A stretch of 43,304 nt of DNA from Planctomycetota bacterium (lineage in GTDB: Bacteria > Planctomycetota > Phycisphaerae > Phycisphaerales > UBA1924), in assembly GCA_024276195.1 (NCBI GenBank), contig JAJRXR010000015.1, positions 1 through 43,304 of the forward strand, written 5' to 3'. The position numbers were made by a program, and so were the translations under genes. Under the pieces are notes generated by a model, which was not told the DNA's origin, made no database searches, and was given only the letters and a program-made list of their open reading frames with translations. This document shows positions 1-43,304 of the stretch, piece by piece; position 1 is the stretch's first letter; every line of letters begins with the position of its first letter.

Positions 1-138
1 CGTTGCATCGGGTGGCTCAAGCACAACCGGCGTCTCGGGACTAGGTACGAGAAGCTCGCCACCAGCTTCCTCGCCATGGTCAAGCTCGCCTTCATCAGCC
101 GATACCTGCGACTCTTGGAGCCGTCAGACACAACCTAG
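1..138 (+). mobile_element. IS5-type transposase, C-terminal fragment
   Basis: The first 45 codons read in frame 1 end at a TAG at 136-138. The residues RCIGWLKHNRRLGTRYEKLA, followed by a SFLAMVKLAFI segment and RYLR, match the usual C-terminal end of IS5-family DDE transposases (the part carrying the last acidic residue lies upstream, outside the window). Only the 3' end is present, so whether the element is intact cannot be judged. The next gene begins 10 bp after the stop, so the right inverted repeat must lie at or inside the start of that gene; I could not define it without the left end. Confidence 0.75.
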
Positions 139-148
139 TGCTGTTAGC

Positions 149-1351
149 GTGAATCCCGTTGCAGAATTGCCTGCGATTGAAACCGATGGCGATCGCGGAT
201 GCCTCCCGCTTGGTTCGCTTGCCGTTGCAAGCTGGACGATTGACACGGAGTGTGTTGAGTGCGTCTCAGGCTCTACTTTCGCTGTGGCAGCGGCATGCAC
301 AACGTACATCGCGTGCTTTGGTCCCGCCGATCATGAGGAGGATTGCGGTATAGCGGTAGGCACCTCTTCTGGATGCGGAACTTCATCTGGGGCGTTTGCT
401 CCGAATGATGATCCGGCTCCCCATGCTGTCCAGGCTACTGCAGGCGCCGACATCAATGCAAATGGCGGACTGGTATCAACAGAAACAATTTTCCCCTGCG
501 GCCTTTGTCCACCGAATACTGAGAACTCGCTTGGAGTTGCAGCAGCGGCGGCGGGGGTCCGGGTCGTGTACGACGTGACCTGCCCGACGAATGCCTCGTT
601 CGCGTTCGTTATTACGCCCTCAGTGTCATCTGGACCTGTCCGGGAGTGTTCGATCGCGATCGTGCTCACCGACTGCCCGGGGGCGAGCCCCGTATGGGCG
701 AGTCAGTGTGTGGCACCGGGCGGTTCGGTCACGAACGGGCTCGATTCTTCAGGGGTTGCAATTCTTGACGTTCCGCTTTGTGTTGGGCAAGTCAATCTCA
801 ACCCGGTGGTCTTAAATTTCACGGATGCGGACTTTGACGTGACCGGTGACGGACGGTTCTCCCAGGAGGATGTGTCCGCTGTCACAGCGGGCTCGATGGT
901 TCCCGCGCACGTCGATGCGTTTGACTTTGATGGCAGTGGCGCTGTCGATGCGGAAGAACTCGCCATTGTCCAAGGTGTCATTGACTGCGGCCTCGGCGCC
1001 GGCATCTTCGCCGACGCCGATGCGGACGGCGACGCCGACTGCGCCGACTACGCCCTCATCGTCAGCAACTTCGTTGATGGCAGCGTCCTCGGCGACAGCG
1101 ACTACGAGGTGACCTTCGACTTCGATCTCGACGGCGACAACGACGCGACCGATCGCGACGAGATTCGCCGCCTGCTCAGCCCCGCCGACATGGCGGTCCC
1201 CTTCGGCGTTCTCGATTTCACCGACGTGCTCGCCTTCAACGTGGCTTTCGGGGCGATGGACCCGGCCGCAGACCTGGCGGTCCCCTTCGGCGTGTTTGAT
1301 TTCTCCGACGTCATCGCGTTCAACACGGCGTTCGCCGCCGGTTGCCCGTGA
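149..1351 (+). CDS. Cys-rich protein with EF-hand/dockerin-like loops and GC-type dockerin ending (probably 5'-truncated)
   Basis: A 400-residue reading frame. Residues about 30-225 are Cys-rich (more than ten Cys) with no family I recognise. Residues about 227-345 hold four Asp-rich calcium-loop-like stretches (DVTGDGRFSQED, DFDGSGAVDAEE, DADADGDADCAD, DLDGDNDATDRD), as in dockerin or EF-hand modules. Residues about 345-400 are two copies of a PFGxxDF(S/T)DVxAF unit ending in AAGCP, the same ending as the protein at 2965-5049. Extracellular display or anchoring is inferred. There is no signal peptide, no ribosome binding site before the GTG at 149, and a transposase ends 10 bp upstream, so the true N-terminus was probably removed by the insertion. 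Base composition is lower in the first half than in the second. Confidence 0.6.
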   Translation: MNPVAELPAIETDGDRGCLPLGSLAVASWTIDTECVECVSGSTFAVAAACTTYIACFGPADHEEDCGIAVGTSSGCGTSSGAFAPNDDPAPHAVQATAGADINANGGLVSTETIFPCGLCPPNTENSLGVAAAAAGVRVVYDVTCPTNASFAFVITPSVSSGPVRECSIAIVLTDCPGASPVWASQCVAPGGSVTNGLDSSGVAILDVPLCVGQVNLNPVVLNFTDADFDVTGDGRFSQEDVSAVTAGSMVPAHVDAFDFDGSGAVDAEELAIVQGVIDCGLGAGIFADADADGDADCADYALIVSNFVDGSVLGDSDYEVTFDFDLDGDNDATDRDEIRRLLSPADMAVPFGVLDFTDVLAFNVAFGAMDPAADLAVPFGVFDFSDVIAFNTAFAAGCP

Positions 1352-1458
1352 TCTTTGCCGGTCCGGCAACCGCACCGGGCCGATGAAGATCTGGTAATCC
1401 CGGCTCGCCCCGCCGCCCCAACTGGTGCGGCGAACACAGCCTTGCACAGTCCTGCACA

Positions 1459-1487
1459 GGGGCGCCCGATCGCCGGGCGCCCCTTTC
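1459..1487. terminator. Intrinsic terminator between convergent genes
   Basis: Perfect 10-bp stem GGGGCGCCCG / CGGGCGCCCC with loop ATCGC, followed by TTT. It sits between the dockerin-like gene on the plus strand and the pseudopilin gene on the minus strand. The T run is short and on the plus side, so it best serves the upstream plus-strand gene. The rest of 1352-1601 shows only a short direct repeat (TGCACAG twice, near 1444-1459). Confidence 0.7.
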
Positions 1488-1601
1488 TCGTGCCGGCGTG
1501 TACCGGATGCCGGGCGGGTGGCATGGTCTGAGCCCACAGGGCGAAGGCCATGCGAGAGCCAGAACCCGATCGATGGGCTCGGATGATCCGCCGGGTGGCG
1601 A

Positions 1602-2564
1602 TCAGTCGATGGTCATGAGGTCGTTGCTCCGCCCCGGACGAATCATGTTGACACTCTGGGAGTTGGTCCGTCTGCGAGTGCGATCGGTGTACGGGTCAAA
1701 GAAAGTGGCGTGGATGTTGCCTCTGAGGAACTCCGCATGCCCATCAATAAAGACCCAGTTGCCGCCATCTTTGCCGTGGTTGTCCTGCTCGGCGTACGAC
1801 TGGTCAACGTACCCGCTCTGGCCTTCATAGATGCCTGGGTTGCCCGGCAGGCCGACGTCTTGCCACTGGCCATTCTGATAGAACGAGTTGGTTCGGATGT
1901 CGTTGCCGTTGGTCTCGTCACCCCACAGCGGCGCCGGGGCGATGATCGTGGGCTCGTTCAGCTTGAACCCGACGATATAGAGATAGCTGATATTATAGGA
2001 AATAACATCCGGCTCCCCGCCCGGCGCCTCGGGTGTTTTCTGGACGCCGTTCTCGTAGAGGGTATTGAGCCACCCCGGCGGGCGTCCGTAGTAGTAATCT
2101 TCTCTGTCGGACGGACAGAGCAGCGTCTCAACCCCGGCGAGGTAGCTCAGCAGCAGCGGCTCGTCGTTGCCGTCTGCATACTCGTTGATGTGTCCCGGCA
2201 CGCCCCAGTAGCCGATATCACCGCTCCCGCCTGGACCAGAAGCAATGCCGTCCCCGATCTGGCGGAGGCTGAACAGGCCCGCGATCCCGCCATAGACCCA
2301 CTGGGCGTCAATCGTGCCCGTGAATGCGGGGTTGTCCGGGATCGGCTGCACCGGGAACCAGTCCCGCTGGTCATTGGCGTATGTGAACATCGCGATGCCG
2401 ATTTGGCGGGTGCCCGCGAGGCACTTAGTGAGTTTGGCGGTCTCTCTCGCCTTGCCCAACGCCGGCAGCAAGATCCCGATCAGCAGGGCGATGATGGCGA
2501 TGACCACCAGCAGCTCGATGAGAGTGAACGCGGGTTTCGCTCGCCGGTGACGGTGCGTGTTCAT
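1602..2564 (-). CDS. Pseudopilin-like protein with type IV prepilin N-terminus
   Basis: A 320-residue protein starting with a short basic leader and a prepilin peptidase site: cleavage expected before Phe13 in [13 protein letters not shown], with Glu at mature position 5 (Glu17), then a hydrophobic helix to about residue 36 ending in LLPALGKAR. The C-terminal part has [11 protein letters not shown], the GH motif common in planctomycete type II secretion-like pseudopilins. The family is strongly expanded in planctomycetes; individual roles are mostly unknown. The ATG has a good ribosome binding site (AAGGAAGG about 6 nt upstream). It appears monocistronic, with about 400 bp of non-coding DNA upstream. 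Confidence 0.85.
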
Positions 2565-2964
2565 CCAGGGCCTTCCTTGTCGCCTCAGGCGCCCGGGGGT
2601 CCTCGGACCCCTCTCGATCGGGCTGAGACCATTGCTACACCATAATCAGGATTCGCCCGCCCATCAACGCCGGTTGCGGATTGGGGGAAGGTATGGGGGG
2701 ATGGGCTGGGCGAAGGCGCCGGGTGCATATGCACAGATCGCCCAGTTTGTCAGCGATCCGGGGGCGAGAGCCCGTGAGTCAAGAGAAAAGCCTTGCCTGG
2801 GCGGCGAGGGTCTCGCTTCATGGAGCCAACGCCGCTAATCTGAGGTGTTGGGCCGGAATTGGCCCAGCACGAGGAGACGGACGCCCACCGGGCGCCCGGG
2901 AAATCTGTCGCCCTGCGGCACGGCGTCGCGCGGGTGTTTGTCACGATTCAGAGGGAGATTCACG
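2565..2964. other. 400-bp divergent intergenic region
   Basis: Separates the minus-strand pseudopilin gene from the plus-strand 694-residue secreted protein, so it must hold both promoters. On the minus-strand leader side a hairpin GGGGTCC/GGACCCC lies at 2596-2611. On the plus side a longer hairpin lies at 2846-2869. A TAATCT at 2836-2841 could be a -10 for the plus gene, but I see no convincing -35. No small ORF with a ribosome binding site was recognised. Confidence 0.5.
2846..2869 (+). promoter_or_regulatory. Hairpin in the probable 5' UTR of the 694-residue protein
   Basis: TGTTGGGCC / GGCCCAGCA, a 9-bp stem with one G-U pair and loop GGAATT, ending about 95 nt before the start codon and just after a TAATCT hexamer. 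No T run follows it, so it is not a standard terminator; an mRNA-stabilising or regulatory leader hairpin is possible. Confidence 0.35.
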
Positions 2965-5049
2965 ATGCGGAATACAGCAGTTTCAGCGGCGGCTCTCGTC
3001 GCCCTGGCCGGGGCGGCCCTGGCCCAGCCCGTGGTTGACGGTATTTACGATCCGGGGACCGAGGGCGCTTTCTACTCCGACGTGCTCTGGTCACAGAACC
3101 AGCCCACCGCGTTCGGCGACAGCGAGGCCGGCGAGTTCACCGGCGGTGATTTCGGCGAAGACCCCGCACTCGTCACCACCGGCGTCGAGATCTGCATCCC
3201 CCTGACCGCCATCGGCGGACCTCTCGAAGCCTCGGGCGGAACCTCCGCCTTCTCGCTCGCTGGCTGGGTCAACTCGGGTGATCGCACCTTCATGTCCAAC
3301 CAGCTCATCCACGCCGGCGACCTGCCGCTCGACACCAACAACCTCGGCGGCGCGCCGGACTTCACCGCCCTCGGCGGAACCCAGCACGACGCGATGGCCG
3401 CCAACAACGGCGCGATCATCGTCGATGGTCAGCTCGACGCCAACTACGGCGCCGCCCAGTTCCTCCAGACCAACTTCACCGGCTTCGGCAATGACACCTC
3501 CGGCACCGAGATCGGTGGCGGCGGCTCCGAGATCGACGCCGTCTACGCCGCGACCGACGGCGTGAACCTCTACCTCTTCATCGCCGGCAACCTCGAGGCC
3601 AACGGCAACGCCATGGACCTCTACATCGACTCCGACGCGAACGCCGGCACCGGCGCGACCGTCCTCGGCGCTGGCGCCGGGGCTGGCGCGTTCATCATCG
3701 ACGGGCAGAGCGGCCTCGCGTTTGACGCCGGCTTCGGGGCCGATTTCCTCGTCTCCGCCGACGCCTGGAACCACGACGCCGACGACGGCACCACCCCCAA
3801 CGTCCCGCGCCTCTGGGCCGGACCCGTGGGCGGCGCCATCGACGACCAGGGTTCCCTCGCGGGCCACGGCGCCGCCAACGCGGGCGCTGTTCTCAACGGC
3901 TACTCGCTGGGCGTTGACAACTCGAACATCGCGGGCGTCATCGGCGACGCCGCAGCGCCTTCACCGATCGCCCCGGACGCCGACTGGGGCTACGGCTCCG
4001 AGCTCAACAACGTCCGCGCCTACATCGACCCCGCCGACGGCCCCATGGGTCGCCTCTACATCTTCATCGGCGCCAACGCCGAGGCCAACTTCAACAAGAT
4101 CAACTTCTTCCTCGACTGCGCCCCAGGCGGCCAGGGCACGCTCCGCAACGACAACGTTGACATCAGCTTCAACGGCCTCAACCGCATGGCCGACCTCATC
4201 TTTGACCCCCCATTCACCGCCAACTACTGGATCAACACCAACATGGGCGTTGATGGCGGCACGGGCAACCTCCAGAACTTCACCGATGCAGGCGTGATCA
4301 GAACCGACGGCGTCCTTCTCGATCCGTTCTTCCTGCTGACCGCGGACTACGGCTCGTTCTTCGGCGGCTTCGTCACCGACGGCACCGGCGCCCCTGTCGT
4401 TGACCCGGTACAGCTTATGGACTTCTCCGGTCCCCGCTTCGACGAGCAGGACGGCTTCCTTGCCAGCCTGTTCTCGAACTACGGACCCAGCGGTTCGGTC
4501 GATGTCGGTCTCGACATCCTCATGGGCGTCCTTCCTTCCGGTTCTATCCCCCCGAGCAACTTGGTCGAGCTCGACATCAACAACTCCAACACCGGGGGCG
4601 TCACTGCCAACGACGCCGCGGTCCCCAGCGTCGCCGACGCTCCGAACGTCAACACGGGCATCGAGATCTCGGTTGACCTTGCCGAGCTTGGCTGGGACGG
4701 CGTGCAGGACATCCTCCTTGCCGGCTGGGTTGCCAGCGGCGGCTTCGACTTCATCTCCAACCAGGTCATCGGCGGCCTCCCCGCCGTGGACAACCTCGGT
4801 GAGGTCTCACTCATCGACTTCACCGCGATCAGCGGCGACCAGTTTGTCAACCTCACCGCCGTCGCCGGCGGGTGCAACGCCGCTGATCTCGCCGAGCCCT
4901 TCGGCACCCTCGACTTCTCCGACGTCATCGCCTTCCTGACCGCCTTCGGCTCCATGGACCCGGCCGCCGACCTGGCCGCCCCCTTCGGCACCTTCGACTT
5001 CTCCGACGTCATCGCCTTCCTCGGCGCCTTCGGCGCTGGCTGCCCGTAA
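2965..5049 (+). CDS. Large secreted protein with internal duplication and GC-type dockerin ending
   Basis: 694 residues from the ATG at 2965, chosen because it has a ribosome binding site (GAGGGA, 2951-2956) and gives a clean signal peptide (MRNTAVSAAA..., cleavage likely after ALA-Q at about residue 20-21). The body is not a family I know. It contains related segments: residues about 71-120 (TGVEICIPLTAIGG, SNQLIHAG) resemble 563-630 (TGIEISVDLAELGW, SNQVIGG), and about 198-225 (LYLFIAGNLEANGNAMDLYI) resembles 361-385 (LYIFIGANAEANFNKINFFL). The last about 58 residues are two PFGT(L/F)DFSDVIAF units ending in GAGCP. An exported, possibly surface-attached protein is inferred. A strong terminator follows. 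Confidence 0.75.
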   Translation: MRNTAVSAAALVALAGAALAQPVVDGIYDPGTEGAFYSDVLWSQNQPTAFGDSEAGEFTGGDFGEDPALVTTGVEICIPLTAIGGPLEASGGTSAFSLAGWVNSGDRTFMSNQLIHAGDLPLDTNNLGGAPDFTALGGTQHDAMAANNGAIIVDGQLDANYGAAQFLQTNFTGFGNDTSGTEIGGGGSEIDAVYAATDGVNLYLFIAGNLEANGNAMDLYIDSDANAGTGATVLGAGAGAGAFIIDGQSGLAFDAGFGADFLVSADAWNHDADDGTTPNVPRLWAGPVGGAIDDQGSLAGHGAANAGAVLNGYSLGVDNSNIAGVIGDAAAPSPIAPDADWGYGSELNNVRAYIDPADGPMGRLYIFIGANAEANFNKINFFLDCAPGGQGTLRNDNVDISFNGLNRMADLIFDPPFTANYWINTNMGVDGGTGNLQNFTDAGVIRTDGVLLDPFFLLTADYGSFFGGFVTDGTGAPVVDPVQLMDFSGPRFDEQDGFLASLFSNYGPSGSVDVGLDILMGVLPSGSIPPSNLVELDINNSNTGGVTANDAAVPSVADAPNVNTGIEISVDLAELGWDGVQDILLAGWVASGGFDFISNQVIGGLPAVDNLGEVSLIDFTAISGDQFVNLTAVAGGCNAADLAEPFGTLDFSDVIAFLTAFGSMDPAADLAAPFGTFDFSDVIAFLGAFGAGCP

Positions 5050-5080
5050 CCCGGTAGCGCCTCGGTTTCCGCTTCACCAC

Positions 5081-5116
5081 GCCGCCCGCGCTCTCCGCGC
5101 GGGCGGCTTTCTTTTT
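5081..5116 (+). terminator. Strong intrinsic terminator
   Basis: Perfect 11-bp stem GCCGCCCGCGC / GCGCGGGCGGC with loop TCTCC, followed by TTTCTTTTT. It ends the transcript of the 694-residue protein and isolates the next gene. Confidence 0.9.
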
Positions 5117-5119
5117 CGG

Positions 5120-5148
5120 TCAACACCACCTTTCGGCGCCGCTAAACT
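5120..5148 (+). promoter_or_regulatory. Promoter of the esterase gene, leaderless arrangement
   Basis: TCAACA (5120-5125), 17-bp spacer, TAAACT (5143-5148). The -10 ends 6 nt before the ATG at 5155, so a start site about 7 nt downstream falls on the A of the start codon. There is no ribosome binding site. It lies immediately after the previous terminator. Confidence 0.5.
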
Positions 5149-5154
5149 CGCTCC

Positions 5155-6438
5155 ATGCTGACCGCGAAACCCCTCCTCCGCCCCATCGTCTCCGCCCTGG
5201 CCCTCGCCCTCCTGGCGCCTTTCGCCCAGGCCCAGTTGGTCCACCCCGAATCACTCGAACAGGGCTTTGTCATCGTTGTCGATGATGTCCCGCGCATGGC
5301 TTCGAAGGACAAGCCCATGTTCCTCGCCTCCAACTTCGGTGGCTGGGACCCGGCCAAGCCCGAGTTCGTGATGACCGCGCGCTCCGACGGACGCTGGCAG
5401 ATCGTTTTCGAGAAGCCAGAACGCACCGGCACGCTCCAGTTCAAGTTCACCCTCGGCTCCTGGGACTCCGTCGAGACCGATCCCGACGGCGCCGACATCG
5501 ACAACCGCACACTCCCCAAGATCGATCTCGCCAGCCTCAAAGCAGGCGAGGTTCCCGTGTTCGAGTTCCGCGTCCCCAAGTTCCGCTCTGCGGCGGATGT
5601 CGCCAACGAGCGCCAGTCCACGCAGTACCGCGATCTTGACGTCACCGGCACGGTCCGCCGCCTTCAGGTCGCGGGCGGAGCGGGCGACGCCGCCGGCTCC
5701 ATGCGAGATCTGTTTGTCTGGCTCCCGCCAAGCTATGACGACAGCCCAGATCGCTCCTACCCCGTGCTCTACCTCTTTGATGGCCAGAACCTGTTCGAGG
5801 AGAATGCAACGCAGTGGGGCGACTGGGGCGCCGACGAAACGGCGACCCGCCTCATCAAAGAGGGGACGATCCAGGAGCTCATCATCGTCGGTGTTCCGAA
5901 CGCCGGCGCCGCCCGCGCGCAAGAGTACCTCCCGTTCGACGTCGGGCGCAATGTCGAGCCCCACGGCGACACGTTCGCGCGCTGGTTCATGGGCGAGATC
6001 AAGCCCCGCGTCGAACGCGCCTTTCGCGTCTCGACCGACCCCGCCAACACCGCCATCGGCGGCGCCTCCTACGGCAGCGTGATCAGCCTCTACATTGCTG
6101 CGCAGTACCCCGACGCCTTCGGCTCGGTGCTGCTCGAGAGTTTCCCGCCGGTGGACGCCCGTTCCAGCGAACCGCGCGAGTATCTCGACTCGATCAGCGA
6201 CTGGCCCGCCAAGGTCTCCATCGGTGTCGGTGATAGCGAGTTCGGCGCCTCGCCCGAGAACGCGGATCGCAACGCCGCCTATGTCCGCTGGAGCGAGTCG
6301 CTCCGCGACCAGATTGCCGAGGCCGGCCTCGGGAGCGATCGCCTCCGCCTCACCATCACGCCCGGCGCGCGTCACAATGAGCAAGCCTGGAAAGAACGCC
6401 TGCCCGGCGCCCTCGAGTTTCTGTTTCCAAGTGAGTAG
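5155..6438 (+). CDS. Secreted alpha/beta-hydrolase, esterase D/Fes-like
   Basis: 427 residues with a signal peptide (cleavage near AQA-Q, residue 24-25). Residues about 45-140 look like an N-terminal beta-sandwich related to carbohydrate-binding module 48 (SNFGGWDPAKPEF, then WQIVFEKPE and LQFKFTLGSW). Residues about 180-427 are a putative-esterase domain: LFVWLPPSY, YPVLYLFDGQNLF, the nucleophile elbow GGASYGS with Ser305, and a late catalytic His407 in ARHNEQAW. Such proteins hydrolyse acyl or siderophore esters in the periplasm or outside; the substrate cannot be read from sequence. It seems to be a single-gene unit with its own promoter. Confidence 0.8.
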   Translation: MLTAKPLLRPIVSALALALLAPFAQAQLVHPESLEQGFVIVVDDVPRMASKDKPMFLASNFGGWDPAKPEFVMTARSDGRWQIVFEKPERTGTLQFKFTLGSWDSVETDPDGADIDNRTLPKIDLASLKAGEVPVFEFRVPKFRSAADVANERQSTQYRDLDVTGTVRRLQVAGGAGDAAGSMRDLFVWLPPSYDDSPDRSYPVLYLFDGQNLFEENATQWGDWGADETATRLIKEGTIQELIIVGVPNAGAARAQEYLPFDVGRNVEPHGDTFARWFMGEIKPRVERAFRVSTDPANTAIGGASYGSVISLYIAAQYPDAFGSVLLESFPPVDARSSEPREYLDSISDWPAKVSIGVGDSEFGASPENADRNAAYVRWSESLRDQIAEAGLGSDRLRLTITPGARHNEQAWKERLPGALEFLFPSE

Positions 6439-6497
6439 GCGAGTTCACGAAATCCCGAACAGACCCAGAGTATCGAGCGAGATTTGCGGCTGAGCGG

Positions 6498-6526
6498 TTT
6501 ACGCGGGCGTCACGAGTCTGTAGTCT
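6498..6526 (+). promoter_or_regulatory. Probable promoter of the PEP-CTERM gene
   Basis: TTTACG (6498-6503), 17-bp spacer, TAGTCT (6521-6526) with an upstream TG extended -10. It would give a leader of about 68 nt that includes the hairpin at 6547-6568. Confidence 0.4.
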
Positions 6527-6546
6527 GGGATCTGTAAAGAGAGAGT

Positions 6547-6568
6547 TCATCACCCGCCGGGGTGATGA
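6547..6568 (+). promoter_or_regulatory. Perfect hairpin in the 5' UTR of the PEP-CTERM gene
   Basis: TCATCACCC / GGGTGATGA, a 9-bp perfect stem with loop GCCG, 33 nt before the start codon and followed by a long purine-rich tract (GAGAGATCGATAGAGAGTC). It could be an mRNA 5' stabiliser or a regulatory element; there is no T run. Confidence 0.45.
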
Positions 6569-6600
6569 GAGAGATCGATAGAGAGTCTAAGGAGAGAGAG

Positions 6601-7335
6601 ATGAAGCGAGCAATTCTCGCGGGAATCGTCGTGGCGGCTGGCGCCTCAATCGCAAGCGCTGATGTGTACGCGGATAACGTCGGCAACGAACTCGCCGGCG
6701 GCGATCTGGCGGACTTCTTCCAGAGCCAGGGCTTCGACCATCTGGACATCGTCCAGGTCGAAGTCACCAATGACAACCAGTTCATTTACTTCGACATCAC
6801 GCTCAACGCGGATCTCGACGCGACGAACTGGGGCAAGTACATCGTCGGCATCGACACCGGCGCCAACGCCGGTGACAACTCCACCGACCCCGGCTCCTGG
6901 AACCGCAACGTCGATTGGGGGCGCGGCATCACGCACTTCCTCGGCTCGTGGGCCGACGAAGGCGGCTCCGGCGCCGGCGCCGAACTCCGATCCTACGACG
7001 GCGCCAACTGGGGCCTCACCGATGCGACCTACCTCGGAGGTGGCCTCGTCACCGCCAGCGACGCCGGGCATGCCTCGGGCATCCAGAGCATCGCCGTTGA
7101 CTTCGCCTCGCTCGGCTTGTCCATCGGTGACACCTTCGACTTCGACGTCTTCTCCTCCGGTGGTGGCGCCGATCCGGGCGTCGATCACCTCTCCCGCTCG
7201 GACCCGTCCACCCCAGACTGGGGCACCCAGTCCGTCGCTGGTCAGTTCCTGAGCTACACCATCGTCCCCGCGCCGAGCTCTTTGGCTCTGCTGGGCCTGG
7301 GCGCTCTGGGCGCTACGCGCCGCCGCCGCGCCTAA
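6601..7335 (+). CDS. Secreted protein with PEP-CTERM-like sorting signal
   Basis: 244 residues from the ATG at 6601, which has an excellent ribosome binding site (AAGGAGAGAGAG directly upstream) and a signal peptide with cleavage near ASA-D (residue 20). An in-frame ATG at 6562 lies inside the leader hairpin and is rejected. The end reads VPAPSSLALLGLGALGATRR plus further Arg: a PxPSS motif, short hydrophobic helix and basic tail, as in PEP-CTERM proteins sorted by exosortase. The body (residues about 20-220) is Gly/Asp-rich, with no enzyme motif that I recognise. Anchoring or export to the outer surface is inferred. No exosortase gene is in the window. Confidence 0.8.
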   Translation: MKRAILAGIVVAAGASIASADVYADNVGNELAGGDLADFFQSQGFDHLDIVQVEVTNDNQFIYFDITLNADLDATNWGKYIVGIDTGANAGDNSTDPGSWNRNVDWGRGITHFLGSWADEGGSGAGAELRSYDGANWGLTDATYLGGGLVTASDAGHASGIQSIAVDFASLGLSIGDTFDFDVFSSGGGADPGVDHLSRSDPSTPDWGTQSVAGQFLSYTIVPAPSSLALLGLGALGATRRRRA

Positions 7336-7351
7336 ACAGCTCTCGCTGTGC

Positions 7352-8206
7352 TCAACCCTCAAGGGGGCTCGGGTCAGACCCGGGTCCCCTTTCCGTTGCG
7401 CCCTCCGCTGGGCGCAGCCCGCCCGCAAGCTCGCGCACGAACGCCTCGCCCACCTCGATCGCGTTCCCACCCCGCTCGTGCGCATCGCGAAGGCGACGCA
7501 CCAGGGCGCTCCCGACAATGGCGCCGTCGGCGTGTGCAACCACTGCGCGCACATGCTCGGGCGTCGCGATCCCGAACCCGCACGCGATCGGCAGGTCCGT
7601 TGATTCACGCAGCTCGCGCACGCGAGGCCCGATCTCCGGCGCCTCGTCACGCTCGCCCGTGATCCCGCCCCGCGCAAGCATGTAGACAAACCCCGTTGAC
7701 GCCGCAGCGATGGCGCCCGCACGCTCGCGGGGCGTGGTGGGGGAGATGAGCAGGCTCAGCGTCAGCCCCGCCTCACGGGCGGCGTCGCCCAACGCCCGCG
7801 ATTCTTCGAGAGGGCAGTCCGGCACAATCAACCCGTCAACACCCGCCTCGCGGGCGAGGCGGCAGAAGCCCTCGCCCCCGCCCATCGCGCTGACAATGCT
7901 GACCGAGACCATCGCCACGATCCCGATCGAAACAGAACCCCGCACACTCGCGATCTCGTCAAATACGCCCGCGGGCGTACACCCGCCTTCGAGCGCCGCG
8001 TGCATCGCCGAGGCGATCGCCGGGCCGTCGGCGATCGGGTCGGAGAACGGAATCCCGACCTCCACGATCCCCGCGCCCGCGCGTTCCATCGCCCCGATCA
8101 ACCCGCCCAGCATCCCCGGCCCAGGCGAGCCGGCGCACACGAACGGCATGAGCACCTTTCGCCCCTCGCCCTGCGCGCCGCTGAAGATATCCTCGATCCG
8201 TCCCAA
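7352..8206 (-). CDS. trpA: Tryptophan synthase alpha chain
   Basis: 284 residues; cleaves indole-3-glycerol phosphate to indole and glyceraldehyde-3-phosphate, passing indole to the TrpB subunit. The catalytic acids fall at the canonical numbers: Glu49 in VEVGIPFSDP and Asp60 in DPIADGP. The phosphate-binding end is GFGIATPEH and GAIVGSALV. The start is a TTG at 8206 with GGGGAG five nt upstream, 10 bp after the map stop codon, so the two genes form an operon (map then trpA). No trpB or other trp gene is in the window. The last about 12 residues (GPGSDPSPLEG) are encoded by the terminator hairpin shared with the neighbouring gene and extend beyond the usual family end. Confidence 0.95.
   Translation of the reverse strand: MGRIEDIFSGAQGEGRKVLMPFVCAGSPGPGMLGGLIGAMERAGAGIVEVGIPFSDPIADGPAIASAMHAALEGGCTPAGVFDEIASVRGSVSIGIVAMVSVSIVSAMGGGEGFCRLAREAGVDGLIVPDCPLEESRALGDAAREAGLTLSLLISPTTPRERAGAIAAASTGFVYMLARGGITGERDEAPEIGPRVRELRESTDLPIACGFGIATPEHVRAVVAHADGAIVGSALVRRLRDAHERGGNAIEVGEAFVRELAGGLRPAEGATERGPGSDPSPLEG
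7361..7392. terminator. Bidirectional-looking terminator overlapping the trpA 3' end
   Basis: A stem of up to about 13 bp with two G-U pairs (left arm from AAGGGGGCTCGGG, right arm CCCGGGTCCCCTT, loop TCAGA), followed by TTTCC on the plus strand. It terminates the PEP-CTERM gene. On the minus strand it lies inside the last codons of trpA, whose stop is at 7352-7354. Confidence 0.75.
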
Positions 8207-8216
8207 CGCCGCTCCC

Positions 8217-9041
8217 CTATCGCTCGATCACATCGACCAGTTCATCGAGCCCCTCGGTCAGCACGCGCGGCCCGTTCTCGGTAATCAACACGTCGTGCTC
8301 GTAATGCGCCGAGAGCGAACCGTCCGCCGTGAAGATCGGCCACTGGCCCTGCCCCTGCTCGGTCGCCGAAGTTCCCACCGCGAGCATCGGCTCCACCGCG
8401 ATCAGCGTCCCCGGCGCACACTTCTTGAGCCCCTCGGGCCACTCGATCGGCGTCTGCGGCACAACATTCGAGATGAACGGCGGCCCGTGCAGCTTCCGCC
8501 CATACCCGTGCCCGCCGAGCCCTCGGATCAGGTGCAGCCCACGCTCGCCCTCAACACACCCCTGCACCGCCTGCGCCCAGGCCATGTAGGTGTTCTCGGG
8601 GCGGAGTTGCTCGACCCCCAGGCGCAGCGAATCCTTCCCCGCGTCCATCAGACGCCGGGCGTCATCCCCGGGTGGTCCGAACGAATACGTCCACGCCGCG
8701 TCGCCCATCCATCCGCGGTACGCCACGCCGATGTCGATGCTCAGCAGATCGCCCCGCTCCATCGGTTTCTCGTAGTACCCGGCCGTCCCATGGACCACGC
8801 AGTCGTTCACGCTCAGGCACGCGTGCGACGGGAACGGCGGCAGCCGCCCCGCCCGGTACCCCAGAAAGCACGACTTCGCCCCGATCGAGTCCAGCGTCTG
8901 CGCCACAAAGCTGTCGATCTGCGCCAGCGTCAACCCAACCTGCAGAAAGTCAGCAAGGCGCCGGTGAACGGTCACCACCTTCTGGGCCGACACATATGCG
9001 TGCTCGGCGTCGCTCTCACTGAGAATCGGGATCTTGGCCAT
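8217..9041 (-). CDS. map: Methionine aminopeptidase type I
   Basis: 274 residues; removes the initiator methionine from nascent proteins. All metal ligands are visible: Asp103 (SIDIGV), Asp114 (GDAAWTY), His178 (GGHGYG), Glu217 (AVEPML) and Glu248 (AHYEHD). The conserved His84 is in CVVHG. The normal genomic partner in many bacteria is adk or secY; here it is trpA. The ATG at 9041 is preceded by TACTAT 8 nt upstream with no ribosome binding site, a leaderless-type start. It is divergent from the lipid-kinase-like gene. Confidence 0.95.
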   Translation of the reverse strand: MAKIPILSESDAEHAYVSAQKVVTVHRRLADFLQVGLTLAQIDSFVAQTLDSIGAKSCFLGYRAGRLPPFPSHACLSVNDCVVHGTAGYYEKPMERGDLLSIDIGVAYRGWMGDAAWTYSFGPPGDDARRLMDAGKDSLRLGVEQLRPENTYMAWAQAVQGCVEGERGLHLIRGLGGHGYGRKLHGPPFISNVVPQTPIEWPEGLKKCAPGTLIAVEPMLAVGTSATEQGQGQWPIFTADGSLSAHYEHDVLITENGPRVLTEGLDELVDVIER

Positions 9042-9098
9042 GAACCGCCATAGTAGGTGCTCGGACCGGGCTGTGGGGGCGTGGTATCGTCACCGCCG
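9042..9098. promoter_or_regulatory. 57-bp divergent promoter region, two leaderless-type -10 boxes
   Basis: For map (minus strand) TACTAT lies at 9050-9055, 8 nt before its ATG. For the diacylglycerol-kinase-like gene (plus strand) TATCGT lies at 9085-9090, 8 nt before its ATG. Neither start has a ribosome binding site and the space leaves no room for longer leaders. Confidence 0.5.
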
Positions 9099-9992
9099 AT
9101 GCGAGCTGTTCTCTTGATCAATCCACGCTCGGGGCGAGGGCGTGCGCCCCGAAACGGACATTCGATCGCCTGCGCCCTCAAGGATCGCGGGCACGAGGCG
9201 CAGATATTTACATTCGGACAAGCCTCACCCCTGGACGCGACCGATCTGGGCGGCGCCGACGCGCTCATCGTCGTCGGGGGCGATGGCTCGGTCCACCACG
9301 CCTCCCGGGCAGCGATCGAGGCGGGCGTGCCCGTCTACCACGCGCCCAGCGGCAACGAAAACCTCTTCGCCCGCGAGTTCTCGATGCGCCCCGATCCCAA
9401 GAGCGTCCTCAATGCGCTCGAGCACGGGCCGACCGAGCGTGTCGATCTGGCTCGCTGCAACGGGTTGAGCTTCCTGCTGATGTGCTCGGTCGGCCCGGAC
9501 GCGAGCGTGATTCGCCGCCTCAACCGCGCCCGCCGCCGCCCGACCGGGCACATGGCCTACATGCGCCCGGTCCTGGGCGAGACGCTGCGCCCGTACACGC
9601 CGCGCATGCGCGTGCTGGTCGATGGGCGCCCATTGGTCGATTCCCGGCGCGGCATGGTCATCATCGCCAACTGCCGCCAGTACGCGCTGCGCGCCGACCC
9701 CTGCCCGCACGCGAGCATGACCGACACCCTGCTGGACGTGGTTTTTCTGCCCTGCGCGACAGCGGTGGGGGCGCTGCGAAGGCTGGTTCAGTGCCGCATG
9801 CGCCGCCAGGAGCGATCACGCGCGATTCTCACTGCCCGAGGCTCAACCGTTCGCGTCGAGATCGAAGGGTCCGACCCGATCTGCCAGATGGACGGCGAGG
9901 CGCCCACCCCCGGCTCCGCGCCCGACAGCGCCCGGGTGCTCGAGTGCACCGTCGAGGCGGGAGTCTTGCCGGTGCTCCTCCCGCCGGGCTAG
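9099..9992 (+). CDS. Diacylglycerol kinase-like (YegS/BmrU/DgkB-type) protein
   Basis: 297 residues from the ATG at 9099. The N-terminal catalytic fold is clear: LLINPRSGRG at the start, then the nucleotide loop VVGGDGSVHHA (residues about 58-68) and a PSGNENLFAREF segment in place of the usual P-x-GTGNDFAR. The C-terminal half has the expected beta-sandwich. Family members phosphorylate diacylglycerol, sphingoid bases or related lipids; some have unknown substrates. The GNE rather than GTGND signature is a departure that may mean a different substrate. Its TAG stop overlaps the hutI stop in a shared CTAG at 9989-9992. Confidence 0.8.
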   Translation: MRAVLLINPRSGRGRAPRNGHSIACALKDRGHEAQIFTFGQASPLDATDLGGADALIVVGGDGSVHHASRAAIEAGVPVYHAPSGNENLFAREFSMRPDPKSVLNALEHGPTERVDLARCNGLSFLLMCSVGPDASVIRRLNRARRRPTGHMAYMRPVLGETLRPYTPRMRVLVDGRPLVDSRRGMVIIANCRQYALRADPCPHASMTDTLLDVVFLPCATAVGALRRLVQCRMRRQERSRAILTARGSTVRVEIEGSDPICQMDGEAPTPGSAPDSARVLECTVEAGVLPVLLPPG

Positions 9993-11221
9993 AGCGAGCC
10001 CGCGACCAGGCGCCCGCCGACAAACACCGCGTCCGCGTGCCGTCCGCCAAACTCGTACCCGAGCTGTCGCTCATCGGTGTGGCGCAGAATGACAAGGTCT
10101 CCAGCCATCCCCGGCGCGATCCGCCCCCGGTCGTCCAGCCCGAGCAGCGCCGCGCCGTTGGCCGTGCAGGCGCCGATGGCCTCCGCCGCGCTCAGGCCCA
10201 GGTATCGAGTCGCGAGCGCGATCGTCATCGCCATGCTCAGGCACGGCGCCGATCCCGGGTTCGCGTTTGTCGCGATCGCCAGCGCCCCGCCGGCGTCAAC
10301 AAACGCTCGCCCATCGCCGTACCGCCCGTCCACATGGAACCCCGAGCACGCCAGCATCACCCCGAACGTCCCGCTCGCCGCGAGCGCCCGCAGGTCTTCG
10401 CCCGTCGTCGCCTCCAGGTGATCGACCGACACAAACCCCCGCGCGATCGCCTCGGGGACCATGCCAAGCGAGTTGAACTGGTCCGCGTGGACCCGCACCG
10501 GGTGCCCGAGCCCGAGCGCCCGGTCAAACAGGCACAGGCATTCTGCCAGCGACCACGCGCCACGCTCGCAGTACGCGTCGATCGTGATCCCCGGAAACTC
10601 GGTGTGGACCGCGTCGAGCGTCTCGCCGATCGTCCGCTCGACGAACCCGCTGATGTCCGGGTCGATCGCGTGCCCGATGCACGCCGTCGGGTGGACAGTG
10701 CCGGGGAACGACGCCGAAGCCCGAGCGATCGCGCCGAGCATCTTGAGCTCGTCCCGTGTCGTCAGCCCGTATCCGCTCTTGACCTCCGCGTGCGCGGTCC
10801 CCTCACTGAGCATCACCGCCAGGCGCGCGCTCAGCGAGTCCGCCAGCTCGTCCTCGCTGGCGCCCCGGACAGCCCGCACCGTGGACATGATCCCGCCGCC
10901 GCCCTCGAGCAGCTCGAGATACGTCGCGCCGCGTTGCTTCTGCTCCCACTCATCCAGTCGATCGCCCGCCCAGCACGCGTGCGTGTGGCAGTCTACAAAC
11001 GCGGGGGCCACCACCCGCCCATCCGCCTCGATCGTGCGCACGCCGGGCGGCGCTCCAAGCCCGACGCCCACCGCCTCGATCCGCCCGCGCCGGATCAGCA
11101 CGTCCGCGTTGTCGATCGCGTGCAACTCGCCCAGGGCCTTGCCCCGGCGCGCCCCGGGCGCCTCGCCCATCGTCAGCACGCGCCCCCCGCGGATGAGCGC
11201 GTCCCCGGGCTCATCGCTCAT
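9989..11221 (-). CDS. hutI: Imidazolonepropionase
   Basis: 410 residues; third step of histidine degradation, hydrolysing 4-imidazolone-5-propionate to N-formimidoyl-L-glutamate. Amidohydrolase fold with metal ligands His79 and His81 in DCHTHACW, then EVKSGYGL, HADQF and a late ATNANPGSAP segment typical of HutI. Its start overlaps the hutG stop by four bases (ATGA at 11218-11221), indicating translational coupling. It converges with the lipid-kinase-like gene with overlapping stops, leaving no room for an intrinsic terminator. Confidence 0.95.
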   Translation of the reverse strand: MSDEPGDALIRGGRVLTMGEAPGARRGKALGELHAIDNADVLIRRGRIEAVGVGLGAPPGVRTIEADGRVVAPAFVDCHTHACWAGDRLDEWEQKQRGATYLELLEGGGGIMSTVRAVRGASEDELADSLSARLAVMLSEGTAHAEVKSGYGLTTRDELKMLGAIARASASFPGTVHPTACIGHAIDPDISGFVERTIGETLDAVHTEFPGITIDAYCERGAWSLAECLCLFDRALGLGHPVRVHADQFNSLGMVPEAIARGFVSVDHLEATTGEDLRALAASGTFGVMLACSGFHVDGRYGDGRAFVDAGGALAIATNANPGSAPCLSMAMTIALATRYLGLSAAEAIGACTANGAALLGLDDRGRIAPGMAGDLVILRHTDERQLGYEFGGRHADAVFVGGRLVAGSL

Positions 11222-12093
11222 CGTGTGCGTTCCGCGAAGGCGTCGAGAAACGCGAGGAACAGGCGGGCCGCCAGGCGTGCCGTCCGCCCGTGCTCGTCGT
11301 GCGGCGGGCTGAGTTCCATGATGTCAAAGCAGCGCACGCGCGGGTTCCGCCCGGCTGTCCGGACCCACGCCTCGGCAAGCCCGGGCGTCCACCCGTTCGG
11401 GTTCATCGCGCTGACCCCCGGCGCGAACGCTTGGTCGATCACGTCCAGATCGAGCGAGACAAACAGATCGCCGTCCGGCAGCGGGTCCGTCGGCCCCAGC
11501 CCGTCGATCCGCCCGCCGTGCCCCTGGAACCAGCGCACATGCTCGCAGGCGTTGGCGAACCGATCGAGTCCCTGCACATGCAAGCTGCGCACGGAGCAGT
11601 CCTCGACGAGGCGCCGGAACGTCATCCCCGAGCCATCTTGTTCGCGTACATCCAGGTGGGCGTCGAAGTAGACCCCGACCATCCCGGGCAGGCGGGCCGC
11701 CAGCGGGCGCACAAACGCGTATGTCAGATCGTGCCCGCCTCCAATCCCGATCGGGAACAGGTCCGCCGCCAGCATCGCCTCCACGGCGGCGCTCACGCGC
11801 GTGTGTGTCTCGTCGAGCGTATCCGCAGGCTCGATATCCCCCGCGTCGAAGACTTCCGGCCAGTCAACGCCGCAGGCGTCCGCGCTGCCGTAGCTGGCCA
11901 GCGCAGCCCGGAACGCGCTCGGCCCCTGGGCCGCGCCCGGGCGCCCGCCGTTGAGCTTCACGCCCAACTCATCGCCCAGCCCGATCAGCCCGACCCGACA
12001 CCCCTCGGGCGTATCCCGCCTGATCTTCGCGGCAAACCGCCCAGGCGGGATCTCGCTGGGCCACGACCCGGGTTGGCAGTGGGGGATCTTCAT
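11218..12093 (-). CDS. hutG: Formimidoylglutamase (arginase/agmatinase family)
   Basis: 291 residues of the ureohydrolase family. Manganese ligands are His121 (GGGHD), Asp144, His146 and Asp148 (FDAHLDVRE), and Asp215/Asp217 (SLDLDVID), followed by the APGVSAMNPNGW loop. In this context it most likely converts N-formimidoyl-L-glutamate to glutamate and formamide, the last step of the four-enzyme Hut route. An agmatinase or arginase role is less likely given coupling to hutI. The start is an ATG with an extended -10 (TGATATACT) only 9 nt upstream and no ribosome binding site. Confidence 0.85.
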   Translation of the reverse strand: MKIPHCQPGSWPSEIPPGRFAAKIRRDTPEGCRVGLIGLGDELGVKLNGGRPGAAQGPSAFRAALASYGSADACGVDWPEVFDAGDIEPADTLDETHTRVSAAVEAMLAADLFPIGIGGGHDLTYAFVRPLAARLPGMVGVYFDAHLDVREQDGSGMTFRRLVEDCSVRSLHVQGLDRFANACEHVRWFQGHGGRIDGLGPTDPLPDGDLFVSLDLDVIDQAFAPGVSAMNPNGWTPGLAEAWVRTAGRNPRVRCFDIMELSPPHDEHGRTARLAARLFLAFLDAFAERTR

Positions 12094-12102
12094 GCGCGCA
12101 CA

Positions 12103-12111
12103 AGTATATCA
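12103..12111 (-). promoter_or_regulatory. Extended -10 of hutG-hutI, leaderless-type
   Basis: TGATATACT on the minus strand (TATACT at 12103-12108), ending 9 nt before the hutG ATG at 12093. No recognisable -35 or ribosome binding site. The divergent lipoprotein gene has TACGAT at 12142-12147, 5 nt before its ATG, so the two promoters stand back to back in 59 bp. Confidence 0.5.
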
Positions 12112-12152
12112 GGTGGGGCGATCACCGCCCGCCGGATGACGTACGATCCCCT

Positions 12153-12542
12153 ATGCGACACCCGTTCCGCGTAATTCTCTCAGTCTTGGCGCTTGCCGCG
12201 CTCGCGGCGTGCCAGCCCGCCCAAAGCACCCCGAAAGGCGCCGCCATGACAATCCAAGTCCTCGGCTTTGCCGACTGCCCGAACACGCCCGAGTTCGTGC
12301 GCCGCGTCAAAGAAGCGGCCGCCCAGCTCGGCGCCGGCGACGTGATCTATGTAGACCAGGAAACGTTCGCCCCCGACGACCTCCGCCGGGGCTACCCCAG
12401 CCCGACGGCCCTCGTGAACAACCGCGACCTCTTCGACATGCCCGCGCCAACCCAGCCGAGCATGGGGTGCCGGATGTACGAGGGCGGGCTGCCCACCGTC
12501 GATGAGATCGCGGCCCGACTCGCCGCGACCGAGGCGCCCTGA
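12153..12542 (+). CDS. Thioredoxin-like-fold lipoprotein
   Basis: 129 residues. The N-terminus is a lipoprotein signal, hydrophobic LSVLALAALAAC with lipidated Cys at residue 20, so the protein is expected on a membrane facing the periplasm. The mature part resembles small thioredoxin-like proteins often annotated beside mercury or copper genes: VLGFADCPNTPEFVRRV, then LVNNRDLFD, a PSMGCRMYEGG stretch and PTVDEI. There is one Cys in ADCPN and one in MGCRM rather than a CxxC pair. Function unknown; metal binding or a redox role is only a guess. It ends 11 bp before the DUF2071 gene and is probably cotranscribed with it. Confidence 0.6.
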   Translation: MRHPFRVILSVLALAALAACQPAQSTPKGAAMTIQVLGFADCPNTPEFVRRVKEAAAQLGAGDVIYVDQETFAPDDLRRGYPSPTALVNNRDLFDMPAPTQPSMGCRMYEGGLPTVDEIAARLAATEAP

Positions 12543-12553
12543 AAGGCCGACGC

Positions 12554-13255
12554 ATGGGCGCCCCCTTTCTCACCGCGCGCTGGGAGCACTTGGCGCTCAT
12601 CAGCTACAGCGTTGACGACGCGCTGCTATTGCCCCGCCTGGCTCCGGGGCTCGAGCTTGACCGCTTCCGCGGGCGCGCCTGCGTCAGCCTCGTCGCGTTC
12701 ATGTTCCGCGAGACCCGCGTCCGGGGCGTGCGCATCCCCGGGCATGTGAACTTTCCCGAGATAAATCTGCGCTTCTACGTCCGCTCGGGCGACCGGCGCG
12801 GCGTCATGTTCATCCGCGAAATCGTCCCCCGTCGCGCCATCTCGACCGTCGCCCGCGTGCTCTACAACGAGCCGTATGTCACACGCCGGATCGACGCGAG
12901 CATCCGCGAGAGTGGGGGACGGGTTGAGGCGTCCTACGCACTGCACGACAAGGGCTTGCATCTGATCGGGGTCAACGCGATCGCAACGCCTGCGCTCACG
13001 CCCGAAGACTCAGACGAGCACTGGTTCAAGGAGCACCAGTGGGGCTTCGGCGCCGACCGTCGCGGACGCCCGCTGACCTACGAGGTCCGCCACCCACACT
13101 GGCGCGTCTACCCCGACGCGAACCTTCATCTCGATTTCGACTGGGCACAGGTCTACGGCGAACCGTGGAGCGTCCTCCAGGACGCCGAACCGATCTCGGT
13201 TGTGCTGGCCGAGGGGTCTGAAGTCGAAGTCCACCCCAAAGCCCGCAGCGTCTGA
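12554..13255 (+). CDS. DUF2071 family protein (YqjF-like)
   Basis: 233 residues, full length for the family: PFLTARWEHLALISY at the start, then RACVSLVAFMFRETR, a VRIPGHVNFPEINLRFYV segment and, near the end, EVRHPHWRVYP. The family is widespread, soluble and of unknown biochemical function. It follows the lipoprotein gene by 11 bp, with AAAGG before the ATG. It converges with hutU with one base between the two stop codons. Confidence 0.85.
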   Translation: MGAPFLTARWEHLALISYSVDDALLLPRLAPGLELDRFRGRACVSLVAFMFRETRVRGVRIPGHVNFPEINLRFYVRSGDRRGVMFIREIVPRRAISTVARVLYNEPYVTRRIDASIRESGGRVEASYALHDKGLHLIGVNAIATPALTPEDSDEHWFKEHQWGFGADRRGRPLTYEVRHPHWRVYPDANLHLDFDWAQVYGEPWSVLQDAEPISVVLAEGSEVEVHPKARSV

Positions 13256-13256
13256 G

Positions 13257-15008
13257 CTACCCCATCGGGATGTCTACGCCCTGCGCCCGCCCGCACGCCC
13301 TCGCCTCGTCGTACCCCGCGTCGGCGTGCCGAAAAATCCCCATCATCGGATCGTTGCGCAGCACACGCTCGAGCCTCGCCCTGGCCTCGGGCGTGCCGTC
13401 GGCGACGATCACCTGCCCGGCGTGCTGGCTGAACCCGATCCCCACGCCCCCGCCGTGGTGGAAGCTCACCCAGCTCGCCCCCGACGCGGTGTTCACCAGC
13501 GCGTTGAGAATCGCCCAGTCCGACACCGCGTCCGACCCATCCTTCATCGCCTCCGTCTCGCGGTTCGGGCTCGCGACCGAGCCGCAGTCCAGATGATCGC
13601 GCCCAATCACGATCGGCGCGCTCAGCTCGCCGCTGGCGACCATCTCGTTGAACACCAGCCCCGCCTTGTCGCGTTCGCCCAGACCGAACCAGCAGATCCG
13701 CGCGGGCAACCCCTGGAACGCGAAGCTCGGCTCGCACCGCTCGTACTCGCCCGCGAGCAGCGCCTCCGGATTCTTGTGGCACCCCAGAAGCCAACTATGT
13801 AGCCGCTCGTTGTACCCGCCGTCCTCTCGCGGGAAGGCCTTGAGCAGCGCGTGATCGGTCTTGTAAATGTCAACAGGATCGCCCGAGAGCGCGACCCACC
13901 GGAACGGCCCGCGCCCGAGGCAGAACTGCGGCCTGATGTACGCCGGCACAAACCCCGGGAACGCGAAGGCGTCCGTGTACCCCCGGTCGAACGCCCGCTG
14001 GCGGATGTTGTTGCCGTAATCGAACGTCACGCTGCCGCGCTCTTGCAGCGCGACCATGGCGCGCACATGACGCTCCATCGAGGTGAGCGACAGGCGGGTG
14101 TACCCCTCCGGGTCGGACTCGCGCTTCGCCGCCGCTTCGTCCAGGCTCATCTCGACGGGCACATACCCGTGCAGCGGGTCATGAGCGCTCGTCTGATCCG
14201 TCAGCACATCGGGCGTGATCCCGCGTTCGAGCAGCGTCTCAAGCAGCTCCACAGCGTTGCAGTGCACCCCGATCGAGCGCCCGTCGCCCACCTTGGCGCA
14301 CGCGACCGCCCGCAGGATCGCCCCGTCCAGGTCCGTTGCGATCTCGTCGAGATAGTTGTCATCCAGCCGTCGATCGAGTCGCGAGTGGTCAACGTCGGCG
14401 ATCAGGCACGTTCCCGCGTTGAGCGTGACCGACAGCGGCTGCGCCCCGCCCATCCCCCCGCACCCGGCGGTGACGCACAGCTTGCCCTTCAATGAGCCGC
14501 CAAACTCCAGCTTCGCGCACTCGGCGAACGTCTCGTACGTCCCCTGCAAGATCCCCTGCGTCCCGATGTAGATCCACGATCCCGCGGTCATCTGCCCGTA
14601 CATCATCAGGCCCTTGCGTGCCAGCTCGTCGAAGTGCTCCTGCGTCGCCCAGTGGGGGACCAGGTTCGAGTTGGCGATCATCACGCGCGGCGCGTCCGCG
14701 TGCGTGCGTACAACACCCACCGGCTTGCCCGACTGAATAAGCAGCGTCTCATCAGGCCCGAGTCGCACGAGCGTCTCGATGATCGCGTCATACGCCTCCC
14801 ATGACCGCGCCGCCTGCCCGCGCCCGCCGTAGACAATCAGCGACTCCGGGTGCTCGGCGACCTCCGGGTCGAGGTTATTCATCAGCATCCGCATGGCCGC
14901 CTCGCTCTGCCACGTCTTGCAGCGCAGCGTCGAGCCGCGCGGGGCGCGGATCGTCCGGTCCTGCGCCTCGGGGATGAGCGAGCCGGTTTGGGGCGCCGTC
15001 GATGTCAT
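13257..15008 (-). CDS. hutU: Urocanate hydratase
   Basis: 583 residues from the ATG at 15008, which has the ribosome binding site GAGGAG; a longer frame upstream lacks one. Second step of histidine degradation, converting urocanate to 4-imidazolone-5-propionate with tightly bound NAD+. Visible motifs are [13 protein letters not shown], the nucleotide-binding [11 protein letters not shown] (about 180-190), [11 protein letters not shown] and the catalytic-Cys segment [10 protein letters not shown] (Cys439). The Cys lies about 29 residues later than in the Pseudomonas enzyme (Cys410), which fits an insertion around residues 395-428 ([16 protein letters not shown] onwards). Divergent from the 697-residue protein. 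Confidence 0.95.
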
Positions 15009-15025
15009 TTTCTCTTCTCCTCTCA

Positions 15026-15051
15026 ACACACGAAAGTGTATCCTCGTGTGT
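15026..15051. promoter_or_regulatory. Inverted repeat in the hutU divergent promoter region
   Basis: Perfect 8-bp arms ACACACGA and TCGTGTGT separated by 10 bp, between hutU and the divergent 697-residue protein. The minus-strand spacer reads GGATACACTT, which contains a -10-like TACACT for hutU, so a bound dimer would cover the promoter. A repressor or activator site is an inference; no hut regulator gene is in the window. Confidence 0.35.
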
Positions 15052-15115
15052 CCATGGGGCCGCCCGTGAGGTAGACTCGCACGCGTCCGCTGGCACACTG
15101 ATCGAGGAGTATCCC

Positions 15116-17209
15116 ATGCGTCTGACACGAGCGTTGCCCACCCTTGGCGCCCTGGCCCTGCTTGGCGCCGCCGCCCCCGCCCAGGAGCCCGTCTTCGAGC
15201 TGCGATTCGCCGGCTTCGACGCCCTCCTGACGAGCGACAAGGACGCGGGGCTGCGCACAGCGCTGGGCCTCGTCGCCCTTCGTCTGAGCGATCTTGAGCA
15301 CGAGCTCGAGCTCGACCCCGAGGAGGGCGAGGCGATCCGCCTGGCCTGGGATATCGCCAGCGGCGCCCTCTCCATCCGCCTCGATCAGATCGACGCCGAG
15401 CCGGGCATGGCCCTGGCGATCAGCAGCCGACCTGCTGGCGCAACCGCCAAGTCGGTCATCGAGCGCATCGTCAGCTTCGCCCAGATGGGCGGCGTCCCGA
15501 TCGAAGTTGACGATGCGGGCGCCGCCTTCGTTGACTCGCCCGCCGGTCCTGCGTCGCTGCGCCTCATCGACCAGAGCGCCGCGCTGACCGTGGGCGAGGT
15601 TGAACCGGCAAGCCTCACGCTCATGTCGGGCTCGCTCCCCGATGGCGCTATCGCCGCCATGACGATGCGCCTGGATCTCGACGCGCTCTCTGGCGTGCTC
15701 ACGCCGATACTCGAGCAGCAGTCGCCCGAGATGGCCCAGGCGCTCGCCCAGAGCGGCTGGCTCGCCGAGGGCGCCCCGACCATCGAGTTCGCGCTCGGGT
15801 CTTCCGCCGACGCGACGCACTTCTACTCACGGATCATCGGTGCGGCGCAGGTCATGAGCGCCGCCGGCGCCGGGCCAGACGTGACGTTCTCGCCCGACGA
15901 TTTCGCCGTGGTCCCGCGCGACGCGGTCCGCGTCTACGCCAACCCGATCTCGCTCGAGGGGCTCCTGGCCCTGGCCGAGGCGGCCGAAGGCCAGAGCGGG
16001 CAAGACCCCATCGCCGAGGTCTCACAGGAACTCGGCTTCGATGTCCGGACCGATGTCATCGAGAACCTCGGCCCCCGGGCCATCGTCTACCAGTCCGACA
16101 CCACCGGCGGTGGGGGGCTCCTCTCGTCCATCGTCATGCTTGACCTCCGCGACCCCGCCGCCATGAACAACGCTATCGCCAAGGTCGCCGAACGCTTCAA
16201 CGCCGAGATGCTCTCGAACGCCAACGGCTACGTCCGCATCCACACCCAACGCCGGGCCGGGAATGAGATCTACTCGCTCATCACGCCGGGCCTGCCCTTG
16301 CCCATCGAGGCCTCCTGGGCGATCGCCGACGGGCGCCTCGTCCTCGCCCTCCTGCCGAGCAGCCTCGACGCGGCCCTCGCCCAGATGAAGGATCACAAGA
16401 GCAGCGTCCTTGACAGCGAGGCGTTCGCCTCCACCATCCTCGCCCGCATCCCCGAGCAGGGCGCCAGCGCCGTCTCGTACGCCGACTCCAACCGGCTCGC
16501 GCGCCGCGGCTACGGAGCCACCAACCTCCTCCTCACGGCTCTTGGCAACGGCGTCCGCTCGCCGAACGAGCCGGACCGGATCTCCGCCCCGCTCATGGCG
16601 CCCTTCGCCGATTTCACGCACGATGTCCGCTCGTCGGGCACGGTCTCGTACTGGGATGGCGACGACTACATCACCGTCGGCATCGCCGACCCGTCCAAAG
16701 CCGTCGCCTTCGCCAGCGCCGTCGCCTCGTTCTCAGAGTTGCAGGGCGTCGCCGTGCCCGCGCTGCTCGCCGGCGTCATGCTCCCCGCCCTGGGCCAGGC
16801 CCGCCTTGCGGCCCGCAAATCTCTGGGAGGCTCGCAGATCAGAGCCATCGTACAAGGCATCGTGATCTACGGCATGGAGAACGACGAGACCATGCCCGCC
16901 TCGTTCGAGGATCTTCTTCGCAATGACTTTATCAGTACCGAAATGCTCGAATCGCCATTCGGCCCTGCCCTCGACGGCGGCCCCGACTTTGGCGTCTGGT
17001 TCGATCTGCCCGGCGACAGAGCTTTCTCATTTGACGCGAATCAGATCATCGTGATCGACCGAGCAATGCTCCTACGCAGAGGCGATAGTGTCAGCGTCGG
17101 ATTCGCCGACAACCATGTCGAGACCCTGACTATCTGGGAACTCGAGGAGTATCTCGCCCTGCCCCAGAACGCGGGCGCCCGCGAGGCCCTCGGAATCCCG
17201 GATCTGTAA
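15116..17209 (+). CDS. Large secreted protein with pseudopilin-like C-terminal region
   Basis: 697 residues from the ATG at 15116 (GAGGAG at 15104-15109). Signal peptide with cleavage near PAQ-E (residue about 24). Residues about 25-540 belong to no family I can name. From about 545 the sequence looks like a pseudopilin moved to the C-terminus: hydrophobic [20 protein letters not shown] (compare [15 protein letters not shown] in the pseudopilin at 1602-2564), then [25 protein letters not shown], and a late [11 protein letters not shown] that matches the position of the FIDGHAEFL motif. Planctomycete proteins of this kind are described only as hypothetical, as far as I know. Converges with hutH with 3 bp between stops. 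Confidence 0.7.
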
Positions 17210-17212
17210 ACC

Positions 17213-18742
17213 TTACATACCCGTGAACGCGCCATTCCGGATCAACGCCTCGATCGCGCTGATATCGGGAGCGGGGGGGCGATCCTCAACCAGCTTGGAC
17301 GCGACCGAGCGCACAAGCCCGTGCGCTTTCTCCACGCCTGCGCCCGACCTGAGCGGGCGGTGCGATTCGAGCCCCTGGGCCGCGCACAGCAGCTCGATCG
17401 CGATCACCCGCCGCGCCAGCGTCAGCGCCCGGTCCGCCTGCCTTGCGCTCGTCGGGCCGAACGAGTTGTAATCCTCCATCCCCGCGCTCGTCGGGATGTT
17501 GACCACGCTCGCCGGCGCACACAGCGTGATGATCTCGTTGCACAGCGCCGCGCTCGTGTACTGCACGATCATCAGCCCCGATTGCACCCCCGGCTTGGGG
17601 CTCAAATAAGGCGGCAGGTGCGATTGCTCGTCGAACGCCGAGAGCATGTGGTACACGCGCCGCTCGCTGATGCCCGCGATGTGCGCGATCGCGATCGCGC
17701 AGGTGTCCAGTGGTATCGCCATCGGCATCCCATGAAACGCCCCCGCGCTGATCGCGACCGGGTTCGCACCGCCATCGTCCGTAAAAATCAATGGGTTGTC
17801 CGTCACCGCGCCCAGCTCATCATCGAGCCTGCCCTTGGCGTACCGCAGCGCGTCCCACGCCGCGCCGAGCACGATCGGCGAGCACCGGATCGAGTACGGG
17901 TCCTGCACCCGCGGGTCATTCTCCGCGTGGCTCGGCAGGATCTCGCTCCCATCGAGCAGCGCCCGGATCCGGTCCGCCGCCCGCGTCGCCCCCGCCTGGT
18001 TGCGCGCCCGGTACACCCGCGGATCAAGAAACGCGTCCGTCCCGCGGCAGGCGTCGATCGACATCGCCGTCGCCGCCAGCGCCGCGTCAAACAAACGATC
18101 CAAGTCCTCCCACAGCAGGCTCAACCGGGCCGTCATCAGGTGCGTGCCGTTGATGAGCGCCAGCCCCTCCTTCGCCTCGAGCGTGACAGGCGCAAGCCCC
18201 GCCCGCTTGAGCGCCTCGCCCCCGGACAGAACCTCGCCCTTGTACGTCGCCTCGCCCTCGCCAAGCAGCACCAATGCCGCGTGCGCCAGCGGCGCCAGAT
18301 CCCCCGACGCCCCGACCGACCCGATCGACGGCACGACCGGCGTCACCCCCGCGTTGAGCAGCCCCGCAATCAGCCGCGCCGTCTCCGGGCGGATCGCCGA
18401 ATGCCCCCGGGCGAGCGACGCGACAAGCAGCACCAACATCGCGCGAACCACGTCCTCGCCCAGCGCCTCCCCGACCCCGGCCGCGTGCGAGCGCACCAGG
18501 TTCCGCTGCAAGTCCCGCAGGTCCGCGTCATCAATCCGCTGGCGCGAGAGCGACCCGAACCCGGTGTTGATGCCGTAGTGCGCCTGGCCGTCGGCCATGA
18601 CGCCCTCGAGCGCCGCCCGCGAGGCCTTCATCGCCGAGTCCGCCGCCGGGGCGATCTCGACCGGGCGAGCCCGCCGAGCCACGTCCGCGACCTGCTCGCT
18701 GGTCAGCGCCGAACCATCAATCTGCACGGGTGAGGGGGTCAT
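17213..18742 (-). CDS. hutH: Histidine ammonia-lyase
   Basis: 509 residues from the ATG at 18742 (AGGA six nt upstream), the usual family length. First step of histidine degradation, eliminating ammonia to give urocanate. The Ala145-Ser146-Gly147 triad that forms the MIO cofactor is in GSVGASGDLAPLAH, and Tyr56 is in HYGINTGFGSL. The conserved C-terminal region with QDYNSFG-like (MEDYNSFG) residues is present. It lies 43 bp downstream of the low-GC membrane gene and could be in the same transcript as proS, although an AT-rich stretch around 18755-18785 may hold its own promoter. Confidence 0.96.
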   Translation of the reverse strand: MTPSPVQIDGSALTSEQVADVARRARPVEIAPAADSAMKASRAALEGVMADGQAHYGINTGFGSLSRQRIDDADLRDLQRNLVRSHAAGVGEALGEDVVRAMLVLLVASLARGHSAIRPETARLIAGLLNAGVTPVVPSIGSVGASGDLAPLAHAALVLLGEGEATYKGEVLSGGEALKRAGLAPVTLEAKEGLALINGTHLMTARLSLLWEDLDRLFDAALAATAMSIDACRGTDAFLDPRVYRARNQAGATRAADRIRALLDGSEILPSHAENDPRVQDPYSIRCSPIVLGAAWDALRYAKGRLDDELGAVTDNPLIFTDDGGANPVAISAGAFHGMPMAIPLDTCAIAIAHIAGISERRVYHMLSAFDEQSHLPPYLSPKPGVQSGLMIVQYTSAALCNEIITLCAPASVVNIPTSAGMEDYNSFGPTSARQADRALTLARRVIAIELLCAAQGLESHRPLRSGAGVEKAHGLVRSVASKLVEDRPPAPDISAIEALIRNGAFTGM

Positions 18743-18785
18743 CTGTGATCCTAATCCGATGTCCGATAATACATGTTCTGTAAAA

Positions 18786-19514
18786 CTAGGCGGTGGTGTC
18801 GTTGGCTGGGTGCAATGGCCCGCGAAGTTCTCGAAGCTGGTTTGTCTCCGGATCGCCGATGGCTGCAATGCAATCTTCTAACGCTTTGCGGACATCAATC
18901 TTCTCTGCTGGCGTCATCGCCCTTTCACCAAGGCTGCTTGCTTTGTGAATGTACTCATTGTGGATGTGGACGCATAGTTCGTGTCCGACAAGGTCTCTTG
19001 CACTGGCAATCCCCTCGATCCAGGTTGGAAGCCAATCCTCTGCCGTGTCTTGAGGAGTGAACTCGTGACACCGAGTGTACTCATAAACAATGCTCACCAA
19101 ATTCCTGCGATACGCACTCGGCTCACGAAACCGAATGCGATTATGCGCAATCGCAATGTCCTCTCTGCGCTTTGACCATCGTGTTTGGTAGTCGCCTGAT
19201 GTGTGGCCATTGCTTCGGTACTCAATGTGACACTCATTGGCGTAGTCAAACAGACTCCGGAGTTGGTCAAGAAGCTTGTCGTAGTCGCGAGCTAGCGTCA
19301 AGAGCAGATCGCACTCCCGAGCTCTCCGATCGCGCTTGGCCGCAAAGCGATGGAACAGCACAGCTCCTACCGATGCCCCTACAAGAGCCGCAAGAAATGG
19401 GACTGCAATCGCCGAGAATATCAGCGGAGCGGAGACGACTGGTTGCTGTTGAAGCAGTTCTTGGAGCGCTATGGAAAGTGGTTCGGATTGATCAGCAGGA
19501 GCTAACCCAGTCAC
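18786..19514 (-). CDS. Low-GC membrane-anchored protein of unknown function, coupled to proS
   Basis: 242 residues from a GTG at 19514. This start is chosen because it has GGAG 8 nt upstream and overlaps the proS stop as GTGA, a classic coupling arrangement; an ATG six codons earlier is possible. Residues about 25-56 form a transmembrane helix (IFSAIAVPFLAALVGASVGAVL); the rest is a charged, mostly helical soluble domain with His and Cys residues (ANECHIEYRS, YEYTRCHEF, GHELCVHIHNEYIH). I recognise no family. Base composition is clearly lower in G+C than both neighbours and codon use differs, suggesting recent acquisition despite the tight coupling. Confidence 0.7.
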   Translation of the reverse strand: MTGLAPADQSEPLSIALQELLQQQPVVSAPLIFSAIAVPFLAALVGASVGAVLFHRFAAKRDRRARECDLLLTLARDYDKLLDQLRSLFDYANECHIEYRSNGHTSGDYQTRWSKRREDIAIAHNRIRFREPSAYRRNLVSIVYEYTRCHEFTPQDTAEDWLPTWIEGIASARDLVGHELCVHIHNEYIHKASSLGERAMTPAEKIDVRKALEDCIAAIGDPETNQLRELRGPLHPANDTTA

Positions 19515-21409
19515 GCTAAGTTCTCCAGGCATGCCATTGCAGCTTCGCGTACCGCCACCAACTCCCCCTTCCCCTCACTCCCTCGCACCTTGAACTCCAC
19601 CGAGTCCTGATCCAGCGCCTTGTCCCCCAGCGTCAGCCGGATCGGGATCCCAATCAAATCCGCGTCCTTGAACTTCACGCCCGGGCGTTCGCTTCGGTCG
19701 TCGATGAGCACGTCCACTCCCCGCTCGCTCAGCTCGTCCGCAAGCTGCTGCGCGACCCTCGCCTGTCGCTCATCGTCCGCCTTCATGACCGTAATCAGCA
19801 CATGGTACGGCGCCAGCGCCGCGGGCCAGATGATCCCGTCGTCGTCGTGGCTCATCTCGACGCACGCCGCGAGCGTCCGCGACACGCCGATGCCGTAGCA
19901 CCCCATGATCACGCTCTGGCGTTGCTGGTTCTCGTCCATGATGGCGAAGCCCATCGCGTCGGAATACTTGCTGCCGAGCTTGAAGATGTGCCCGACCTCG
20001 ATCCCCCGCTTGGCTTGCAACGGCTCGCCCTTGCCCCGCGGCGACGGGTCGCCCTCGATCGCGTTGCGGATGCTGTGGACCGCGAAGAAGCAGTCGTCGG
20101 CGCCCATCGCCAGGGCGGGGTCTTTGCCGAGATCGCGCGCCCAGTTGAAGTGCTTGACGTGATGGTCTTTCTCGTCAGCGCCCGTCGCCCAGAACCTGGG
20201 CTTGTCCTTGCCCTCGTCCCACCCGACCGCAGCGTCGGGGTCGATCACGAGCAGCGTCTGGGGCTTGCCCACCGCCGCGCGGGGCGAGACAAACCCGATC
20301 TCAAAGCCCGCCCTCTTCGCCTGCTCCGGGTCGGCCAGCTCGAGCTTGCACTCGGCGAAGTCGCGCACCTTCCCCTCGTTGACGTCGTGATCGCCGCGAA
20401 CAACCGCGACCACCCACCAGTCGCCCGGGTACCCCTCCGCCTCCTCCGGGGTGCTCGCGACGACCTTGAACACCACCGTCTTGAGCATGTCGCGGGCCTT
20501 GACCTTCATCAGCTTGCACACCTCGACGATCCCCGGGCACCCCGGCGTGTGGATCTTGTCCAGCTCGCCCGTGGGCTCGCCCGCGAAGAAACCCCGCGCC
20601 GGCGCAGTCCGCTCCCCGATCTCGCACTTCTCCACGTTCGCGGCGTACCCCGTCTCCGGGCACACCAGAATCGTGTCCTCGCCCGACTCGCAGTTGACCA
20701 TGAACTCGTGCGACGCCGACCCGCCGATCGGCCCCGCCTCCGCCTCGACCGCGCTGAAGTCCAACCCGCAGCGCGAGAAGATGTTCGTGTACGCCCGGTA
20801 CATCGCGTCGTACCCGGCGTTGAGACCCGCCTCCCCGTCCAGGCTCAGGTGGAACGAGTACGCGTCCTTCATGATGAACTCGCGCCCGCGCAGCAGCCCC
20901 GCTCGCGGACGAAACTCGTCGCGGTATTTGGTTTGGATCTGGTACAGGTTCAGCGGGAGCTGCTTGTAGCTCGTGATCGAGCCCCGCGCCATCTCCGTGA
21001 TGACCTCCTCGTGCGTGGGCGCGAGATAGCTGTCACGCCCGTGCCGGTCCTCGAAGCGCATCAGCAGGTCGCCGTAGTCCTCGGCCCGCCCTGTCTCTTT
21101 GAGTAGTTCCGTGGGGCACAGCGCTGGCAGCAGCAGCTCCGACCCCCCCGCCGCGTTCATCTCTTCGCGAACGATCTGGCTGATCTTCCGCAGCACCCGC
21201 CATCCCAGGGGCAGATAGTCGTACACCCCCGCCGTCACGCGCCGGATAAACCCGCCCCGGACGAGCAGGCGATGGCTGGGCAGCTCCGCGTCGCTGGGCG
21301 CCTCGCGCGCCGTGGGGATCAGGGTCTGCGACCAGCGCTGGATATCGCCGCGCCGGACGTTCGAGATCGGGCTCTGCTGGTGGGATCGCTGGGAGCGTTG
21401 TTGGGTCAT
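19511..21409 (-). CDS. proS: Prolyl-tRNA synthetase, bacterial type with editing domain
   Basis: 632 residues from the ATG at 21409. Charges tRNA-Pro. Class II catalytic core: motif 2 region RDEFRPRAGLLRGREFIMKD and late motif 3 region GCYGIGVSRTLAA. Between them is the INS editing insertion (residues about 230-400), and the C-terminal anticodon-binding domain starts near LAPYHVLITVMKAD. The start is preceded by TAGACT 8 nt upstream with no ribosome binding site. Upstream lies a composite palindromic element that overlaps the expected -35 region. Its TGA stop overlaps the GTG of the following gene. Confidence 0.95.
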   Translation of the reverse strand: MTQQRSQRSHQQSPISNVRRGDIQRWSQTLIPTAREAPSDAELPSHRLLVRGGFIRRVTAGVYDYLPLGWRVLRKISQIVREEMNAAGGSELLLPALCPTELLKETGRAEDYGDLLMRFEDRHGRDSYLAPTHEEVITEMARGSITSYKQLPLNLYQIQTKYRDEFRPRAGLLRGREFIMKDAYSFHLSLDGEAGLNAGYDAMYRAYTNIFSRCGLDFSAVEAEAGPIGGSASHEFMVNCESGEDTILVCPETGYAANVEKCEIGERTAPARGFFAGEPTGELDKIHTPGCPGIVEVCKLMKVKARDMLKTVVFKVVASTPEEAEGYPGDWWVVAVVRGDHDVNEGKVRDFAECKLELADPEQAKRAGFEIGFVSPRAAVGKPQTLLVIDPDAAVGWDEGKDKPRFWATGADEKDHHVKHFNWARDLGKDPALAMGADDCFFAVHSIRNAIEGDPSPRGKGEPLQAKRGIEVGHIFKLGSKYSDAMGFAIMDENQQRQSVIMGCYGIGVSRTLAACVEMSHDDDGIIWPAALAPYHVLITVMKADDERQARVAQQLADELSERGVDVLIDDRSERPGVKFKDADLIGIPIRLTLGDKALDQDSVEFKVRGSEGKGELVAVREAAMACLENLA

Positions 21410-21417
21410 TGGAGCGG

Positions 21418-21423
21418 AGTCTA
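21418..21423 (-). promoter_or_regulatory. -10 box of proS, leaderless-type
   Basis: TAGACT on the minus strand, 8 nt before the proS ATG. A -35 at 17-bp spacing would fall at 21441-21446, inside the right-hand palindrome of the composite repeat. Confidence 0.45.
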
Positions 21424-21482
21424 GGGGGATCGACTTCGTGCCACTGGCCCGTCTTCGGGTCAGTGCTGTGGCGATGGGTGGC

Positions 21483-21508
21483 GTGCAGACGGCGCCAGCC
21501 TTCTGCAC
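21483..21508. repeat. Inner hairpin 1 of the composite element
   Basis: GTGCAGA / TCTGCAC, 7-bp stem with a short inner GGC/GCC helix. It is homologous in inverted orientation to hairpin 2 (21524-21550), but the fourth stem position is C-G here and G-C there. Confidence 0.8.
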
Positions 21509-21523
21509 GGTCGGCGCCTGCTC

Positions 21524-21550
21524 GTGGAGAAGCCGCGGCGGCGTCTCCAC
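21524..21550. repeat. Inner hairpin 2 of the composite element
   Basis: GTGGAGA / TCTCCAC, 7-bp stem with inner GCCG/CGGC helix (read on the minus strand). It is the inverted relative of hairpin 1, with both sides of the variable base pair changed together. Confidence 0.8.
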
Positions 21551-21622
21551 GCCACCCAATGAGTAAAGCTGCACTGACCCGAAGACGGGCCAGTGGCACG
21601 AAACTTCGGGAATCAAGAATCG

Positions 21623-22312
21623 CTACAGCGCCGCCTCGGCCGCACGCTCTCGCTCGGGCGAGACGGTCGCCCCGCCGAGCAGCGCCAGCCATCGGTTCCG
21701 CTCCGTCGCCGCCCCCGGCGCCTGCCCCAGCGCCCCGGACCACCAGCACGCCTCGACCGGCAGCTCCATGTCCAGCGCCAGGTCCGCGATCTGGTCGTCC
21801 TCAAGATCCACGAACGGCGTCTCGATCGTGATCTCAATCCCGCCCAGCTCGTCGTCGTCGAGCGAGATCAGCCGCCCGACGAGCAGCGCCCGGTCGATCG
21901 ACCGCGAGATCCGGTCCAGGTCCGCCGCCTCGCCCTCGGGCAGCTTGCAGTGCACGGGCCAGACGACGCGCGTACACCGCCTCGCCGCCGCCAGATAGCA
22001 CGCCCGCAGCAGCGTCAGCGTGTCCACCTCGCCCCGCAGCCCCAGCGTCGCCCCGAGCACCCCCCCCGCTCTTTCGTCCCCGGGCGGGACATACTCGAGC
22101 GAGAATATCTCGGCGTGGCGCGAGGCCGCGTGCGCACAGATCGGGTCCAGCCCGAGCGCCGTTGAAACCGGCCACACCAGGCTCGTGTCAGACCCCTGCA
22201 AGCCCGCGTCCTGCGGGCGCATGGCGTCCTCTTCGCTCGCAATCGCGCTCGCGAGCAGGCTCGTGAGCCCGCCGTCGCTGACAATCAGGGATCGGTCCTT
22301 CTTGCTGCCCAT
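21623..22312 (-). CDS. QueC-like (N-type ATP pyrophosphatase fold) protein, diverged
   Basis: 229 residues. The N-terminus LIVSDGGLTSLLAS resembles the SGGxDS ATP loop of 7-cyano-7-deazaguanine synthase (QueC) but reads SDGGLTS. Later EIFSLEYVPPG sits where QueC has its second strand, and IETPFVDLEDDQIADLALDM then PVEACWW match the QueC pattern of an ETP-(L/F)-(I/V)DL-x5-I-x2-LA helix and LxxTWSCY, but with WWSG instead of WSCY. The Cys cluster for zinc is absent. So a QueC relative with altered ATP loop and no zinc site; enzymatic activity is doubtful. The ATG is preceded by TACACT 8 nt upstream (leaderless type). Divergent from the sirtuin gene. Confidence 0.5.
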   Translation of the reverse strand: MGSKKDRSLIVSDGGLTSLLASAIASEEDAMRPQDAGLQGSDTSLVWPVSTALGLDPICAHAASRHAEIFSLEYVPPGDERAGGVLGATLGLRGEVDTLTLLRACYLAAARRCTRVVWPVHCKLPEGEAADLDRISRSIDRALLVGRLISLDDDELGGIEITIETPFVDLEDDQIADLALDMELPVEACWWSGALGQAPGAATERNRWLALLGGATVSPERERAAEAAL

Positions 22313-22320
22313 AGGCTCAG

Positions 22321-22326
22321 AGTGTA
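22321..22326 (-). promoter_or_regulatory. -10 box of the QueC-like gene, leaderless-type
   Basis: TACACT on the minus strand, 8 nt before the ATG at 22312, no ribosome binding site. Confidence 0.45.
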
Positions 22327-22365
22327 CCGAGGGCGCCGCCGCCTCGCCGGCACGCAGGAGACGAC

Positions 22366-23130
22366 GTGGACGACCAAGCCATCCATCCCCCGGCTCAGGC
22401 GTTGGCCCAGGCCCGATCCGTCGTTGTGCTCACCGGCGCCGGCGTCAGCGCCGAGAGCGGCATCCCCACATTCCGCGACACCATGGCGGGCCTCTGGGCC
22501 TCGTTCGACCCCCAGCAGCTCGCAACCCCCGAGGCGTTCGCCCGCGATCCCGAGCTGGTGACGCGCTGGTACGACCACCGCCGCCTGGGGTGCGCCGCCT
22601 GCGAGCCCAACCCCGGGCATCTGGCCCTTGCCCGGGCACAGGGCGAACTGGCGCGCCGGGGCGGGTCGCTCACCATCCTGACCCAGAACGTCGATGGGCT
22701 CCACACCCGGGCGGGCGCCGAGAACGTCGTCGAGCTCCACGGCTCGATCATGACCTGGCGTTGCTCGAAGACCGCCGAGCCCGTCACTCCCCCACCGCCG
22801 CCCGAGCCCTGGCCTGAGTTCCCGCCCATCTCCCACGCTGGCGCCCCGGTCCGCCCGGACGTCGTCTGGTTTGGTGAGGCGCTACCAGAGGAGGCGCTCG
22901 AGCGTTCGTTCGAGGCGCTGCAGAGCTGCGATCTGCTGCTCTCGGTCGGCACGTCAAGCGTGGTGTATCCCGCCGCAGGGTTTATCGAACTCGCGTGCGC
23001 CAACGGCGCGCGCACGATCGAGGTCAATCCACAAGAAACGCCCATATCATCGATCGTGACGTGGGCACTGCGGGGCAGGTCGGCGGAGATTCTTCCACGG
23101 CTGGTTGCAGTTGCATTTGGAGCCGCGTAA
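22366..23130 (+). CDS. Sir2-family NAD-dependent deacylase, class III-like, lacking zinc cysteines
   Basis: 254 residues from a GTG at 22366 with CAGGAG upstream. Sirtuins remove acyl groups from lysines using NAD+. The NAD motifs are intact: GAGVSAESGIPTFRD (about 24-38), TQNVDGLH (106-113) and catalytic His125 in VELHG. Tyr69 and Arg72 in RWYDHRR match the Y-x-x-R pair that binds succinyl or malonyl groups in class III enzymes. The zinc module is degenerate: between His125 and RPDVVWFGE there is one Cys (133) and a proline-rich stretch (TPPPPPEPWPEFPP). A CxxC (Cys76, Cys79) occurs elsewhere. The stop directly abuts that of the convergent 71-residue gene. Confidence 0.85.
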   Translation: MDDQAIHPPAQALAQARSVVVLTGAGVSAESGIPTFRDTMAGLWASFDPQQLATPEAFARDPELVTRWYDHRRLGCAACEPNPGHLALARAQGELARRGGSLTILTQNVDGLHTRAGAENVVELHGSIMTWRCSKTAEPVTPPPPPEPWPEFPPISHAGAPVRPDVVWFGEALPEEALERSFEALQSCDLLLSVGTSSVVYPAAGFIELACANGARTIEVNPQETPISSIVTWALRGRSAEILPRLVAVAFGAA

Positions 23131-23346
23131 TCACTCAGCCAAGGACTCAGCGGTCGCTATGCAAACCATCCCAGCGAAGACCATCCCAGCCGAGATATAC
23201 AACAACGGCAACCGAAACTGATAGATCAACATCGGACGGGTCGAATGCCAACGACCCGAACGTTCAAAAGAAACAACGGCGCAGCATACCGCTAAGAGCA
23301 GGAATCCTATCGCAATCAGCGCAATTCCGAGGCTCTTGAGGGTCAT
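23131..23346 (-). CDS. 71-residue two-helix membrane protein
   Basis: Starts MTLKSLGIALIAIGFLLLAV, has a basic loop (FERSGRWHSTRP) and a second helix (LPLLYISAGMVFAGMVCIA). No family recognised. The ATG at 23346 is preceded by a perfect TATAAT 6 nt upstream, the best -10 in the window, and no ribosome binding site, so a leaderless transcript is likely. Lower G+C than neighbours. It lies 13 bp downstream of the SDR gene on the same strand and converges with the sirtuin with adjoining stop codons. Confidence 0.6.
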   Translation of the reverse strand: MTLKSLGIALIAIGFLLLAVCCAVVSFERSGRWHSTRPMLIYQFRLPLLYISAGMVFAGMVCIATAESLAE

Positions 23347-23352
23347 TCTTAG

Positions 23353-23358
23353 ATTATA
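23353..23358 (-). promoter_or_regulatory. Consensus -10 (TATAAT) of the 71-residue gene
   Basis: TATAAT on the minus strand in the 13-bp gap after the SDR gene, 6 nt before the ATG at 23346. No -35 recognised. Confidence 0.6.
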
Positions 23359-23359
23359 C

Positions 23360-24259
23360 TCAGAGCTCGCCAGAGGTGCGCATCGCGTCGCTGAGTTCTC
23401 GCAGGTGCGTCCGAATCCCATCAAGCCCACGGTCGAGCTTTGCGCCCATCGATCGCCCGACATCGTCCAGGAACTGATTCTTGGGCTGCGCCGGGCTCGA
23501 GAAATCAATCTCCGCCTCGACGCCCAGGATCTCCGCCGCGATCTGCGCCCAGTCCGCCCAGCGCGCGTAGCAATCCACAAGGTTCACCACCCGCTCGGCG
23601 CTTTCCGTCTCCTCCGCAGCCCGCAGCGTCGCCGCGACCACATCGTCCACATGGACAAACTTCCCCCCGCCGGCGCGTGTGAACTTCTGGCCCGCAGCGA
23701 TCTTCTTGACGATCGGGTATCCGATCGAACGCTCGAGCTTCGGGTCGATGCCGTAGACCCCGCACGGGCGGATCGCGCAGAACGGGCGTCCGGTCTGGGC
23801 GTGCTCGCTCCAGAGGAACGCCTCGACCGCCGCCTTGTACGCCCCGTAGGCGTTGGGCGGGCGCGTCGGGTGGTCTTCATCAATCTTGCCCCCCCACCGC
23901 TCGCGCATGTCGTGATGCACCCCGATGGTGCTCATGAACACAAACGGGCGCGGCGCCGAGGCCCGGAGCAGCCCCAGCGAGCCGACCAGGTTGGACTGCA
24001 CATACGCCTCGGGCGACATCTCGCCCTTCCATGACCACGCCGTGGAGTTGTGAACGACGACATCGGCGCCCTCAAGCAGCTCGCCCCAGGCGGTCGCGTT
24101 GTCCTGCTCGCCCACAACGAAGCGGTCAACGAAGGGCTCGATGTGATCCCGCCGGCTCGTCTCGCGGACGAGTGCGCTGACAGAGTGACCCTTGGCGTGC
24201 GCCGTCTTGGCGATCTCGGAACCGATAAACCCAGACGCGCCGGTGAGTGCAATTCTCAT
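23360..24259 (-). CDS. Extended SDR NAD(P)-dependent epimerase/reductase
   Basis: 299 residues, Rossmann fold with TGASGFIGSEIAK at residues 6-18, HNST at the end of strand 4, FMSTIGVH around the catalytic Ser/Thr, and the YxxxK pair in YGAYKAAVE, followed by IRPCGVYG. Such proteins act on nucleotide sugars, dihydroflavonols or steroids; I cannot assign the substrate. The ATG is preceded by TACCCT 5 nt upstream, leaderless type. It follows the zinc-ribbon gene (21 bp gap), and both lie downstream of nucleotide-sugar genes on the same strand. Confidence 0.8.
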   Translation of the reverse strand: MRIALTGASGFIGSEIAKTAHAKGHSVSALVRETSRRDHIEPFVDRFVVGEQDNATAWGELLEGADVVVHNSTAWSWKGEMSPEAYVQSNLVGSLGLLRASAPRPFVFMSTIGVHHDMRERWGGKIDEDHPTRPPNAYGAYKAAVEAFLWSEHAQTGRPFCAIRPCGVYGIDPKLERSIGYPIVKKIAAGQKFTRAGGGKFVHVDDVVAATLRAAEETESAERVVNLVDCYARWADWAQIAAEILGVEAEIDFSSPAQPKNQFLDDVGRSMGAKLDRGLDGIRTHLRELSDAMRTSGEL

Positions 24260-24264
24260 GGGGG

Positions 24265-24270
24265 AGGGTA
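24265..24270 (-). promoter_or_regulatory. -10-like box of the SDR gene, leaderless-type
   Basis: TACCCT on the minus strand, 5 nt before the ATG at 24259, within the 21-bp gap after the zinc-ribbon gene; no ribosome binding site. Confidence 0.35.
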
Positions 24271-24280
24271 GCGCGGAGGC

Positions 24281-24748
24281 TCAGGGAGTGTTCCATGCCG
24301 CGCCGCACTCGGGGCAGATGACGCACCCGTCGTCCTCGCGTGGCTGCCCTTCGAGCGGGAACCCGCAGGCGCCGCAGAACCCGGCCCGGACGTACGCCCG
24401 GACGATGCGCGGGAGCATCAGCGACCTGAGCGTCAGCATCATCGCGAGCGGGCCGAAAGTGCCCAGCACCACCCCCCCGGGGATGGCCCACCAGATCGCC
24501 CGCCCGCCGGCGTACCGCGTGAGCAGCAGGATCAGCACCGCCGGGAGAAGGAACAACGGCATCGCAACGAGCATCGAGACGACCACCATGCGCCGCGGCG
24601 GCGCCGGGTCTGAGCGCATACCGCGTTCGATCGTGCGGGCTTGCCCCCGGGTCAACTCATCGGAATGCTTGCGGGTCGGCCCCCAGAGGGCCACCGAGGT
24701 CCGCACGGGATTGCCGCGGGCGTCGGTGATGATGGGGAGGAGACGCAC
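24281..24748 (-). CDS. Membrane protein with C-terminal zinc ribbon
   Basis: 155 residues from a GTG at 24748. Two transmembrane helices (about 54-75 MVVVSMLVAMPLFLLPAVLI and about 86-106 IWWAIPGGVVLGTFGPLAMM). The C-terminal 32 residues form a Cys-rich ribbon: FCGACGFPL, a short spacer, then CVICPECGAAW. Small membrane proteins with this kind of ribbon are common in planctomycetes and have no assigned role. TAGCAT lies 6 nt before the GTG and there is no ribosome binding site. Confidence 0.65.
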   Translation of the reverse strand: MRLLPIITDARGNPVRTSVALWGPTRKHSDELTRGQARTIERGMRSDPAPPRRMVVVSMLVAMPLFLLPAVLILLLTRYAGGRAIWWAIPGGVVLGTFGPLAMMLTLRSLMLPRIVRAYVRAGFCGACGFPLEGQPREDDGCVICPECGAAWNTP

Positions 24749-24754
24749 AGAGAG

Positions 24755-24760
24755 ATGCTA
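24755..24760 (-). promoter_or_regulatory. -10 box of the zinc-ribbon gene, leaderless-type
   Basis: TAGCAT on the minus strand, 6 nt before the GTG start at 24748; no ribosome binding site. Confidence 0.4.
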
Positions 24761-24815
24761 GCGAAGCGTTGGGGCGTATGAGCGGTTGGAAACCGGCTCC
24801 ACCAGGACGGGCGCT

Positions 24816-24840
24816 GGGTGGGCTGGAAGCCCACCCCTCC
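24816..24840. repeat. REP-like palindrome, copy 1
   Basis: GGGTGGGCT GGA AGCCCACCC followed by CTCC: 9-bp perfect stem with 3-nt loop, ending 8 bp after the UDP-glucuronate decarboxylase stop (reading downstream on the minus strand). The whole 25-nt unit is identical to the copy at 38785-38809. Just upstream on the plus strand a related GGTTGGAAACC lies at about 24784-24794. Confidence 0.8.
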
Positions 24841-24848
24841 GAGATGCT

Positions 24849-25823
<975 letters not shown>

Positions 25824-25951
25824 GGGTGCTCGCTCCGAGGTTTGGGTCCATCCGCAGGACCGGTCGTGTCCGGGCGATCCTAGCTCCGCCCTGCTCTCGC
25901 ACGGAATATCGGGTGGTTCGCCCCCCCTCTGAACCCCGGATCGTCAACCGA

Positions 25952-26992
25952 TCAAGCCTTGAGCGGGGCGTTTCTGGCCGCCTCGTCGCGGAGCAGGGCG
26001 GCGTACGCCCGCGTCGCCTCGCACGGGTCATGCTCGGGCGTCCACCCGAGCCCGAGTTTCGTCTGGCCGATGTCCGCGCAGGTGTAGTGCTGATACGTCG
26101 CGACCATCGCCTCGGGCATGTCGATGTACTCGGGCTCGAGGTCAGTTCCCAGGGCCTCGTTGATTGCGCCGACGATCTGGTTGAAGGTCGTTGTCTGGCC
26201 CGAGCCGGTGTTGTAGATGCCGGGGACCGGGTCGCTCGTGGCGCCCAGGCCCGCCGCCGCGAGCGTGCAGGACACGACATCATCGACAAACACCTGGTCC
26301 CGCGCGTGCTCGCCCATTTTGAAGATCCGCGGGCGCTGGCCCCGGAGCATCTGCCCGGTCAGGTGGTAGGCCATCGAGGCCATCTTGCCCTTGCGCGCTT
26401 CGCCGGGGCCGAAGACGTTGAAATAGCGCAGCCCGACGACGTGCGGCAGCTTCGCCCCCGCCTCCTTGCGCTCTCGGAAAAGCCTCACCACCTCGACATC
26501 CATCAGCCACTTGCTGAACCCATACACATTGTTCGGCTGCCCGGCGGCCTCGACCGGGAACGGGATGCGCTGCTCGCCTTGCGGGGGCGAGCCGTAGGTC
26601 GCGCCGCTCGACGCGTACACCAGCGGTGTCTCGGTCCCGATGCACGCCGAGAGGATCTCAACCCAGGGCTCCGTGTTGGCCCGGAGCATGACCCGCTCAT
26701 CAAACTCGAGCGTGTCCGTGATCGCGCCCAGGTGGAACACCGCCCGGGGCTCGAGCGCCTCGAGCGCCTGGTCCCAGTCCAGGTCGGCGACGCTTTGGGG
26801 TGTGACCGACCCGCAGAACGCCCCGAGGCCAGCGCGCCCGAACGCCTCGACAATATTCGCGTACGAGCCCTTGGAGAAGTCGTCGATCACGACCACATGG
26901 GCGTCCGATTCGCGGGCGACGAGGGCGCAGGCGAGATTGGCGCCGATAAAGCCGGCGCCCCCTGTGACGATGTAGACCGGGCTGCTTGGCAT
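25952..26992 (-). CDS. hldD: ADP-L-glycero-D-manno-heptose 6-epimerase-like SDR
   Basis: 346 residues from the ATG at 26992, chosen because IVTGGAGFIGANL then falls at residues 8-20; an upstream start at 27037 is less likely. Catalytic Tyr157/Lys161 are in NVYGFSKWLMD. RYFNVFGPGE, KGKMASMAYHL and DQVFVDDVV match the HldD/RfaD family, which makes the heptose precursor of LPS inner core; another nucleotide sugar remains possible. TACAGT lies 6 nt before the ATG with no ribosome binding site. It lies between a LysM gene and a UXS-like gene. Confidence 0.75.
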   Translation of the reverse strand: MPSSPVYIVTGGAGFIGANLACALVARESDAHVVVIDDFSKGSYANIVEAFGRAGLGAFCGSVTPQSVADLDWDQALEALEPRAVFHLGAITDTLEFDERVMLRANTEPWVEILSACIGTETPLVYASSGATYGSPPQGEQRIPFPVEAAGQPNNVYGFSKWLMDVEVVRLFRERKEAGAKLPHVVGLRYFNVFGPGEARKGKMASMAYHLTGQMLRGQRPRIFKMGEHARDQVFVDDVVSCTLAAAGLGATSDPVPGIYNTGSGQTTTFNQIVGAINEALGTDLEPEYIDMPEAMVATYQHYTCADIGQTKLGLGWTPEHDPCEATRAYAALLRDEAARNAPLKA

Positions 26993-26998
26993 GGGCCA

Positions 26999-27004
26999 AC
27001 TGTA
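26999..27004 (-). promoter_or_regulatory. -10 box of hldD, leaderless-type
   Basis: TACAGT on the minus strand, 6 nt before the ATG at 26992. Confidence 0.4.
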
Positions 27005-27055
27005 GGGGCGCCCCCTTCCCGAGCCAGCCCCAACCACGAGCCCAATCCGTCAGCC

Positions 27056-27703
27056 CTACCCGCCGGACCCCGGTGCGGGCAGACGCAGCTTCTGCCCGAT
27101 CTTCAGCGAGTGCATGTCGGCGAGGCGGTCACGGTTCAGCTCGAACACCCGGCGCGCCTCGGTGCTCGACCCCAGATACCGCAGCGCGATGCTCGACAGC
27201 GTGTCGCCCGACTCAACCGTGTGCGTCCGCTCGGAGGATTGCTCCGCGATACCCCCGCCCGGGCCTTGCGGGTCGAGCGCGACCCCCTGAATATTTCCAA
27301 CATCGTCGGGCAGGCGGATCACCTGCCCGTCTTTCAGGCGGCGCGGATCTTTGAGCGGATTTGCACGGGCCACCGCGGTCCAGAGCGACGGATCTCCCCA
27401 CCGCTCCGCTGCGATCGTCTCGAACGTATCGCCCTCCCGGAGCGTGTACGCGCTGAACCCGGGCGCCGTCACAGCGGGTTTCGCCGCAGGCACGCCCATC
27501 CAGATGCTCTCGCCGGGGTCAGGCTGGATCTCGGTACTCACGCTCGCGCCGGGCTCGGCTTGTGACGCGGGGGCTGGCTCGACCAGGGGCTCGCCGCCGA
27601 ATGACACACGCGGCGTGCTCGGCTCCCACAGCCAGTACACACCGATCCACAGCACAACCAGCACACTCAACCCGGCAAAGACTTTCGAGGCGCGTTCATC
27701 CAT
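27056..27703 (-). CDS. Membrane-anchored double LysM protein
   Basis: 215 residues. A signal anchor at about residues 8-27 (VFAGLSVLVVLWIGVYWLW) puts the rest in the periplasm. Two LysM modules bind peptidoglycan: residues about 87-133 (YTLREGDTFETIAAERWG to GQVIRLPDD) and about 161-210 (HTVESGDTLSSIALRYLG to GQKLRLP). No catalytic domain. It lies between hldD and secDF; a structural or scaffolding role at the cell wall is inferred. GGAG precedes the ATG. Confidence 0.85.
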   Translation of the reverse strand: MDERASKVFAGLSVLVVLWIGVYWLWEPSTPRVSFGGEPLVEPAPASQAEPGASVSTEIQPDPGESIWMGVPAAKPAVTAPGFSAYTLREGDTFETIAAERWGDPSLWTAVARANPLKDPRRLKDGQVIRLPDDVGNIQGVALDPQGPGGGIAEQSSERTHTVESGDTLSSIALRYLGSSTEARRVFELNRDRLADMHSLKIGQKLRLPAPGSGG

Positions 27704-27789
27704 GGCGTGCCGCTCCGTCCGACCCAGAGCAGGATCGACCGGTCCGCGGGGCGGCTTGACCCCGCTCGCCCGAGTCTATCACGCAACCC

Positions 27790-30700
27790 TCAGTCGATAT
27801 CGGACCCGTCGTCCTCGCCGACGTCCTCGCCGATCGGCTCCCCCTGGACGCGCTTGCGCGACCAGACCAGCGGCGCCGCGATCGCGATCGACGAGTACGT
27901 CCCGATCATCACGCCCAGCAGCAGGGCATACGCGAACCCGTGCACGCCCGGCCCGCCGTAGACATACAGAATCGACACGGCAATCAGCGTCGTGCCCGAC
28001 GTCACCACCGTCCGGCTGATCGTCTGGTTGATCGACGCGTTGATGACCTCACGCGTGGCGTAGGACAGCTTGCCCCGGTTCTCACGGATGCGGTCCATGA
28101 TGATGATCGTGTCGTTGAGCGAGTACCCGATGATCGTCAGCATCGCCGCGACGAGGTTCAGGTCGATCTTGAACGGCTCGATCCCCAGCTTGAGCGCTAC
28201 CGGCTGCAATGCCGGCGAGTCGTACACGATCTCAGCAAGCGCGATCAGCCCGATTACGATCAGTATATCATGCGTCAGCGTCAGAATCGCGGCGACCGAG
28301 TACCGCACGTTGCCGAACCGGACCCAGATATAGATCAGGATCAGCAGCAGGCTCAGGAAGACCGAAACAATCGCCTTGCCCTTGAAGTCCTGGGCGACGA
28401 TCGAGCTGAAGCTCTGCACGCTCGCCAGCGAGGTTGTCTTGATGAGCGCCTCGCGGGTCAGGCGCCACTCCAGATCGCGCACCTCCGCGTTCCAGACCTG
28501 CTCGTTATCGAAGACGTTCACGTCCTCATCGAACACCAGCACCACCGCGCTTTGTACGCTGTCGCGAGTTCCCCGGAGCACACGGACCTCGCTGGTTCGC
28601 CCGAGTGTCTGCGAGAACCCCTCGCGGGCGCGCATCGCCTCGAGCCGGTCGTTGAGCCCGTCGAGCGTCGGCTCGGGCGAGAGATTCTCGAGCAGGATCG
28701 CCACCCCGCCCAGGTAGTCCCGCACATCGTCTCGGAACTCCGGTCGCCCGAGTACCTCGCCCAGACGCCGGCTGTCGATCGCCCGCACCGGCGCCGCCTC
28801 AGCCCGCTCGATCTGCTGACCCGTAAACCGCAGCGGCGAACGCGAGTCGATGATGTCTTCGCCCGCACTCCCGAACACCCCGAACACCGCCGCCTGCACC
28901 TCGTCCGTGTCCGTCGCGTACGTCTTGATCCGGAAGAAGTCCGACGTCACCCCGTCGTCTTGGGGGTTGAGCGGCATCACGTCCGCGTTCCGCAAATCCC
29001 GCAGCGGGTTGTCATCCGCGACCTGCTCGCCGATCTCACGCACCGCCTCCTCGATGTCCTGACGTGTCCGCAGGATCGGCTCGCCCGTCTCGGCGTTGAT
29101 CTTCAGCGGCAGGTCGATCTGGATGCCGCCCCGAAACTCTGTTCCCAGCATCTTCTGGCCCTGCGTGACAATCATCGTCACGCCCAGCCCCATCAGCACC
29201 ACCGAGATCGTGATGAACACCCCGCGCAGACGCAGCCAGTCAACCCGAGGCTCAAGCAGACGCTCGATCGCAGGAACCGCCATCGGCAGCATCGTCAGCT
29301 TCTTGATCTTCAGGTTGTCCGTGAAAATCGCGAAGATCAGGCGTGTGATCACCAGAGAACTGAACATCGTCGCGATCACGCCGATGCCCAGCGTAATGGC
29401 GAAGCCCTTGATCTCCTGCGTGCCCGTGTACGCGAGCACGAAGCACACGATCAGGTTCGTCACGTTGCCGTCCACGATCGAGCTCAGCGCCCGCTGATAC
29501 CCCAGGCGGACTGCGGTCTTGAGATCCTGGCCCAGACGCAGCTCCTCGCTGATCCGCTCGTAGATCAGCACGTTGGCGTCCACGGCCATACCAAACGTCA
29601 GGATGATCCCCGCGATGCCCGGCAGCGAGAACGACGCCCGCGCCAGGGCCATCGCCCCCAGGATGATGATCGCGTTGCACAGCAGGCTGAACACCGCCAC
29701 GCTGCCGTAGATTAAGTAGTAGAAAAACATGAACGAACTCACCGCGATCAACGCCCAGATGCCCGCCTGCATGCCCATCCGCAGGTTGTCGGCGCCCAGG
29801 TCCGGGGCGACCTGGTTCACGCTCAGGGGCGTCGGCGACAGCTTCGCTTGCAGCGAGCCCGCCGTCAGCACGCGCGTGACGTAGTTGATCTCCGCCGACG
29901 TAAAGTCGCCCTGGATAATGCCGTTGCTCGAGATGCGAGATCGCAGGACCGGCGGGGCCCCGAATAGCTGCCCGTCGAGCAGGATGGCCATCTTGTTGCC
30001 CACGTTCGGGCCGGTCAGCTCACCAAGGCGCCTGGCGCCCCGGTCATCCATCTGAAACCCGATCGCGGGCTTGCCGATCTCGTCAACCGTCTGGAATGCG
30101 CTCCGCACGCCCCACACGCCGTCCGCCTGCGTCAGACGCGTGTTCCGCGTGTCCCAGAGCAGGATGTAGTAATTGCCCTCGTAATACTCTCCGACAAACT
30201 GGCGGTTGTCGAAGAACGCGCTCGGGCTGGCCTGGAGCGCCTCCCACTCCTGTAGCGTGTCGTACCAGCTCTCGATCCGGTCGATCTCGAACCAGCGGGC
30301 GTCACGCGAGCGGACCCCCCCAGGCCCCTTCTCGCGGAGCTCTCGGCGCAGACGCTGCTCTTCCGGGTGGGTGTTCTGCGAGCCCGTCCCGCTCGGGTCC
30401 ACCGAGATCCGGAAGCTGAGCACGCCCGAGGACGCGACCAGGCGCTTGAGATCCTCCGGATCATCGAGCGACTTTCGGTTCTCAACGTACACGTTGTACG
30501 TCGCCTCGATCACACGGATCTGGTCCTCAAGCTCGGGGTGATCGGACAGGATCTTCGCCAGCGCCCGCTCCCGCGGGCTTCCCAGCGAGATGTACTCGTC
30601 CGTCACCACGTCATGGACAAATTTTTCGTCTGTCGGAAGCAGCAACGCCTTCCGGACCGCATCGGGCGACAAGCTCGCGCTGAGCACCCCGTCTCGCGCC

Positions 30701-31287
30701 GCCTCGTACGCCAGCTCCGCGTCGGCGATCGCCGCGACGAGCTGATCGATCACGTCTTCGGGCGCCCCACCACGCTGGGCCTCGGTCAGCCCGATCCGGG
30801 CCGCCGCCGCCCCGTCGAAGCTCTCGGCGGCGCCCTCCATCAACCCCCGGATCCGATCGTTCCCCCGGGAGAGCGCCTCGATCGCCGCGCCGCGTTCGTT
30901 CCTGGGAAGGCGCATCGCACGCTCGAACTCGTCGGGCGTGATCTCAAACTGCTTGAGCCCTTCGAGCGAACGCTCAAACTCTTGGCGGAGCTTGAGCACA
31001 TGCTCGCCCGGCAAGGGCATCGTGATCTCGATCCGGTCCTGACCCTGCGCGATGATCTGGATCTCGAGCAACCCCTGCGGGTCGATCCGTTCCTTGAGCA
31101 CCTGGATCACCTGGTCGAGCACTCGTGACGAGTTCTCGTTCCGGTCGATCTTCACCGAGTACAGCAGCGTCACACCGCCGCGCAGGTCCTTGCCCAGTCG
31201 CAGGTTCTTCTGCGGTGGGTACACCATCGCCGCGAAGAAAACCAGCAGCGCGAGCACAAAGAAGCTGTTTCGAAGCACGTGTCTCAT
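27790..31287 (-). CDS. secDF: Protein-export membrane protein SecD-SecF fusion
   Basis: 1165 residues. Uses the proton gradient to help pull proteins across the membrane with SecYEG. Residues 1-about 680 are SecD: first helix (FFVLALLVFFAAMVY), DLRGGVTLLYSV, a large periplasmic region, then five helices with the conserved Asp in FGMAVDANVLIYERI. From about 690 SecF follows: FRGGIQIDLPL, a periplasmic loop, then helices with GYSLNDTIIIMDRIREN. The fusion is known from several phyla including planctomycetes. The periplasmic part of SecD is long (residues about 35-500). It follows yajC by 42 bp. Confidence 0.95.
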   Translation of the reverse strand: MRHVLRNSFFVLALLVFFAAMVYPPQKNLRLGKDLRGGVTLLYSVKIDRNENSSRVLDQVIQVLKERIDPQGLLEIQIIAQGQDRIEITMPLPGEHVLKLRQEFERSLEGLKQFEITPDEFERAMRLPRNERGAAIEALSRGNDRIRGLMEGAAESFDGAAAARIGLTEAQRGGAPEDVIDQLVAAIADAELAYEAARDGVLSASLSPDAVRKALLLPTDEKFVHDVVTDEYISLGSPRERALAKILSDHPELEDQIRVIEATYNVYVENRKSLDDPEDLKRLVASSGVLSFRISVDPSGTGSQNTHPEEQRLRRELREKGPGGVRSRDARWFEIDRIESWYDTLQEWEALQASPSAFFDNRQFVGEYYEGNYYILLWDTRNTRLTQADGVWGVRSAFQTVDEIGKPAIGFQMDDRGARRLGELTGPNVGNKMAILLDGQLFGAPPVLRSRISSNGIIQGDFTSAEINYVTRVLTAGSLQAKLSPTPLSVNQVAPDLGADNLRMGMQAGIWALIAVSSFMFFYYLIYGSVAVFSLLCNAIIILGAMALARASFSLPGIAGIILTFGMAVDANVLIYERISEELRLGQDLKTAVRLGYQRALSSIVDGNVTNLIVCFVLAYTGTQEIKGFAITLGIGVIATMFSSLVITRLIFAIFTDNLKIKKLTMLPMAVPAIERLLEPRVDWLRLRGVFITISVVLMGLGVTMIVTQGQKMLGTEFRGGIQIDLPLKINAETGEPILRTRQDIEEAVREIGEQVADDNPLRDLRNADVMPLNPQDDGVTSDFFRIKTYATDTDEVQAAVFGVFGSAGEDIIDSRSPLRFTGQQIERAEAAPVRAIDSRRLGEVLGRPEFRDDVRDYLGGVAILLENLSPEPTLDGLNDRLEAMRAREGFSQTLGRTSEVRVLRGTRDSVQSAVVLVFDEDVNVFDNEQVWNAEVRDLEWRLTREALIKTTSLASVQSFSSIVAQDFKGKAIVSVFLSLLLILIYIWVRFGNVRYSVAAILTLTHDILIVIGLIALAEIVYDSPALQPVALKLGIEPFKIDLNLVAAMLTIIGYSLNDTIIIMDRIRENRGKLSYATREVINASINQTISRTVVTSGTTLIAVSILYVYGGPGVHGFAYALLLGVMIGTYSSIAIAAPLVWSRKRVQGEPIGEDVGEDDGSDID

Positions 31288-31329
31288 ACGTCGGACACCT
31301 CGGAGAGGGGATCTGCGTGGTTGTGGGAA

Positions 31330-31785
31330 TCAGGCGTCGGCGGTTTCGGCAAGCTGCTCGTTCACCGGGACCGAACTGCTCTTGAGCACCTTCTGGATCG
31401 CCGAACGAGCAACGCGGATGCGGGTGTTCGAGGCCTCATCAACGCGGATCATCAGCTCGTCGCCCTTGATCTCGATGATCGACCCGATGATCCCGCCGAC
31501 CGTCTGCACCCGGTCGTGCTTGCCCAGCGACCTCATCATCGCGGCGCGCTGCTTCTTCTCTTTCCGACCCGCACGCATCGACGTGAAAATCACCATCGCG
31601 AACAACGCGAACATCCCGATCAGGAAGATGTTCGATCCGAACGGCGAGGCCGGGGTCGCGGCCGCTGCTCCGCCCTCGCCTTCGGTCTCGCTCGCGATGC
31701 TCTGCGAGTCTTCGCTGAGCAGGGAGCCCTCCTGGGCAAGTGTCAGCATCATCGGCGAAGGGCCAGTCCAATAGGTGTTGGGCAT
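31330..31785 (-). CDS. yajC: Preprotein translocase subunit YajC
   Basis: 151 residues. An unusually long N-terminal region (about 50 residues, Ser/Glu/Ala-rich) precedes one transmembrane helix (SNIFLIGMFALFAMVIFTSM), a basic stretch (RAGRKEKKQRAAMM) and the typical small domain LGKHDRVQTVGGIIGSIIEI. Partner of SecDF, directly upstream of it, with tgt further upstream: the tgt-yajC-secDF order is conserved in many bacteria. Confidence 0.93.
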   Translation of the reverse strand: MPNTYWTGPSPMMLTLAQEGSLLSEDSQSIASETEGEGGAAAATPASPFGSNIFLIGMFALFAMVIFTSMRAGRKEKKQRAAMMRSLGKHDRVQTVGGIIGSIIEIKGDELMIRVDEASNTRIRVARSAIQKVLKSSSVPVNEQLAETADA

Positions 31786-31888
31786 TCTCGGTTTCCGGTC
31801 GGGGGTTCGTGTGTGAGCCCCAACGATAGGACAGGCCCGAGCCCGCTTCCGCTCCCATCCGAGTATGTCTCGTATTCGCCCGCCCCGC

Positions 31889-33151
31889 TCAGACCCTGCC
31901 GCCGGGCAGCAGATCGCTCAACGAGGGCCAACGCCGGGCCATCGCCGCCCAGTCATCGCTCGCGATCGCGCGCCGCAGATCCGCCATCAACCCCTGGAAG
32001 TGCCTCAGATTGTGCAGGCTCACCAGGATCGGCCCGAGCATCTCATCGCTGGCGAACAGATGGCGGAGGTACCCCCGGCTCAGCGGGCGCCCCTCGAGCG
32101 TCTCCCACCCGCACGCGCCCGGGTCGCACGCCGGGCAATCGCACCCGGGCTCGATCGCCCCCGGATCCCGCGCAAACCGCGCGTTCTTCAGGCGGATCAC
32201 CCCGGACCGCGTGAACGCGTTGGCGTTCCGCCCGTTGCGCGTTGGCAGCACACAGTCGAACATGTCCACCCCCGCCAGCACCGCGCCGACGATGTCCCGC
32301 TCATACCCCACGCCCATCAGATACCTGGGCTTGTTCTCGGGCAGGCGGGGCGCGATAAAGCTCGTAATCCGGGCAATGTCCTCGGGGGATTCTCCCACGG
32401 CGACCCCGCCGATGGCGTACCCGGGCAGATCAACATTGCACACCATCTCGGCCGACCGCGCCCGCCGGTCCAGATCCGTCCCGCCCTGGACAATCCCGAA
32501 CAGCGACTGCTCCTCCGGTCGAGCGTGCGCATCGGCGCACCGCTCGAGCCACCGGGCCGTCCGCTCGTTGGCCTGGTCCAGGCGCGCATCGTGGTCATAC
32601 CCCGAGCGGGCGCCCGCGTCGCGCATCGCGGCCTGACGCAGGCGCACCTGATTGATCGGCGCCGCCCCGGGGTCCACCGAGGGCGGGCAATCGTCGAACG
32701 CCATGATGATGTCGCTGCCCAGCAGGTTCTGCGTGTGGATTGCGCTCTCGGGCGTCATGCGGATCGTCGAGCCGTCCACGATCGACTTGAAGCTCACGCC
32801 CTCATCGTCGACGGAGTTGATATCCGCCATCGAGTACGCCTGGTACCCGCCCGAGTCCGTCAGGATCGGCCCGGGCCAGCCCATGAACCGGTGCAGCCCC
32901 CCGAGCTCGCTGACAACCTCCGCCCCCGGGCGCAGCAGCAGGTGGTACGTGTTGCCCAGCACCACCTGCGCCCCGGTCTGCGCGACCATGCTCGGGTACA
33001 CACCCTTGATCGTCGCCTTTGTCCCCACGGGCATGAAAGCGGGCGTATCGAACTCACCGTGGACCGTACGCACCCGCCCAACCCGGGCGCCGGTCGTAGC
33101 GGATCGGCTCAAAATCTCGAAGCTCAGCGCGCTGCCCATCAGGGCGAACAC
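31889..33151 (-). CDS. tgt: Queuine tRNA-ribosyltransferase
   Basis: 420 residues from a GTG at 33151; an ATG four codons in (33139) is an alternative. Exchanges guanine 34 of GUN-anticodon tRNAs for the queuosine precursor. Asp99 in LTDSGGYQAYS is the general base (the common form is DSGGFQVFS), and the nucleophile Asp is in GVDMFDCVLPTRNGRN (about residue 285). Zinc ligands are in CDCPACDPGACGW with a later His (LFASDE, LHNLRHF region). Its first base is the last base of the rhomboid stop (TAGTG), so the two are coupled. First gene of the tgt-yajC-secDF order. Confidence 0.95.
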   Translation of the reverse strand: MFALMGSALSFEILSRSATTGARVGRVRTVHGEFDTPAFMPVGTKATIKGVYPSMVAQTGAQVVLGNTYHLLLRPGAEVVSELGGLHRFMGWPGPILTDSGGYQAYSMADINSVDDEGVSFKSIVDGSTIRMTPESAIHTQNLLGSDIIMAFDDCPPSVDPGAAPINQVRLRQAAMRDAGARSGYDHDARLDQANERTARWLERCADAHARPEEQSLFGIVQGGTDLDRRARSAEMVCNVDLPGYAIGGVAVGESPEDIARITSFIAPRLPENKPRYLMGVGYERDIVGAVLAGVDMFDCVLPTRNGRNANAFTRSGVIRLKNARFARDPGAIEPGCDCPACDPGACGWETLEGRPLSRGYLRHLFASDEMLGPILVSLHNLRHFQGLMADLRRAIASDDWAAMARRWPSLSDLLPGGRV

Positions 33152-34230
33152 TACCCCCGCCGATCTTCCGTCGCCCGGCGCAGCGCCTTCTTCTCGCTCT
33201 CGCTGAGGCTGTGCAGCCCCTGGGTGTTGACCTTGTCGAGGATCCGGTCGATCTCCTGGTCCGACTTGCGGGCGTTTTTGCGCTTTGGATGCGTGCTGCG
33301 CTGGGCGCCCTTCTTGTTCGAGTTGCCGAAGACATCAAAGAAATCACGCAGCAGGTGCGGCCTGCGGATAAAGAAATACCCCCCCAGCGCCCCGCCCACG
33401 TGCGCCGCGTCCCCCCCCTGGTTGGCGCCCTTGAGCACCAGCAGGTTCGCCGCCACGATCACCAGATACCCGTACGCGAACGTCTTCATCTTCAGCGGGA
33501 TCGGCGGGAACAACAGCCGCACGACCGTGTTCGGCGCGATGTACGCGCACGCGATGATGACACCGAACACCCCCGCCGACGCCCCCACCAAGGGCGTCGA
33601 GAGCCCGACCTTGAGCGCCCCCGGCAGCGGGATGTTCGCGGCTCCGAGCAGATTCAGCAGCAGGAACAACAGCCCGCCGCAGATCCCGCACATCAGATAA
33701 AACGCCAGATACCGCTTCGAGCCGAGGAACTGCTCGACGATCCCCCCGAAGATCCACAGCCCGAGCATGTTGAAAAAGATGTGCATAAAGTTCGCGTGCA
33801 GGAACTGGAACGTCACCAGACGCCAGACCTCAAGACGCTGGAACCCCTGATGCGTCGAGAAGTGCCCGTACGCCGTCAGCGGCGCCATGATCTGATAGAT
33901 CTCCCGCCCCACCGGCTGGCGCGTCTCCGGGTCCACCAGAATCCGAATCACCATCGCGCCGGTCCCGTTGCGCACCGCTTCCGCCGTGACCGGTTTGCCA
34001 TCGACCTGCCTGAACTGGTCCTCGACCAGCGCCCCCTTGATCGACTCACCCGGGAGGGCCTTCTGCGCCACGCTCACCGGCACGCCCGAGCCCGTCATGA
34101 ACCCGCCGATCACGAACACCGAGATGTTGATAATCAGCAGCCACCCCGTCACCGACAGCAGGCGCAGGCGCCCGCCAATCCCCTCCCCCCGGGGCTGGAC
34201 CCTCGCGTAATCGCGGTCAGCTATGCCCAT
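33151..34230 (-). CDS. Rhomboid intramembrane serine protease with extra C-terminal tail motif
   Basis: 359 residues. Catalytic Ser218 in GASAGVFG and His277 in GGDAAHVGGALGGYF, with the HANFMHIFFNMLGLWIFG helix (146-162) that carries the His/Asn pair. About 80 residues lie between the first helix (31-45) and the next, longer than in simple rhomboids. A basic linker (291-325) leads to the tail IDRILDKVNTQGLHSLSE and EKKALRRAT (327-358), shared with the adjacent site-2 protease. Substrate unknown. It precedes tgt with a one-base overlap and follows the site-2 protease by 86 bp. Confidence 0.9.
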   Translation of the reverse strand: MGIADRDYARVQPRGEGIGGRLRLLSVTGWLLIINISVFVIGGFMTGSGVPVSVAQKALPGESIKGALVEDQFRQVDGKPVTAEAVRNGTGAMVIRILVDPETRQPVGREIYQIMAPLTAYGHFSTHQGFQRLEVWRLVTFQFLHANFMHIFFNMLGLWIFGGIVEQFLGSKRYLAFYLMCGICGGLLFLLLNLLGAANIPLPGALKVGLSTPLVGASAGVFGVIIACAYIAPNTVVRLLFPPIPLKMKTFAYGYLVIVAANLLVLKGANQGGDAAHVGGALGGYFFIRRPHLLRDFFDVFGNSNKKGAQRSTHPKRKNARKSDQEIDRILDKVNTQGLHSLSESEKKALRRATEDRRG

Positions 34231-34316
34231 CGCCCGATCGCCCTCCCAATGCGCTGATCCATCTGTCCCGGCCTCTGCCCGCCGAGCATGTGTTCGGAAA
34301 GCGACCCCGATCGTCT

Positions 34317-35393
34317 CTACGTCTCTCGGCGATGGTGGGTCGCGCGCTTGAGCGTTCGCTTCTCACCCGCGCTGAGGCTCTCCATCCCGTCCTCGCTGAT
34401 CTTTGCCAGTATCCGGTCCACCGTCTCCTGCTCATCCTCTGCCTTCTGTCGCTCCTTGGCCCGACGGCGATCTTCCAGCTCGTCGTCGTCAGGCCCCTCC
34501 GGGAAGCTCATCGAGGCCCCCCCGGCGAACTGAAGGCGCCTCCGCTCGACAAAGCTCACCACCCCGCCAAAAAGCGCAATCGCCAGCAGCATCGTCTCAT
34601 TGACCACGATCGCGACCACCGCCAGCATCCCCGCCGCGACCAGTCCGATCGTCAGCGTCACCAGCATCGACCGGTCATACCCCATCCGCCGCCAGAGCAG
34701 CGCCTGGACCACCCGGGCCGCGTCCATCGGGAACATCGGCACGAGCATGTTGAACGCCAGCAGGATCACGTTGGCGTAGTGGGCCGACCACAGCGCCGTC
34801 AGCCACCACGGCTGCGCCCCGACCCCCCCCGCCTCGCCCGGCGGGATCTGCAGCCCCGCCAGCGCCGAGCCCGGATCGAACGGGTTGAACACCACCACGC
34901 CAAAGTCGCGCGTCGCGATCCATACCCCCAGCGCCAGCGGCGCCAGCAACGCCGCGTTCACCGCAGGCCCGCCCAGCACCGTAGCCAGGTTCGCCCGCCA
35001 CTCGTGCGGCGGGGCGCAGCTCGCCAGCCCGCCCAGCGGCCACATCATGATGTCGTCCGCCTCGCCCCCCACCCGCCTGCACGCGATGCAATGCCCGTAC
35101 TCGTGCAGCAGCACCAGCACAAACAACGCCCCGAGCATCCAGAGCATGAACCCCCGCCCGATCCCGTCCTGCGGCAGCGTAAAGATCAGACGCGCCACCA
35201 GAAAGATCACGAACAGCAGATGGATCCGGACACGGATCCCCCACGCCCGGTAGAGCGAGAACCCCCAGTTCATGGGGTTCTCGCCGTCCCCGAACACGCG
35301 CCGCATCGCCGCCCGAGCCCGCCCACCGGCGGAATCGTCGTACCCGGCTCCCGGTTCGCGATCGTCCCAACCCATCGTCAGCCGCATCTCCAC
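34317..35393 (-). CDS. Site-2 protease-like (M50) intramembrane metalloprotease with shared tail motif
   Basis: 358 residues from a GTG at 35393; ATGs at 35387 and 35375 are alternatives. Zinc ligands His97, Glu98 and His101 (LLHEYGHCIACRR), and the third ligand Asp224 in NMLVPMFPMDAARV. About six transmembrane helices. Family members cut transmembrane signals such as anti-sigma factors, but no target is in the window. After a charged coiled linker (300-323) the end reads VDRILAKISEDGMESLSA and EKRTLKRAT (324-356), clearly the same module as in the downstream rhomboid. Confidence 0.9.
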   Translation of the reverse strand: MEMRLTMGWDDREPGAGYDDSAGGRARAAMRRVFGDGENPMNWGFSLYRAWGIRVRIHLLFVIFLVARLIFTLPQDGIGRGFMLWMLGALFVLVLLHEYGHCIACRRVGGEADDIMMWPLGGLASCAPPHEWRANLATVLGGPAVNAALLAPLALGVWIATRDFGVVVFNPFDPGSALAGLQIPPGEAGGVGAQPWWLTALWSAHYANVILLAFNMLVPMFPMDAARVVQALLWRRMGYDRSMLVTLTIGLVAAGMLAVVAIVVNETMLLAIALFGGVVSFVERRRLQFAGGASMSFPEGPDDDELEDRRRAKERQKAEDEQETVDRILAKISEDGMESLSAGEKRTLKRATHHRRET

Positions 35394-35631
35394 GAGCGGA
35401 CCCGCTCGCAGGTGTTGTACCGGATCACCTCACAGAATGCCGCGATCTTCTCCCGCAACAGCCAGCGGTAGGGAGAGAGGGGGCAGGCGCCATGCCTTGG
35501 GGTGGCACGCGATTCGCGGATGAGAGTGAAAAACCAGTTTGCGTAAAGGTTGGAGCGGATGGTCGTTCTGACCGATGGCTTGGTTGGTCAGATAACGCGC
35601 AGCTCGGGCCTCTGGCCCAGGAGAACTCGTC
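35394..35631. other. 238-bp divergent intergenic region
   Basis: Between the minus-strand site-2 protease and the plus-strand repeat protein. Holds a lower-GC stretch around 35520-35600. I see no convincing -35/-10 pair and no hairpin of note. Confidence 0.4.
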
Positions 35632-36429
35632 ATGACAGTCATCGATGGCGCCGCTCGTGCCGTGAACCCGAACTTCATCCGCCCGGCCCCCAAGCCGGCC
35701 AACATCACCCCCGCCGATTCGGCCCCCGCCGCCAAGCTCGTCAAGAGCAAGCCGGTGGGCGATGTCGCGGCGCCCCGGTTCCAATCGGCCTCGATCGGGG
35801 CAACCCGGGCCTCGAATCCCGTCCCCACTCCTCCCGAGGGAGACATCGCCACACCGCGCTTCCGCTCGGCCACCTTCCAGGGCGCCCAGGTCTCCAAGCC
35901 CGGCTCCACCCACCCCGGTCCCGAGGTCGATGCCCCGGGCTTCAAATCCGCAACATTCAAGGGCGCCCAGGTCTCAAAGCCCGGCGCCACCCCGCCTACC
36001 CCAGAGGTTGACGTCTTCCAGATCCGCTCCGCGTCGATCAGTACGCCGCAGTCCCCGAAGGCCGATCCGCCCGCCATCTCTTCAATCTCCGGCGACGCCC
36101 CAGAGGTGACTCTGGAAATGAAGATGCAGAAGGCCCTCGACTCGGCCATGCAAAAGTTTGAGGAGAGCGGCGGCGGCAACTTCGCCGATCTCCAACGTGT
36201 CCTCTACGAGTCCGTCTGGAACACCCTCCAGTACGCGGGAGAGACCAACACCCCGGTCAAGGCCGCCTTCGCCGTCAACGATTACATCCAGAGCATGAAG
36301 GACAACGAGGGCACGCCCAACTCAGACCACGGCGCCGCCTCGATCGCCGGCCTCGTCCCCATCGGCGGGGACACGCCGACCATCAGCGACGCCGGCTTCC
36401 GCGTCAGCAGCCTCGACATCCGAATCTGA
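35632..36429 (+). CDS. Protein with three 27-residue repeats, unknown function
   Basis: 265 residues; ATG at 35632 with AGGAG (35619-35623) upstream. No signal peptide or membrane helix. Residues 47-73, 74-100 and 101-127 are three in-register 27-residue repeats, each xPxFxSA(S/T)(I/F)xGA followed by a Pro-rich half, with a fourth partial copy at 128-137 (VFQIRSASIS). Copies 2 and 3 are close even at DNA level, pointing to recent duplication. Residues about 158-225 are a predicted helical domain (LEMKMQKALDSAMQKF, LYESVWNTLQYA). I do not recognise the family. It is followed by its own terminator and has no cotranscribed neighbour. Confidence 0.65.
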   Translation: MTVIDGAARAVNPNFIRPAPKPANITPADSAPAAKLVKSKPVGDVAAPRFQSASIGATRASNPVPTPPEGDIATPRFRSATFQGAQVSKPGSTHPGPEVDAPGFKSATFKGAQVSKPGATPPTPEVDVFQIRSASISTPQSPKADPPAISSISGDAPEVTLEMKMQKALDSAMQKFEESGGGNFADLQRVLYESVWNTLQYAGETNTPVKAAFAVNDYIQSMKDNEGTPNSDHGAASIAGLVPIGGDTPTISDAGFRVSSLDIRI

Positions 36430-36431
36430 TC

Positions 36432-36445
36432 CGGGGTTCGCCCCG
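36432..36445 (+). terminator. Small TTCG-loop hairpin after the repeat protein
   Basis: CGGGG TTCG CCCCG, a stable tetraloop hairpin starting 3 bp after the stop codon. No T run follows; probably a 3'-end stabiliser ahead of the terminator at 36456. Confidence 0.5.
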
Positions 36446-36455
36446 ATCGATCACG

Positions 36456-36490
36456 CCGGCGTGACGACCCACCCCGTCACGCCGGTTCTT
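36456..36490 (+). terminator. Intrinsic terminator of the repeat protein
   Basis: 11-bp perfect stem CCGGCGTGACG / CGTCACGCCGG with an 8-nt loop, followed by TTCTTT. It lies between the repeat protein and the convergent eno gene. Confidence 0.8.
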
Positions 36491-36532
36491 TATGCGCACA
36501 AAGCGAGAGTTGCGCCGCAGGGGGCGCAGGCT

Positions 36533-37882
<1,350 letters not shown>

Positions 37883-37948
37883 TCATCCGAGGATACGCTC
37901 TGAGCATGGCCCGGGGTCGTCCGGGCGACGACGCCAGATCGGACCAGC

Positions 37949-38671
37949 ATGACCAACCCGCCCGAGCCATACACCGAGCGAATCAGCGCCCTCCGCTCCG
38001 ATCTCGTCGCCCAGGGCGCCCGCGTCCGCGAGATGGTCGAACGCTCGTTCGACTCGATCTTCGCCCGCGACGTGGGCGTCGCCCAGACGGTCATCGAGGC
38101 CGACGACGAGGTGGACCGCGTTGATCTGCAGGTCGAGCAGGACGCCGTGAATATTCTCTACGACGTCTCCCGCGCCACTGCGGGCCTCACATCTGACAGC
38201 CTCCGCGAGCTGCTCGTGTGTGTGAAGGTGAACAACGAGCTCGAGCGGATCGCCGACGCCGCCGGCGCCGTCGCAGAGCGCGTCATCGAGCTGGGCGACC
38301 GGACCACGCCCTTCCCCGAGACGACCCGCGTCATCACCAACTCAGTCGTCGGCATCGTCCGCGACGCCATCGGCGCCTTCGCCCGGTTCGACGCCGAACG
38401 CGCCAAGGTCGTGCTGCGATCCGAGGATGCGGTCCTCAAGTTCTCAGACAAAATCTTCCGCTCAACCGAGCAGCGCGTCGCCGACGGGCGCATGGAGCCC
38501 GATGTCGCATTCCACCTGCACCACATCGTCCACCAGTGCGAGCTCGTCGCGGACCACTGCACGAACATCGCCGAGCAGGTGATCTACGCCGCGACCGGTG
38601 TTGTGGTCAGGCACACCGGCGGCGACTGGATCGAGCTCGACACCCCCAAGCCCAAGCCCGACGGCGACTAG
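37949..38671 (+). CDS. phoU: PhoU-like phosphate regulator
   Basis: 240 residues, all helical, with the two PhoU repeats: EADDEVDRVDLQVEQDAV (about 50-67) with later VNNELERIADAAGAVAE (93-109), and a second repeat ending in HQCELVADHCTNIAEQVIY (about 198-216). The E-(R/L)-x-(G/A)-D-x2-x-N-I metal-cluster motif is present in both in variant form. PhoU restrains the Pst phosphate transporter and the PhoR/PhoB response; no pst or pho genes are here. It has a 3' untranslated region made of palindromic repeats. Confidence 0.9.
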   Translation: MTNPPEPYTERISALRSDLVAQGARVREMVERSFDSIFARDVGVAQTVIEADDEVDRVDLQVEQDAVNILYDVSRATAGLTSDSLRELLVCVKVNNELERIADAAGAVAERVIELGDRTTPFPETTRVITNSVVGIVRDAIGAFARFDAERAKVVLRSEDAVLKFSDKIFRSTEQRVADGRMEPDVAFHLHHIVHQCELVADHCTNIAEQVIYAATGVVVRHTGGDWIELDTPKPKPDGD

Positions 38672-38679
38672 TTCTCTTC

Positions 38680-38704
38680 GGAGGGGTGGGCTTCCAGCCC
38701 TCCC
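38680..38704. repeat. REP-like palindrome, copy 2 (inverted)
   Basis: GGAGGGGTGGGCT TCC AGCCC then TCCC. Its first 21 nt are the exact reverse complement of the last 21 nt of copy 4 at 38785-38809. One base change weakens the outer stem. Confidence 0.75.
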
Positions 38705-38714
38705 ACACTCTTCT

Positions 38715-38739
38715 GGAGGGGGTGGCTTCCAGCCACCCC
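38715..38739. repeat. REP-like palindrome, copy 3
   Basis: GGAG followed by GGGGTGGCT TCC AGCCACCCC: perfect 9-bp stem, same orientation as copy 2, with the inner GGG-CCC shortened on both sides and the outer stem lengthened, so pairing is kept. Confidence 0.75.
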
Positions 38740-38784
38740 GCATTCACGCCTGCGCGGCAGGGCGAATACTGGCGCCTCAAGAAC

Positions 38785-38809
38785 GGGTGGGCTGGAAGCC
38801 CACCCCTCC
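38785..38809. repeat. REP-like palindrome, copy 4
   Basis: GGGTGGGCT GGA AGCCCACCC followed by CTCC, identical over 25 nt to the copy at 24816-24840 and inverted relative to copies 2 and 3. The three copies fill the 146 bp between the convergent phoU and gcvT genes. Confidence 0.8.
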
Positions 38810-38817
38810 AAAGACAG

Positions 38818-39942
38818 TCACACCCCCGCCTTATAAAACGGCAACTCTACAACCCGCCCCTCGAGCACCGTCCGCTCCGCATCAACCTGCACCGCCGAGC
38901 CCGCCTCGACCCGCCCGGTCTGGACAAACCCCATCGCGATGCTCTTGCCCAGCGTCGGGCTGGCGCACCCGCTCGTGACGACGCCAACAGTCTCGTCGCC
39001 GATCTTGATCGCCATCCCTTGGCGCGCCGTGCGCTTGCCCTCGAGCTCGATCCCCACGAGCCCGCGCTTCGCCCCGCCCGAGTCGCGCGTCTTGATGAGC
39101 GCCTCCTGCCCGATGAACGTCTCCCCGTCCTCGTCGGCGTTCTTGTCCAGGTGGATCGCAAAGTCGATCCCGACCTCCAGCGCGTTGATGTCCTCGCCCA
39201 GCTCGTGCCCGTACAGCGGCATCCCCGCCTCCAGGCGCAGCGTGTCGCGCGCCCCCAGCCCCGCGGGCTTGAGCACCGCGTCCGGATCCTTCGGGTCCAC
39301 ATCTTTCATCAGCAGCTTCATCGCCATCGGGACCATGTTCGCCGGCAGGATCACCTCCACCCCGTTCTCCCCCGTGTACCCCGTCCGCGACACGATCAGC
39401 TTCATAATCATCAGGTTCTTGACCGTGAACCGGTACCGCTTGAGCGTCGGGATCTCGCTGCTCACGCCCGCGATCAGGTCCATCACCTTCGGGCCTTGGA
39501 TCGCGATCATGGCGGTCTTTTCGGTCCGGTCCTCAAACTTCACCTTGAACTCGCGCTCGCTGATAATCGCGCGCAGGTGCTCGACTATTTTCTCACGGTT
39601 GCCCGCGTTGACGACCACGAGAAACTCGTCCTCATCCTGGCGCATCACGATCACGTCGTCGCGGACGCCGCCGCGTTCGTTGCAGATCAGCGAGTACCGG
39701 CACTGTCCCTGCTGCATCGTCCCGATCCGACGGCTGCACGCCCGCTCGAGCAGCCGCTTGGCGTGCAACCCCTTCACAGACAACCGTCCCATGTGCGACA
39801 CATCGAACACGCTGCCCGAGGCCCGCGTCTGCTCGTGCTCATCCCGGATGCCCCGGTACCGGATGGGCATTTCCCACCCCGCGTACTCGACCATCTGGGC
39901 GCCGTGATCGACATGGAACTGGTGCAGCGGGCTCTTAAGCAC
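38818..39942 (-). CDS. gcvT: Glycine cleavage system T protein (aminomethyltransferase)
   Basis: 374 residues from a GTG at 39942 with a strong GGAGG 7 nt upstream; the open frame runs further but the family normally begins here (LKSPLHQFHVDHGAQMV). Transfers the methylene group from the lipoyl-H protein to tetrahydrofolate. Visible are YAGWEMPIRY, FDVSHMGRL, the folate region FLVVVNAGNREKIVEHL and SRTGYTGENGVEV, and the C-terminal GxV(T)SG barrel (VGVVTSGCASPTLGKSI). No gcvH or gcvP in the window. It lies 46 bp downstream of panC on the same strand. Confidence 0.94.
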   Translation of the reverse strand: MLKSPLHQFHVDHGAQMVEYAGWEMPIRYRGIRDEHEQTRASGSVFDVSHMGRLSVKGLHAKRLLERACSRRIGTMQQGQCRYSLICNERGGVRDDVIVMRQDEDEFLVVVNAGNREKIVEHLRAIISEREFKVKFEDRTEKTAMIAIQGPKVMDLIAGVSSEIPTLKRYRFTVKNLMIMKLIVSRTGYTGENGVEVILPANMVPMAMKLLMKDVDPKDPDAVLKPAGLGARDTLRLEAGMPLYGHELGEDINALEVGIDFAIHLDKNADEDGETFIGQEALIKTRDSGGAKRGLVGIELEGKRTARQGMAIKIGDETVGVVTSGCASPTLGKSIAMGFVQTGRVEAGSAVQVDAERTVLEGRVVELPFYKAGV

Positions 39943-39988
39943 GTCGGGCCTCCGTTTCGCCCGCTCGACCGAGTGGGCGGGGGCTACC

Positions 39989-40858
39989 TTAGCCGCCCGA
40001 CTCTGGACCTGCGCCCTCGGACGCGGGCCAGGGCATGTTGTCGAGCAGACGCACGCTGCCCACCCGCCCCGCGACAACCGCCCGCCAGGTGACGCTCTCG
40101 ATCGGCGTCCCCTCGGGCAGCGACATCAGCGTGCTCGCCTCGCGGATCGCCGCGTAGTCGGGCGTCACACCCGCGTCATCGAGCACCCGGCGCATCGCCC
40201 GCTCGCCATCGCCGGGCGTCGTCTCGCGCCCCGCCGCGAGAAGGCTTCTGCTCAGCGCCAGCCCCCGCTGCCGATCTTCATCGCTTAGAAACCGATTCCG
40301 CGAGCTCATCGCCAGCCCGTCGGCGTCGCGCTGGGTCGGGGCAGCGATGATCTCGGTCGCCGACCCGAGCATGCGGACCATCGCTGTCACACACTGGAGC
40401 TGCTGCCAGTCCTTCTCCCCGAACACCGCGCCCCGGGCGCCGGTCAGCTCAAACAGACGCCGGCAGACAAGGCACACCCCCGCGAAGTGCCCCTCGCGGG
40501 CGCGATCTTCAAGCCCCGGCTCGTACGCGACGCCCGGCATCACCGGGTCTCGCCTCGACTCGGGCGTCGGGTACACCGTCTCGACGCTCGGGGCGAACAC
40601 CGCGTCGGCTCCCGCGTCGGCGCACATCGCCGCGTCCCGCTCGACCGTCCTCGGATAGCGCTCGTAGTCGTACGCCTCGTCAAACTGTGTCGGGTTCACG
40701 AACACGCTCACCACACACCCGCCGGGCAGCCCGCGCTCCCGCGCGATCGCCGCGCCCAGACGGACCAGCTCGAGGTGTCCCTCGTGCAGCCCGCCCATGG
40801 TCGGCACGAGCACGCACCCGCCGGGGGTCAGATCCTCCGGTTGTTCGCAGATCCGCAT
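39989..40858 (-). CDS. panC: Pantothenate synthetase
   Basis: 289 residues from the ATG at 40858. Joins pantoate and beta-alanine with ATP. The nucleotidyl-transferase signature is VPTMGGLHEGHLELVR (HxGH at residues 25-28), followed by VSVFVNPTQFD, a FGEKDWQQLQ segment and MSSRNRFLS. FGEKDW replaces the usual FGEKDY. No panB or panD nearby. It follows the PilZ-like gene by 47 bp and is followed by gcvT, so the three are likely one transcript linked loosely by folate and CoA metabolism. Confidence 0.94.
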   Translation of the reverse strand: MRICEQPEDLTPGGCVLVPTMGGLHEGHLELVRLGAAIARERGLPGGCVVSVFVNPTQFDEAYDYERYPRTVERDAAMCADAGADAVFAPSVETVYPTPESRRDPVMPGVAYEPGLEDRAREGHFAGVCLVCRRLFELTGARGAVFGEKDWQQLQCVTAMVRMLGSATEIIAAPTQRDADGLAMSSRNRFLSDEDRQRGLALSRSLLAAGRETTPGDGERAMRRVLDDAGVTPDYAAIREASTLMSLPEGTPIESVTWRAVVAGRVGSVRLLDNMPWPASEGAGPESGG

Positions 40859-40905
40859 CGCCTCAAGCGTCGCCGGGCGCCGGGCGGAGTCAAGCCGCCC
40901 GATTC

Positions 40906-41448
40906 TCAGCGCCGCGAGCTGATCTGGTCCGCCCACTCGCGCAGGCGCCCGCCGTCGGGCATGGGCAGCAGACGCAGCTCCACCCGGTACAGCCCGTCCG
41001 CCTCATACTCGCACGCCTGAACCAGCCCGTACAGCGGGGCCGGGCTGTGGTCCGTCAGGTGGATCAGCACCACCAGCCGCCGCCCCGGATAGCACATCCG
41101 GCGCGACAAAAACACCATCTGGCTGCGCCCCAGCTCCCTCGCCCGCGCCGACCAGGCCGTCTCCGGGCGCCCCCGATCATCAATCTCGCACGCGTCGATC
41201 TCCGCGTTGAACGGGCGGATCGACGCCTCGGGCGAGCCCTCCTCGCTCGCGCCCGCCGCCTGCTCGACCGGCGAGTCTTCCTTCGCCTGCGGCACCGGCT
41301 CCGGCGCTCGGGGCGCTTCGGGCGTTGGGCTCTCGACGCCGAGCATCCGTCCCGTCAGCGCAGGCGCAGACGGATCCACCGCGTTCGGCCCCGCCGGCGG
41401 CGGCGACACGCACGATCGAAACTCCATCAATGTCGCTTCGCTGCTCAC
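40906..41448 (-). CDS. PilZ-like domain protein
   Basis: 180 residues from a GTG at 41448 with GAGGAG 9 nt upstream. The first about 75 residues are Pro/Ala/Glu-rich and probably disordered. The C-terminal about 100 residues look like a PilZ-type beta barrel: RPFNAEIDACEIDDRGRPE, then MVFLSRRMCYPGRRLVVLIH and LVQACEYEADGLYRVELRLL. The cyclic-di-GMP signature (RxxxR and D/NxSxxG) is not intact, so nucleotide binding is uncertain. First gene of the probable panC-gcvT unit. Confidence 0.5.
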   Translation of the reverse strand: MSSEATLMEFRSCVSPPPAGPNAVDPSAPALTGRMLGVESPTPEAPRAPEPVPQAKEDSPVEQAAGASEEGSPEASIRPFNAEIDACEIDDRGRPETAWSARARELGRSQMVFLSRRMCYPGRRLVVLIHLTDHSPAPLYGLVQACEYEADGLYRVELRLLPMPDGGRLREWADQISSRR

Positions 41449-41639
41449 GCCGCCCCGCTCCTCGCTCCCAGATCGAATCCCGGACCCGCACCAGCCATCG
41501 GCATTGCACCGCTGCCTGTTGGTCCCGCCCCGCGCCGCTCTCCCGTTTGCCCCTTGCCCGATCGCCCTCCCCCGCATCACACGACCAGCCGCGCCACCAC
41601 TGTCCGAGAACCCCTGCGCCCCGCCCACTACCATGCGCC

Positions 41640-42344
41640 GTGAACGCCGCCCCCAACCCTGCCCCCACACCAGCCCACACACCAACGCAGTGGGCCGAGA
41701 ACCTCCGGTCGCTGGCGATGCGTGTGCTCGCGTCAGACCCGGTCAGCCCCGGCGCCGACCCAGACCAAAGGCTCGCGTTCGTGCGCGAGTTTCGCGACGA
41801 GATGTCCGCCCGCCCCAGCGTGGTGACACCCTTCCTCGCGGATCTGTTGGGCGTGTCCCCGGGCGCCGAGCCGCCGAACCAGTGCACCGATGACGCCATC
41901 TGGTGGCGCCTGTGCTCGGGCGAGCCAGACAGTTCGGGCCTGGTCCGCCCGGGCGCCGGGGCGCTGCTGCACGCCCCGGACGACCAGACCGCCATCGAGG
42001 TGCGCACCGAGCGCGAGCTGTGCGCCCTGCACGCGCTCTCCGAGATCGCATGTCGCCGGTGTGATGCTTCGCTCGCCGAGCGCTGCGCCGCCGCCGCCCG
42101 CTGGCACCTGCGCGAGCTCCAGCCCGACAACGCGACCAACCACCCCTGGGCGATCCAGGTCTTTATCCGGCTCGCCTGCGCTTCGCCCGAGACCAGCGTG
42201 GGCGCCGCCGCGTCGGTGCACGCCCAGACCCAGCTCCACAGCTGCCAAGTCGCCCTCGGGCGCCCGGACCGTCTGAGCGCGTGCATCCTGCTCCACGCCG
42301 CCCGCTCACTCGAACGAACGCCAGCCAGCGCCCCAGCGAGCTAA
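41640..42344 (+). CDS. Conserved-looking protein of unknown function
   Basis: 234 residues from a GTG at 41640, preceded by TACCAT 5 nt upstream and no ribosome binding site (leaderless type). Soluble, mostly helical, with several His and Cys residues in LCALHALSEIACRRCDASLA and RWHLRELQPDNATNHPWAIQ; the end also reads LHSCQVALG. This pattern suggests a helical-repeat fold rather than an enzyme. No family recognised. Its TAA stop overlaps the pyrG stop (CTAA at 42341-42344). Confidence 0.65.
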   Translation: MNAAPNPAPTPAHTPTQWAENLRSLAMRVLASDPVSPGADPDQRLAFVREFRDEMSARPSVVTPFLADLLGVSPGAEPPNQCTDDAIWWRLCSGEPDSSGLVRPGAGALLHAPDDQTAIEVRTERELCALHALSEIACRRCDASLAERCAAAARWHLRELQPDNATNHPWAIQVFIRLACASPETSVGAAASVHAQTQLHSCQVALGRPDRLSACILLHAARSLERTPASAPAS

Positions 42345-43304
42345 ACGTGCTGCCCGGTCGAGTTCGCCCGGTCGAGCCAGCGCGTCAGGTCCGCGTCGGT
42401 CCTCATCTGCGCCCACCGGTCCGGGTCTTGCGTCTTGTAGTGCGCCCGGATCGCCGCAGCCACGAGCCCCATGAACAAAGGCTGCGGGCGCAGCGGGCGG
42501 CTCGTCAGCTCCGGATGGAACTGCGCCCCGATAAAGTACGGGTGCGTGATCGGCTCGGGCTCACCCTCGTCCAGCGCGGGCGCCGTCGCCCGAAGCTCGA
42601 GAATCTGCATGATCGGCTGGTCTGGATGGCGCCCCGAGAACACCATCCCGCGCGATTCCAGACGCTCGATGAACGTCGGATCCACCTCATACCGGTGCCT
42701 GAACCGCTCGCGTGTGCTCGCCTTGCCCCCCACGAGGAACTGCGCCAGCGAGCCGGGCGTGATCTTGACGTCCTGCGCGCCCAGGCGCATCGTCCCGCCC
42801 AGGCCCTCGATCTTTTTCTGGTCGGGCAGCTCCGATATGACCGGCGTTGCGCACGCCGGGTCAAACTCCGTGCTCGACGCGTCGCCCAGCCCCAGCACGT
42901 TCCGCGCAAACTCGATCACCGCGACCTGGAACCCAAGGCAGATCCCCAGGTACGGGACCTTCCGCTCGCGGCAGAACCGCACGCACGCGATCTTCCCATC
43001 CACCCCGCGCGACCCGAACCCCCCGGGAACAATCACCCCGTCGAGCCCCGCCAGCTTCTCGGTCACGTTCTCGTTGCTGATCTCGGTCGTCTCAATCCAG
43101 CGCAGATTCACGACGCAGTCCAGATGCACCGAGCAGTGCTCGACCGCCTTCTCGATCGACGCGTACGCGTCGCGCAGCTCCGCGTACTTGCCCGTGATCC
43201 CGATCGACACCTCGCGCTCGCGCCGCCCCGTGAGCTTCCGCTCGAACGCCGACCAGGCGCGCCTTGCCTTGTCCTCGTGGCGCGTATCGACCCGGTCGTG
43301 CAGC
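42341..43304 (-). CDS. pyrG: CTP synthase, C-terminal part (5' end outside window)
   Basis: About 320 residues of the C-terminal glutaminase half; the frame stays open to the window edge, so the synthetase domain lies beyond 43304. It begins in the interdomain linker (WSAFERKLTG), then IGITGKYAELRDAY. Glutamine amidotransferase triad: nucleophile Cys in LGICLGFQ, and His and Glu in AQFHPELTSRP. Also visible are VPGGFGSRGVDGKI and TMRLGAQ. Makes CTP from UTP with glutamine nitrogen. The short C-terminal extension WLDRANSTGQHV is family-variable. Confidence 0.96.
   Translation of the reverse strand, partial: LHDRVDTRHEDKARRAWSAFERKLTGRREREVSIGITGKYAELRDAYASIEKAVEHCSVHLDCVVNLRWIETTEISNENVTEKLAGLDGVIVPGGFGSRGVDGKIACVRFCRERKVPYLGICLGFQVAVIEFARNVLGLGDASSTEFDPACATPVISELPDQKKIEGLGGTMRLGAQDVKITPGSLAQFLVGGKASTRERFRHRYEVDPTFIERLESRGMVFSGRHPDQPIMQILELRATAPALDEGEPEPITHPYFIGAQFHPELTSRPLRPQPLFMGLVAAAIRAHYKTQDPDRWAQMRTDADLTRWLDRANSTGQHV

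Follow-up and report, generated by a model that had tools for sequence, protein, structure and literature searches.

A 168-bp element beside proS in a Phycisphaerales genome is probably a nested mosaic of two REP families

The 168-bp element that separates proS from its upstream open reading frame (ORF) in the 43,304-nt stretch of DNA analyzed here (the window) is most likely a hybrid REP mosaic of the BIME/REPIN kind, in which an inverted pair of hairpins of one family (B) is nested within a REPIN of another family (A). We place the probability of this interpretation at about 0.85. In the passages of PMC8266576 and PMC6006769 that define them, REPs are palindromes of 20–50 nt that follow a conserved foot, which in the majority of families reads GTAG or GT[AG]G, and are present in many copies. 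The hairpins described below stand behind a GTGCC or GTGGC foot, with GTGC/GTGG instead of GTAG, and have dispersed copies. The initial annotation had suggested a non-autonomous, BIME-like mobile repeat, and this is supported by the relatives of the element in its genome (71 matches; 26 A arms versus 0 for a control), by a REP-associated tyrosine transposase (RAYT) and by the pairing kept between copies.

Anatomy of the element and its two hairpin families

Inspection of the sequence and an inverted-repeat search delimited an element of 168 bp with perfect 32-bp arms around two inner hairpins (Table 1). The arms are 100% complementary over their 32 nt, lie 104 nt apart and are each a hairpin by themselves. 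The repeat search thus confirmed the arrangement that had been described earlier, of perfect inverted arms, each a hairpin, around two inner hairpins related to one another by inversion. A pattern for the A arm, allowing up to 3 mismatches, matched the window at two places, which were the two arms with 0 mismatches each, and gave 0 matches in 100 dinucleotide shuffles. Folded as single-stranded DNA, the 168 nt reached -82.6 kcal/mol versus a mean of -36.5 for 200 shuffles (z -14.2, no shuffle as low); the minimum-energy form is a single long stem that encloses the stacked inner pair.

Table 1. Features of the element and of the genes on either side (window coordinates).
Feature	Position	Strand	Remarks
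Upstream ORF, 229 aa	21623..22312	-	Stop codon 20 nt from element
Whole element	21435..21602		168 bp
Left 32-bp arm	21435..21466	+	Contains REP A at 21438-21465: GTGCC foot and CACTGGCCCG-TCTT-CGGGTCAGTG hairpin
Inner REP B1	21476..21509	+	Foot GGGTGGC, hairpin GTGCAGA...TCTGCAC, head outward; the same unit adjoins a RAYT gene
B1-B2 spacer, gtcggcgcctgct	21510..21522	.	Shares homology with the 13-nt spacer in other triplets, whose consensus is gttggcgctcgat (by eye)
Inner REP B2, inverted	21523..21557	-	Hairpin GTGGAGA...TCTCCAC, head outward
Right 32-bp arm	21571..21602	-	Contains the inverted second REP A (21572-21599), same sequence as left REP A
Inner pair I2	21475-21496/21537-21558		91% complementary
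Inner pair I3	21523-21536/21538-21551		93% complementary
Inner pair I4	21482-21493/21498-21509		92% complementary
proS, proline--tRNA ligase	19511..21409	-	NF006625 above cut-off; ATG 21409..21407, 25 nt to element

When a 178-bp stretch was used as the query, 71 matches were found in the window's assembly (G000), palindromes being counted on both strands. These matches fall into two distinct REP families. Family A consists of a GTGCC foot and a CACTGACCCG-TCTT-CGGGTCAGTG hairpin, and 26 arms were found in the genome at up to 3 mismatches versus 0 for a reversed control pattern; in family B the foot is GGGTGCC or GGGTGGC and the hairpin CGTGNAGACG...CTTCTNCACG, with 42 units versus 0 for its control. 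In the element, where A is outer and B inner and the two inner units, B1 and B2, are subtypes of B, each family is present as an inverted, head-outward pair, and each was also found alone. The common form of A is a plain pair, mostly with a spacer of 18–28 nt, and both these pairs and the B1-B2' pairs (the prime marking the inverted member) have the REPIN/BIME composition of two inverted REPs with a short spacer. The foot of B2 is GGGTGGC in the window element and GGGTGCC in most other B2 units. An integron attC array had been entertained for the C39 matches, which follow one another along a single strand, and was rejected on anatomy, the units there being REP pairs with feet and hairpins.

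The search of the genome for the 32-bp arm and the inner units, which the initial annotation had proposed, therefore returned relatives both in this genome and in related species, and the outcome it had named as contrary to its reading (a single copy with no relatives and no covariation) was not what we observed. When named genomes were scanned for A, we obtained at least 110 stretches whose titles, among the matches listed, were those of Phycisphaerales or Planctomycetota MAGs, and among these matches A REPs recurred in many Phycisphaerales records.

Within the window alone, GTGCAGA/TCTGCAC and GTGGAGA/TCTCCAC are a mere difference between two units, and it is the family data that make the swap covariation. 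Six genomes supplied 74 B units, in which the swapped pair was G-C 50 times, C-G 24 times and mismatched 0 times (74/74 paired versus 41.6 expected), and most inner helices of these units were paired as well. A search for A in which stem positions 13 and 20 were left free identified 151 distinct places, with C-G at 64, T-A at 54, G-C at 18, A-T at 2, T-G at 6 and other combinations at 7; 138 of the 151 are Watson-Crick and 6 are wobble pairs, versus 57 expected from column make-up. In both families the covarying copies share ancestry, so the cells are not independent events. The stem swap reported earlier is thus real, and the accompanying claim that pairing was preserved through two-sided base changes was borne out in both families (138/151 in A, 74/74 in B). 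Together, these comparisons of copies show that pairing is kept, as would be expected if the transposase reads a folded strand, which is the mechanism given for REPs in the passages seen of PMC8266576.

The A-B1-B2' triplet and the order of assembly

A homologous triplet, A-B1-B2', occurs at 14 loci of the window's genome (L001-L011, L013, L015 and L016; L012 and L022 are repeats of others). The layout is constant at these loci and at L052 of the related genome G038: A, a spacer of ~9 nt, B1, a spacer of ~13 nt and the inverted B2. A lies on the B1 side in 14/14 triplets, loci that are dependent if the triplet is one lineage. Five of the 14 end in a second inverted A (A-B1-B2'-A'), namely the window (C84), C65, C34, C58 and C78; at L013 the triplet is followed by a truncated A pair, and at L016 B2 has decayed.

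The mean pairwise identity, for spacers typed by hand, was 0.55 for the A-B1 spacer (13 loci) and 0.70 for the B1-B2 spacer (10 loci), compared to 0.33 and 0.28 for the flanks of the triplets and 0.33 for the first 10 nt of B pairs without A (n=6). In our reading of these sequences the triplet has spread as a unit, since its spacers are more alike between loci than its flanks. An A variant, GTGCTGCTG, is found on the B1 side of 4/14 triplets (L003, L006, L011 and L015). A further repeat, about TTCACCGCAGAGGGCCGCGGAGAGCCGCAGAG by eye, is present in the left flanks of three triplets, L010 and L016 in G000 and L052 in G038.

Parts of the element were identified in 11 of 61 genomes of the family, counts that are lower bounds based on 13 candidates scored per genome. 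Some genomes have A-type matches alone (e.g., G001, with at least 26), G017 and G021 have the B type alone, and the window's genome, G038 and G052 have both. Among the matches listed, G038:C69 was the only triplet outside the window's genome. Other palindromes were seen in the company of A pairs elsewhere: in NORP138 they interrupt or adjoin A pairs at L163:4441-4612 (feet GGGTGCC) and L214:2893-3103 (GAGCCCCTCGC type), and in 3_bin.101 a REPIN with GGGTGCC feet lies beside an A pair (L127:2207-2433).

At the proS gap, the sister species G038 has an A, 20 nt and an inverted A, with no B, and a third species, G062, has neither family. We queried 11 of the 14 triplet loci and obtained an ortholog in G038 for 10 (not L010). 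The five full loci correspond in the sister to an A pair without B in three cases (window, C58 and C78) and to a site with no A or B in two (C65 and C34), and all five one-sided triplets (C60, C42, C55, C46 and C15) correspond to sites with neither, save for chance-level short B-like words in two intervals. A resident A pair was thus present at 3/5 full versus 0/5 one-sided loci (Fisher one-sided 0.08, by hand). In G062, where seven loci had both flanks, A or B was present at 0/7. The flank beside A aligns between G000 and G038 at C58 (41/64) and C78 (44/60); right beside A at the window locus it aligns poorly (42/76 and 45/75, with large gaps), good alignment beginning only about 25 nt away.

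The simplest account of these alignments is that an A-REPIN was already at three sites and that the B-bearing triplet would have been received there later. Loss of B in the sister is formally conceivable, and we prefer a gain, plain pairs being the usual state of A. It is also conceivable that A entered the one gap at proS on two separate occasions, given that the flank next to A aligns poorly there. Nesting in a resident A-REPIN would not be the sole route, since the sister lacks A at 2/5 full loci and lacks both A and B at 5/5 one-sided loci. The sequence of events that we propose is that a RAYT would cut and join hairpins as folded single strands, that a B pair would have joined an A unit once and that the resulting triplet would then have spread; at the proS gap the triplet would have entered, or recombined with, the resident A-REPIN to give the nested 168-bp element.

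The gap, the A pair and the A pair with B inside could also reflect many independent insertions of B-REPINs into the spacers of resident A-REPINs rather than the spread of one fused triplet, a possibility that we consider doubtful. It would suit the plain A pair of the sister at 3/5 full loci, the spacers of 16–32 nt that are left when B is removed from the five full loci by hand, near the 18–28 nt of plain A pairs, and the palindromes that interrupt A pairs at L163 and L214 or, as a REPIN, lie beside one at L127. However, independent insertions would leave unexplained that homology between loci extends to the A-B1 and B1-B2 spacers and that A variants such as that noted above recur on the B1 side in 4/14 triplets, as for a travelling triplet, and 5/5 one-sided triplets are at sites without A or B in the sister. 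The initial description of one element with 32-bp terminal inverted repeats, whose perfect arms were confirmed, is better taken to be two REP families, one within the other. A classical MITE, that is, one unit with such repeats moved by a DDE transposase, would agree with the perfect terminal arms and with two full copies (window and C65) that are 90% alike. Yet terminal inverted repeats are not present on all copies, as the right arm is missing as a simple partner in 9/14 triplets (the L013 triplet with its truncated A pair among them), both families occur alone too, and the feet and RAYT linkage match REPs, so that we judge a MITE to be very improbable.

A bolder version of the nested mosaic, to which we give rather little credence, is that REPs swap partners. 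The mobile unit would have three hairpins, running from A to B2 with GTGCC/GGCAC at its two tips, and a single RAYT, guided by the common foot more than by the stem, would move it in trans. Such units would enter resident REPINs of the other family; spacers would be landing sites and mosaics would grow stepwise. Stem position 6 is G in both window A arms (GGCCC), versus GACCC in most A copies, and at C58 two changes are common to both arms; the sister G038 has arms near consensus at these places. These matching private changes may reflect copying between arms or the arrival of an element already so armed; if partners are exchanged, they would suggest that one arm was copied onto the other via the folded strand.

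Genes beside the element

The window copy sits between two ORFs. A QueC-like gene had been reported on the upstream side, and we found no support for it, as the ORF there matched no Pfam and no NCBIfam family. The further proposals that the element covers the expected -35 of proS and could act as a transcription switch were likewise unsupported. A consensus scan of 21300-21750 found no sigma-70-like promoter, and the -35 could not be placed; no intrinsic terminator (a G+C-rich hairpin followed by a T run) was found on either strand of the same interval; and no Rfam family reached its gathering score, the one match being at chance level (17.1 bits versus 60). The flanking genes are in the same order in the third species, G062, which has no element.

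A regulatory RNA, or a terminator or attenuator of proS, might be suspected from the position of the element, in the short gap between the proS start and a same-strand ORF lying upstream, and from its strong folding. The negative terminator, promoter and Rfam searches led us to drop this explanation, and the dispersed copies adjoin unrelated genes and the orthologous gap of the third species is without the element, leaving it highly unlikely. The element is mobile and probably neutral DNA, and the analysis gave no evidence of a role in proS expression or of a new regulatory device for this gene.

Transposase genes and related systems

The window's genome has six Y1_Tnp matches. One is a RAYT gene of 170 aa at C43:7932-8444 (L032:1433-1945) with B REPs on both sides; it matches NF047646 at 99.5 bits (cut-off 80) and PF01797, and weakly resembles IS200-type and TnpA-REP chains of known structure. 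The check for a REP-associated tyrosine transposase that had been called for is therefore positive, and for B the genome holds a cognate RAYT flanked by its own REPs, as in REPIN/BIME systems. Flanking B REPs on both sides were also seen for a RAYT gene of G021 (L066) and for a broken RAYT gene of G017 (L086); in G038 (L080) and G052 (L064) they lie on a single side of such a gene. An early regex scan had missed B REPs that BLAST found. Relatives of the C43 RAYT at E <= 1e-20 were identified in 31/61 genomes of the family. The hairpins beside them often have a GTGCC-type foot and stems that differ, and several loci have no hairpin at the thresholds used.

For family A, no RAYT flanked by full-length copies was found by short-query BLAST around 32 Y1_Tnp loci drawn from this genome and from 10 relatives, where one weak 20-nt piece of A lay near L086, and none of the 110 A loci had an A-flanked RAYT ORF. 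A home-made RAYT profile, run over the ORFs of 80 of these loci (L115-L194), gave two matches, neither A-flanked, misses that mean little as several profile seeds were wrong-frame ORFs. ORFs between A clusters were seen in two cases among all 110 loci and looked, by eye, dihydropteroate synthase-like and PurM-like. In G051, a RAYT is flanked by A-like hairpins with the stem CACTGACC...GGTCAGTG, as in A (L263).

The element belongs to a kind that is already known, of which the travelling two-family triplet and a nesting order derived from comparison are the variant. Hybrid BIMEs of Stenotrophomonas hold REPs of two RAYTs, and modified REPs stay paired (Nunvar et al. 2010, PMC2817692, in the passages seen). 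The two-family composition and the pairing of altered REPs are the same here, whereas one REP pair lies inside the pair of the other family, the assembly order is read from a sister species, the spacers are homologous between loci where that source describes inter-REP segments without homology, and a RAYT was found for B and none for A in searches of this genome. As in the portions seen of Bertels and Rainey (2011, PMC3116915), the mobile unit of REPINs is an inverted REP doublet linked to a RAYT; the amplified unit here is instead a triplet of two families. With the E. coli BIMEs of y and z REPs and TnpA-REP, as far as described in passages of PMC8266576, the element shares a mosaic of REP types, a foot tetranucleotide and hairpins recognized single-stranded (here presumed by analogy), but the foot is GTGCC/GTGGC rather than GTAG and the two stems are unrelated, not two subtypes within a single family.

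REP dimers within longer palindromes are reported in part of PMC3733652 (A. variabilis GTAG-15, T. roseum GTAG-23 and H. neapolitanus CGTC-1), which also mentions REPs in Planctomycetes. The dimer inside another palindrome is common to both; here, by contrast, the enclosing palindrome is a dispersed REP pair that a relative has in uninterrupted form at these loci. The TnpA-Y1/REPtron classification (PMC6006769) similarly places tnpA-REP genes between copies of their own REP family and attributes REPs without their gene to gene loss, with Phycisphaerales unnamed in the passages seen. A search of one limited literature collection joining Phycisphaer- with repetitive extragenic palindromes found none. 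The series obtained by comparison, from empty gap to A pair to A pair with B inside, illustrates how BIME mosaics are built and sets up a natural experiment on whether foot or stem is read by a RAYT. The recurrence of A in many Phycisphaerales records among the matches listed, with its own transposase gene not found in our searches, bears on REP persistence.

RAYT domains were also observed within other genes. In G000:C39 (L033:1153-2361) one lies in frame within a 402-aa RdgB/HAM1 nucleotide-pyrophosphatase ORF (PF01725 and PF01797; NF047646 above cut-off) that is bordered by a third REP-like palindrome family, and a similar locus is present in G038 (L065). An inverted-repeat cluster of the GGGTGGGCTTCCAGCCCTCCC type in the window (38675-38814) resembles these bordering palindromes by eye; elsewhere in the window, a 24-nt inverted repeat (9415-9507) is 88% complementary with a 45 nt loop. 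Valyl-tRNA synthetase ORFs of G000:C7 (L029), G038:C9 (L076) and G017:C7 (L081) likewise contain an in-frame RAYT domain, with NF047646 above cut-off inside the valS matches; its position appears to be shared by all three genomes, which represent two genera.
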